This document shows, piece by piece, positions 1 to 46,727 of a DNA stretch of 46,727 nt. Positions within the stretch are counted from its first letter, which is position 1, and every line of letters begins with the position of its first letter. Source of the DNA: Thermoanaerobaculia bacterium. Lineage in GTDB: Bacteria; Acidobacteriota; Thermoanaerobaculia; JALWYX01. Under the pieces are notes generated by a model. The model made no database searches, was not told the origin of the DNA, and saw nothing but the letters and a program-made list of their open reading frames with translations. A program made the translations under genes and the position numbers. The stretch spans positions 1 through 46,727 of the forward strand of contig JALWYX010000052.1 in NCBI GenBank assembly GCA_027078415.1, given 5' to 3'.

Positions 1-15
1 GTAATATCTATCTCT

Positions 16-699
16 ATGGGAGTTAATAAAGATCCTAAACTTATAGCTGCTATGTTTGGCAGGGTTGTTAAAAGGTACGATCTTACCAACACCTTGCTCT
101 CACTGGGTATGGATATAGTTTGGAGGAAAAAGGTTGCAAAAGAACTTGAGAAAGGAGATATTCTAGATCTATGTACAGGTACAGGAGAACAATTAGCAAT
201 TTCTTACTTTTTAAAGGGTAACAATGAATATATTTTTTGTGGATTGGACTTCTGTTTCCCTATGGTTTACAGAGCCAGATTAAAATATCAAGATCTTTTC
301 TTTATAACGGGTGATGCTACACAGTTGCCTTTCGAAAACAATTCTTTTCACTACCTAACAGTTTCATTCGGAATAAGGAATATATCAAGTATATCTGCAG
401 CTTTTCGTGAAGCTAAAAGAGTGCTGCGTAAAGGAGGTAAATTTATTATTTTAGAGTTTTCAAATCCACGTTCCAAGATTGTCAGATTTTTCTTTAATAC
501 CTATATGAAAACGTTTGCCCCTATTGTAGCTAAAATTTTTTCTTCAGATCCAGAAGCTTACAACTACCTCTTTGAGTCTATAAAAGAGTTTCCTACCCAA
601 GAAAAAATAGTACAGAATCTTTACAACGTAGGATTTAAAGGAGTTACCTGCTCAACTCTAAACTTGGGAACAGTTACTTTGTACAAAGCTATAACCTGA
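16..699 (+). CDS. menG: MenG/UbiE-type quinone C-methyltransferase
   Basis: SAM-dependent methyltransferase expected to methylate demethylmenaquinone (or a ubiquinone precursor) at the end of quinone synthesis, in the cytoplasm at the membrane. The 227-residue protein has the family N-terminus (F-x-x-V-V-x-R-Y-D-x-x-N near residue 14, then WRKK), SAM motif I DLCTGTG (51-57), the acidic loop GDATQLPF, the family signature FGIRN, LEFS, and the C-terminal Y-N-Y-L-x-x-S-I-x-x-FP segment. Its length is near the usual 230-250. The ATG at 16 has no visible Shine-Dalgarno sequence and the frame stays open to the window edge, so a few residues may lie upstream. No other quinone genes are nearby, so menaquinone versus ubiquinone cannot be decided. 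The next gene starts 34 bases downstream on the same strand. Confidence 0.9.
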   Translation: MGVNKDPKLIAAMFGRVVKRYDLTNTLLSLGMDIVWRKKVAKELEKGDILDLCTGTGEQLAISYFLKGNNEYIFCGLDFCFPMVYRARLKYQDLFFITGDATQLPFENNSFHYLTVSFGIRNISSISAAFREAKRVLRKGGKFIILEFSNPRSKIVRFFFNTYMKTFAPIVAKIFSSDPEAYNYLFESIKEFPTQEKIVQNLYNVGFKGVTCSTLNLGTVTLYKAIT

Positions 700-733
700 G
701 AATCTGTGATGGCATTTTATAAAATATATTGAG

Positions 734-958
734 ATGAAGAGCATTGCGCTGTTTCTAATAATAACGGGATTCCTTCTTATCATTACAGGAATACTTATAC
801 TACTACTATCCTATGTGGGTCTTGGTAGATTACCAGGAGATTTAGAATTTACCTTGGCTTCAGGAAAAGTTAAAGTTTTTATCCCAATAGTGTCAATGAT
901 TCTACTCTCACTTCTTCTCACAGTTGTAATCAACATAATATTCTACTTTTATCGTTGA
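734..958 (+). CDS. DUF2905 small membrane protein
   Basis: 74-residue inner-membrane protein of unknown function. Two hydrophobic helices (about 3-30 and 48-72) flank a short loop with the DUF2905 signature GLGRLPGD and a following segment that ends in F-I-P-I. Those features and the length match this widespread family well. It lies between the methyltransferase gene and the SpmA/SpmB-like gene, and its TGA overlaps the next start codon (TGATG at 956-960), so the two are translationally coupled. The upstream Shine-Dalgarno match is weak (TTGAG directly before the ATG). No function is known for the family. Confidence 0.85.
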   Translation: MKSIALFLIITGFLLIITGILILLLSYVGLGRLPGDLEFTLASGKVKVFIPIVSMILLSLLLTVVINIIFYFYR

Positions 959-2184
959 TGATTAACATAGTATGGCTTTTTTTGTGGTTTCTAGCATTTG
1001 TTAGCATAGTAATCAAATTGTTATTGGGGGATTATAAAACAATTTCCACCTTTGTAGATTCGCTCTTTAATGCTGCTGAGTTAGGATTCGAAATTTCTCT
1101 AGGATTAACAGGAATCCTTACTCTATGGTTAGGACTACTAAAAGTTGCTGAGAAATCGGGTCTTACTAATTTGATAGCTAAGGTTATATCTCCTCTCATA
1201 CGTGCTTTAATGCCTGAGATACCCAAAAACCATTCTTCTATCGCTCCTCTTACGCTTAACATGGTTGCAAATATACTCGGCTTAGATAACGCAGCTACCC
1301 CTATAGGTCTTAAGGCTATGAAAGAACTTCAGAAAATAAATCCTGATAAAAACTCACTTTCTAACGCCCAGATAATGTTTTTAGTTATAAACAGCTCTTC
1401 AGTTACACTTATACCGATAACAATAATAGTCTACAGAGCACAGTTAGGAGCCAGTAACCCTACAGATGTTCTACTACCTATAATAGTTGCCACCTACTCC
1501 TCTACCTTAGTAGGAATATTAACAACCGCGTTTATCCAAAGGATAAACATATTTAACAAGGCAATTCTTTCCCTCTTTACTATCTCTTTTATAACTATAT
1601 CTTTAACAGTTTTTCTTCTTACCAATCTACCCAGCAAGACGGTAGAGAAAGTAACCGTAGCATTTAGTAACGTTTTTATAGCCTCTATCATATTCTTTAT
1701 ACTTCTGTATTCTATTATCAAAGGGAAAGACAGCTATTCAGACTTCGTAGAAGGAGCAAAAGAAGGATTTTCAGTAGCTGTTATGATCATACCCTACTTG
1801 GTTGCGATGCTTATAGCCATAGCAGCGTTTAGAGCTAGTGGAACTTTAAATTACATCTTAGACGTTTTAAAAACTGCAGTACACTGGGTAGGTCTAGATG
1901 ACCGTTTTGTTGATGCTTTACCAACCGCCTTTCTAAAACCTCTAAGCGGTAGTGGCGCTAGAGCTATGATGATAGACACCATAAAAACTTTCGGCGCAGA
2001 CTCTCTTGTTGGAAGAATGGTATCTGTAATGCAAGGTAGTACCGAAACCACCTTCTACGTGTTAGCCCTTTATACAGGAGCAGTAGGTATAAAAAATGTA
2101 CGTTACGCTATTGTACCAGCTCTATCGGCTGACATCGCAGGAATAACAACAGCTATAATAGTAACTTATTTACTCTTCGAATAA
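958..2184 (+). CDS. Fused SpmA/SpmB-type nucleoside-recognition membrane protein
   Basis: Polytopic inner-membrane protein of 408 residues made of two nucleoside-recognition (Gate, PF07670-like) halves. The first (about 30-200) resembles spore maturation protein A, with EISLGLTGILTLWLGLLK and the N-x-x-A-T-P-I-G-L motif. The second (about 230-405) resembles SpmB, with PYLVAMLIAIAAFRASG, then SGSGAR and Q-G-S-T-E-T-T-F-Y. Fused forms occur in non-sporulating Gram-negatives, where the transported substrate is not known. I chose the ATG at 958, which overlaps the preceding stop codon; a TTG three bases upstream is also in frame. No hairpin terminator is seen after the stop. Confidence 0.82.
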   Translation: MINIVWLFLWFLAFVSIVIKLLLGDYKTISTFVDSLFNAAELGFEISLGLTGILTLWLGLLKVAEKSGLTNLIAKVISPLIRALMPEIPKNHSSIAPLTLNMVANILGLDNAATPIGLKAMKELQKINPDKNSLSNAQIMFLVINSSSVTLIPITIIVYRAQLGASNPTDVLLPIIVATYSSTLVGILTTAFIQRINIFNKAILSLFTISFITISLTVFLLTNLPSKTVEKVTVAFSNVFIASIIFFILLYSIIKGKDSYSDFVEGAKEGFSVAVMIIPYLVAMLIAIAAFRASGTLNYILDVLKTAVHWVGLDDRFVDALPTAFLKPLSGSGARAMMIDTIKTFGADSLVGRMVSVMQGSTETTFYVLALYTGAVGIKNVRYAIVPALSADIAGITTAIIVTYLLFE

Positions 2185-2943
2185 ATCTACAAACCAACCA
2201 CTTTTAAAACAAAACACCCGTTTGACATTTTGGAATGAATAACAAAAGGGTAAAACTAATTATTTAAAAAGTATCTCTCATTTGAGAAAAATCTAAATAG
2301 AGCACAGAGAACAAAATACCCTCTAGAGAATCATTCTTCTTACTTCTCACAAACTCAAGATTTACCCAGGAGATATCTACTTTTCTCTTTACACTAAAGA
2401 GACACTCCTACTAATGATTTAATTTGTAGACAATCATTAGATATATGTTACTCTAACTCGTAAATTTTGCCGTTATAAAAGATTTCACTACACAAAAACT
2501 TAGCAAGGCAGTTCAGTGAAATTTCAAGATACCTTGTTTAACAACACTAAACCACTAACAATGTAATTAAAGAATTTCCTTAGGAGTAGGTTGGCAGTTC
2601 TCTTTCACAAAAAATCGAACAAGATAGATATTAAATTTCGCAGTTAAAGATATTAATTGGATACCAAAAATTACTCTAAAGTAGAATTTATAACTACTCT
2701 GTATTATGGAAGTATATTTAGTTTATTAAAGGTTGCAGAAAATCAAATTAAGAAATCAAACCACTTAGAGCAGTAGGTAATAAAAATCTGTACCAAAAAC
2801 AATTCTCACTTAATAGTAGTACCACTTTTTGCTAACAACACAAATAGAAGAGTAATCTACTTTGAAGATTGCTTGCTCGGATTTGAAATAAGTTATTAAA
2901 ACATACTCTTTTTTATATTTTGCTTAAGATAATACATTAATAA
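2185..2943. other. Long A+T-rich stretch with no recognisable gene
   Basis: About 760 bases between the + strand MenG run and the terminator of the secreted protein gene on the - strand. No frame gives a protein-like product, no GC-rich island suggests a structured RNA, and no tandem repeat or IS end is visible. A perfect TTGACA at 2222-2227 has no matching -10 box at normal spacing. It could be a decayed gene or simple spacer. Confidence 0.6.
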
Positions 2944-2988
2944 AAAAAATTGATCCTCCCCCTCTCAAGGTGGGAGGATCAATTTTTT
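2944..2988 (-). terminator. Bidirectional rho-independent terminator
   Basis: A perfect 17-bp inverted repeat (2944-2960 with 2972-2988) around an 11-base loop. The stem core is GATCCTCCC/GGGAGGATC and it ends in A6/T6, so either strand makes a hairpin followed by a U-tract. It starts 8 bases past the stop codon of the secreted propeller-like gene on the - strand, which it most likely terminates. Confidence 0.88.
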
Positions 2989-2996
2989 ATCTCTAT

Positions 2997-4304
2997 TTAC
3001 TCTACAACAAACTGTTTTAGTTTAACAGGCACTGTACTACTGAATGTTGACATCAGATCATTAGTTTGTGTTTTATTCCAGACTGCCACCCACGATCCTC
3101 CACTTGTTATTGAAGGAGCTAGATCTGGAGAATTGTCGTCTACACCAGTTGCATCGGTATCTGCGTAGTCGTTTATAGCCAAGCAGTTCGGGTCACTCCA
3201 ACTGTTTGCATCATCTGAGAATAGGACGAAAATATCGTAGTCGCTTCCAACTCCTTGACCGCAAGTTGTCACACTATCGTTTGTTTCGAATATAACACCC
3301 CATTTAGTACCGCTAACGTTACTGCGCACGCTACCTACAAAGCCGCCGTTAGCTTCATATAAAGATACTGCTGCTCCAAAAGTTACTCCGTCATCGGTGG
3401 ATTTCTTATAGACTATACCAAAATCAGGACCACCGTAAGCATCGGTTATCCAGAATACAAGTACAGTATTAAGCCTCCAAGCGATAGAAAATAGAGGATA
3501 CGCTCCAATATTAACGTAGCTACTGTCCAAAATTGCCACATTACTCCAACTACCACCTGATTTTCTAGAATAGGCAACTCCATTAGTTCTTCCCCACACA
3601 GCTATCCAGTTACCGTTATCGTCCGTCTCTAAAGCCACCTTTTCATCGTACGTAGCATCAGTAGTAGCGTCGCTATTTAACGCCGCTACTGATGAACAGC
3701 TACTGAAAGAATTACCTCCGCTGTATGTACACTCTACATAAAAAATATCCTTATCGCCTCCGTAGTTAGTAGAACCTATTTGTTGAATATTAGATTCCCA
3801 CGCTATGATCACAGTACTATCGTTTCCAGCAAAAATTCCAAGATCCACAGCGACCCATGGATTGTTATCCAAAGCCGAGTCAGATGACATATAAGACGCT
3901 ACCACTACCGGTGAAGTCCAACTCATACTGGTTCCGTTATCGGTACCTATCGAATACACAACGTCCACCTCAGTGCCAATATCTCTCCTAAACACAGCTA
4001 ACCATTTGTATTGTCCTGAGAAGAATCCTAGATACTTTACAACAGGTTGATAATAGTCGGTAGAACCAGAAGGTAATATCACAATTCCTGTGTTCCAATT
4101 GGTCCCATCACTAGATATAGCATACTTTATACTACCACTATCACCGTACGCCACTACCCACTTACCCCCACCATAATCTATACTCACGAGATCCACGGTA
4201 GTTGTATCTGTAATTTTATTAGCAGGGCCAAAACCGTGTGGTGGCGTGAGAGCAAAAAGAGTAAATGGCAATAAGATGAGACCTAAATACACTACTCTCT
4301 TCAT
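2997..4304 (-). CDS. Secreted propeller-like protein, copy A
   Basis: 435-residue exported protein of unknown function. Residues 1-18 are a Sec signal peptide (MKRVVYLGLILLPFTLFA). The mature part begins LTPPHGFG and is a chain of strand-rich repeats with Asp-box/sialidase-like pieces such as S-S-D-G-T-N-W-N, K-S-T-D-D-G-V-T-F and D-D-A-N-S-W-S, which points to a beta-propeller. No catalytic sialidase residues can be assigned. It ends with the tail VPVKLKQFVVE. A close paralogue at 17086-18390 has the same length, start and tail. An AAGGAGGAG ribosome-binding site precedes the ATG, a -10-like box lies upstream and a strong terminator follows, so it is probably transcribed alone. Confidence 0.75.
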   Translation of the reverse strand: MKRVVYLGLILLPFTLFALTPPHGFGPANKITDTTTVDLVSIDYGGGKWVVAYGDSGSIKYAISSDGTNWNTGIVILPSGSTDYYQPVVKYLGFFSGQYKWLAVFRRDIGTEVDVVYSIGTDNGTSMSWTSPVVVASYMSSDSALDNNPWVAVDLGIFAGNDSTVIIAWESNIQQIGSTNYGGDKDIFYVECTYSGGNSFSSCSSVAALNSDATTDATYDEKVALETDDNGNWIAVWGRTNGVAYSRKSGGSWSNVAILDSSYVNIGAYPLFSIAWRLNTVLVFWITDAYGGPDFGIVYKKSTDDGVTFGAAVSLYEANGGFVGSVRSNVSGTKWGVIFETNDSVTTCGQGVGSDYDIFVLFSDDANSWSDPNCLAINDYADTDATGVDDNSPDLAPSITSGGSWVAVWNKTQTNDLMSTFSSTVPVKLKQFVVE

Positions 4305-4339
4305 TAAACACTCCTCCTTATTCAGTTTAAGCTAAGTGT

Positions 4340-4345
4340 ATTATA
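4340..4345 (-). promoter_or_regulatory. Possible -10 box for secreted protein copy A
   Basis: Perfect TATAAT read on the - strand, 36 bases before the ATG at 4304. Only a weak -35 match (TTATCT, spacer about 18) lies upstream, so this is a moderate prediction. Confidence 0.4.
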
Positions 4346-4559
4346 AACCTTATCCGCAGAAATAGATAACACCCAATCTAACTATTTCTCAAATAAGGTA
4401 CCTATAGAGCCAAATTGAAGATCAGAAATCAGTTGCAATGAAAAAAAGTTGACTACTCTAGAAAGGTGAAACCTAAATAAAACAATTCAGCCCCAGCTAG
4501 ATGAAAAGTTAAACAGATACTCTGTTTTCTCAACACCTTATGGGTAAAGAAAAGTGTAA

Positions 4560-4592
4560 TAAAGAGCAGGTGTAGAGTACACCTGCTCTTTA
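4560..4592 (-). terminator. Strong hairpin ending the leuS-to-phosphatase run
   Basis: A perfect 15-bp stem (4560-4574 with 4578-4592; core AGAGCAGGTGTA) closed by a 3-base loop, 20 bases past the stop codon of the DUF442-type gene. On the - strand it is followed by TTACACTTTTC, a mediocre U-tract. On the + strand a T6 run follows 5 bases on, but no + strand gene needs it. Probably a terminator that also protects the 3' end. Confidence 0.75.
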
Positions 4593-4612
4593 CTGGTATT
4601 TTTTATCTAGAC

Positions 4613-5131
4613 TTATTTTTTTATGAGCGAATCGATTTTATTTAGAAGTAACATAGAGCGTAGTCCCATTTTTTTAGCTATTTTCCTAGCTTTTTCCTTA
4701 GGAAGACCCTTTACTTCAACAAGATACGCGTAGTAAAGGGCCGCCGATCTATTACCAGATGCACAATGCATCAAAACAGGACCTTCCAAATTTGTCATAA
4801 CCTTATAAAAATGCTCCAAGGTGTCACGGTTGAGGTTGGCAGGTGAAACAGGTATGTTGAAATATTTTATACCTAGCTTCTCCGCTACTTTAGCCTCATC
4901 GAAACCTCTATCTTCATCTGAGGTACGATTATCTATAACCGCTACTATCTTCTTCTCCTCTTTTAACTTACGTAATTCCTGTTCTGTAGGTTGACCTGTT
5001 ATCATAACTTCCACTGAGGACTTTTCTTTTACAGCCAGATCAGGTGCAGGTGGTTCTTTTTTCTGAGCAAAAAGAGGAATAGAAAACATCATAATACTCC
5101 CTACTATACCAACTTTAGTTACTAAATTCAT
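4613..5131 (-). CDS. Exported DUF442/tyrosine-phosphatase-like protein
   Basis: 172-residue exported protein with a signal peptide (about 1-22, cleavage after FAQ or nearby). The body matches the DUF442 (beta-lactamase-hydrolase-like, phosphatase-fold) family: G-Q-P-T near 46-49, V-I-D-N-R-T (65-70), F-N-I-P-V, and the active-site loop HCASGNRS with C123 and R128, a C-x4-R spacing as in DUF442 and rhodanese rather than the C-x5-R of classical tyrosine phosphatases. Phosphatase or sulfurtransferase chemistry is therefore open. A GAAAGAGGTGG ribosome-binding site precedes the ATG, 53 bases after the acidic lipoprotein gene. It is the last gene before the hairpin at 4560. Confidence 0.75.
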   Translation of the reverse strand: MNLVTKVGIVGSIMMFSIPLFAQKKEPPAPDLAVKEKSSVEVMITGQPTEQELRKLKEEKKIVAVIDNRTSDEDRGFDEAKVAEKLGIKYFNIPVSPANLNRDTLEHFYKVMTNLEGPVLMHCASGNRSAALYYAYLVEVKGLPKEKARKIAKKMGLRSMLLLNKIDSLIKK

Positions 5132-5184
5132 AACACCACCTCTTTCAACTCTTATAAATGTTTACTCTATCCTCTTTTATTTAC

Positions 5185-5514
5185 TTAGTTTCCTTCTCCA
5201 CCTTCAGTAGTTTCTCCTCCTTCTTTCTGTTCTTCAGCTCCACCCTCATCTGATTGGGTACCCTCTTCAGTTGCTTCCTCAGCAGCTTCGCCTTCGGTAG
5301 CTTCTTCAGCTGCTTCTTCAGTAGCACCTTCTGTCTCTTGTGCAGTTTCTTCAGTAGTTGCTTGTTCTTCCATAGTCTGCTCCTCTTGAACCGCTGCAGC
5401 TTCTTCCGCCTCTGCAGCAGGTTGCTCAGCTGGAGCAGCAGCTTCCTCTTGTTTTTTCGCACATCCCCACACACCGATAAGGGCTATTGCTAACAAGAAA
5501 CTTAACTTTTTCAT
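5185..5514 (-). CDS. Ala/Glu-rich acidic lipoprotein
   Basis: 109-residue predicted lipoprotein. A signal peptide with a plausible lipobox (GVWGC, Cys at 18) is followed by about 90 residues made almost only of Glu, Ala, Thr, Gly and Gln. The mature chain is strongly acidic, probably disordered, and has no domain. It has a clear AAAGGAGGA ribosome-binding site and lies 21 bases after the carboxypeptidase gene, so it is very likely expressed. A Lys-rich alternative frame over the same bases is a shadow caused by the repetitive composition. Function unknown; a periplasmic cation-binding or spacer role would be a guess. Confidence 0.7.
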   Translation of the reverse strand: MKKLSFLLAIALIGVWGCAKKQEEAAAPAEQPAAEAEEAAAVQEEQTMEEQATTEETAQETEGATEEAAEEATEGEAAEEATEEGTQSDEGGAEEQKEGGETTEGGEGN

Positions 5515-5535
5515 AAGCGATTCCTCCTTTCCTCT

Positions 5536-7020
5536 TTATTCTACTATATTCCACATAGGTATTTGCCAATCTTCAAAATCGTCAATTATTATAGGACAAT
5601 ATCCCGTTGGATCCAAATCTACATTTAAAACAGTTGCAGTACTGGAACTTACGGTTATTCCTTGATAAATAACGGTATTAAAACCAGGTGCACTAAAAGA
5701 AACTGTATAAGTACCAGGATTAACCATTCTATAGTAATCACCGTTATCGTGCTGGGAATAGACGTAAGAATTATGAAACGCACTGTCATGCCCTACAAGT
5801 TCTACCTTAGCCCTAACATTGCTCGAACACTGAGAACTGTAAATTATCCCTTTTATAACACTTTTGCCTACCTGCTTAATTAACGATACAATCGCGTTCC
5901 TATTGGCAACCCAATAATCTGGAAGTAAAGAGGCACTGGGAGTTTTTATTGAAGACACTTCTATGGTTACTTCTCTTCCATTCCTAAAGTATGTTTGATA
6001 ATCTTGCCTACCACCGTTTACTTCATACCAATCATATCCATTGGTTATACCGTTGTTTAGATCTGTCATGTAGTTACCTAAACTGGAGGGAGCATCATTT
6101 TGTGCATTTGTAGCGTATTCACTGGAAAAGGATATAAAGTGATTTGTATCAACGTGATCTTGCGGCATAGTGTCCCAGGGATAGTTTACCACTTCTGCTC
6201 CACCGTGATAATTAGCCGAGATAACAAAATTACGCTTACGAGCAAAGTTTAACATACCCTCCGTTTCTTTCCAATAAGGGTTACCATCTGGGTGCATACC
6301 GTCTTGAGGATCTGGAAAATTCCTATTAGGATCAACCCAACTGTTAGAACCACTAGAGGTAGTGTAATAACGTATAGCGCCAGAAACAGATGTGTCACTA
6401 CTATAATAAGCACCGTCTGGGTTAGTTAACGGCGCTATCCAAATTTCAGTATCGTCAACAAGAGCAGTTAAAGTTGCATCGTTTCCATAACCTGTAAGAA
6501 GTTCCCTTATAAAACGTAAAAGCAACACATAACCTGCCAATTCATCACCGTGCATAGAAGATGATAAAAAAACTTCAGGCTCAGGCTCGTTTAAAGCTAC
6601 ATTGTCACTTATCTTAACCACCCAAATTGCATGCGGACGCACAGAATTTGTAGAGTCAGCTATTTTTTCTAAAGTTATAAGCCCAGGATAAGCTGCAACA
6701 GCGTCATTTAAGAAATCAACGTACTGTTGATAAGTAGGATAACAGTTCCAAATAGGGTTCGCAAAGCTAAAAGTGTTTGGACAAGAGGTGACTTCAGTTT
6801 CAGGAAATAAAAGTTCATAGTCTATACCCATCCTATGCAATAAACCTATATCCCTTCTGCCGATCCAAGCTTTCACACTATCTGGAGTTACTTCCTCCAC
6901 CTTTAGATAGTCTCTTAATTTGGCAGTTTCAGTATAACTGTCTAAATCCAACTTTATTAAGTAGCTTTCCGCATAGATCGTTGAAGCTAGACAAAACAGG
7001 AAACAAAAAATTTTTCTCAT
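5536..7020 (-). CDS. Secreted M14 zinc carboxypeptidase
   Basis: 494-residue exported metallo-carboxypeptidase that removes C-terminal residues from peptides outside the inner membrane. Order: signal peptide (1-17), a propeptide-like segment (about 18-75), the M14 domain (about 90-375), and a C-terminal carboxypeptidase-regulatory/transthyretin-like beta domain (about 388-470). Zinc ligands are H157 and E160 (SMHGDE) and H272 (NYHGG). NPDG (200-203), DPNRNFPD near 230 and the catalytic E354 in TIEVS are present, so it should be active. The gene starts 12 bases after the leuS stop with its own ribosome-binding site (GGAGAGAGGAG). It ends in IPMWNIVE, without a known sorting domain. Confidence 0.9.
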   Translation of the reverse strand: MRKIFCFLFCLASTIYAESYLIKLDLDSYTETAKLRDYLKVEEVTPDSVKAWIGRRDIGLLHRMGIDYELLFPETEVTSCPNTFSFANPIWNCYPTYQQYVDFLNDAVAAYPGLITLEKIADSTNSVRPHAIWVVKISDNVALNEPEPEVFLSSSMHGDELAGYVLLLRFIRELLTGYGNDATLTALVDDTEIWIAPLTNPDGAYYSSDTSVSGAIRYYTTSSGSNSWVDPNRNFPDPQDGMHPDGNPYWKETEGMLNFARKRNFVISANYHGGAEVVNYPWDTMPQDHVDTNHFISFSSEYATNAQNDAPSSLGNYMTDLNNGITNGYDWYEVNGGRQDYQTYFRNGREVTIEVSSIKTPSASLLPDYWVANRNAIVSLIKQVGKSVIKGIIYSSQCSSNVRAKVELVGHDSAFHNSYVYSQHDNGDYYRMVNPGTYTVSFSAPGFNTVIYQGITVSSSTATVLNVDLDPTGYCPIIIDDFEDWQIPMWNIVE

Positions 7021-7032
7021 ACTCCTCTCTCC

Positions 7033-9501
7033 TCAGACAACTATATTAACTAGTTTATCAGGAACAAAGATTATTCTCTTAGGATCTCTACCCATCAGAA
7101 ATTTTTTAATCCTCTCAGATGAAAGAGCTTTTTTTTCTATCTCTTCTCTGCTGGTACCTGGTGGAGCGTAAATTTTATCCCTAACCCTGCCGTTTACCTG
7201 TATAGGAATTTCCAAAAGTTCCTCCCGCAAAGCGTCTTCGTCTAATTCTGGGAAAGAAGTTTCAAATACAGAAGGTTTTTCTCCCAGTTTTTCCCACATC
7301 TCTTCTCCTAGATGAGGCGCCAAAGGAGCTAAGATACAAGTTACTATCTTTAAACTTTCATAAAGAGCAGCAAAGTCGTTGTCATTTAAATCCGAGACAT
7401 TATACTTTTTTACTTCGTTCAAAAACTCCATAACGGCCGCTATAACTGTATTAAAGGCAAAACTAACCTCATAGGCCTTAATAGCCTTATCCAACGCCCT
7501 ATGAGCGTATCTGAGAATATTTCTTCCCTTTTTAGAAAGTCGGCTCTTATCGTACACCATCTTGCTGTTCTTGGAAATGTTAGTTGCCTCTATAATAAGG
7601 TTCCACAAGCGATCAACAAAACGTCTTACCCCAGCTACTACCTTATCCGACCACATAATATCCTGGTCCGCAGGGGCAAAGAAAAAGATAGCTAACCGTG
7701 GTATATCAACACCGTATCTATCGAATAAGACAGCAGGCTCTACCACGTTGCCCAGTGATTTAGACATAACCCGGCCTATCTCGTCCTTTACCATACCCTG
7801 GTGAAACAACCTAACACACGGCTCGTCAACGTTTAAATATCCAGCATCGTAGAGAACTTTCGTAAAAAATCTAAAGTACAACAAATGACCAGTGGCGTGT
7901 TCATCTCCTCCTATATAAAGATCGATTGGCATCCAAATTTCCGCCTTCTTGGGATCAAATGGAAGATCAGGATTATGCGGATCTGTGTATCGCAAATGGT
8001 ACCATGAGGAACAAACAAAAGTATCCATAGTATCTGGATCTCTTCTGGCAGCTACCCCACACTTTGGACAAGCAACGTTTATAAACTCAGGTATATCCTC
8101 AAGAGGAGATCTACCCTGAGGTATAAAATTTTCTACGTTTTCTGGCAACCTCACCGGCAGATCGTTTTCAGGAACAGGTACTATACCACACTTTGGACAA
8201 TGAATAATAGGTATAGGAGCTCCCCAGTATCTTTGTCTACTGATAAGCCAATCACGCAGTTTGTACTGAACAGACCTCCTGCCTATCTCCCTCTCTTCTA
8301 AGAAAAGAAAGACTTTCTCCAATTCATCAGGAACTTCAGTCCCGTTCAACTCGCCAGAGTTGATCATATATCCAGGACCGTCATAAGCACAACCAAGATC
8401 CCCAATTTCCCCACTTTTAGGCTTTACAACAACTTTTATAGGTAAAGAGTATCTCTTAGCAAACTCAAAGTCCCTTTGATCGTGAGCAGGTACTCCCATA
8501 ACCGCACCTGTTCCGTAGTTGATAAGTACATAGTCGGCAACCCATATAGGTACTCTCTCACCAGTTGCAGGATGAATAGCGTATTTTCCTGTAAATATAC
8601 CCTCCTTTTCTTTTGTAAAATCACTTCTTTCTATCTCACTCTTTTTCGTCGCTCTATCTATATAACTCTTCAATTCAGCATTGTGCTCAGAGTATCTCCT
8701 AGACAACTCATGTTCAGGAGCTAAAGTGATAAATGTAACACCCCACAAGGTATCTGGACGAGTTGTAAAAACTTCTATACTGTCTCCATCTTCCGTATTA
8801 AAAAATATAGACATGCCTTCAGATCTACCGATCCAATCTCTCTGTTGTTTAACTGTACTAGCTGGCCATCCCCTAAGTTTTTCTAAACCCTCTAAAAGCC
8901 TATCAGCGTAACTTGTAATTTTAAAGAACCATTGTTCAAGCTCCTTCTTTTCCACAGGCACATCAGGATGCCTCCAACAACACCCATTTATAACGTGCTC
9001 ATTAGCTAAAACAGTTTTATCTACAGGACACCAGTTTACTTCAGCCTTTTTCCTATAGGCTAAACCTCTTTTAAAAAGTAACAAAAACATCCATTGGGTA
9101 AATTTATAGTAATCCTCTCTACACGTTACTATCTCTCTACTCCAATCGTAAGATATAGCCATACGTTTAAGAGTTGATCTAGACTTTTCAATATTTGAGT
9201 AAGTCCACTTAGCCGGATGAATACCGTGTTTTATTGCGGCATTTTCAGCAGGTAAACCAAAAGCATCCCAACCAAAAGGATGTAAAACGTTATAACCTTT
9301 CATCCGTAAATAACGTGCTACAGCATCGCCCAGGGTGTAATTCCTAAAATGGCCCATGTGGATATCACCAGATGGATAAGCAAACATCTCCAGAAGATAA
9401 AACTTTTTCTCTCCAGGATTCTCGGGAGTTTTATAAAAATCACGCTCTTGCCACCAGCTACGCCATTTGTCCTCTACACTAATCGCATCGTAACGCTCCA
9501 T
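7033..9501 (-). CDS. leuS: Leucyl-tRNA synthetase
   Basis: Class I aminoacyl-tRNA synthetase charging tRNA-Leu in the cytoplasm. At 822 residues it is full length. It has the HIGH-type motif HMGH (48-51), the GWDAFGLPAENAA segment, the editing CP1 domain with T-T-R-P-D-T and GVPAHDQRDFEFA, zinc-binding-like CPKC and CPKCG pairs, WHL-type tRNA contacts, the KMSKS loop as VMSKS (about 580), and a C-terminal domain with VNGRVRDK. An AGGAGA ribosome-binding site precedes the ATG. It heads a - strand run with exported proteins rather than other translation genes. Confidence 0.97.
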   Translation of the reverse strand: MERYDAISVEDKWRSWWQERDFYKTPENPGEKKFYLLEMFAYPSGDIHMGHFRNYTLGDAVARYLRMKGYNVLHPFGWDAFGLPAENAAIKHGIHPAKWTYSNIEKSRSTLKRMAISYDWSREIVTCREDYYKFTQWMFLLLFKRGLAYRKKAEVNWCPVDKTVLANEHVINGCCWRHPDVPVEKKELEQWFFKITSYADRLLEGLEKLRGWPASTVKQQRDWIGRSEGMSIFFNTEDGDSIEVFTTRPDTLWGVTFITLAPEHELSRRYSEHNAELKSYIDRATKKSEIERSDFTKEKEGIFTGKYAIHPATGERVPIWVADYVLINYGTGAVMGVPAHDQRDFEFAKRYSLPIKVVVKPKSGEIGDLGCAYDGPGYMINSGELNGTEVPDELEKVFLFLEEREIGRRSVQYKLRDWLISRQRYWGAPIPIIHCPKCGIVPVPENDLPVRLPENVENFIPQGRSPLEDIPEFINVACPKCGVAARRDPDTMDTFVCSSWYHLRYTDPHNPDLPFDPKKAEIWMPIDLYIGGDEHATGHLLYFRFFTKVLYDAGYLNVDEPCVRLFHQGMVKDEIGRVMSKSLGNVVEPAVLFDRYGVDIPRLAIFFFAPADQDIMWSDKVVAGVRRFVDRLWNLIIEATNISKNSKMVYDKSRLSKKGRNILRYAHRALDKAIKAYEVSFAFNTVIAAVMEFLNEVKKYNVSDLNDNDFAALYESLKIVTCILAPLAPHLGEEMWEKLGEKPSVFETSFPELDEDALREELLEIPIQVNGRVRDKIYAPPGTSREEIEKKALSSERIKKFLMGRDPKRIIFVPDKLVNIVV

Positions 9502-9527
9502 AGCTGTCTCCTAACATTTTTGAATGA

Positions 9528-9556
9528 AATTTACAAAAGATTTTACCACTTTGCAA
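9528..9556 (-). promoter_or_regulatory. Possible promoter of the leuS run
   Basis: On the - strand, TTGCAA (9551-9556), a 17-base spacer and TAAATT (9528-9533), each 4 of 6 to consensus, 26 bases before the leuS ATG in the divergent intergenic gap. Confidence 0.35.
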
Positions 9557-9625
9557 ACCGAAACTCTTCACCCAGAACACTCATAAAAACTTTACTATTG
9601 TAATATTATTTCAGAATAAAGCAAA

Positions 9626-10966
9626 GTGAACAGTTTAAACAAAATACTCAGGCTACTTCCCATAACAACAGTACTATCTATAACACTACTTGTCTCATTA
9701 ACAGCACACAATAGCTACAGTGAAGGAGATCCTCTAGGAGTATTTATACTAGCAAACTACTTTTATAAAAGCCACTCTTTAGACTTTGCAGGGCTAAAAG
9801 AATACAGAAAGGTTTTAGGAAAGTGGAAACTAGTAGAAAAGAACAACTCTATTTACTATTCAATACCAATAGGAAGCCTAATACCAGTTTTTCCTATAGC
9901 AGCTGCTGCACCTTTTGATTTCAGCAGTAATTCCCCACAAACAATTAAAGCAAACGTAGATTTAGATCTCAAATTACAAAGATATATATCAGCGATAGCA
10001 TCCATGTTTCTTGTCGTATCGCTTTACTATCTAGCCCGTTTATACCTAAACGAGATTTACTCGGCTATCACAGCTTTCCTATTTTGGAGCAGTACACACA
10101 TATCTTCCAACACAGCAACTACACTTTTTTCAAACATATGGGTTCTTATATACATATCGCTAACAATAATTTTCTCTATAAAAAATAAAGCGCTTCCAGT
10201 TACAATACTCCTAATACTTTCGGCAATAACCAGACCAGTTACAGCTATATTTCCAATATTTGTATCTCTTTATTTCTACCTCACAGGAAACAGAAAAAAA
10301 GCTTTCTATATATTAGCTACATTCTCTTTTATTTTCTTAGCATTCGCATACCTTACACTTATAAAGTTCGGTCTTTCTAGCCACATATACTACTCGCCAA
10401 ACAGATTTGAAAACCTATTTAACGTATCGGAATTTTTAGAAGGCCTAGCAGGCAATATTGTATCTCCATCACGCGGAGTGATCTTCTTTTCACCTCTTAT
10501 ACCAGCACTTCTGTACAACCACAGGTTGATAAGCAAAGGAAAACTTATACCTTTCTACCTCTATCCGATAGCCCATCTTTTTATAATAAGTGCGTTTTCC
10601 ATATGGTGGGGAGGACATTGCTACGGCCCACGACTTCTTCTAGATTGTTACCCGGCTATATACCTGGCTTTAGTAACAGCCGTAAAAAATGCAATAACAC
10701 TTAAAAAAAGAAATATTATCTTCTATTTCCTTATAGCTTGCTCACTAGGTGGGTATATAAACATATACAACGGTTTATACAACGTATATACCAAAAGGTG
10801 GTATACTTGGCCTACAGTTATACAAACCAGATTACCCCATAGAGCTCTAAAGTTTTACGAAGAACGCCTTATTTTTAACTGGAAATTTCCCCAATTTATA
10901 CACTCGAGTAAAAGAGAAAAGATCCTCTTTAAAGAGGCAAAAACGCTAATAGAAGGCATTAAATAG
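9626..10966 (+). CDS. GT-C-like polytopic membrane glycosyltransferase candidate
   Basis: 446-residue protein with about nine to eleven predicted membrane helices. It shows features of the large GT39/ArnT-like family: an acidic motif in the first periplasmic loop (SEGDP, D35), a T-R-P motif at 202-204, the SPSRG loop (280-284) followed by FFSPL, and WWGGHCYGPRLLLD (327-340). In known GT-C enzymes the first-loop Asp is catalytic and the donor is a polyprenyl-phosphate sugar; that role is inferred. The start is GTG with no clear Shine-Dalgarno sequence. It is transcribed divergently from leuS and stands alone, so the acceptor cannot be named. Confidence 0.7.
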   Translation: MNSLNKILRLLPITTVLSITLLVSLTAHNSYSEGDPLGVFILANYFYKSHSLDFAGLKEYRKVLGKWKLVEKNNSIYYSIPIGSLIPVFPIAAAAPFDFSSNSPQTIKANVDLDLKLQRYISAIASMFLVVSLYYLARLYLNEIYSAITAFLFWSSTHISSNTATTLFSNIWVLIYISLTIIFSIKNKALPVTILLILSAITRPVTAIFPIFVSLYFYLTGNRKKAFYILATFSFIFLAFAYLTLIKFGLSSHIYYSPNRFENLFNVSEFLEGLAGNIVSPSRGVIFFSPLIPALLYNHRLISKGKLIPFYLYPIAHLFIISAFSIWWGGHCYGPRLLLDCYPAIYLALVTAVKNAITLKKRNIIFYFLIACSLGGYINIYNGLYNVYTKRWYTWPTVIQTRLPHRALKFYEERLIFNWKFPQFIHSSKREKILFKEAKTLIEGIK

Positions 10967-11059
10967 AAAATCGACAATACCTTACTTACTTTTATAAAAT
11001 CTATCTTACCTGTACCAGTTACTATTCAATATCTCCTCGGTACTTAGAAAGTAGTTAAT

Positions 11060-11068
11060 TGATATAAT
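11060..11068 (+). promoter_or_regulatory. Extended -10 promoter for the E1 gene
   Basis: TGATATAAT: a perfect TATAAT (11063-11068) with the TG extension. There is no good -35 box, as is usual for extended -10 promoters. The predicted transcript start is near 11075, giving a leader of about 47 bases. Confidence 0.5.
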
Positions 11069-11121
11069 GAGGAGCAAGTTGACGTAGTGTGCTTTTATTA
11101 CTTAAACAGAGGGAGTAAAAG

Positions 11122-13443
11122 ATGAGATACCATGGAGATCCTCCAAAGGAAGTGATACTTAAGGATTACGAAATTGTGCTCTTGAGCAGAGAATGCAGTT
11201 ATCAAGGAAGAAAAGAAGTTTTTTTAGGAAAGGGAAAATTTGGCATATTTGGAGACGGTAAAGAGCTACCCCAGGTGGTTTTATCTCATTTCTTTAAAAA
11301 AGGAGATTTTAGATCAGGCTATTACAGAGATCAGACAATTTTATTTGCCCAAGGAGTGGTAGACCCCGAAAAATTTTTTACCCAGCTTTATGCAGATATA
11401 ACACCCGGAAGAGAAATATTTTCCGGTGCTCGCCAGGCTAACAATCAGTACGCTACCCCTCTTATAAGCAAGGAAAACGGAGAGTTTACAACTCACGTAA
11501 CTCTTTACAACCATGTAGCTGACCTCGCACCTATAGCGGCACAGATGCCAAGAGTTCTAGGTTTAGTTAAAGCCTCTACTTTGTACAAGAAAGGGAAATT
11601 AGATAAATACGAAGGTATACTCACTCAAAAAGGCTCAGAAGTTATATTCGCTACTACTGGAAATGCAGGATGTGCAGAGGGGTTATTTTGGGAAACGATA
11701 AACGCTTTAGGAATAATGGGAGGACCAGCAGTAATATCTATATGGGATGATGGTTATGGAATATCGGTTCCAAACGAATATCAGATTACAAAGTCCAATA
11801 TAAGCGATACTTTAAGAGGATTTATCTATTCCAGTAAGGGCGGATATTATCTGTTCAGGGTAAAAGGATGGGACTACTTGGCTCTTATTTCCACATATAA
11901 AGAAGCTGAATCACTGGCACGTAGAGACAGAATACCAGTTATAGTGCACGTAGAAGAGTTGACTCAACCTCAAGGACACTCCACTTCAGGAAGCCACGAA
12001 CGTTATAAATCCAAAAAAAGACTAGAATGGGAGAAAGAATTCGATTGTATAAAAAAATTTAAAGAGTGGATATTGACGGAGAATATCGCTCGAGAAGATC
12101 ATCTGATTGAAATTGAAAAAAGGATCAAGGAGAGGGTAAAAAAAGCTAAAGAAAGAGCATGGGAGAAATTTCAAGAACCTATAAGAAAAGCCAGAAAAGA
12201 GCTAGTTGCTATTCTCGAGAATCAAAAACTAGATAATTTGGTAGAAAAAATAAACAAAAAGCAGATTATCCTTTATCGAGACCTTTTATCTGTAGCACGT
12301 GAAGCTCGCTTTTTGAAGACAGAAAATAGTTTGTCCCTGACTAAATGGATAAAAAAATACTCATCCCTACTAGATACCCTTTCTAGCCATCTATACAGTG
12401 AAACTCCAAAATCCCCCCTAAAAGTAAAAGAAGTAAAACCTCTATACTACGATACTGCTGAAAGTGTGTACGGTTACGAGATATTACAACAATCTTTCGA
12501 TTCTATTCTCTTTCGTTACCCTGAAGTCGTTATATTCGGTGAAGATGTGGGCAAATTAGGAGACGTTAACCAAGGAACAGCTGGATTACAAGAAAAATAT
12601 GGAGATGATAGAGTTTTTGATACAGGTATAAGAGAAGCAACAATATTAGGAGAAGCTATAGGACTAGCTATGAGAGGATTTAGACCAATAGCGGAAATAC
12701 AGTACCTGGATTATCTATTATACGCGTTACAACTAGCTTCAGACGACCTAGCATCTTTAAGATACAGGACAGCTGGAATACAGGCAGCTCCTGTTATTAT
12801 TAGAACCAGAGGCCACAGATTAGAAGGGATATGGCACACAGGTTCACCGATGGGAGCACTGATAAGTTTACTCCAGGGGGTGTGGATTTGTGTACCCCGT
12901 AATATGACAAAAGCTGCAGGATTTTATAACACCTTACTCCAAGGCGACGATCCAGCCTTAGTAATAGAGGTGCTAAACAGCTACAGACTAAAAGAACCTC
13001 TTCCATCTAATATCTCAGATATAACTACACCTTTAGGTATTCCAGAAATATTAAGACACGGCAAAGAAGTAACCGTTGTAACGTACGGAGCATGTTGTTC
13101 TATAGCACTAGAAGCAGCTAAATTACTTTCCAAAAAAAATATAGAGATAGAAGTAATAGATATCCAAACTCTTCTTCCTCTCGATAGAGAAGGAATAATA
13201 CTTGATTCTATCAAAAAGACAAAGCGCTTGCTTATAGTAGACGAAGACGTACCAGGAGGAGCTAGCGCATTTATACTAGACCAATTGCTAAAAAGAGGAG
13301 CGTTTTGGTGGTTAGATAGTGAACCTATAACGCTAACAGCATCTGAACACAGAACACCCTATGGCTCAGATGGAGACTATATCTCTAAACCCAACAAAGA
13401 AGATATCCTTGAAGCTGTATTAAATATAATACACAAAAGCTAA
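11122..13443 (+). CDS. Fused alpha/beta E1 2-oxoacid dehydrogenase
   Basis: 773-residue thiamine-diphosphate enzyme joining the E1 alpha (about 60-330) and E1 beta (about 440-770) subunits of a pyruvate or branched-chain 2-oxoacid dehydrogenase, as known in Bacteroidota and relatives. It would decarboxylate a 2-oxoacid and pass the acyl group to E2 lipoyl domains. Alpha part: RDQ near 69-71, the Mg/ThDP site TTGNAGCAEG (178-187) with WDDGYG (208-213), and the QGHSTSGSHERY loop. Beta part: FGEDVG, YGDDRVFDTGIREATILG, RPIAEIQYLDY and the C-terminal transketolase-like domain (VVTYGACC). The ribosome-binding site is AGAGGGAG. The usual GDG Asp is Asn here and the usual Asn pair is Asp-Asp; see findings. 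No E2 or E3 gene is in the window and the substrate is undecided. Confidence 0.88.
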   Translation: MRYHGDPPKEVILKDYEIVLLSRECSYQGRKEVFLGKGKFGIFGDGKELPQVVLSHFFKKGDFRSGYYRDQTILFAQGVVDPEKFFTQLYADITPGREIFSGARQANNQYATPLISKENGEFTTHVTLYNHVADLAPIAAQMPRVLGLVKASTLYKKGKLDKYEGILTQKGSEVIFATTGNAGCAEGLFWETINALGIMGGPAVISIWDDGYGISVPNEYQITKSNISDTLRGFIYSSKGGYYLFRVKGWDYLALISTYKEAESLARRDRIPVIVHVEELTQPQGHSTSGSHERYKSKKRLEWEKEFDCIKKFKEWILTENIAREDHLIEIEKRIKERVKKAKERAWEKFQEPIRKARKELVAILENQKLDNLVEKINKKQIILYRDLLSVAREARFLKTENSLSLTKWIKKYSSLLDTLSSHLYSETPKSPLKVKEVKPLYYDTAESVYGYEILQQSFDSILFRYPEVVIFGEDVGKLGDVNQGTAGLQEKYGDDRVFDTGIREATILGEAIGLAMRGFRPIAEIQYLDYLLYALQLASDDLASLRYRTAGIQAAPVIIRTRGHRLEGIWHTGSPMGALISLLQGVWICVPRNMTKAAGFYNTLLQGDDPALVIEVLNSYRLKEPLPSNISDITTPLGIPEILRHGKEVTVVTYGACCSIALEAAKLLSKKNIEIEVIDIQTLLPLDREGIILDSIKKTKRLLIVDEDVPGGASAFILDQLLKRGAFWWLDSEPITLTASEHRTPYGSDGDYISKPNKEDILEAVLNIIHKS

Positions 13444-13548
13444 ATCGATAGAATAAGACCAGCTTAAGTTTTATAGCGTTGCGTTCTATAGCGACTTCCG
13501 TTATTAAATAAAGCTGATAACAAAAAGAACTTACTGGCCTGTGGGATA

Positions 13549-13557
13549 TGATATACT
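13549..13557 (+). promoter_or_regulatory. Extended -10 promoter for the rhodanese-MBL gene
   Basis: TGATATACT, 38 bases before the ATG at 13596; almost identical to the element before the E1 gene. No clear -35 box. An overlapping TATGAT at 13547-13552 is a second option. Confidence 0.45.
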
Positions 13558-13595
13558 AAATACACACATAATAAAACGAACAGGAGGCTTTTACG

Positions 13596-14801
13596 ATGAG
13601 AGAATCTATAAAGGCGAGCGAATTATTCAAAGTTCTGACCGCAAATAAAGATATCGTTATATTTGATATAAGGAGAGAAGAGGATTTTAAAAGATGGAAG
13701 GTAGAAGGTAAAAGTAAAGTTACTTATATAAATATACCCTACGCCGAGATAGTACCACACAGGTTTGTAGGAGCACCAGATAGAGAGCAAAGAGAGACCG
13801 CTTCAGCCAAGAGATACTTTACTGAAAATACACTAGAAGACCTTACTTTTGACAAAGAGATCCTTGTTGTATGTGCAAGAGGAATAACCTCTGATTTTGT
13901 TGCTAAAGCCCTAAGATCACTAGGATACAACGCCTATCACCTGGAAGAAGGAATGGAAGGCTGGGGTAACTTCTACTATATAAAAGAGGTGGTTGAGGAC
14001 AAAGATATATCGGTTTATCAAGTCATAAGACCTGCAAGAGGATGTCTTAGCCACATAATTGTTTCTCTCGGAGAGATGATTATAATAGACCCGCTAAGAC
14101 ATACCGAAATCTACGAAAAATTTGCTGCAGAGAAGAAGGTAAAAATATCCTTAGTACTCGATACTCATGCTCACGCCGATCATATAAGCGGTGGGCCTAA
14201 ACTTAACAAAGATGGTATCCCCTACTACCTACATCCCTACGACGGTATTCATCCTATGGATATGCTACCTGCACAAATAAGCTACAGCTACTTGCATAAC
14301 AGGAGCGTTTTTAATCTCGGGAGCGCTCGGATTACAACAAAACATATACCGGGACACACGCTAGGGAATGTGATATTTATTCTAAACAACAAATTTATCT
14401 TTAGTGGCGATTCAATATTTATAAACTCTATCTCAAGACCAGATTTAGGCGGAAAAGGAGAAAAATGGGCACCTTTGCACTACGCATCACTAAAAGAGAT
14501 AACTTCTCTAGGAAACCAGATGGTCGTATTACCAGGTCACTACTCCAAGCTTGACGAAATGAACGACGAAGGTATATTTGCCGCTAAGCTAGGAACACTA
14601 AAAGAGAGTAACGAAGACCTTATGATGTTGGAAAAAGGTAGAGACCAATTTGTAGAATATATACTAAACAGCTTGCCAGAGTTTCCTACTCAATACGTAG
14701 ATATAAAGCGAGTAAACCTGGGAATATTAAAAGTAGATGAAGAAAAAGCTCGTGAGTTGGAGTTAGGTAGAAATATATGTGCACTAGCTAGAGCTTACTA
14801 A
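13596..14801 (+). CDS. Rhodanese plus metallo-beta-lactamase sulfur-metabolism protein
   Basis: 401-residue cytoplasmic two-domain protein. An N-terminal rhodanese (about 5-128) has the persulfide-carrying Cys at C93 in VVCARGITS and ends in the usual EGMEGWGNF. A C-terminal metallo-beta-lactamase domain of persulfide-dioxygenase (ETHE1/glyoxalase II) type has HAHADH (191-196), PGHT (252-255), SGDS with D272, RPDLGG and PGHY (313-316). Proteins of this make-up oxidise glutathione persulfide or similar and handle sulfane sulfur. Here the domain order is rhodanese first. An ACAGGAGG ribosome-binding site precedes the ATG. It appears to be its own transcription unit. Confidence 0.85.
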   Translation: MRESIKASELFKVLTANKDIVIFDIRREEDFKRWKVEGKSKVTYINIPYAEIVPHRFVGAPDREQRETASAKRYFTENTLEDLTFDKEILVVCARGITSDFVAKALRSLGYNAYHLEEGMEGWGNFYYIKEVVEDKDISVYQVIRPARGCLSHIIVSLGEMIIIDPLRHTEIYEKFAAEKKVKISLVLDTHAHADHISGGPKLNKDGIPYYLHPYDGIHPMDMLPAQISYSYLHNRSVFNLGSARITTKHIPGHTLGNVIFILNNKFIFSGDSIFINSISRPDLGGKGEKWAPLHYASLKEITSLGNQMVVLPGHYSKLDEMNDEGIFAAKLGTLKESNEDLMMLEKGRDQFVEYILNSLPEFPTQYVDIKRVNLGILKVDEEKARELELGRNICALARAY

Positions 14802-15196
14802 AACAATTACAAAAAAGTAAAGCTTTCTACAGAAACTCTGTAAGACCAAATAAGCAAAGAGCAACAGGGGAAGTGTGTTTACTAAAAGAACGATAAAAAG
14901 CAGCTTATTTAGCATAAAACAATAAAAATCTTTTCTCCATCCTTTAGAAACGTTAGAAATCCAAATAAGCATTATTTGTAATCGGCAAAAGAAGATTTAA
15001 AAGTAGTAAAACAAAAAAAGTTACTTTTACAAAGAATTAAAAGTCCCAAAGACCGTTTTCTTTGCAAAAGAATACCTATAAAAACCAGTATCAACACGAT
15101 CAGAAACTTAATCAGATAAAGGAGATTACTTTTAAACTTTTGTGCCAACATTCGTTGTAGTACACTCTTTTTAGAGCAAAAAGTTGGAGGTACAAT
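14802..15196. other. Intergenic stretch, no supported gene
   Basis: About 395 bases before the OsmC-family gene. The - strand is T-rich and gives short Leu/Phe-rich open frames (up to 62 codons at 14784-14972) that look like membrane helices, but none has a ribosome-binding site and the longest overlaps the end of the rhodanese gene. I treat them as compositional artefacts. A weak TACACT (-10-like, 15159-15164) lies upstream of the OsmC-family start. Confidence 0.5.
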
Positions 15197-15664
15197 ATGA
15201 GTGGAAATTCAAAAAAAGAGCAGAAACAATCCAAAGTAAAACTGGAACAACTATCCAAATACACCTTTGAAGTCACTGTTGATAACCCATCGAGTTGGAA
15301 AACTATAATAGATGAAGCTCCTCCTTTAGGGGAAGGCAAAGGGCCGGAAGCTTCCAAAATATTAGCAGCTTCTGTCGGATACTGCCTAACAGCTAGCTTG
15401 CTATTCTGTTTACAGAAATCGAGAATCGAAATACCAGAAGGTACTACCACAGAAGTAAGGACAACTGTAGCAAGAAATAAAAAAGGAAGATGGAGGATTT
15501 CTGAGATATCAGTAAAAATCAATTTACCTGAGAGTGTTAACAGAGAACCTAAGAGGTTAGCTAGATGTCTAGATCTATTTGAAGATTTCTGTGTAGTAAC
15601 TGCAAGTGTTAGACAGGGAATACCTGTCTCTGTAGAAGTATCAAATAGCGATGGTATAAAATGA
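15197..15664 (+). CDS. OsmC/Ohr-family protein
   Basis: 155-residue cytoplasmic protein of the OsmC family, typically thiol peroxidases that reduce organic hydroperoxides or handle reactive sulfur. Characteristic pieces are DEAPPLGEGKGPEASKILAASV (39-60, split here at APP/LGE), then GYCLTASLLFCLQKS with C63 and C71, and EDFCVVTASVRQGIPV with C132. In family members one Cys from each of the two helices forms the redox pair; C63 and C132 are the likely ones. The first 15 residues are a charged extension. A TTGGAGG ribosome-binding site precedes the ATG. It follows a persulfide-type enzyme, which fits a shared sulfur or peroxide role, but about 400 bases separate the two genes. Confidence 0.8.
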   Translation: MSGNSKKEQKQSKVKLEQLSKYTFEVTVDNPSSWKTIIDEAPPLGEGKGPEASKILAASVGYCLTASLLFCLQKSRIEIPEGTTTEVRTTVARNKKGRWRISEISVKINLPESVNREPKRLARCLDLFEDFCVVTASVRQGIPVSVEVSNSDGIK

Positions 15665-15993
15665 ACAATATACAAACAGGAACAAAACAGTTAAAAACAT
15701 AAGGTAGCAAAGCAGTTCAACTGGTACAACAGGTACACCAATCTATATACAAAAATTGCAAAAATAGAGCAATCACATAGCTATCAACGTAAATATCTCA
15801 AGCAAAACGTTTGAAAAACTACGCTGAAATCGATATCTCTAAGTAGATCTGAACTCATATAGTTCCTACCCCTAACACCTGTATAGAGGGCAAAGAGAGA
15901 GTAAATCGTGGTCAGGAAGTAGATTTTTTACTCTTGATAGTTACAGAGCCTGGAACAGTTGATACTTTAGTAAATACTTAAAAGTAATAATCT
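15665..15993. other. Convergent intergenic stretch, possible gene remnant
   Basis: About 330 bases between the ends of the OsmC-family gene (+) and the hydrolase gene (-). The + strand gives protein-like pieces in more than one frame, interrupted by stops: a 13-codon frame starting on an ATGA overlap with the OsmC stop, a 24-codon piece after it, and a 40-codon piece at about 15853-15981 without a start. This could be a decayed gene or chance. No terminator hairpin was found. Confidence 0.35.
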
Positions 15994-16821
15994 TCAGCTA
16001 CGAGAAAGCCAGTCGAGAGTTATCTTTGTAGCACGCAAGAAGTGTAAAGAAGGTGAGGAGAAAGGGTGGGTTGTTCCGAGAGTATGATCTGCACCTTCTA
16101 TTACAACAAGTTCACTTTTAGAACTAACTCCATACAAAGTTTTAGCTTCCGATAGTTTTATAAATCTATCTTTATCTCCTTGAATAATAAGCCAAGGTAT
16201 AGTTAACTTTGCAGCAGAAGCTTCGACATCAAGTTCTTTTTTATAACGTTCCATAATATCAAAACCTTCTTTAAGTAGATAAAGACCTTTTCCAGTAGTA
16301 TCATCCTTTAGAAAAATTTTATCTCCTTTTAACCTCTGCTTTATCTCTTCTTTTGACCACCTGAAGACGGTAGCTCCTGCTTCCCAGGTAACAAGTCCTT
16401 TAAAACCAGAAAATTGGGATGCTGCTAGTATAGCAATGCATCCTCCCCTTGAATGACCATACAGGTAAACCGATAGATCTTCGTTTACAAAAGAGAAGAT
16501 CCTCTCCAGGACTACCAGAGTATCCTCCAATTCGTAGTATGGGTTATTTATAGCAAATTTTTCTTTTTCTACAACCTCTAGAGAGTTAATAGGCATACCT
16601 GCACCGCTGAAGGTTATTCTAACAACTGTAGCACCCCAGTAAGCAAAACAGGTAGCAAGAGTAGGGAAAAATCCCCATTCAGCAGACGCCCGTAGCCCGT
16701 GCAACATAATGATCAATTTTCTTTTATCTTTTACAGGAAGAGGTTTGTCTATATATATAAATATATCACCCAACTTACCTGGTATAGTAAAAATACCTCT
16801 TTTTATTTCTTTAAAGCGCAT
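15994..16821 (-). CDS. Alpha/beta-hydrolase
   Basis: 275-residue cytoplasmic serine hydrolase of the dienelactone-hydrolase/acyl-peptidase-like alpha/beta fold. It has the oxyanion strand IIMLHGLRAS (37-46), the nucleophile elbow GHSRGG with S124, an acid in QGDKDRF (about 215-221), and a catalytic His in EGADHTLG. The HP-x-x-S-P segment near the end is common in this group. No signal peptide. Substrate unknown; an esterase or thioesterase is possible. The ATG at 16821 has only a poor ribosome-binding site. A TATAAT lies at 16865-16870 on this strand. Confidence 0.75.
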   Translation of the reverse strand: MRFKEIKRGIFTIPGKLGDIFIYIDKPLPVKDKRKLIIMLHGLRASAEWGFFPTLATCFAYWGATVVRITFSGAGMPINSLEVVEKEKFAINNPYYELEDTLVVLERIFSFVNEDLSVYLYGHSRGGCIAILAASQFSGFKGLVTWEAGATVFRWSKEEIKQRLKGDKIFLKDDTTGKGLYLLKEGFDIMERYKKELDVEASAAKLTIPWLIIQGDKDRFIKLSEAKTLYGVSSKSELVVIEGADHTLGTTHPFSSPSLHFLRATKITLDWLSRS

Positions 16822-17025
16822 AATAGAAATACCAAAACAGTTAGGTTTATAGGTGTATGTGTAAATTATACAAGACTAATACCTTTTGTACTCCTCTACT
16901 ACTTACTGGACACAGACAAAAAGTTACAACCTACGACTACCCAAGAAACTTTTTTATTTTATTTTCAAATAAAGCTTACACAAATCCTAGAACACAAAGC
17001 GGCTCATGTATAAACAGCAAACCGA

Positions 17026-17057
17026 ATAAAAACACCCCCTCTCTTGCTTGAGAGGGG
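17026..17057 (-). terminator. Rho-independent terminator of secreted protein copy B
   Basis: An 8-bp stem CCCCTCTC/GAGAGGGG (17036-17043 with 17050-17057) and a 6-base loop. Read on the - strand it is followed by GTGTTTTTATT. It lies 29 bases past the stop codon of copy B. Confidence 0.75.
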
Positions 17058-17085
17058 ATAGAAAACTTTTATTTATAAAGGTATA

Positions 17086-18390
17086 TTATTCTACTAAAAA
17101 TTCCTTGAGTACAACAGGTACTGTATTGCTCTTGGTTGATTGCAACCGACCGTATGTCACGTTATGCCAGACAACAACCCACTCACCCGCGTTTACCGTG
17201 GACGAAACTAGAGCCGGAAATTGTTCGTGGTCGGTATTTGTATCTGTATCGGCAAAGCTATTCACTGCCAAGCAACCATAATTACTCCAGGTATTTCCAT
17301 CAGCAGATAATAAGATAAATATATCTCTATCGCTTCCTATTGCAGCGCTACAAGTTGTTATGTTATCGTCCGTCTCGAATACAACTCCCCACCTGTTACT
17401 ACCAACATGGCTTCTTACACTATCTATACCAACTGCATTATTCACTTCATACAGAAGCGTAACAGTCGAAAAATTAGCTCCATCATCTGTAGACTTCTTG
17501 TACACTACATCACTCTTATTTACATCACTCCCATGTATATCATGTATCCAAAACACAAATACTTCATCACCTCTCCAAGAGATAGAGATTTGAGGATACG
17601 CCGCAGGTATAGTTGAATTGTAATCCACTAACGGAGAAGCAGCACTCCAACTCGCTCCAGTTCTGCGTGAATACATTATATCCTGGCTATCCCTTACCCA
17701 TGCAGCTAACCAGTTGCCGTTACCGTCTGTTGCTAAAGCTACATCCTCATCTATTGCACTATCGCTGGTTGCATCACTATTTAACGCTGCTGCCGATGAA
17801 CAACTCATCGAACTGCCGCCGTTGTAAGTACAGTCTACGTAAAAGATATCTCTATCAGATCCGTAGTTATTAGAACCTATTGTCTGAATATTTGATTCCC
17901 ATACTATCGTTACGTTGGTAGGCGTTCCAATAGCAACAGCAACCCATGGATTGTTATCATCAGCAGAATCTGACGACATATAGGAAGCTACAAGTTGGGG
18001 TGATGTCCAGCTTATGCTGGTTCCATTGTCAGTTCCTATGGAATACATAATATCAAACTCAGAACCGTTATCTCTTATAAAAACTACAAGCCATTTATGC
18101 TGTCCTGAGAAAATACCTAAATACCTTATAACTGGAGAGTAATACAAAGTTGAGCCACTTCCCATGACAACAGTTCCTGGGTTCCAAGTAGTTCCATTGC
18201 TAGATATAGAGTAGTATATGTGCGTATCATCATGCGCCTCTACCCATTTACCTCCACCATAATCGATAGTAAGTAAATTTGTAGTAGTAACTCCTGTAAT
18301 TGTACTAGGAAGACCAAATCCATGTGGTGGTACAAGAGCGTATATAGAGAAAGAAAATAAAAATATACCAAACGTTAATAAACTTCTCAT
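17086..18390 (-). CDS. Secreted propeller-like protein, copy B
   Basis: 434-residue exported paralogue of copy A, similar along its whole length (for example IDYGGGKWV, YSIGTDNGTS, SWTSP, VASYMSSDSA, ALNSDAT, VVYKKSTDDG, and the tail VPVVLKEFLVE). The longest frame starts at 18411, but I take the ATG at 18390: AAAGGGGG sits 10 bases before it, and from there the 18-residue signal peptide lines up exactly with that of copy A (cleavage before LVPPHGFG). Repeated D-G-x-x-W/F pieces suggest a beta-propeller. Function unknown. It has its own terminator. Confidence 0.75.
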   Translation of the reverse strand: MRSLLTFGIFLFSFSIYALVPPHGFGLPSTITGVTTTNLLTIDYGGGKWVEAHDDTHIYYSISSNGTTWNPGTVVMGSGSTLYYSPVIRYLGIFSGQHKWLVVFIRDNGSEFDIMYSIGTDNGTSISWTSPQLVASYMSSDSADDNNPWVAVAIGTPTNVTIVWESNIQTIGSNNYGSDRDIFYVDCTYNGGSSMSCSSAAALNSDATSDSAIDEDVALATDGNGNWLAAWVRDSQDIMYSRRTGASWSAASPLVDYNSTIPAAYPQISISWRGDEVFVFWIHDIHGSDVNKSDVVYKKSTDDGANFSTVTLLYEVNNAVGIDSVRSHVGSNRWGVVFETDDNITTCSAAIGSDRDIFILLSADGNTWSNYGCLAVNSFADTDTNTDHEQFPALVSSTVNAGEWVVVWHNVTYGRLQSTKSNTVPVVLKEFLVE

Positions 18391-18594
18391 ATATACGACC
18401 CCCTTTAACATAACTCTTTTTACCCAATTATGACAAAACTACATAAACATTACAACATTCCGTATCTCTACATATCATTCTTACCGGATTACTAAATAGT
18501 TCCTTACCGTACTTATCTGTGTTTTAAATAGAGTAAAAATTAAAGGTAGTCCAACAAAAAAGTTAGTTTCCTTAAAACTTCTGTAATTTTAAAA

Positions 18595-18630
18595 AGGTTT
18601 GGAGGACAAAAGGCGTTGTCCTCCAAACCT
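18595..18630 (-). terminator. Rho-independent terminator after the VPS10 gene
   Basis: A perfect 15-bp stem AGGTTTGGAGGACAA/TTGTCCTCCAAACCT (18595-18609 with 18616-18630), a 6-base loop, and TTTTTAAAATT after it on the - strand. It begins 7 bases past the stop codon and closes the long - strand run. Confidence 0.9.
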
Positions 18631-18637
18631 ATCAACT

Positions 18638-21600
18638 CTATATCTTTTCTCTTTTTTCTCTCCACTCCTCTTTTGAAAGAATCTTTATTACAAATCCTGA
18701 ACGTTCAATCTTTCTATTAACAGCTTTAACTTTTTCAACTAAATCGTTAAACTTTTTCTCAGCTTTAGAGAACTCTTTTTTGTAAAAGTCGAGCTGAGAA
18801 AGCTGAGTTTTTGTAGGTCTACCCAGGTACGCTATAACTCCCATATAAAGCTCACCTATCTTCTCTCTGAGTTTTTCCTCTCCAGAAAGCCACCCAGCAG
18901 GATGTGTAGCTACAAGTTCTTTTCTAAGAGCAAGGGCTTCTTCCTTGATTTTTGCAACCTGTTTCAACTTCTTTTTCTTAAGAATATCAGCAGCCTGATC
19001 TTCTATATACTTTAGAGTATCCGCGAGGTACCCCAGATCCTCGAGTAGATAGTAAAGTTCAAGAACAGTTTGTTGCTGCAGCTTCCTATCGCTCTCAGAG
19101 TGTTTATTACGAGGGTCTTTTACCAAACTAATTTTCCCCTCGTAGCTCTTATTTCCTTTTACCAGCTTAAAGGTATATTCTCCTTCCATCAGATAGGGTC
19201 CTATCATAGCTGGAAGTAACGAATTTCCCGGAGGTACCTTAGGAGGAGGCAAACGCATAGGGAACAATACCCTTACTATTCCTCTATTTTTGGGAACAGG
19301 AAGTGAGATAACCAAATTACCTGAGGAATCGTATACCTCCATTTTTAGAGATCCAAACAGATGCCGTTTTTTCTGAAAGAAATGGATAAATGCTGCATCT
19401 GGAGGGTTATCTCCCAAAAACTCCTCGTCAGCACCACCCCATCCATCTAGTGGAGTCATTAAATACTGTACACCGTCTCTGGATGGTAAAATTACAACTT
19501 CTTCTGATAATAGCTCCGGAGTCAAAGCCCTAAGAGGAGATAGATCGTCTATTATATAAACCCCTCTACCGTGAGTACCTACAACAAGGTCACCTCTAGG
19601 ATGAATAACCATGTGTCTCACAGAAACTTTCGGTATTTTTTTAAATCTAGCCCAACTTTCACCACCGTCTATAGAGATATATAGACCGAACTCTGTACCC
19701 AGAAAAAGCAACTTTTCGTTAACTGGATCTTCCTTTACCACGTATGCGTATCCTTCCACACCCTCTGTAGGTAATTTTCTCCAACTTTTACCCATATCGT
19801 CGGTAACAAATAGATAGGTGTTCATATCTCCTGTTCTGTGACCGTCAAAGGTTACGTAAGCTCGCTCTCTTTTATGATTACTACTTTCTATAAAAGAGAC
19901 CCATGTGTTTTTAGGAACACCACTTTTGGGTGTGACTTCTATCCACTCTTTCCCTCCATTCGTAGTAACGTGTACGAGTCCATCATCGCTTCCTACCCAT
20001 ATAACGTTACTGTCTATTGGCGATTCACTTATAGAGTATATAGTTGTATGATTTTCGGCAGTTGTGTTATCTACAGTCATACCCCCTGACAAATGTTGTT
20101 TCTGCTTCTCAGGATCATTGGTAGTAAGGTCTGGAGAGATCTTTTCCCACGATTCGCCGTTATCTAGCGACCTAAAAAGAAACTGAGCTCCAACATACAG
20201 TGTCCCACTAGGTCCAAAAAGAAAAGGGGTGTTCCAGTTGAAACGAAGTTTCTCACCCGTAGCAAGGTGAGGAGTTATAGATCTAAGTTCACCACTTGTC
20301 ATGTCCACTCTAACAAGTTTCCCTCCTTGATACTCAGAGAACACCATTTTAGAATCTTTAGGGTGAGCGAAGCTCCAAAAGCCATCGCCGAAGCCAACAG
20401 TTTCCCAATGTTTATTTAATACTCCTCTAAAACCCAATTTCATAGAAGGTCCTCTCCACGAACCGTTATCTTGCAACCCTACGTAGACGTTGTAGGGAAA
20501 CTCATTGTCAACCCCTACTCTGTAAACTTGGGAAATAGGTAAGTTGTTCAAATGCCGCCAACTATCACCCCTATCAAACGACTCATAAACTCCTCCATCA
20601 GTTCCCAGTATCAAATGCTTAGGATTTTTAGGATTTATCCATAAAGCATGATGATCTGGATGCACCGTGCCTCCATAGCCAAAAGGACCTGCAAACGACT
20701 CTCCACCATCTCTGCTAATAGTCAGAGAAATACCAGGTTTATAAACTATATTGTAATCCACAGGATCTACGATTAAACGTGCAAAGTAAAACGGTCTAAC
20801 TCTAATATTAAAACCTTCGTTAACTTTTACAAAACTATTACCAAAATCATCGGATCTATAAAGAGCTGTCCCCTTATCATCTTCTAAAAGAACGTAAACT
20901 CTACTGGGCCTAGATGGGGCTACAGCAACAGCTATTCTACCCCAAGGTTTCTCAGGAAAACCGTTTTTTAACAAAGTCCAGTTTTTACCACCATCTAGAC
21001 TCTTATACAAACCACTGCCTGGTCCCCCAGACTTAAAGAACCAAGGCCACCTTCTAAACTCCCACATTCCAACGTACAATATTTCAGGCTCTTGTGGATC
21101 TATAGCCATATCGGAACATCCAGTTTTTTGATCCACGTATAAAATCTTTTTCCAACTTTTACCGCCATCTACGGTCTTATACACTCCTCTTTCCTCATTA
21201 TCATTCCACAGGTGCCCTAAGGCACATACGTACACAATCTTGCTATTTTCGGGATGAACTATAATTTTGGCTATCCTTTCTGTATCTTCAAGCCCCATAA
21301 ACTTCCAACTCTTCCCACCATCGGTACTCTTGTACACACCTTTCCCTACCGAAACGCTGTTTCTAGTCCAAGGTTCCCCTGTTCCTACCCAAACAGTTTC
21401 ACTATCGTTAGGATCTATAGCGATAGCACCAATAGACTGGGGATACTTATCAAAGATAGGGCTAAACGTTATCCCTCCATCTTTCGATTTCCACAAACCG
21501 CCGCTAGCAGATCCTACATATATAACAACTGGATTAGAAGGTATAGCTGCAAGATCTGAAACCCTACCACCCATAACAGCAGGTCCTATAGAACGTGCTG

Positions 21601-21682
21601 AGATATTACCAAACACCCAACTTCCATAATCGGCAAAAAGCGTAAGCGGCAAAAGTAAAAAAGCAAAAACTACCCTCACCAT
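18638..21682 (-). CDS. Exported VPS10/sortilin-type beta-propeller protein
   Basis: 1014-residue exported protein with a signal peptide (1-17). About 20-690 hold many Asp-box blades (S-K-D-G-G, S-T-D-G-G-K-S-W, T-V-D-G-G-K-S-W, S-L-D-G-G-K-N-W, S-I-D-G-G-E-S-W), as in the Sortilin_N/VPS10 family of Acidobacteriota and Bacteroidota, with the usual GPAVMGGRVSDLA opening and V-G-T-H-G-R-G-V-Y-I-I-D-D-L end. A beta-rich linker and a helical Lys-rich C-terminus (about 860-1014) follow. These proteins are often annotated as glycosyl hydrolases, but no catalytic residues are assignable; binding is more likely. It starts 15 bases after the LolA-like gene with an AGGAGG ribosome-binding site. Confidence 0.85.
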   Translation of the reverse strand: MVRVVFAFLLLPLTLFADYGSWVFGNISARSIGPAVMGGRVSDLAAIPSNPVVIYVGSASGGLWKSKDGGITFSPIFDKYPQSIGAIAIDPNDSETVWVGTGEPWTRNSVSVGKGVYKSTDGGKSWKFMGLEDTERIAKIIVHPENSKIVYVCALGHLWNDNEERGVYKTVDGGKSWKKILYVDQKTGCSDMAIDPQEPEILYVGMWEFRRWPWFFKSGGPGSGLYKSLDGGKNWTLLKNGFPEKPWGRIAVAVAPSRPSRVYVLLEDDKGTALYRSDDFGNSFVKVNEGFNIRVRPFYFARLIVDPVDYNIVYKPGISLTISRDGGESFAGPFGYGGTVHPDHHALWINPKNPKHLILGTDGGVYESFDRGDSWRHLNNLPISQVYRVGVDNEFPYNVYVGLQDNGSWRGPSMKLGFRGVLNKHWETVGFGDGFWSFAHPKDSKMVFSEYQGGKLVRVDMTSGELRSITPHLATGEKLRFNWNTPFLFGPSGTLYVGAQFLFRSLDNGESWEKISPDLTTNDPEKQKQHLSGGMTVDNTTAENHTTIYSISESPIDSNVIWVGSDDGLVHVTTNGGKEWIEVTPKSGVPKNTWVSFIESSNHKRERAYVTFDGHRTGDMNTYLFVTDDMGKSWRKLPTEGVEGYAYVVKEDPVNEKLLFLGTEFGLYISIDGGESWARFKKIPKVSVRHMVIHPRGDLVVGTHGRGVYIIDDLSPLRALTPELLSEEVVILPSRDGVQYLMTPLDGWGGADEEFLGDNPPDAAFIHFFQKKRHLFGSLKMEVYDSSGNLVISLPVPKNRGIVRVLFPMRLPPPKVPPGNSLLPAMIGPYLMEGEYTFKLVKGNKSYEGKISLVKDPRNKHSESDRKLQQQTVLELYYLLEDLGYLADTLKYIEDQAADILKKKKLKQVAKIKEEALALRKELVATHPAGWLSGEEKLREKIGELYMGVIAYLGRPTKTQLSQLDFYKKEFSKAEKKFNDLVEKVKAVNRKIERSGFVIKILSKEEWREKREKI

Positions 21683-21697
21683 ATTACCTCCTTATAT

Positions 21698-22441
21698 CTA
21701 GTTAGCGGTTTTTTCCACATTCTCAGGAAAGGCGAAGATTTTATCATCTATTGTAGGATTAATCTTGTATTCATCTATCTCTATAACAGAAGCGTTCTTT
21801 CCCCTCTTTTCTTCAACATAAAAGTTAAGCATAAGATCACCTACTTTTTTATAATCACCCAAAATAACGGTAGATTTATGAGTATTGCCATCTGGTAACT
21901 TTATAGAAACCTCGTTTTTCAAAAGTAGAAAACTATCTTTATCTATAAAATAAACGATTTCATTGCCGCTCGGTTTTATAAGTTTTATTTTATAAACGGG
22001 AGTTCCTTCTACCTCATCTTCTCCTAGAAACTCTACCTTGTTACCGTGATTTTTGTAGTTTACAAGACCATCGTAAAAAAAATCCTGCTCTTTCATAACC
22101 GCCACCTGATGCGGAGGCACCTTTTCAGGTTTGGCGTCATCCCCCAAAAAAGGCATATAAAACCAACCAGTTGAACCATCGAAAGCTTGAATTCCTACTT
22201 TTCCTTGAACAGAAAACTCTACCCTAAATTTGTTGGGTCTTTTAGTTGTAATCTTAACAGGGTACTCCACCTCACCTTGTTTTAACTTACCTGTCATTAC
22301 AATAGCGTTAACTTTTGCGATATTTTCTTTACCACCAACAGCATTAGCAAACTTATCTATTATCTGATCCACGTCCATCTCACTAGCATGCAGAGGGTAT
22401 AACAAAAAAGTAAAAATAACTACCATAGCAAACTTTCTCAT
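21698..22441 (-). CDS. LolA-like periplasmic outer-membrane lipoprotein-sorting protein
   Basis: 247-residue exported protein with a signal peptide (MRKFAMVVIFTFLLYPLHA) and a LolA/LolB-like half-barrel: a helix with VDQIIDKFANAVGG, then alternating strands (MTGKLKQGEVEYPVKITTK, RPNKFRVEFS, G-S-T-G-W-F-Y), a Y-K-I-K-L segment and I-D-E-Y-K-I-N-P near the end. Such proteins bind lipids or lipoproteins in the periplasm. The longest frame starts 19 codons upstream at 22498, but TTTGGAGG just before the ATG at 22441 and the signal peptide decide for this start. A 97-base gap to the glycosyltransferase gene may hold a promoter. It lies directly before the VPS10 gene. Confidence 0.75.
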   Translation of the reverse strand: MRKFAMVVIFTFLLYPLHASEMDVDQIIDKFANAVGGKENIAKVNAIVMTGKLKQGEVEYPVKITTKRPNKFRVEFSVQGKVGIQAFDGSTGWFYMPFLGDDAKPEKVPPHQVAVMKEQDFFYDGLVNYKNHGNKVEFLGEDEVEGTPVYKIKLIKPSGNEIVYFIDKDSFLLLKNEVSIKLPDGNTHKSTVILGDYKKVGDLMLNFYVEEKRGKNASVIEIDEYKINPTIDDKIFAFPENVEKTAN

Positions 22442-22538
22442 CTTGCACCTCCAAATATTTTTTATACTAATTACGATTCCTATCGTCTTTTGTTTCAAAA
22501 TCTGTATCCAATTTTATTACCACTATTAAGCTAGATTC

Positions 22539-23393
22539 CTAAAAAATAAACCTAGCTCCCAACCTTTTCAACTGGACAACTTCATAGTAACCCAACGGGT
22601 TACGCTCTTTACTTAAAGGTATATATAGCAAGCGAAGTTTTTCTACCATACTTTTCCACAAGGACAAACTCCCCGTTTTCAGAAGTAATATAACGCTCCA
22701 AAGAACAAAGTTGCTAACAACATATACAGATGGAAAATGTCTCCACGCTACTTGTATCCTATTAAGACTGTTTAAGAACCAATATCGCTTATCACGTTTA
22801 TGCTCTCGTCTATGAACAACTACAGACTTTGAAGTGTAGAACATCGAATAGTTATTCTTAAAAAATCTAAAACTTAAGTCAACTTCTTCCTGATATACTA
22901 CAAATCTTTCCAAAAAGCCTCCGCTAGCAAGAAATTTATTTCTATCTACAACTGCACCCATGGTGAAAAAATAGGGAGTCAAGGCAAGCTCTCTATCTAC
23001 TATAGATTTATCAGAGGAAGGAAGCTCTGAAAAAATTGGCTTACCGGAAGGTAATACACTCTTGGCCGTAGCAGCCACAGCGTAAGAGGAACTTTCCAAA
23101 ATAGAGACAAGCTCTTTAGCAGTAGAAGAGGAGTCCATAACAGCATCATCGTCCAAGAAAAAGAGGTAATCCCCTTTAGCAACTTTAGCTCCCAAATTTC
23201 TACCAGCCGCTGCACCTATATTTGTAGAAAGATTAACTAACTTATCTACACCATCAACCTTAATAGGAAGCGAAGAATTGTTAACTACTACAATTTCTTT
23301 TCTCCCTTCAAGCTCTTGTCTCTTAAAAGAATCTATACTATGCTTTATACTATCTCTTCCCAACGTCACAAATACAAGAGAAAAAGAGGCCAT
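22539..23393 (-). CDS. Family-2 glycosyltransferase
   Basis: 284-residue GT-A-fold transferase that moves a sugar from a nucleotide donor. Motifs: FSLVFVTLGRDS at the start, VVVNNSS, the nucleotide-binding GAAAGRNLG near 62-70, the metal-binding LDDD near 75-79, and VVYQEEVDLSFRF, the usual acceptor-side E-D-x-D-L-x-x-R region in variant form. It resembles rhamnosyltransferases. A hydrophobic stretch (about 225-245) may anchor it. I take the ATG at 23393; an in-frame TTG precedes it. It begins 4 bases after the pseudokinase stop, so it belongs to the same run. The acceptor is not known; the product of the KS genes upstream is one possibility. Confidence 0.82.
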   Translation of the reverse strand: MASFSLVFVTLGRDSIKHSIDSFKRQELEGRKEIVVVNNSSLPIKVDGVDKLVNLSTNIGAAAGRNLGAKVAKGDYLFFLDDDAVMDSSSTAKELVSILESSSYAVAATAKSVLPSGKPIFSELPSSDKSIVDRELALTPYFFTMGAVVDRNKFLASGGFLERFVVYQEEVDLSFRFFKNNYSMFYTSKSVVVHRREHKRDKRYWFLNSLNRIQVAWRHFPSVYVVSNFVLWSVILLLKTGSLSLWKSMVEKLRLLYIPLSKERNPLGYYEVVQLKRLGARFIF

Positions 23394-23397
23394 CAAG

Positions 23398-24300
23398 CTA
23401 GAAAATAACGATATTCTCTAGAGATTCTAAACGTTTAGCAGGATCCTTTTCCACCATACGTTCCAACATCTCCTTACTATTATTCCCTAGAGTCCACTTA
23501 CCATTAGGAAAAATTTCTCCTGTACTCCAATACCAAAAAACCATACCTAGAGAATATATATCGGCAAGGCTAGAATAACTACCCATTCTTGTTTCGGGAG
23601 CCATAAATGGGGAACCGCTCTTTACAGGAGGAAAGTCTCGCACTCCAACGTAAAGTAAAGGAGCTAATCTACTAGAGAGAAAATGTAAAGTACCATCTTT
23701 TGAAATAACAAGTTCAGTATCACTAAACCCTCCTAAAAAATATCCCATTTTATGAAGTTGACCTAAAGGAAATACAATAGCTCTCCACAAATTGGCAAAA
23801 TAGTTACTCCCCAGCTTTCTAGCCCTTATAAAAGATGTAACAGGTATACCATCAATAAACCTTTCAACAACGCTTATTCTCCCATCAAAAATTATCTTAG
23901 CTTTTTGGGGAAATACAGGAGATATAGGAGAATAGTAACGTTCTTTTTCCATACCGATCGAATCGGTATAATCCACATTACAAATAGTCATAAGGTAATA
24001 TTCTCCATCCCTAGCAACTTGATAACGTTCCCCCCAAGGAAGGAAATCCACTCTTCTTACGACAGAGTACCCTAAAATTTCTTTCCCTTCGGTAGCTGTT
24101 ATGGCTTTAAGTATATCTTTAGAAAAAATCTGAAATTTTTCAAAGTTATCTGCTCGTTCATGCCATCTTAGGAGTTTTGCAATCTCTTTACCTAACTCAG
24201 GATTGGAGTTATATATCTCTTGCACAGCTTTTTCCTTGTAACCAGGAGGTTTATCCAATATTTCTAAAAAAACCCTTTTCAGTTCATCCCAATCATTCAT
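23398..24300 (-). CDS. Protein-kinase-like pseudokinase
   Basis: 300-residue cytoplasmic protein with the Ser/Thr kinase fold but without catalytic residues. Counted from the longer start at 24312: an N-terminal helical segment (about 6-58, DWDELKRVFLEILDK to LLRWHERADNF) as in Acidobacteriota kinases; the glycine loop is replaced (FLPWGERYQV, 90-99); the ATP-binding Lys is lost (YLMTI, 106-110); the HRD loop reads GGFSDTELV (194-202); DFG reads FLSS (211-214). M-A-P-E (237-240) and D-I-Y-S-L-G (251-256) remain, so the fold is clear. I prefer the ATG at 24300, 9 bases after GGAG and overlapping the sigma stop (ATGA). It likely binds the neighbouring kinase or sigma factor. Confidence 0.75.
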   Translation of the reverse strand: MNDWDELKRVFLEILDKPPGYKEKAVQEIYNSNPELGKEIAKLLRWHERADNFEKFQIFSKDILKAITATEGKEILGYSVVRRVDFLPWGERYQVARDGEYYLMTICNVDYTDSIGMEKERYYSPISPVFPQKAKIIFDGRISVVERFIDGIPVTSFIRARKLGSNYFANLWRAIVFPLGQLHKMGYFLGGFSDTELVISKDGTLHFLSSRLAPLLYVGVRDFPPVKSGSPFMAPETRMGSYSSLADIYSLGMVFWYWSTGEIFPNGKWTLGNNSKEMLERMVEKDPAKRLESLENIVIF

Positions 24301-24826
24301 CTCTTTCTCCATCCAGCTCTTTTAAAAGCCAAGCCTTTGCAAAAGCCCATTCTCGCTTTACGGTAGTAGGAGAAATTCCCACTACTTCTGCTATTTCGCT
24401 AATACTAAACCCTCCAAAAACCTTAAGTTCAACTATACGTAGCAACCTAGGATCAGATCTACCCAATTTCTCAAGTATCTCATTTAGATGAATAACATCA
24501 AGATTATTACTTTCTACATAGTCAAGTATCTCTTCAACTAACGGCATATCAGGAATACCTTTTCCCCTCTTAGAAGCTTTTTTGTAGCGTGCGTAGTCTA
24601 CCAAAATCCTCCTCATAGCCCTTACCGCAGCTGCTACAACTGAACGTTTATCCTTCCAAGGTTTACGTTCCTGCTTAGCCAACCTTATATAAGTTTCACT
24701 GACCAACATCGTAGGTGTTATAGTCTTACTTTTAAACTCTTTACAAAGAACGCTCTTAGCTAAAGAGTAAATCTCGTCGTAGATCTCGTCTATATAACGA
24801 TCCAGTTGATCTTTAGGAGTACTCAC
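24293..24826 (-). CDS. ECF-like RNA polymerase sigma factor (kinase-linked type)
   Basis: 177-residue sigma-70-family protein of the ECF-like group (PF07638/TIGR02999 type) that directs RNA polymerase to a small promoter set. Region 2 covers about 8-85 (LDRYIDEIYDEIYSLAKSVL, then S-E-T-Y-I-R-L and RRILVDYARYKKASKRG). Region 4 covers about 115-172, with the helix-turn-helix FSISEIAEVVGISPTTVKRE and W-x-x-A-K-A-W-L. No anti-sigma gene is present. It starts with GTG on a GTGA overlap with the kinase gene and overlaps the pseudokinase start, so kinase, sigma and pseudokinase are translated together. Control by phosphorylation from the adjacent kinase is inferred from the known pairing of such sigma factors with Ser/Thr kinases. 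Confidence 0.87.
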   Translation of the reverse strand: MSTPKDQLDRYIDEIYDEIYSLAKSVLCKEFKSKTITPTMLVSETYIRLAKQERKPWKDKRSVVAAAVRAMRRILVDYARYKKASKRGKGIPDMPLVEEILDYVESNNLDVIHLNEILEKLGRSDPRLLRIVELKVFGGFSISEIAEVVGISPTTVKREWAFAKAWLLKELDGERDE

Positions 24827-25707
24827 AATTTTATTATTTTATACAACTCTTTTTTGGTCAAATAATCCTTTTTACCAAAACTTTTGAGCGTTTCTGCAAC
24901 GTACCTACTAACTTTATCGTCAGCCAAATAAGCAACTGTAAGAAGCAAAGAATACTGGTCACTAGATCTAGAAGGAGGGACTCCTTTTTTAACCCACGGA
25001 GCAGAAAAATCTGGGTTAAAAGGCCAGTAAGCTGGAAGCCTTTCATGTTCCCAGCTAAGGGTTCCTAAATCTATAAGAACCAATCTGTCTTTCGATAATA
25101 TAAAATTTGAAGGGGATACGTCTCCTAAAATTACTCCCGCGTCATGAAATTTAAAAACAGTTTCTATTACCATCTTTAAAACCTCTTCTCCCATCCCTCT
25201 TTTCAATACCGTACCCTCAACAAATTCCCTAACTATGTAGGGAATCTCCCCTTTATGCATACCCCAGCAGTAGAACTTTGGAACAGGAAAATCTTGCAAT
25301 TGAACGTAAAATCTAGCTTCACGTTCGAAGAAACGTCTAACTACCTTTGCTTCTAGAAAAGGAACCGGAAGCTTTATAATAGCTTGAGATCCACGATCGG
25401 ATCGCCCCTTATAAAGCAGCCCATGTCCTCCCGAAGAGAACAATTCAACAGCTTTAAAATCACCAAAACGCACACCTATATAATCTTTTGAGACCTCTAT
25501 GTAAGATAGAGTTTCCAGCAACTGCGAACTAGAAAAATTTACCTTCATAGAGAAAATACCGCTATCACTGTTACTCTTTTCCAACAGGCTTTTCAGCTCT
25601 TTCCACAACAACGAGTCTTTCTCTCTTATTTTCTCTAAAAAAAGATTCCTCTCCTCTTTATCCAGTGCAACAATTTTCAGAAAAATTTCTTTTACTTTGC
25701 TAACCAC
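24823..25707 (-). CDS. Ser/Thr protein-kinase-family protein
   Basis: 294-residue cytoplasmic kinase with no membrane helix. An N-terminal helical segment (about 3-47) is shared in style with the pseudokinase. The kinase domain (about 80-290) has a glycine loop SSGGHG (91-96), ATP Lys K112 in AIIKLP, the catalytic loop LGDVSPSNF with D196 and N201 (H and R of HRD are replaced), and the metal Asp D213 in IDLG in place of DFG. The APE region is degenerate. Catalysis is plausible but atypical. Start GTG with AAGG close by, 7 bases after the KS-like gene; its end overlaps the sigma gene. Its likely target is the sigma factor. Confidence 0.8.
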   Translation of the reverse strand: MVSKVKEIFLKIVALDKEERNLFLEKIREKDSLLWKELKSLLEKSNSDSGIFSMKVNFSSSQLLETLSYIEVSKDYIGVRFGDFKAVELFSSGGHGLLYKGRSDRGSQAIIKLPVPFLEAKVVRRFFEREARFYVQLQDFPVPKFYCWGMHKGEIPYIVREFVEGTVLKRGMGEEVLKMVIETVFKFHDAGVILGDVSPSNFILSKDRLVLIDLGTLSWEHERLPAYWPFNPDFSAPWVKKGVPPSRSSDQYSLLLTVAYLADDKVSRYVAETLKSFGKKDYLTKKELYKIIKL

Positions 25708-25714
25708 CTTGCAA

Positions 25715-26887
25715 TTAACATCTCCTTACAATCAAGGTCACGAAGCTTCCTACTGGAGAACAAGCATTAACCATAACTATTTTATTATTTTCAAGGTAAG
25801 CTTCATTTGGACTAAATCCAATTTCAGGATCTTCTTCTACAAATTTTTTAGGTTTTGCAATTTTACCTCCCTCTAACAATACAAGCAAGGCGGCAAGATC
25901 GGTAGCTCCATATTCACCAATTATTCCCTTTGGCGCGATTACAGTAGGTAAGCGACCATTAAAAAAAGTATTAAGAGCCTTAGCTTCAAGAAGATCTCCT
26001 TTTATACTTCCAGAGGCTGCACTGAGTATAAGATCGATATCTTTTGTAGTAACTCCAGCCATTTGACAAGCACGTTTCATACAGTTGACAAAAGATCTAT
26101 AATTTTCTCCCCACGCCCACTCTTTAGACGTGGGATCAAAAGCTCTAGCCCATCCTAAAACTTTACCTATTGGAAAGTAGTTAAATCTTCTGATTGCTTC
26201 TCCATTTGCCAGTAGGAGAAATGTACTTCCTTCCGAGGGGATAAAACCTTTACGATACCTACAAAACGGTGCAGAGTGGCTTGATAGAGCTCTAAAGTAA
26301 ATTAAAGAGTTAACCACAGTATCGGTGATCTCTTCTGTGCCCCCTACAATTACAACATTGTTATCACCGCGAAATATCTCACGCGCTCCTTCTATAAAAG
26401 CGGCCAAATAACTAGCAGTGCTTTGAGTTACCGCAGTTTGGTTACCATACAACTTCATTTTCATTGAAATCCTAGCAGCGGAAGTATTAGCAACACTTTC
26501 AGAAAAATGAAAAGGTGAAACATCTAAAGGAGAGCGGGTAACTATAGTATTTACAACTTTTTCAGCAAAATCCACAGGTCCAAATGAAGTGCCTAGTACA
26601 ACACTAGTATTACTAGGAATTTCCACTTTCTTGCTTAAACTACTTGCTACATAAATAGCAAATTGAGACAATCTTCCCATACGACGCGCTTCACGCTTAG
26701 GAAGTAGCTCAGAAGAAGAGTCGAAAATAAAAGCCTTAGCTTTTTTATTTAAGAAAACTGGCGTTTTAGAAAAATATTTTTCCTCTTCATCGTATCCGCC
26801 GCTTTCCAACAAGATACGCATATCATCCAGGCTAAAAGCTCCTGGATGAACAGACTCCCCTTTTACAATAAAAATCTCTTCTTTCAT
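25715..26887 (-). CDS. Non-catalytic ketosynthase-like subunit (chain-length-factor-like)
   Basis: 390-residue thiolase-fold protein of the beta-ketoacyl synthase family that has lost all three catalytic positions. Lined up with the intact enzyme encoded just upstream, the nucleophile Cys is S159 (TQSTAS), the first His is A290 (LSAASGS) and the second His is E325 (APKGIIGE). Framework pieces remain: VVLGTSFGPV, a GG-T-E-E-I turn, S-E-G-S, and A-C-S-P-V-G-S-F near the C-terminus. This pattern and the pairing match the chain-length factor (KS-beta) of type II polyketide and aryl-polyene systems, where it forms a heterodimer with the active KS and sets chain length. ATGA overlap with the KS gene supports 1:1 synthesis. 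Confidence 0.78.
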   Translation of the reverse strand: MKEEIFIVKGESVHPGAFSLDDMRILLESGGYDEEEKYFSKTPVFLNKKAKAFIFDSSSELLPKREARRMGRLSQFAIYVASSLSKKVEIPSNTSVVLGTSFGPVDFAEKVVNTIVTRSPLDVSPFHFSESVANTSAARISMKMKLYGNQTAVTQSTASYLAAFIEGAREIFRGDNNVVIVGGTEEITDTVVNSLIYFRALSSHSAPFCRYRKGFIPSEGSTFLLLANGEAIRRFNYFPIGKVLGWARAFDPTSKEWAWGENYRSFVNCMKRACQMAGVTTKDIDLILSAASGSIKGDLLEAKALNTFFNGRLPTVIAPKGIIGEYGATDLAALLVLLEGGKIAKPKKFVEEDPEIGFSPNEAYLENNKIVMVNACSPVGSFVTLIVRRC

Positions 26888-28053
26888 CTCTCAAAAACTA
26901 TTGCAGTATTAGATCCTCCAAAAGCTAAATTTATAACAAGAACACTTTCTACCTCTTCTACAAGAGGTTCACCTATTACTAGCTTACCTTCTATCTCAGG
27001 ATCTAAAGGTACCGAATCGATATATGTAGGAGGTATGATAGAATCGGTAATCGTTTTTACCGCTAACACCGACTCTATACCCCCAGCACCTCCTAACAGA
27101 TGTCCTATATAAACTTTAGGAGCAAAAAGAGGGATCTCTTTTGCACTATCACCCAAAGATCCGTATATTCCTCTCCATTCTGATATATCGTTAAGTTTCG
27201 TTCCAGTAGCGTGAAGATTTATATGATCGATAGTCTCCCTTCCCGACATCTCTAGAGCTTTAGATATAGCGTTTCTTATACCTTCCCCCTGCGGGTGAGG
27301 AGCTGTTACATGATAACCGTCACTAGTAGATACACCCGCAGTTACCCACGCTAAGACTTTCTTATTAAAAATTTCTACTCTTTCTTCGCTCTCTAGAACA
27401 AGAGCTCCCGCTCCTTCTCCCAAAGACATACCGTTACGTAAACCAGTAAAAGGTTTACATCCATCGGGATCTACAGCTCTTAGAGAGTTAAACCCCGCGT
27501 AAGTGAGCTCACACAGAGAATCAACTCCTCCAGCTATGGCTATCTCTATCTCTCCTTCTAAAATGGCGTTTCTAGCTTCTATAATGGCTTGAGCGCTTGA
27601 GGTGCAAGCTGTAGAATAAGTAACTACTGGTCCCTCTATGGAGAAGTGTCTAGCAAGAGAATCCGCTGCTGAATTATACATCTGGTAAGAGAAAGGTTTA
27701 AGGGAAGTTTTACTCTTTAATACCTTTTTATACACCTGCTCGACTTCTCTCATTCCACCGCTACTGCACCCCCAAAACACTCCTGCTTTTAGCAGATCTT
27801 TCGATTCCACCTGTGCACAATGAAACGCTTCTTCGGCTGATACAACGGACCAAAACGACGCTAACGTCAGAAAACACCTGTTTTTATCTAGAGGAACTTC
27901 TGCACCAGTATCGGTTCTATGCCCCTTAGGGAAAAAACGCTTTAATTTCTTTATTCCACTTTTCCCCTCTAGAACAGCTTCCCATAAAGGTTTTACACCT
28001 TTACCGAAACAACTCACGGCACCTATACCTGTAACTGCTACTCTACCTTTCAC
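26884..28053 (-). CDS. Beta-ketoacyl synthase (KS II/FabF type)
   Basis: 389-residue condensing enzyme that extends an acyl chain on acyl carrier protein by decarboxylative condensation. The triad is complete: C150 in YSTACTSSAQ, H281 in NLHATGTK, H318 in KVYIGHLLGG. Other FabF marks are RVAVTGIGAVS at the start, PFTGLRNGMSLGEGA, and NLAFGGSN near the end. The longest frame begins at 28119 inside the ligase gene, but the protein fold starts with the GTG at 28053, which overlaps the ligase end by 11 bases. It is followed by a KS-like partner without catalytic residues. The fabF of primary fatty-acid synthesis usually sits with acpP/fabG; neither is here, which favours a specialised pathway. 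Confidence 0.88.
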   Translation of the reverse strand: MKGRVAVTGIGAVSCFGKGVKPLWEAVLEGKSGIKKLKRFFPKGHRTDTGAEVPLDKNRCFLTLASFWSVVSAEEAFHCAQVESKDLLKAGVFWGCSSGGMREVEQVYKKVLKSKTSLKPFSYQMYNSAADSLARHFSIEGPVVTYSTACTSSAQAIIEARNAILEGEIEIAIAGGVDSLCELTYAGFNSLRAVDPDGCKPFTGLRNGMSLGEGAGALVLESEERVEIFNKKVLAWVTAGVSTSDGYHVTAPHPQGEGIRNAISKALEMSGRETIDHINLHATGTKLNDISEWRGIYGSLGDSAKEIPLFAPKVYIGHLLGGAGGIESVLAVKTITDSIIPPTYIDSVPLDPEIEGKLVIGEPLVEEVESVLVINLAFGGSNTAIVFER

Positions 28054-29383
28054 TAGCCCATTCCAAAAGCTTACTACGATCCAATTTACCTCTACTAGAA
28101 TAAGGAAGAAAATCGACAAAAATAAGTTTTCTATTTTTTATATCCGCGGGAAGATTATCTCTCTTGAATTTTTTATCTACAACCAAAAAAACAACCAAAA
28201 CTCTATTACCAGAACCTTTCTCAACACCTATGCACGCAGCATCATTTACACCCTCTACAGATCTTAATTTTTCCTCAACAAGAGGAGCATAAATTTTCTT
28301 TCCTCCTACCTCAATAACTTCGAGACTTCTGCCCAAAATCTTTATCCTTCCGCTGTCTGTAAAAGATATATAGTCGTTTAAAATTATCTCTTTAGGCGGC
28401 TTGTATCTCTTTTCTCCCAAAAAGGCTCCAAATATAGATCCGGATGAAACCACAGCCCTACCACTATTGTCCATACTCACCTTTACTCCAGGTAACGCAA
28501 ACCCTACCGTTCCTTCACTATCTTTCTCCCAAGGACGAGGTTCGAAAGATATAGCAGCGGTTTCAGTAGAACCGTATAATTGATGAATGTACCTACCCGT
28601 CTTTTCGTAAAATTGAGAACTGTACTTTGGATCCAAATGCCCCCCTGCAGATATTACCAACCTAACAGAAGGTAAAGAAAATTCGTAATTGGCTAATGCT
28701 TTGACCAAAGGAGGACTCAAAAGAACTACAGAAGGGGAATTTTTCTTTATCTCGTTTATTATCTGAATAGGAACAAAACTATCTGTCAAAGTGAGAGAGT
28801 TACCTAAAAAGGTCAAAGCTAAAACACCGTTATCGTATCCGTATGAGTGTGATATAGGAACCGGTATAAATGCAGAATCATCCTCGGTAAGACTCATGCC
28901 CTCAGAAATAGACCTTATTATACTAAGCAGAGTATTTTCACTTAAACATACAGCCCGCGGCAATCCTGTCGATCCCGAAGTAAGTTTTACCAATACAGTC
29001 TCTTTAGGAAAAGGAGACTCTTCTACATCTATCGCTTCTAAGGATAACGGAACGGTGGAAAAAGAAGTGTTACCACCCTTTACTAGTACATACCTAATGC
29101 CCAATTTAGCAGCGAGCGAACTTTGAGATTCAAACGGCAACGATTTATCTATCAAAACCGGTACTTTACCTACCTTCCAAAGAGCTAAGTTAGCAACTAC
29201 AAAGTAACTACTATTACCTACAGCTATGCCAACAAGACTGGCATCGAGTCCTGCTAGTTCTTTGGAGAAATTCTCCACTTTACCAACCAACTCTTCAAAG
29301 GTAAAAGAAACTGTTCTACAATTTACGGCTTTTTTTCTAACCCGTTTATCAACCCACGAATAAAAAAGATCAAGTAGCTTCAT
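28043..29383 (-). CDS. Short AMP-forming acyl/aryl ligase (ANL superfamily)
   Basis: 446-residue adenylate-forming ligase that activates a carboxylic acid as acyl-AMP and passes it to CoA or a carrier protein. Motifs: P-loop-like TSGSTGLPRA (135-144), VPISHSYGY (175-183, the usual H-x-x-G region), LYGSTETA (269-276), FTDSGR in place of YxTGD, and the C-terminal catalytic Lys K433 in SSRGKLDRSK. It is shorter than the 500-600 residues of acetyl- or long-chain-CoA synthetases and closer to the ligases found in polyene and polyketide clusters. Acyl specificity cannot be read. It starts 4 bases after trxB without its own Shine-Dalgarno sequence and overlaps the KS gene. Confidence 0.85.
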   Translation of the reverse strand: MKLLDLFYSWVDKRVRKKAVNCRTVSFTFEELVGKVENFSKELAGLDASLVGIAVGNSSYFVVANLALWKVGKVPVLIDKSLPFESQSSLAAKLGIRYVLVKGGNTSFSTVPLSLEAIDVEESPFPKETVLVKLTSGSTGLPRAVCLSENTLLSIIRSISEGMSLTEDDSAFIPVPISHSYGYDNGVLALTFLGNSLTLTDSFVPIQIINEIKKNSPSVVLLSPPLVKALANYEFSLPSVRLVISAGGHLDPKYSSQFYEKTGRYIHQLYGSTETAAISFEPRPWEKDSEGTVGFALPGVKVSMDNSGRAVVSSGSIFGAFLGEKRYKPPKEIILNDYISFTDSGRIKILGRSLEVIEVGGKKIYAPLVEEKLRSVEGVNDAACIGVEKGSGNRVLVVFLVVDKKFKRDNLPADIKNRKLIFVDFLPYSSRGKLDRSKLLEWASER

Positions 29384-29387
29384 ATTT

Positions 29388-30320
29388 TTATTGCCTACTC
29401 TCCAAAAACCTCTCAGCGTCTATAGCTGCTTTACACCCCATACCAGCAGCTGTAACGGCTTGTCTATAAATATAATCTACTACATCACCTGCAGCAAAAA
29501 CTCCTTCAACACTAGTATAAGTATAGGGATGATTCACTTTTATATACCCCTTATCATCCATATCCAACTGTCCCCTAAAAATAGAAGTATTTGGTAGATG
29601 ACCTATCGCTATAAACACCCCCTGAGTAGAAAATATATACTCCTTATCTTCCACCAAATTTTTGATTTTTACAGCTTCCACCCCTTTTTCCCTGGTTCCT
29701 ATTATCTCCGTCACCACACTGCTCCATATCCATTCTATCTTAGGATTATTAAACGCTCGTTTTTGAAGTATCTTAGATGCTCTCAACTTATCCCTTCTAT
29801 GTACAATAGTAACTTTAGGAGAAAACTTAGTAAGGTATATAGCCTCTTCTAAAGCGGAGTCTCCACCACCTACAACAACTAACTCCTTACCTTTAAAGAA
29901 AAACCCATCGCAGGTTGCACACATAGAAACCCCAAAACCCAATAACTCCTCCTCGCCCGGAACACCTAACTTCTTAGCAGCAGCACCCGTTGCAATAATA
30001 ACTGACTTTGCGTATACTTCTCTATCTTTATCGGTAATAATTGTAAAGGGATAATCATTAAAATTAACTTTTACCACTTCTTCAAATACAATTCTAGTTC
30101 CGAAACGTTCAGCCTGTTTTTTCATATTATTCATAAGATCAGGACCCAATATACCCTCGGGAAAACCGGGATAGTTTTCAACATCGGTGGTTATGGCAAG
30201 CTGTCCACCAGGCTGAACCCCTTCAAAAAGCAAAGGTGCAAGATCTGCACGCGCAGCATATATAGCAGCCGTATATCCGGCAGGACCTGACCCTATAATA
30301 ACAACGTTCTCTGTACCCAT
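29388..30320 (-). CDS. trxB: Thioredoxin reductase
   Basis: 310-residue FAD/NADPH flavoenzyme that reduces thioredoxin in the cytoplasm. FAD-binding GSGPAGYTAAIYAARA is at the N-terminus, ENYPGFPEGI follows, the redox motif is CATC in SMCATCDGFFF (about 132-142), the NADPH-binding GGGDSALEEA is present, and FAAGDVVDYIYRQAVTAAG is near the end. The longest frame starts 20 codons earlier at 30380. I chose the ATG at 30320 because GAGGTGTTGG precedes it and the flavin fold begins there. It is the first gene of the run that continues into the ligase and KS genes 4 bases on. No thioredoxin gene is in the window. Confidence 0.94.
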   Translation of the reverse strand: MGTENVVIIGSGPAGYTAAIYAARADLAPLLFEGVQPGGQLAITTDVENYPGFPEGILGPDLMNNMKKQAERFGTRIVFEEVVKVNFNDYPFTIITDKDREVYAKSVIIATGAAAKKLGVPGEEELLGFGVSMCATCDGFFFKGKELVVVGGGDSALEEAIYLTKFSPKVTIVHRRDKLRASKILQKRAFNNPKIEWIWSSVVTEIIGTREKGVEAVKIKNLVEDKEYIFSTQGVFIAIGHLPNTSIFRGQLDMDDKGYIKVNHPYTYTSVEGVFAAGDVVDYIYRQAVTAAGMGCKAAIDAERFLESRQ

Positions 30321-30670
30321 TTCCAACACCTCTTCTAAAAAATTGAATAGAATAACACCTGATACATTAAAATCTAGCATATATTACACTAACTAGCTAT
30401 CCAAATTTTCAAAAATAAAATCTGATGTGCAAAAAAACTAAAAATTAAACAGAAGGACAAACAAAAGATTACCTGACAGCGAAAAACTCAAAATATTACC
30501 ACTTATAGAAAAATAGCAAATAAGATCCAACCTTACCAACTTTGATGATTCAGTAAGTATAAGATGAGTTTGAATTAGATAATTGATACCCCAATACAAA
30601 TAACTTATAATAGGGAAAACATATTAAAAGATTATATATAAATACCAAGATGTAAGAGAGGAGGTTTGTG
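30321..30670. other. Divergent intergenic region between trxB and ferritin
   Basis: About 350 A+T-rich bases that must carry the promoters of the long - strand run and of the ferritin gene. A clear promoter is seen only for ferritin. No Fur-box-like 19-base palindrome was recognised, and no gene or repeat. Confidence 0.6.
30583..30611 (+). promoter_or_regulatory. Sigma-70-type promoter of the ferritin gene
   Basis: TTGATA (30583-30588, 5 of 6), a 17-base spacer and a perfect TATAAT (30606-30611). The expected transcript start near 30618 gives a leader of about 53 bases ending in the GAGAGGAGG ribosome-binding site. It is the best promoter match noticed in the window. Confidence 0.72.
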
Positions 30671-31159
30671 ATGTTGCTTAGTGACAAGTTGTTAGGGGAA
30701 TTCAATGCGCAATTGGGGAGAGAATTGGAAGCTTTCCTACAATACTTGCAGATAGCGTCTTATTGTGACAATGAAAATCTACCAAAATCCGCCAAGTTTT
30801 TCTTTGAGCAAGCTGAGGAAGAGAAGGAGCACGCGATGAAATTTATAAATTTTATCTTGGAGATGGGAGGTAAAGTTGAAATACCCGAACTTAAACGTCC
30901 TAACGCAGATTTCTCTTCTCTAACCGAAGCAGTAGCCTCAGCGCTTAAATGGGAAAAAGAAGTTACAGATCACATATGCGAGTTGGTGTCTTTAGCCAAA
31001 AGCGAGAAAAACTATTTGGCTGAACAGTTCTTAGATTGGTTCCTAGAAGAGCAACGAGAAGAAGTAAACTTGATGGATACACTTCTTGGAATAGTAAAAA
31101 GAGCAGAGAAAACAAATATTCTTTTGGCAGAGCAGTATATGGAAGAATTACGCAGTTAA
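30671..31159 (+). CDS. ftn: Non-haem ferritin
   Basis: 162-residue four-helix-bundle ferritin that oxidises Fe(II) and stores Fe(III) in a 24-subunit shell. Ferroxidase residues are visible in the helices: E in GRELEAFLQYLQ, the E-x-x-H pair in FEQAEEEKEHAMKF, and the acidic patch DWFLEEQREEV. The haem-ligand Met of bacterioferritin is not evident, so plain ferritin is preferred. I start at the ATG at 30671, six bases after GGAGG; a GTG three bases upstream is in frame. It has a single strong promoter and ends 13 bases before a convergent gene. Confidence 0.92.
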   Translation: MLLSDKLLGEFNAQLGRELEAFLQYLQIASYCDNENLPKSAKFFFEQAEEEKEHAMKFINFILEMGGKVEIPELKRPNADFSSLTEAVASALKWEKEVTDHICELVSLAKSEKNYLAEQFLDWFLEEQREEVNLMDTLLGIVKRAEKTNILLAEQYMEELRS

Positions 31160-31172
31160 TGAACTAATTTAA

Positions 31173-31988
31173 TCACCTCTGCCCATTATCTTCAAAGACA
31201 GCTCGTGCCACTGCACGAGCTGCTATTTTAAGAGGATCAAGAAAGAAAACGAAATCTTGTGAACTTAGCGAATAAGATTCATACTCTTTCTCTCCTTTGA
31301 ATGTATCCACCAAGTTAGGAAGTTGAGTGTGTGTTTTATCTGATACAAATGTGTGAGTAGTAGGATTATCGATATGTACTATAACAGTCACTCCCTGAAA
31401 AACGCTATTTTGGAAAAGAAAAATTTTACCTTTAAATTGAGGCTCAAGCTCTTGTAGATCTGCGGTTATAGTATCGTTTACTATCGATGGCAACGGATAG
31501 AAGTTGAAAGCCAACTGGTAAGGAAAAAACTTTGAAGAAGGCAACTTAGACAACGAAAAGAGTGCTCTTGTCTCATGAGCCAGATGCTCAATTCCCTCTT
31601 TACCAAACAAAGAAGCCGATATTAAAACGTAGAAAGTCGCTTTTTCAACTACGCCTAATAGAGAGATCACTTTATGTATAGAAAGTGTTATAGGTAGTGG
31701 GAAAAAATTTTTTTTCTTTCTTTCCAGTTTATCATTTAAAACAATAAGCTTCTTGTCATCTATGCGTAAATCATCTAAATATCTGTAAGAGTACACTCCA
31801 GCAATAAACCAATCGTATAGAGATGTTTTTATAGTTTCTAAAGGAAATACCTTAACTGTAGAATCGGATGTAATAAAAAAATCCTCTTCACCTCTAGTTG
31901 GTAAGAAGAGATCAACTTCTGCTTTTGGCTTCAATAACTCCACCAATTCTGTACTATAGCTAAACGGCAGTAGAACCGCTATCTTCAT
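31173..31988 (-). CDS. Degenerate aspartate-semialdehyde-dehydrogenase-like protein
   Basis: 271-residue cytoplasmic protein that resembles the dimerisation half of aspartate-semialdehyde dehydrogenase, as does E. coli Usg. The telling segment is S-A-S-L-F-G-K-E-G-I-E-H-L-A (123-137) followed by FFPYQLAFNFYP (154-165), and VFQGVTVIVHI matches the later substrate-side strand. The N-terminal GxxGxxG nucleotide-binding loop is absent, and the catalytic Cys segment (usually PNC) reads PLPITLSIHK (97-106), without Cys. Enzyme activity is therefore unlikely. It is the last gene of the phospholipid operon and overlaps pssA by 4 bases. Function unknown. Confidence 0.6.
   Translation of the reverse strand: MKIAVLLPFSYSTELVELLKPKAEVDLFLPTRGEEDFFITSDSTVKVFPLETIKTSLYDWFIAGVYSYRYLDDLRIDDKKLIVLNDKLERKKKNFFPLPITLSIHKVISLLGVVEKATFYVLISASLFGKEGIEHLAHETRALFSLSKLPSSKFFPYQLAFNFYPLPSIVNDTITADLQELEPQFKGKIFLFQNSVFQGVTVIVHIDNPTTHTFVSDKTHTQLPNLVDTFKGEKEYESYSLSSQDFVFFLDPLKIAARAVARAVFEDNGQR
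31199..31222 (+). terminator. Candidate ferritin terminator inside the convergent gene
   Basis: A perfect 10-bp stem CAGCTCGTGC/GCACGAGCTG with a 4-base loop, 40 bases past the ferritin stop codon, followed by CTATTTTAAG on the + strand. It lies within the last codons of the convergent gene, where it encodes the near-repeat ARAVARAV. The U-tract is short. Confidence 0.5.
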
Positions 31989-32746
31989 TTTTTTTCTACT
32001 TTAGTTAATTTAGAGGCCTTAGATACAGTACCAAGGAGATGTTTAGTTTTGGAAAATAGGTATCTACTAGGTCCGGTTAGAACATAAACAAAAGCGGAGG
32101 TTACAAAAAAATAGAGGGGTTCATATATTAAAAGAAAAATAACGCCCAGTATAGGTACGAGTACTTTGAAAGATTTTTTAGTTTTAAGGTTCTCTTGTTT
32201 AAAGGAGGGATATTTAATTGTAGAGATCATAAGAAAAGCCGTTACCAACAAAGATACAGCAACAAGAGGCAGAGTATAATTGTTGTAATTAGTTATAGCC
32301 AAAAGCGAGACTACAACTCCTGCAGCAGCTGGTATAGGAAGACCTATAAAATATCTACTATCTATAACTTTTGCACGTACATTGAATCTAGCTAGTCTCA
32401 TAGCTCCGCATGCCAAATAAAACAACGCTATAAACCAACCTATCCTATCTACCTCTTTAAGACCCCATTGAAAAGTCAAAACAGCTGGTGCCGTACCGAA
32501 AGTAACCACATCTGACAAAGAATCAAACTCCTTTCCAAATTCGCTTTCATGTTTTAACAATCTTGCTATTCTACCGTCCAAACCATCTAATATAACTGCA
32601 AAATATATAGCAAATGCTGCAGCTTTAAAATCACCCTCCAAACCTTTAACTATGGCCCAAAAGCCCAGCACCAAATTAAGTAGCGTAAAAAATGATGGAA
32701 GCAGATAAAGACCTCTTTTAGTATTTTTAAGTTTCGAAAGTTTCAT
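31985..32746 (-). CDS. pssA: CDP-diacylglycerol-serine O-phosphatidyltransferase
   Basis: 253-residue membrane enzyme that makes phosphatidylserine from CDP-diacylglycerol and serine. The CDP-alcohol phosphotransferase signature is complete: D57-G58, A61-R62, G71, D75 and D79 (DG-x2-AR-x8-G-x3-D-x3-D). Six to eight hydrophobic helices follow, and the opening LLPSFFTLLNLVLGF is typical of the subclass II (Bacillus-type) synthases. The C-terminal 40 residues are basic. Its ATG overlaps the stop of the decarboxylase gene (TAATG), giving the standard two-step route to phosphatidylethanolamine within one operon. Confidence 0.92.
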   Translation of the reverse strand: MKLSKLKNTKRGLYLLPSFFTLLNLVLGFWAIVKGLEGDFKAAAFAIYFAVILDGLDGRIARLLKHESEFGKEFDSLSDVVTFGTAPAVLTFQWGLKEVDRIGWFIALFYLACGAMRLARFNVRAKVIDSRYFIGLPIPAAAGVVVSLLAITNYNNYTLPLVAVSLLVTAFLMISTIKYPSFKQENLKTKKSFKVLVPILGVIFLLIYEPLYFFVTSAFVYVLTGPSRYLFSKTKHLLGTVSKASKLTKVEKK

Positions 32747-33375
32747 TATCCCACAAGAGCTACTGGTGACAATCCTCCTTTGAGTTTATCACCCTTTCTA
32801 ACTAGCACTTTATCAGAAGGGGGTAGATATATATCTACTCTAGAGCCAAACTTTATAATTCCAAGCAGTTCTCCCCTAGCAACTGGCATCTCAGGAGCCA
32901 AATATCCTACTATTCTACGTGCAACCAAACCTACGACCTGTCTAACTACAACATCTTTACCGTCAAACCTTTTTATAACGGTAAGCAGCTGCTCATTAGA
33001 TTCGCTAGCATCTTTACAAAAAGCTACTTTTTTACTACCCTTTCTAAATATCGTCTTAGTAACTACTCCAGCCACAGGAACCCATTGAACGTGTACATCA
33101 AATACCGAAAGAAATATAGAGATTCTTTGCCATCTATTGTCTCCAAGCTCATAATCCTCCACCGAATCTATAGAGATAACTTTACCATCGGCTGGAGATA
33201 TTATTATATCTGGGGAACCTACAAAGACCCTGTCAGGGACTCTGAAAAAAAAAGCTGTGAATGCAGCTAGAAAACCTGTACCAAAAGCAGATTTTTTATA
33301 GCCTTTCCTAGCTAAGTAAATTGTTGCAACAGAAATAGGCAAAACAAAAGGTATTCCTTCCCTAGCTATTCTCAT
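32746..33375 (-). CDS. psd: Phosphatidylserine decarboxylase, small proenzyme type
   Basis: 209-residue membrane-associated proenzyme that self-cleaves to form a pyruvoyl cofactor and decarboxylates phosphatidylserine to phosphatidylethanolamine. The size matches the short form of decarboxylase found in many thermophiles and archaea. Motifs: PADGKVISI (61-69), SVFDVHVQWVP (90-100) with the family His, YLAPEMPVARGE, and the cleavage site IKFGS with G177/S178. The N-terminal 45 residues hold one or two hydrophobic segments. The ATG overlaps the end of the upstream YdcH-like gene by 4 bases. Confidence 0.93.
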   Translation of the reverse strand: MRIAREGIPFVLPISVATIYLARKGYKKSAFGTGFLAAFTAFFFRVPDRVFVGSPDIIISPADGKVISIDSVEDYELGDNRWQRISIFLSVFDVHVQWVPVAGVVTKTIFRKGSKKVAFCKDASESNEQLLTVIKRFDGKDVVVRQVVGLVARRIVGYLAPEMPVARGELLGIIKFGSRVDIYLPPSDKVLVRKGDKLKGGLSPVALVG

Positions 33376-33599
33376 TTAACTGTACTCTCCATAGCTTCAA
33401 CAATCATACGTTCTATCTGCTCTTTTAAACGAAGCTTCCTTATTTTCATCTTCTTCATTTCCACTTCTTCTTCGGGAGTAAGAAAACCTTTTTCATACAT
33501 CTTTTTCACTTTAGTATCCAGCTCTCTGTGTTGCTCTACAAGTTCTTTAAATTTAGAGTTAGTAGATATAAGAAGCTCTTTAATCGACTCTCTATCCAT
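33372..33599 (-). CDS. YdcH-like (DUF465) helical protein
   Basis: 75-residue cytoplasmic alpha-helical protein similar to the YdcH/DUF465 family: N-S-K-F-K-E-L-V-E-Q-H-R-E-L-D near 14-28, T-P-E-E-E-V-E-M-K near 41-49, then K-L-R-L-K-E-Q-I-E-R-M. Two helices probably form an antiparallel coiled coil. Function is unknown. It overlaps the amidase gene upstream by 8 bases and the decarboxylase gene downstream by 4, so it is tightly embedded in the operon. Confidence 0.78.
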   Translation of the reverse strand: MDRESIKELLISTNSKFKELVEQHRELDTKVKKMYEKGFLTPEEEVEMKKMKIRKLRLKEQIERMIVEAMESTVK

Positions 33600-34434
33600 A
33601 TTCCACCTCCTTTATATCAAACCTACTATTTTGCAAAACAGGTATACTTCTTCTAAGGACTGAGACTCTCTCCAACCACAAATCAACCACAGTATACCCT
33701 TCGCCATCGGGTAACACAGCCAAGGGAATACCCCATGGATCTATAACTGCAGACCTTCCCCAGCTTTCTCTTTTACCCTCTTTATCGTGCTTTCCCCATT
33801 GAGCAGGAGCAACAATATAAACCAAATTTTCTATAGCTCGCGCTTGAAGAAGGGGTAACCAATGATCTCTTCCTGTAGTAAAGGTAAAAGCAGAAGGTAC
33901 AAATATAACTTCAGTTCCCTTTTTAGCTAAAAGCCTATAAAGCTCAGGAAAACGTAAATCGTAACATATGGTAAGACCTACTTTACCCCACGGTAAGTCC
34001 GCTACAACCACTTCACTGCCTCGTTTAACAAAATCTGACTCTTTGAAAACTTCTCCTCTAGGTAAAGTTACGTCAAACAGATGTAGCTTACGATACTTAG
34101 CAACTATTGTCCCTTCTGGAGAAAATAAGAGGGAAGTATTGTAACATTTTGAAGAATCTACTCTTTCATTAAAAGACCCTAACAACAAATAAACTCTAAG
34201 TTCTCGAGCCAATTTTTTAAACAGCGTAACAGTAGGACCTTGATAATCCTCAGAAGCTGATACTTTTTTATCAAGGGAAGAGATAAAATTTGTATTTTCA
34301 GGTGTAACAACTATATCGCTTCCCTCCTTAGCAGCGGCACGTATAAACGTTTCTACCCTAGCTAGATTTTGCTCTTTATCCTCAGTACAGTTTAACTGCA
34401 CCACTCCTACTTTTACTCTTCTAGATAAGCTCAT
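33592..34434 (-). CDS. Nitrilase-family carbon-nitrogen hydrolase
   Basis: 280-residue cytoplasmic amidase of the Nit1/Nit2 branch. The Glu-Lys-Cys triad is present: Glu in TPENTNF (about 44-50), Lys in YRKLHLFDV, Cys in LTICYDLRFPEL. The G-R-S-x-V-I-D-P-W-G segment and RAIENLVYIVAPAQWG match the enzymes that hydrolyse deaminated glutathione, the likely metabolite-repair role, though other small omega-amides are possible. Its ATG overlaps the hexomutase stop by 4 bases. Confidence 0.88.
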   Translation of the reverse strand: MSLSRRVKVGVVQLNCTEDKEQNLARVETFIRAAAKEGSDIVVTPENTNFISSLDKKVSASEDYQGPTVTLFKKLARELRVYLLLGSFNERVDSSKCYNTSLLFSPEGTIVAKYRKLHLFDVTLPRGEVFKESDFVKRGSEVVVADLPWGKVGLTICYDLRFPELYRLLAKKGTEVIFVPSAFTFTTGRDHWLPLLQARAIENLVYIVAPAQWGKHDKEGKRESWGRSAVIDPWGIPLAVLPDGEGYTVVDLWLERVSVLRRSIPVLQNSRFDIKEVEYG

Positions 34435-35786
34435 TCCGGTACTCCTAGAACATCAAAGAGCTTTTCCAGCTTTTTTTTCAAAAATTTCTCCTCTTTCCCT
34501 TCCGCAACCAACCTAACTAGAGGCTCTGTATTAGAAGGTCTAACGTTGAACCACCAATCTTCATATTCTACAGTTATACCATCCAAGAAACTAATCTGTC
34601 CATCCTTGAAAGTCTTTGCCAATTCAGAAATAACTTGATCTTTATTGTCTATCTTAAAATTGATCTCAGGCGTCTTATAATACTTTTTAAGAGGAGAGGC
34701 TATCTCAGATAGATTAGCGTTTTTACTTTTTAATAGATTTAACATATGTATAACTGCCAGTATTGCCGAATCAGCGTAAAAAGAATCAGCGAAATAGTAG
34801 TGACCAGCCAATTCTCCTCCCATTATAGCTTTTTTCTCTCTCATAGTTTTTTTAATAAACGAGTGACCAACTCTCTCCTTTATAGGTATACCTCCCATCT
34901 TCTTTATATACTCTGGCACCACTCTAGAGGAACGTAAATCATAAACAACCACCCTACCTTTGTTGTTTTCCAGCAGATAAGCAGCTAAAAGAGCTGTTGT
35001 TATATCGTTGCGCACTATTTCCCCTTTTTCATCTACAAAAGCTGCTCTATCTGCATCACCATCAAAAGCAACTCCCAAATCGGCATTTTCCTCGAGCACT
35101 TTTTGTTGTAGCCACTTTAGATTTTCCTCTTTCAAAGGATTAGGTTCATGATTGGGGAATGAACAATCTAATTCGAAGAAAAGAGGTATAAAATCTATAT
35201 CCAAAGATTCAAATAAATCACGATACAAAACTCCCATACCGTTTGCAGCATCTACTACTACTTTTAGCTTTCTACCCTGAGTGTTGGCAAAAGATAAAAG
35301 CCAATTAAAATACTGATCTTTTATGTAGATAGGGCGTAGCGTCAGATCGTCCGAATCTATAGTAACTTTGTTATCTTTAAGCCACTTTAGAGTCAATTGT
35401 TCAATAAAATCTATCCCTGTATCCTTCGATATAGGACGTGCTTCCTTTCTACTAAGTTTAAAGCCATTGTATTGAGGTGGGTTATGACTAGCTGTCACTT
35501 GGATTCCACCATCCGCTTTTAACTTGTTTATAGCAAAATAGTTCATAGGAGTAGTAGAAAGCCCTATATATTTCACCTCAACTCCTTGAGAGATTATTCC
35601 TTTGGCCAAAGCATCACTTAAAGAACCGCTACTTTTTCGATCGTCCCTACTTACAACTACACTCTTTACGTTTAGACCATCCTTTTTCAACAACTCGACA
35701 AAAGCTTTACCTATAAGGTAAGCTTTACTCTCGTCCAATTCCTCAGGATATATACCTCTTATATCGTAGGCTTTAAATACGCTCAT
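34431..35786 (-). CDS. Phosphomannomutase/phosphoglucomutase
   Basis: 451-residue alpha-D-phosphohexomutase that interconverts hexose 6- and 1-phosphates for nucleotide-sugar supply. FKAYDIRG opens the protein, the phosphoserine loop is TASHNPPQYNG (near 95), the metal loop is FDGDADR (near 238), the sugar-specificity loop GGELAGHYYF is of the dual PMM/PGM type, and RPSNTEPLVR binds phosphate. All are intact, so it should be active. A GGTGGAGAGAG sequence precedes the ATG, 12 bases after the GGDEF-EAL gene. Confidence 0.93.
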   Translation of the reverse strand: MSVFKAYDIRGIYPEELDESKAYLIGKAFVELLKKDGLNVKSVVVSRDDRKSSGSLSDALAKGIISQGVEVKYIGLSTTPMNYFAINKLKADGGIQVTASHNPPQYNGFKLSRKEARPISKDTGIDFIEQLTLKWLKDNKVTIDSDDLTLRPIYIKDQYFNWLLSFANTQGRKLKVVVDAANGMGVLYRDLFESLDIDFIPLFFELDCSFPNHEPNPLKEENLKWLQQKVLEENADLGVAFDGDADRAAFVDEKGEIVRNDITTALLAAYLLENNKGRVVVYDLRSSRVVPEYIKKMGGIPIKERVGHSFIKKTMREKKAIMGGELAGHYYFADSFYADSAILAVIHMLNLLKSKNANLSEIASPLKKYYKTPEINFKIDNKDQVISELAKTFKDGQISFLDGITVEYEDWWFNVRPSNTEPLVRLVAEGKEEKFLKKKLEKLFDVLGVPE

Positions 35787-35798
35787 CTCTCTCCACCT

Positions 35799-38700
35799 CT
35801 AACAGATAACTCTACTAAAATCCCACCTCTTTTTCATTTTTTCCAAAAGTTCATCGTAAGGAATGGGAGGAGAAAAGAAAAATCCTTGTCCACACCTTAT
35901 ACCAAGTCTAGAAACAACTTTTAGCTGGTTATAACCTTCCACCCCTTCGGCGACTACCTCTAATCTTAATACATTTGCCATTCTTACAATAGCGTTTACT
36001 ATTTTGTGTGAAAGAGAATCTTTATCTATATTTCGTATAAAAGCTTGATCTATCTTCAGCACAGAAAATGGGTATTTCATCAGGTAGGATAGAGAGGAGT
36101 ACCCGGTTCCAAAATCATCCAGGTAAAGTTTTATTCCCATCTGATTGAAGTTGTCCAAGTTCTCGAATGATACAAAATCATCTACCAAAACTGCCTGCTC
36201 TGTTACTTCCAAGCGCAGAAATTTAGCACTAATAGAATAATCTTCTAAACATTTTTCAACAAAATTACCAAAAGAGATATCACGTAATTGATCGGGATGA
36301 ACATTAACGCTTATAAATATATTATTATCTCTAAGTATACTGCTAAGCTCTTTGATACTCTTACACGCCTTTTCCAAAACTATATTTCCCAATTTTTCTA
36401 CCATATTACACCGTTCAACTAAAGGAACAAATATAGACGGGGATACAACACCTCTTTTAGGGTGTTTCCATCTTGTTAAAGCTTCAAATCCTTCTATAGA
36501 TCCCGTTGAAATATTTACAATAGGTTGGAAATACAATACTATCTGCTCCAATGCTAAAAGAGGATCTACCAACACCTTTTCCAAATCTTTTTCCAATACA
36601 AATTTCTCCTCTACCTCTGCTCTCATTTCTGGACTGAAAAAGACAAAGCCTTTTTTTGAATATCCAGGATTTTTCTTAGCTATATGCAAAGCTATCTCTG
36701 CGTCAGTCAAAGCTATCTCTCCAGAGACAGGCTGTTCTGCAACAAAAATTCCTATGTTAACGGACAATGAAAACTCGCGCTCTCCAACTTTAAAAGACTT
36801 ATCTAGAGCATTCTTTATAAGGGTAACAAACCGCGTCACATCCTCTCTTTTATTACAAGTTACAAGAAAAGCGAATCTATCTCCAGCGATTCTAGCTACT
36901 ATATCGTTGGGTGAAGTTATATCCTTGAATCTGGAAGCCACTTCGCGGAGAATTATATCTCCAGTTTCATAGCCCAATGTCTCTGTAATTAAGTGAAAAC
37001 CCACTATATCAACAACCAGAATAGCCAACAGTTTACCTACAGGAGGATTTTGCAACCTACTACCTGTTTTAGCTACAAAATAGATTCTATTGTATAGCCC
37101 TGTTAACTGATCAAAATAGGCACCTTTTGCAATCTCTCGCTGAAAACTCTTTAACATAGTTATATCTGTTATCGATCCTGCCAATATCTTAGGCTCACCA
37201 TTATCAGCCCAAAAAGCAACTCCTCTGCATAAAATATCTCGATAAGCACCAACCCTGTGTTTCATACGAATCTCACAAACTAGATTACTACTCCTACCAG
37301 CCAAATGCTTATCTATCAAACGTATAAATCTATGTCTGTCGTCAGGATGGACAAGAGACAACCAGTTATCGAAAGTAGGTTCAAAAGCTTTATTATCGTA
37401 TCCTAACATTGTATACCAACGTTCAGAAAGGAAAAGAACATCATTTTGAAGATCCCATTCCCATATTCCATCATTAGCACCTTTAACAACCATAGCGTAA
37501 CGGTCTTTTGCTCTCCTTAATTCGGTCAGATTGTGAAACTTCTCTATAGCGTTTGAAACGAGAGATGCTATAACAACAACACTTTCTAGGCTATTTTGCG
37601 ACAGATGAGAATCTATCTCTTCATGGCAAAGTAACAATACTCCCCACATCTTACCCCTAGCATGAATAGGAACCAATACAACATTACATTCATCATCTTC
37701 TCTTACACTACCATCTTGTATATAGGCTTTAGTATAAGGGTCCTTAAGTTCATCTACGATAACAGATAGAGTATCCGGTAACGCTCCGATACCATCCTTA
37801 GCCCAGAAACTGTGTCTTTGCAAAACTCTACTCTGAGCAAAGTACCTATATATACCTACAAAAGAAATATTTAACGTTTCAGCTACTAAAGAGCATATAT
37901 AATCGCTTTTTTCCTCCCATTTCTCTCTTTCCATAAGAACTTTAGCTACAGAAGCGACGGAAGATATTGTTTTATTACGTTTCTCTAGCTCTATACTACT
38001 TCTTTTGTACATCATAACCAGTTCTTCCACTACAACCGCTATAAGAGAAACAACAAGTATAGCAGATACCTCATTTCTAGCCTCCGTTAATCCAAACCTA
38101 AAAACAGAAGTGGATAAAGGAACAACAATTGATAACACCACAATAAGCAGATCTACAGGAGTTAACAAGAATGCTGCAAGAATTACGGGAAACGCCATTA
38201 TATCTAAAACAATTTCAACTTTAACATACCACGCACCAACCATAGCTAAAGTAAAGGAATAAACCAATATCCTATACAACAAAGGTGGTGAGTAACTAGA
38301 AGGCACATAGTCTTTTCCTTTTAATAGGTAATAAGCCAAAACAACTATTAAAAAACCCAATATTCCCTCAGATATAAGACCTCTAAGATGTGCAGGAGAC
38401 GTAACGTATGCAACGTTTATAATCCCTATTAGTAGATAAAAGATAATATTAAAAATATGACCTACGAAAATAGATCCTGCACCCAACATAAAGTGGTAAT
38501 TAGTTAAAAATCCTGCCAGAGCTCCCATAAAAGGGTGCACTAGTATCGATACGGTTTCGTAAGGGTTAAAATACCCTTGAACAAACTGAATTAAAGAGTT
38601 ACCAAAAGTTCCAAAAAATCCTACTATAGCACCTGCTTGCCATCCCCATACCATTCCCCAAATAACGGGAACAACCATTTGAAAAGCCAAATTGGCTTCG

Positions 38701-38816
38701 GGGAGCATAGGATTTGGTATAAAAGTAGAGAGATTACCTACAATCCAGTAAGCTAATATACCAAAAAGAACTACTTTTGAATTTCCTGTCTCCTCTTGAG
38801 AAAAAAAACCGGTCAC
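35799..38816 (-). CDS. Membrane GAF-PAS-GGDEF-EAL signalling protein
   Basis: 1005-residue inner-membrane protein that probably hydrolyses cyclic di-GMP. Order: six to eight membrane helices (about 13-270), a short coiled coil, GAF (about 300-425), PAS (about 437-555, with W-E-W-D-L and VHPDDR), GGDEF (about 565-725) and EAL (about 750-995). The GGDEF site reads AGDRF (644-648), so cyclase activity is unlikely. The EAL domain is intact: EAL (778-780), S-V-N-V-H, E-V-T-E-Q, LDDFGTGYSS, K-I-D-Q and E-G-V-E. The membrane part resembles an ECF-transporter S component more than known MASE domains. Start GTG without a clear ribosome-binding site; it heads the phosphohexomutase/phospholipid operon. 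Confidence 0.87.
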   Translation of the reverse strand: MTGFFSQEETGNSKVVLFGILAYWIVGNLSTFIPNPMLPEANLAFQMVVPVIWGMVWGWQAGAIVGFFGTFGNSLIQFVQGYFNPYETVSILVHPFMGALAGFLTNYHFMLGAGSIFVGHIFNIIFYLLIGIINVAYVTSPAHLRGLISEGILGFLIVVLAYYLLKGKDYVPSSYSPPLLYRILVYSFTLAMVGAWYVKVEIVLDIMAFPVILAAFLLTPVDLLIVVLSIVVPLSTSVFRFGLTEARNEVSAILVVSLIAVVVEELVMMYKRSSIELEKRNKTISSVASVAKVLMEREKWEEKSDYICSLVAETLNISFVGIYRYFAQSRVLQRHSFWAKDGIGALPDTLSVIVDELKDPYTKAYIQDGSVREDDECNVVLVPIHARGKMWGVLLLCHEEIDSHLSQNSLESVVVIASLVSNAIEKFHNLTELRRAKDRYAMVVKGANDGIWEWDLQNDVLFLSERWYTMLGYDNKAFEPTFDNWLSLVHPDDRHRFIRLIDKHLAGRSSNLVCEIRMKHRVGAYRDILCRGVAFWADNGEPKILAGSITDITMLKSFQREIAKGAYFDQLTGLYNRIYFVAKTGSRLQNPPVGKLLAILVVDIVGFHLITETLGYETGDIILREVASRFKDITSPNDIVARIAGDRFAFLVTCNKREDVTRFVTLIKNALDKSFKVGEREFSLSVNIGIFVAEQPVSGEIALTDAEIALHIAKKNPGYSKKGFVFFSPEMRAEVEEKFVLEKDLEKVLVDPLLALEQIVLYFQPIVNISTGSIEGFEALTRWKHPKRGVVSPSIFVPLVERCNMVEKLGNIVLEKACKSIKELSSILRDNNIFISVNVHPDQLRDISFGNFVEKCLEDYSISAKFLRLEVTEQAVLVDDFVSFENLDNFNQMGIKLYLDDFGTGYSSLSYLMKYPFSVLKIDQAFIRNIDKDSLSHKIVNAIVRMANVLRLEVVAEGVEGYNQLKVVSRLGIRCGQGFFFSPPIPYDELLEKMKKRWDFSRVIC

Positions 38817-38858
38817 ATTAATATTTTATGAGTAAAACAAACCAAAATAAAACAAGAT

Positions 38859-39488
38859 ATGAAAAACAAGAAAACCGTTTACTACGAAATAGTTCTAACA
38901 CACAGGCAAACAGTTATACTTTTTACTATCATAGTACTTATCCTTCCTATGACCTTCTTGCTAGGAATATGGATAGGCCAAAAAATACCTAGAAAAAGTG
39001 AAAGAAAAGTGGTTGTAGTTGAAGAGATACCTAAATCAGCTATTCAGTCAGAAGAGACTAATACCAAAACAGCAAAGTACGCAGAACCTTTAGAAGAATT
39101 GGAGAATGAAAAAGAAACTTCAGAAGAACTGCCTTCAAATACTGCTGGTAATACAATAACCGCACCGGAGGAGACAAACAAAAATAGTACAACTGACGCA
39201 TTAAACACAATAACGGATCATAAATCTGAAACAAATAAAACTACCACTAAAAATACTACAACTAGTAGAGGTTACTTTATCCAGATTATGGCAACAGAGA
39301 GTTACAACAAAGCGGAAAAAGAACGTAAAAGACTCGAAGAAAAAGGTTTACCTACTCATATTTCGAAAATAATAAAGAACGGTAAAACGCTTTACAGAGT
39401 CAGGATAGGTCCTTTTGAAAATATAGAGAAAGCTACAGAAGTAAAATCTACCCTTCCAGGTAACAAAAACTTTATAATAACTAAATAA
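38859..39488 (+). CDS. SPOR-domain membrane protein
   Basis: 209-residue bitopic protein: a cytoplasmic N-terminus, one membrane helix (about 18-42, ILFTIIVLILPMTFLLGIWIG), a Thr/Glu/Lys-rich flexible linker (about 43-135) and a C-terminal SPOR domain (about 138-209, G-Y-F-I-Q-I-M-A then Y-R-V-R-I-G-P-F). SPOR domains bind denuded septal peptidoglycan, so a role at the division site is likely. Only 42 bases separate it from the divergent signalling gene. The Shine-Dalgarno match is poor. It leads an operon with lnt and prfB. Confidence 0.85.
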   Translation: MKNKKTVYYEIVLTHRQTVILFTIIVLILPMTFLLGIWIGQKIPRKSERKVVVVEEIPKSAIQSEETNTKTAKYAEPLEELENEKETSEELPSNTAGNTITAPEETNKNSTTDALNTITDHKSETNKTTTKNTTTSRGYFIQIMATESYNKAEKERKRLEEKGLPTHISKIIKNGKTLYRVRIGPFENIEKATEVKSTLPGNKNFIITK

Positions 39489-39490
39489 CG

Positions 39491-40963
39491 TTGAGACATT
39501 ATCTCAAATATTCTCTTCCGCTGATAGGAGGAATATTAACAGCCCTAGCAAATGGTAAGCAAGAGTACTTATTACTGCCATGGATAGCGGTATCTCTTTT
39601 CTTTATACCCACCTTTTGGGAGAGAAAACGACTTATATTTTTCCTTTCCTCATTAGCGTTTTGGCTTGTTTCGATACCATGGATAGCCCCTACCGTTAGC
39701 CACTACGGTAAATTACCCGCGACGGTGGGAATTATAGCTTACATTCTGTTATCGTGTTACCTCTCCTTATATGCTCTACTGTTTGCTCACCTAATATCTT
39801 ACGTAAAAAAAACCGCTCACTTAGTGATAATAGCTCCCTTTACATGGGTATTCTGTGAATATTTAAGGTCTATAATACTTACAGGGTTTCCTTGGAACCT
39901 ACTAGCTTACTCTGCTATAAAGACAAGCGGTATTCTACAAGTAACGTCGTTTATAGGAAGCTTTGGAGTATCTCTACTTATATCTTTTTGTGGTATAACA
40001 ATAGCAGGATTTCTAACAAAACGGATAAAAGCATCGTTTACCTTTATAGCAATAGTCGCAGTTGCTCTTATACTGGTAGCGGCTACTCTTTACGATCCGG
40101 TAATAGAAAAAACAGAAACGATAAAAGTATCACTTATACAACCACAACAAACCTTGATAGTAAATCCCGAAGATCCTTACTATTTTTATAAGGAATATCA
40201 AAAAGTATTAAGCATGAGCAAAGAGGAATGCAAAAAGGGGGTTCAACTTGTAGTATGGCCTGAAGGAGCTAGCTGGCCTTTCAGTTTTTTTGAACATCGC
40301 TTCTTAAGAGAAGATATAAAACAACTAACAAGACTAGGGTGCTCTATACTTATAAACACTACAGTGGCAGAAAAGGGCAAAAATTACAATTCCGTTTTGC
40401 TAGTAACAGGAAAAGAGATATACAGATACGACAAACTCCATTTGGTTCCATTTGGAGAATACGTACCGTTGAGTGACTTATTTCCTTACATAGAAACTAT
40501 AGCACGTGAATCGGGAAACTTTAGTAGAGGTGAAAAAGGGGAGGGAATAAAAGATATAGCAGTAGCGATATGTTACGAGATAATATTTCCTCACCTTGTA
40601 GCTACTCTTACAACTGACAAAAAGCTAATGGCAACCGTTACAAACGATGGATGGTACGGAGACAGTTACGCCCCCTACCAACATTTCAGAGCTGCTCGTT
40701 TTAGAGCTGCAGAAAACGGTAAGTTCCTTCTAAGAGCAGCTCTTACAGGTATATCGGCTATAATCGATCAAAAAGGAAGAGTAGTATCTTCTCTAGGTGT
40801 AGGAAAAATAGGAGTTGTAAGAGGGGAAGTGGAACTTATCAGTTCTTCCACATTTTACAACAGAACTTACTTTCTTGTACCGCTTCTATCTTTTTGCGTT
40901 GCAATTATACCAGTAGCAAAGGAGGCGTTGAAATGGTTCACTATGAGATTATTTCGGAACTAA
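39491..40963 (+). CDS. lnt: Apolipoprotein N-acyltransferase
   Basis: 490-residue inner-membrane enzyme that adds the third acyl chain to the N-terminal Cys of lipoproteins. Membrane helices occupy about 5-200 and 465-480, and a periplasmic nitrilase-like domain about 210-450. The Glu-Lys-Cys triad is E258 (WPEGAS), K315 (YDKLHLVPFGEYVPL) and C361 (ICYEIIFP). TNDGWYGDS and QHFRAARFRAAE are family marks. The start is TTG at 39491, two bases after the SPOR gene stop, with no other usable start upstream. Its presence shows a diderm-type lipoprotein pathway. Its end overlaps the true prfB start. Confidence 0.93.
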   Translation: MRHYLKYSLPLIGGILTALANGKQEYLLLPWIAVSLFFIPTFWERKRLIFFLSSLAFWLVSIPWIAPTVSHYGKLPATVGIIAYILLSCYLSLYALLFAHLISYVKKTAHLVIIAPFTWVFCEYLRSIILTGFPWNLLAYSAIKTSGILQVTSFIGSFGVSLLISFCGITIAGFLTKRIKASFTFIAIVAVALILVAATLYDPVIEKTETIKVSLIQPQQTLIVNPEDPYYFYKEYQKVLSMSKEECKKGVQLVVWPEGASWPFSFFEHRFLREDIKQLTRLGCSILINTTVAEKGKNYNSVLLVTGKEIYRYDKLHLVPFGEYVPLSDLFPYIETIARESGNFSRGEKGEGIKDIAVAICYEIIFPHLVATLTTDKKLMATVTNDGWYGDSYAPYQHFRAARFRAAENGKFLLRAALTGISAIIDQKGRVVSSLGVGKIGVVRGEVELISSSTFYNRTYFLVPLLSFCVAIIPVAKEALKWFTMRLFRN

Positions 40964-42049
40964 AAAAGCTTTACCACAAAGCCGAAAAAGTAGCAAGAGG
41001 TTATCTTTGACGAGGAAAAGTTGCAAAAAGAACTTAACGAGATAAATAAAAAGCTAGAAGATCCAGAGTTTTGGCAAAACAGGTTGGAAGCGGCAAAGAT
41101 CATGAAAGAGAAAGGAGCATTAGAAGAAAAAATTTCCAAAATTCAAAAATCGAGTAACATAGCAGAGGAGGCATCTTTATGGATAGAGCTTCTGGAGTCT
41201 GAAGAGATAGATCAAGAGTCTATTGAAGAGATAAAGAATTTTATAAAAAGGGGATTTAAAGAGATTACGGAAATAGAATTGTCCTTTCAATTACAGGGAG
41301 AAGATGATAGCCGTTGCGCTATATTAGCTATACACCCCGGGGCTGGTGGTACCGAGTCGCAGGATTGGGCAGAGATGCTTTTAAGGATGTATATGAGATG
41401 GGCACAAAGTAAAGGATTTAAGACAGAAATACTGGATATCTTACAGGGTGACGAAGCGGGGATTAAAAGCGTAACGATAAGTGTGAAAGGTAGAAACGCA
41501 TTTGGATTTCTCAAGGGTGAAACAGGAGTTCACAGGTTGGTTAGAATAAGCCCCTTTGACGCATCTAAAAGACGTCATACCTCTTTTGCATCTGTATACG
41601 TCTATCCCGAGATAGAAGATGAAATCTCGATCTCTATAGAAGATAAAGATCTTAGAATAGACACTTTTAGAGCCTCCGGCGCTGGAGGCCAACACGTCAA
41701 TAAGACGGAGTCGGCAGTAAGGATAACGCATATACCAACGGGAATAGTTGTAACGTGCCAAAACGAGAGAAGCCAGATAAAAAATAGACAAATAGCTATG
41801 AAAATACTAAAAGCCAAGCTGTACCAATTGGAAAAACAGAAAAGAGAAGAAGAACTTGCAAAAAAAGCTGGAGAAAAAAAGGATATAAGTTGGGGTAACC
41901 AAATAAGAAGTTATATACTCCATCCCTACAAGCTAGTAAAAGATCATAGAACGAATGTGGAGATACAAAACGCCGAATCGGTGTTAGACGGCAATATAGA
42001 CCAATTTATAGAAGCATGGTTAAAACAAAGGTGTCACCTAAAACATTAG
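40933..42049 (+). CDS. prfB: Peptide chain release factor 2 with programmed +1 frameshift
   Basis: 371-residue release factor that recognises UGA and UAA. The gene is in two frames. An ATG at 40933, with AAAGGAGG 8-9 bases before it, opens a 25-codon frame ending ARGYL-TGA (41008-41010). Shifting +1 at CTT-TGA-C continues with DEEKLQKELNE in the frame that ends at 42049. The joined protein has the RF2 tripeptide SPF (206-208) and GGQ (251-253), almost exactly the E. coli positions. Starting only at the TTG at 41021 would miss about 29 residues. It overlaps lnt by 31 bases and the GT4 gene by 34. Confidence 0.95.
40996..41011 (+). promoter_or_regulatory. prfB +1 frameshift site
   Basis: AGAGG (40996-41000), 4 bases, then CTT-TGA-C (41005-41011). 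The parts and order match the classic RF2 autoregulatory site: an internal Shine-Dalgarno-like sequence, a slippery CUU and a poorly read UGA-C stop. Low RF2 favours the shift, which restores RF2. Confidence 0.93.
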
Positions 42050-43608
42050 ATATAATATCCCCTCTACCTCCAACCAGATCGGGCATAGCCGATTATGTAG
42101 CAGATATACTTCCATACCTAGCTCAACGCTTTCAAATACGTCTATGGCAACTGCCCGGTCAAGAAATATCCCAGGAGTTAAAAGAACGCTACGAAGTTAT
42201 TCCATGGAACCTTTTTGGAAGAATAGATACAGACTATATTCTTTACCAAATGGGCAATAACGAATACCATACTGCTGTATACAAAGCAGCATTAAAAAAA
42301 CCTGGTATCCTTGTACTACACGATTACTGTTTGCACCATTTCATTCTCCAAAGAACCGTTATAAGAGACAAATTTACCAAATACCAGTATCTTATGTCCA
42401 AGATGTACGGTATCATAGGAAAGGCTGTAGCACAACCAAGAAAGTACAATATTTTTGGCGATTCTGCCCATTTTCTCTTCTCTCTAAACAGAGAGATAGT
42501 AAAAAAACAGAAAGCTATAGTGTTTCACAACAGCTGGGCTAAAAACAAACTGAAAGAAGAATGGGGAGTAGAATTTCCCGCTCACGTTATCCCTATGGCA
42601 ATACCTCTACCTACAATCCCAGAAAGGGAAAAAATAGAAAAGTTTAAACAGGATCTATTTATTGAAAAAAATATATTTCTCTTAGGCGTATTTGGTTTTC
42701 AAACTCCTATAAAAAGAACTCATCTTATAATAAAAGCCCTAGAGAAATTGCCAGAAAACATACACCTTATGGTAGTAGGTCAACTGATCGATATATATCC
42801 TCTAAAAGAATACGCAAAAAAGTACGGTGTAGAAAAAAGAGTACATTTTCTAGGATACCTACCTAAAGACAAAATAAATATAGCTATAGGTGCTATTGAT
42901 CTTCCATTCTCTCTTAGATATCCAACAGCAGGAGAGACTTCAGCTTCTCTTCTTAGAATTCTGGCTTTAGGCAAACCAGCTGTGGTTACCAATTACGGAC
43001 CACTGAGTGAGATACAACAAGAAATCCGTTTCGATATTCCATACGGGGACGAAGAGAAAGAGATAGAAGCAATAGTCGAGGTTACCAAAAAGGCTCAAAA
43101 AACCGATATAGCAAAAATGGGTAAAAAAGCTCGAGAATATATACAAAAGATACATTCACCAGAAAAAGTGGTAGAAAAACTATCAGAAATAATCGAAAAA
43201 TCTAAGTTAGAGAAAAAAATATACGTTTTCAAAAAATATTTACCTACCACCTTGTGCTGGCGAGAAAACCAGATAGAGATAAAAATAAATAAACCAGAAA
43301 AGTGGACTAAAGGAGAAAGAAAAGAAGTGAGAATAGATTTCTACAACAAAGGTAACTCTATCCTACTAGCAGGTTCTACAGGGAAAGGAGGAGTATCGGC
43401 AGAAATAAAAATTCTATCCTGTGACGAAACATTGCAAGATTTCGGATGGATACCGCTTCCAAGAACGCTGTACCCCAATGAGCAAATATCTATCCCGCTA
43501 CAAATAAGAAAACCATTCAAAAAATCTATACTCTCTGTAAAAGCAAAAATTCTATACACAGAAGAGTTGTTCACCATACAATGCGGAGAAGCGGAGATAA
43601 CACTATGA
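42016..43608 (+). CDS. GT4-family glycosyltransferase with C-terminal beta domain
   Basis: 530-residue cytoplasmic or membrane-peripheral retaining glycosyltransferase. The N-terminal Rossmann half has ISPLPPTRSGIADYV; the donor half has LLGVFGFQTPIKR (usual G-R-x-x-x-x-K region), VHFLGYLP and YPTAGETSASLLRILALGKP, which carries the E-x7-E-like sugar-nucleotide site. After residue about 405 comes an extra 120-residue strand-rich domain (about 410-530) with no recognised family. It overlaps prfB by 34 bases. The GTG at 42031 is an alternative start. Substrate unknown. Confidence 0.8.
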   Translation: MVKTKVSPKTLDIISPLPPTRSGIADYVADILPYLAQRFQIRLWQLPGQEISQELKERYEVIPWNLFGRIDTDYILYQMGNNEYHTAVYKAALKKPGILVLHDYCLHHFILQRTVIRDKFTKYQYLMSKMYGIIGKAVAQPRKYNIFGDSAHFLFSLNREIVKKQKAIVFHNSWAKNKLKEEWGVEFPAHVIPMAIPLPTIPEREKIEKFKQDLFIEKNIFLLGVFGFQTPIKRTHLIIKALEKLPENIHLMVVGQLIDIYPLKEYAKKYGVEKRVHFLGYLPKDKINIAIGAIDLPFSLRYPTAGETSASLLRILALGKPAVVTNYGPLSEIQQEIRFDIPYGDEEKEIEAIVEVTKKAQKTDIAKMGKKAREYIQKIHSPEKVVEKLSEIIEKSKLEKKIYVFKKYLPTTLCWRENQIEIKINKPEKWTKGERKEVRIDFYNKGNSILLAGSTGKGGVSAEIKILSCDETLQDFGWIPLPRTLYPNEQISIPLQIRKPFKKSILSVKAKILYTEELFTIQCGEAEITL

Positions 43609-44888
43609 AAAACGTTATTAAATTTTTAATATCATTATCATCATTGTTGCTTATAACGTATCTGTTCAAACAAACTACAAACATAGCATTTCTCCTCGCT
43701 ACGGCTACATCGTTTATGCTCCTAGGCTTCATAAACGGAAATTTTATAGGCTACGTAGTAGTATTTTTATCCAGCACACTATTAGAGGTCTCTAACCTGC
43801 AAATACAATATATACTACCCTTTATCCTTACTAACGTAGCTATCTTACTAATAGCTCAAGATAGACATGAGTTTTCTCTAGATGAAATTTACGGAGGTTA
43901 TTTTTTCGCCTCTAAGGTAAAATGGCTTTTAGCTTCTATCTTTCTATCTATATCTACCTACTACCAACCTTTACTACTACTGCCCTTTTACATACTAGTT
44001 AGATCGACAGCAAAAGAAATAGGAAGGAAAGATCTCATAAAAGTTGCTATTCCTATCCCCTTGATCGTAGCATCAATCACTCTATCTTTAACTATCTTTA
44101 TAGAAGGTATTAAGCTACTTAAACAATTACTTACCGCATTAGAAGTATATCCTTACAACTTACTATACCTTTTCGCAGGAAGAAGTAGCAATCTAATTCT
44201 TAACTTTCTTCCCGTTATTGTTTTGTCTAGTTTTAAACCGAAAAAATTAACCTTACTAACAGCAGTAATTGTTCTAACTCTCCCTCTTATATACCCATTC
44301 AATTTTTCAAACGGTACCGTAGCAGTCCACGCTTTCCCTTTTATTCCTTTCTTCTTAATACACCTACCAAACAACTACACAAAACAAGTCATCTCTTTGA
44401 TCCTAGGTTTTATATCGCTAACCGTTCTAGGTATTTTTGCACCAAATTCTCAAATAGGGTATGTAAAGTACCACCTTCTCCCAGAAAGCACTTACCTGTT
44501 TAAATATGCTGCAACTCTCGTAGAAAGCGATCTCTACTTTACTACAACTCTGGGTAAGACGTTAGATACAGAAGGAGGTAGAGCTAAATATATATTTATT
44601 CAGACTCATCAAGGAAAATCTGAGCTTCTTATTTGGTCAAAGACGAAGGTAGAAAGTTTAACTATATTTGGAGATAGCAAGACCCCATCATCTATAAAGC
44701 TAAAAAATAGCAAGCTAGAATACCAAACTTTTAGACCTGATGGGGGAATAGCTAATGTAGTTAAACCTAACCCCTTTATAAAAATCAAACATCCTATAAA
44801 AGGTAAGGGTGTATTCAATTTTTACTATACCCATTTTGAGTTTAAAACCGACGAAGATATAAAGGTAAGAATAGCTGTAAATGGATGA
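43605..44888 (+). CDS. Polytopic membrane protein of unknown function
   Basis: 427-residue protein with about ten hydrophobic helices in the first 290 residues and a soluble, strand-rich C-terminal part (about 295-427). The layout recalls GT-C transferases or O-antigen-ligase-like proteins, but no catalytic motif could be named. I take the ATG at 43605, which overlaps the glycosyltransferase stop (ATGA) and follows a GGAG at 9 bases; the longer frame from 43581 has no ribosome-binding site. Its end overlaps the Nudix gene by 8 bases. The context with a GT4 enzyme suggests cell-surface glycan work, as inference. Confidence 0.65.
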   Translation: MKNVIKFLISLSSLLLITYLFKQTTNIAFLLATATSFMLLGFINGNFIGYVVVFLSSTLLEVSNLQIQYILPFILTNVAILLIAQDRHEFSLDEIYGGYFFASKVKWLLASIFLSISTYYQPLLLLPFYILVRSTAKEIGRKDLIKVAIPIPLIVASITLSLTIFIEGIKLLKQLLTALEVYPYNLLYLFAGRSSNLILNFLPVIVLSSFKPKKLTLLTAVIVLTLPLIYPFNFSNGTVAVHAFPFIPFFLIHLPNNYTKQVISLILGFISLTVLGIFAPNSQIGYVKYHLLPESTYLFKYAATLVESDLYFTTTLGKTLDTEGGRAKYIFIQTHQGKSELLIWSKTKVESLTIFGDSKTPSSIKLKNSKLEYQTFRPDGGIANVVKPNPFIKIKHPIKGKGVFNFYYTHFEFKTDEDIKVRIAVNG

Positions 44889-45450
44889 CAAACTAAAAAA
44901 ATACATATCCAGCGTCCTACGAGCCAAACCTACACAACACAACAACGTCGAACTTACAAGATCAGCCGTTATGGTTCCTCTATTTCTAGCGGCGGGAGAT
45001 TTATGGACTATATTTGTCGAGAAAAGCAACCACTTAGGAGCACACGCCGGTCAAATAGCTTTCCCAGGAGGAAAGGTAGAAGAAGGAGAAGATGAAGTAA
45101 AAGCCGCTTTAAGAGAAGCTAAAGAAGAGGTAGGTATAGAAAAAGGCGAAGTACTGGGTTTCTTAAGTACGCAAGAAACTCCTACAGGTTTTTGCGTAAT
45201 TCCAGTGGTTGCATGGATACCCTTTAAAAAATACAAACCCACAAGTGTAGAGATAAGCAGAGTCTTTACAGTACCTCTTACAGCAATACTCTACCCCGTT
45301 CTTATAGAACAAAAAACGGTAAAATACAAAAATTTTGAGGTACGGTTGCCTTTTATACACGTAAAAGGAATCCCCAAGCCTATATGGGGAGTCACATTAA
45401 GAATAGTAACCGAGCTTTTAGATACTATACAAAAAAACAGATTTTACTAA
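44881..45450 (+). CDS. Nudix hydrolase, NudL/CoA-pyrophosphatase type
   Basis: 189-residue cytoplasmic hydrolase. The Nudix box is complete (G64 to I86: G-x5-E-x7-REAKEEVGI) and is preceded by HAGQIAFPGG, the signature of the NudL/coenzyme A diphosphatase subgroup. It likely splits CoA or acyl-CoA into phosphopantetheine and 3',5'-ADP. Its ATG lies inside the last codons of the membrane-protein gene. It is the last gene of the operon and its stop overlaps the stop of the convergent cyclase gene. Confidence 0.87.
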   Translation: MDDKLKKYISSVLRAKPTQHNNVELTRSAVMVPLFLAAGDLWTIFVEKSNHLGAHAGQIAFPGGKVEEGEDEVKAALREAKEEVGIEKGEVLGFLSTQETPTGFCVIPVVAWIPFKKYKPTSVEISRVFTVPLTAILYPVLIEQKTVKYKNFEVRLPFIHVKGIPKPIWGVTLRIVTELLDTIQKNRFY

Positions 45451-46664
45451 TTTTCTATTCCAGAGAAATCTTGAGGAGTAGACTTAGTGGACACATTTTC
45501 ATAAATAGCTTCCATCTGTTTTGTAGATATCCTATAGTTCCTATCATCAGGACCTATTATAGAACGTTTACCCTTTTTCTTAGCTTCTAAAAGCCTACAA
45601 TCTGCTAGGGCTATAACAGTTTCAACTTCTTCTCCCTCCGTGGGCCATTCCGCTATTCCCGCACAAAAAGTTACACATTTATTAACCAAAGATGTTATTT
45701 TTTCATCGATAGCTATTTTATACATAATGCTTTTTACCCTTCCCCAAGCTCTCTCTACCGTCGTATCAAGCATAACAATAGCAAACTCTTCTCCACCATA
45801 TCTAGCTACCAGATCTGATAAACGAAGATTTTCTTTTATAACTTCAGCAAACCTCTTTAATATTAAATCTCCAGTTAAATGCCCAAACAGATCATTTATC
45901 TCCTTAAAATTGTCTATATCTAGGAGTATAAAAATAAATCGCTCACCTTTTCTACGAGCTCTTCTAACCTCTATCTTAAGAAATTCGTTCAAATACCGCT
46001 TGTTAAAAACACCAGTTAAAAAATCGTGCACAGAACGGGAGGAATACACCTCTATCTTAGCCGCTAGTACCAGGGATACAAGCGTAGCAACTAACAATAT
46101 AGAAATTCTAGCGATCTGAATACTCCAATCTAAAGGGTAACCACTTAGAACAGCAAACCCTAAACTTACTATATAAGAGAATACCAACGCGGTAGCGTGA
46201 ACTAACGATATAAAAAAACGTCCTCTCATAGAAGAAGCAGTTATAAGTAGTATCAAGATCCCAAAAATAGCATAAGAAAGATTAAGACCGCTTATATCTC
46301 TGTACCACGCAGAAAGTGACAAAATAACCGTTATAAATGCAGATTCTATAGCTATTAAAGTAAATGATAGAACATAGACTTTATCCCTAAACCTAGAGAG
46401 TAGATATCTAAAACCCAGAAGAATAAAAATTCCTAGAACCAAAATAGCAAAATAAGTATAAGCCTCCTGTATCTGTCCTTTAAAGTAGTAACCTATTACA
46501 ATTACAAAAGATATTGCTACTATAAGTAAACGTATTTTTATAAGATAAAGCTCTTCATCAAGAAGCTCTTTTTCTGCATGGCTTTTTACTCTTTCTCTGC
46601 TTATCTTTAGTAGTTCTCTGAAAGGCAGGTTTTTGAGAAAAATTTTACCAGAGGTACTATCCAT
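45447..46664 (-). CDS. Membrane diguanylate cyclase
   Basis: 405-residue inner-membrane protein that makes cyclic di-GMP. Six membrane helices (about 38-205) precede a GGDEF domain (about 207-370). The active site GGEEF (290-294) is intact, and RLSD (281-284) five residues before it is a complete inhibitory I-site, so product inhibition is expected. LLDIDNFKEINDLFGH binds GTP and metal. A 35-residue tail follows. The ATG at 46664 lacks a clear ribosome-binding site. It lies near a protein with an intact EAL domain, so synthesis and breakdown genes of cyclic di-GMP are close in this region. Confidence 0.92.
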   Translation of the reverse strand: MDSTSGKIFLKNLPFRELLKISRERVKSHAEKELLDEELYLIKIRLLIVAISFVIVIGYYFKGQIQEAYTYFAILVLGIFILLGFRYLLSRFRDKVYVLSFTLIAIESAFITVILSLSAWYRDISGLNLSYAIFGILILLITASSMRGRFFISLVHATALVFSYIVSLGFAVLSGYPLDWSIQIARISILLVATLVSLVLAAKIEVYSSRSVHDFLTGVFNKRYLNEFLKIEVRRARRKGERFIFILLDIDNFKEINDLFGHLTGDLILKRFAEVIKENLRLSDLVARYGGEEFAIVMLDTTVERAWGRVKSIMYKIAIDEKITSLVNKCVTFCAGIAEWPTEGEEVETVIALADCRLLEAKKKGKRSIIGPDDRNYRISTKQMEAIYENVSTKSTPQDFSGIEN

Positions 46665-46727
46665 AATATTAAATTCTAATTTATATTAAATCTCTGCAAA
46701 AATGTACACTTTACCCTATTCCTCCAA

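Follow-up and report, generated by a model that had tools for sequence, protein, structure and literature searches.

A reduced ligase–ketosynthase–CLF module in one operon with a candidate ECF43-like phospho-switch in a Thermoanaerobaculia genome

The analysed window (46,727 nucleotides) is a whole contig of a metagenome-assembled genome (1.96 Mb, 97% complete) of the class Thermoanaerobaculia, whose nearest kin among the genomes compared belong to the same class only, with no second member of its order. Its minus strand carries a directon in which seven genes follow each other in the order LIG, KS, CLF, KIN, ECF, PSK, and GT2, preceded by a thioredoxin reductase and followed by a LolA-like gene:

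29388..30380, minus strand: thioredoxin-disulfide reductase (TIGR01292, 417.8 bits, above cut-off)
28043..29383, minus strand: LIG, AMP-forming acyl ligase, 446 aa (AMP-binding, PF00501, 132 bits)
26884..28053, minus strand: KS, intact ketosynthase, 389 aa (N- and C-terminal domains, PF00109/PF02801, 128.6 + 80.4 bits)
25715..26887, minus strand: CLF, full-length KS partner, 390 aa (N- and C-terminal KS domains, 62 + 32 bits)
24823..25707, minus strand: KIN, truncated Ser/Thr kinase (weak RIO/Bud32/Pkinase match)
24293..24826, minus strand: ECF sigma factor (TIGR02999, 153 bits vs. a cut-off of 126; Sigma70_ECF, 135 bits)
23398..24300, minus strand: PSK, pseudokinase of the same Ser/Thr kinase (STK) family (14.7 bits to Pkinase)
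22539..23396, minus strand: GT2 glycosyltransferase, 285 aa (PF00535, 45 bits)
21698..22498, minus strand: LolA-like periplasmic protein (PF17131, 38.2 bits)

All seven ORFs from LIG to GT2 were recovered at these coordinates in an ORF check, which agreed with the family searches and with the first-pass annotation in reading them as a seven-gene operon, the overlaps and gaps being at most 11 bases with refined starts (LIG/KS − 11, KS/CLF − 4, CLF/KIN + 7, KIN/ECF − 4, ECF/PSK − 8, PSK/GT2 + 1). The likeliest start of KS is GTG 28053, giving an 11-bp overlap with the end of LIG, and for PSK we took ATG 24300, with an 8-bp overlap with ECF (the first ATG is at 24312). Overlaps of 4–11 bp suggest translational coupling. 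As the thioredoxin reductase gene, the first of the directon, lies only 4 bp upstream of LIG, the directon begins earlier than LIG; the gene's membership in the unit is uncertain, and no such gene was seen beside the ligase in the neighbourhoods of the two most similar modules described below. At the other end, the LolA-like gene is loosely attached to the operon, 40 bp after GT2 or 97 bp if its likelier start is used. It is followed after 15 bp by a sortilin/BNR-repeat protein (1014 aa, 18638-21682) and further on by a weak BNR-like secreted protein (17086-18411). Promoter and terminator scans of the operon gave nothing above chance.

The ketosynthase pair had been described as an intact KS with a catalytically dead partner, and the catalytic columns bear this out, because the Cys-His-Lys-His set is kept completely in KS and is replaced by Thr/Ala/Lys/Glu in CLF (Cys to Thr, His to Ala, Lys kept, His to Glu). 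The window thus holds the KS-CLF pair of a type II polyketide synthase (PKS), a neighbouring KS with all four residues and a homologous dead partner, but the dedicated acyl carrier protein (ACP) of the minimal PKS was not found: the only ACP detectable in the host genome lies between fabG and fabF on another contig (C57). Family searches found no ACP, ketoreductase (KR), dehydratase (DH), or second KS within the directon, and the host genome has one FabZ and seven short-chain dehydrogenases. Because it has no ACP, KR, or DH of its own, the module, if working, must share fatty-acid parts. A precedent for such sharing is cispentacin synthesis, in which the fatty-acid synthesis (FAS) enzyme FabI works on a dedicated ACP (PMC10698177). 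LIG retains the catalytic Lys of the GKLDR motif and probably loads an ACP.

The closest counterparts of the enzymes were found in two other Thermoanaerobaculia loci, L037 (JAUIDB010000031) and L061 (JAIOJS010000488), in which ligase, KS, and CLF have the same order and orientation with tight spacing, and in which ACP, KR, DH, and exporter were likewise undetected nearby. Their ligases are by far the best relatives of LIG (~249 bits, the remaining ligases reaching at most 160), with 35–36% identity, a common HSYG.DNG motif, and the same C-terminal deletion, which leaves a shortened C-terminal domain. KS is 43% and CLF 33–38% identical to their counterparts. In a FastTree phylogeny of KS and CLF sequences, rooted with the FabF of the host genome, all CLFs including that of the window formed a single clade with support 1.0, while the window KS was joined to the KS of the two loci (support 0.81). 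The two modules differ from that of the window in having malQ after CLF, where the window has KIN-ECF-PSK-GT2, and their genes share only 33–43% identity with those of the window. Ligase, KS, and CLF, which the first-pass annotation had read as one module, are therefore conserved as a unit in related genomes and form a module of the class Thermoanaerobaculia. The further view of that annotation, that no described cluster goes without ACP, KR, and DH in this way, was not supported, both because these two loci have the same stripped module and because ACP, KS, partner, and ligase suffice in published cispentacin-like minimal clusters (PMC10698177). A role in the biotin pathway (bioB and bioA adjoin the module in L037) was dropped, as L061 has an M48-like peptidase in that place, as read from the sequence.

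Most of the remaining relatives have fuller KS-CLF clusters; the named records among the relatives as a whole are Acidobacteriota and mostly Thermoanaerobaculia. In type A, the ligase is divergent from an FAD enzyme, ACP, a FabZ-like protein, KS, CLF, and GT2; in type B, a deacetylase and the ligase are divergent from ACP, KS, CLF, and GT2, with varying additional sets of KR, MMPL, FabZ-like protein, FAD enzyme, and LolA. Examples of both (L043 for type A, L046 for type B) share with the window homologous KS, CLF, and ligase and a GT2 adjoining CLF, but differ in having their own ACP, a FabZ-like protein, and FAD/halogenase-like enzymes, a divergent ligase, and a GT2 of another kind; the type B example also has KR, MMPL, LolA, and a deacetylase. 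The GT2 beside CLF in relatives is of a polyprenyl-phosphate type to which the window GT2 has no detectable homology, and the LolA of some relative clusters belongs to another family (PF03548). The loci L043:5137-14955, L038:5263-11592, and similar ones form a conserved gp7-type cluster, in which the genes for a CmlS-like FAD/halogenase-family enzyme, ACP, FabZ-like protein, KS, CLF, and GT2 run divergently from the ligase gene. The type B clusters L046:5911-19990, L054, L062, and L071, with sets of deacetylase, KR, MMPL, DUF2062, FAD enzyme, and LolA, resemble lipid-linked polyene clusters and have a full-length CLF. A genome-wide scan found the CLF pattern confined to Acidobacteriota records. 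The KS-CLF pair itself is not new, since acidobacterial KS-CLFs are already present in a published catalogue (PMC10132072).

Between CLF and GT2, the sigma factor gene is flanked by two kinase-like genes. The ECF family models scored were TIGR02999 and PF07638, and the likeness to ECF43 rests on a motif and on the neighbouring kinase: region sigma2.2 reads TPTM (uncharged) where canonical factors have the acidic DAED, the Thr at the third position (Thr39 in the window ECF) is kept in 39 of 41 relatives, and a Hanks-type kinase is adjacent, with KIN overlapping ECF by 4 bp. In the ECF43 factors EcfP and EcfK (T51), it is the Thr at this same sigma2.2 position that is phosphorylated (PMC13147305, PMC8999054). 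ECF factors of the TIGR02999 type are much expanded in relatives, reaching at least 30 matches per genome. KIN has an N-terminal helical domain and a kinase domain without a transmembrane or TPR part, and both domains align to STKs of ~900 aa (best match within the class, E 1e−15). Of the catalytic residues it retains Lys (VAIK), Asp and Asn (HRD), and Asp (DFG), but other motif positions are atypical (LGD for HRD, APW for APE), so that it may not be active. In PSK, all four catalytic residues are gone (Asn replaces Lys, Gly and Glu replace the HRD Asp and Asn, and Ser replaces the DFG Asp), while the C-lobe motifs APE and DIYSLG are retained and residues 7–267 align to an ECF-adjacent STK (E 3e−10). 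The AlphaFold model of PSK, at a pLDDT of 41, was of too low quality to be used, and confidence was high solely for three helices at the N-terminus. PSK fills the slot directly after ECF, which is that of the cognate kinase in the pairs of the class: 31 of 42 sampled class loci with an ECF of the same family have a same-family kinase directly downstream. These ECF-linked kinases are mostly 800–1000 aa long and have the N-terminal helical domain common to KIN and PSK, which may be a sigma-docking domain.

The first-pass annotation had placed the enzymes under phospho-switch control, an idea that gains support from the ECF43-type phospho-activated sigma factors as precedent. We infer that a phospho-switch is the best reading of ECF and the kinases, because TPTM replaces DAED, the Thr is kept in nearly all relatives, and EcfK and EcfP carry their phospho-residue there. 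The window resembles the known systems of ECF43 factors with Hanks kinases (EcfP/PknT, EcfK/PknS) in its adjacent Ser/Thr kinases, the replaced acidic motif, and the Thr at the phospho-position, but differs in that a soluble truncated kinase and a pseudokinase flank the sigma gene, and in that this gene lies inside a biosynthetic operon.

Taken as a whole, we consider the chances about evenly balanced that the locus encodes a reduced KS-CLF acyl or polyketide module of Thermoanaerobaculia under an ECF43-like phospho-switch. From its family, LIG would activate a carboxylic acid and load it onto an ACP, and a predicted KS/CLF heterodimer, with its intact KS residues and dead partner, would condense the loaded acid with malonyl-ACP. 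Given the gene content of the host, the module would borrow the single FAS ACP, as well as FabG and FabZ if reduction occurs, and GT2 and perhaps the LolA-like protein might modify or carry the product. The sigma factor, lacking the acidic residues that RNA polymerase requires, would be inactive until KIN phosphorylates Thr39, whereas PSK, dead and in the cognate-kinase slot, would dock or restrain the sigma factor or KIN; once activated, the sigma factor would probably transcribe its own operon, giving feed-forward control. A more specific version, in which the dead PSK holds the sigma factor, the separate live KIN frees and activates it, and the KS-CLF module runs entirely on the fatty-acid ACP, seems to us rather unlikely.

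Conservation of all seven genes in relatives had been put forward as the test of their being one unit. This test failed, as the KIN-ECF-PSK trio was next to the KS pair in none of 32 relative GTDB loci, 24 of which extend 3 kb or more beyond CLF. The arrangement of all seven genes is thus known from a single genome. Kinases near the KS pair in two loci were judged background because they are ordinary (an STK in L065) or weak (a 19-bit match in L072) and lie in genomes rich in such kinases. The regulators could instead be a separate ECF-kinase pair that landed in the biosynthetic directon, or reads through with it, without controlling the enzymes. The abundance and varied contexts of ECF-STK pairs across the class speak for this possible, if doubtful, explanation, as does the absence of any such pair beside the KS pair in relatives; on the other hand, the trio sits in the middle of the operon with overlaps and a 7-bp gap, and the reduced host genome has just two matches to the window ECF (E ≤ 1e−6), the window's own included. 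Operon structure favours one unit, and the comparison gives no confirmation.

For the product, the parallel with aryl polyene clusters drawn in the first-pass annotation stood in part. Those clusters (ApeO-ApeC etc.) share with the window a ligase, a KS-CLF pair, and a LolA-like neighbour, and some relatives of the KS pair sit with ACP, KR, FabZ-like protein, MMPL, and LolA; however, the ApeC of aryl polyene clusters is a half-size CLF (PMC8358021) with a single thiolase fold, whereas the window CLF is full-length (390 aa; PRK06147, 20.9 bits vs. a cut-off of 342), and the aryl polyene markers are absent, with neither the two dedicated ACPs, KR, DH, and second KS nor ApeR and ApeQ. Membership in this family was rejected on CLF size and the missing parts (PMC8358021). 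An aryl-polyene-like lipid pigment made with FabG/FabZ reduction, an MMPL exporter encoded elsewhere in the genome, and the LolA-like protein would accord with the type B relatives, where an FAD enzyme also lies by the KS pair, and with an MMPL homologue on contig C14 of the host (159 bits), but besides the CLF length and the absent cluster genes, it has against it that the type B FAD enzyme has no good homologue in the host genome (best E 2e−5), and we regard it as improbable. Equally hard to favour is the synthesis of a single short, unreduced product after the fashion of the cispentacin and coronafacic acid enzymes, with LIG loading a small acid that KS and its dead partner condense and cyclise. 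Such systems (AmcB/F/G/H) likewise combine ligase, KS, and dead partner; the published minimal type needs no KR or DH beyond ACP, KS, partner, and ligase, and FabI is borrowed in cispentacin synthesis (PMC10698177). In the window, however, there is no ACP gene, and the matches to the AmcF-type KS and AmcH-type ligase models are weak (185.1 and 70.1 bits vs. curated cut-offs of 325 and 370), while CLF matched AmcF, with no listing against the partner (AmcG) model.

The reading as a reduced module under an ECF43-like phospho-switch joins parts that are known elsewhere; their combination with a dead kinase copy is new and seen in one genome only. In the known cases, phospho-activated ECF factors govern a type VI secretion system or polymyxin resistance (PMC13147305, PMC8999054), and one wired into a biosynthetic operon with PSK would offer a small testable system for bacterial pseudokinase function, while a KS-CLF module without its own ACP would test whether such pairs run on the fatty-acid ACP alone. 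Elsewhere in the window, positions 35799-38816 encode a 1005-aa GGDEF-EAL protein that also has PAS and GAF domains and an N-terminal part that weakly matches the S component of a riboflavin transporter.
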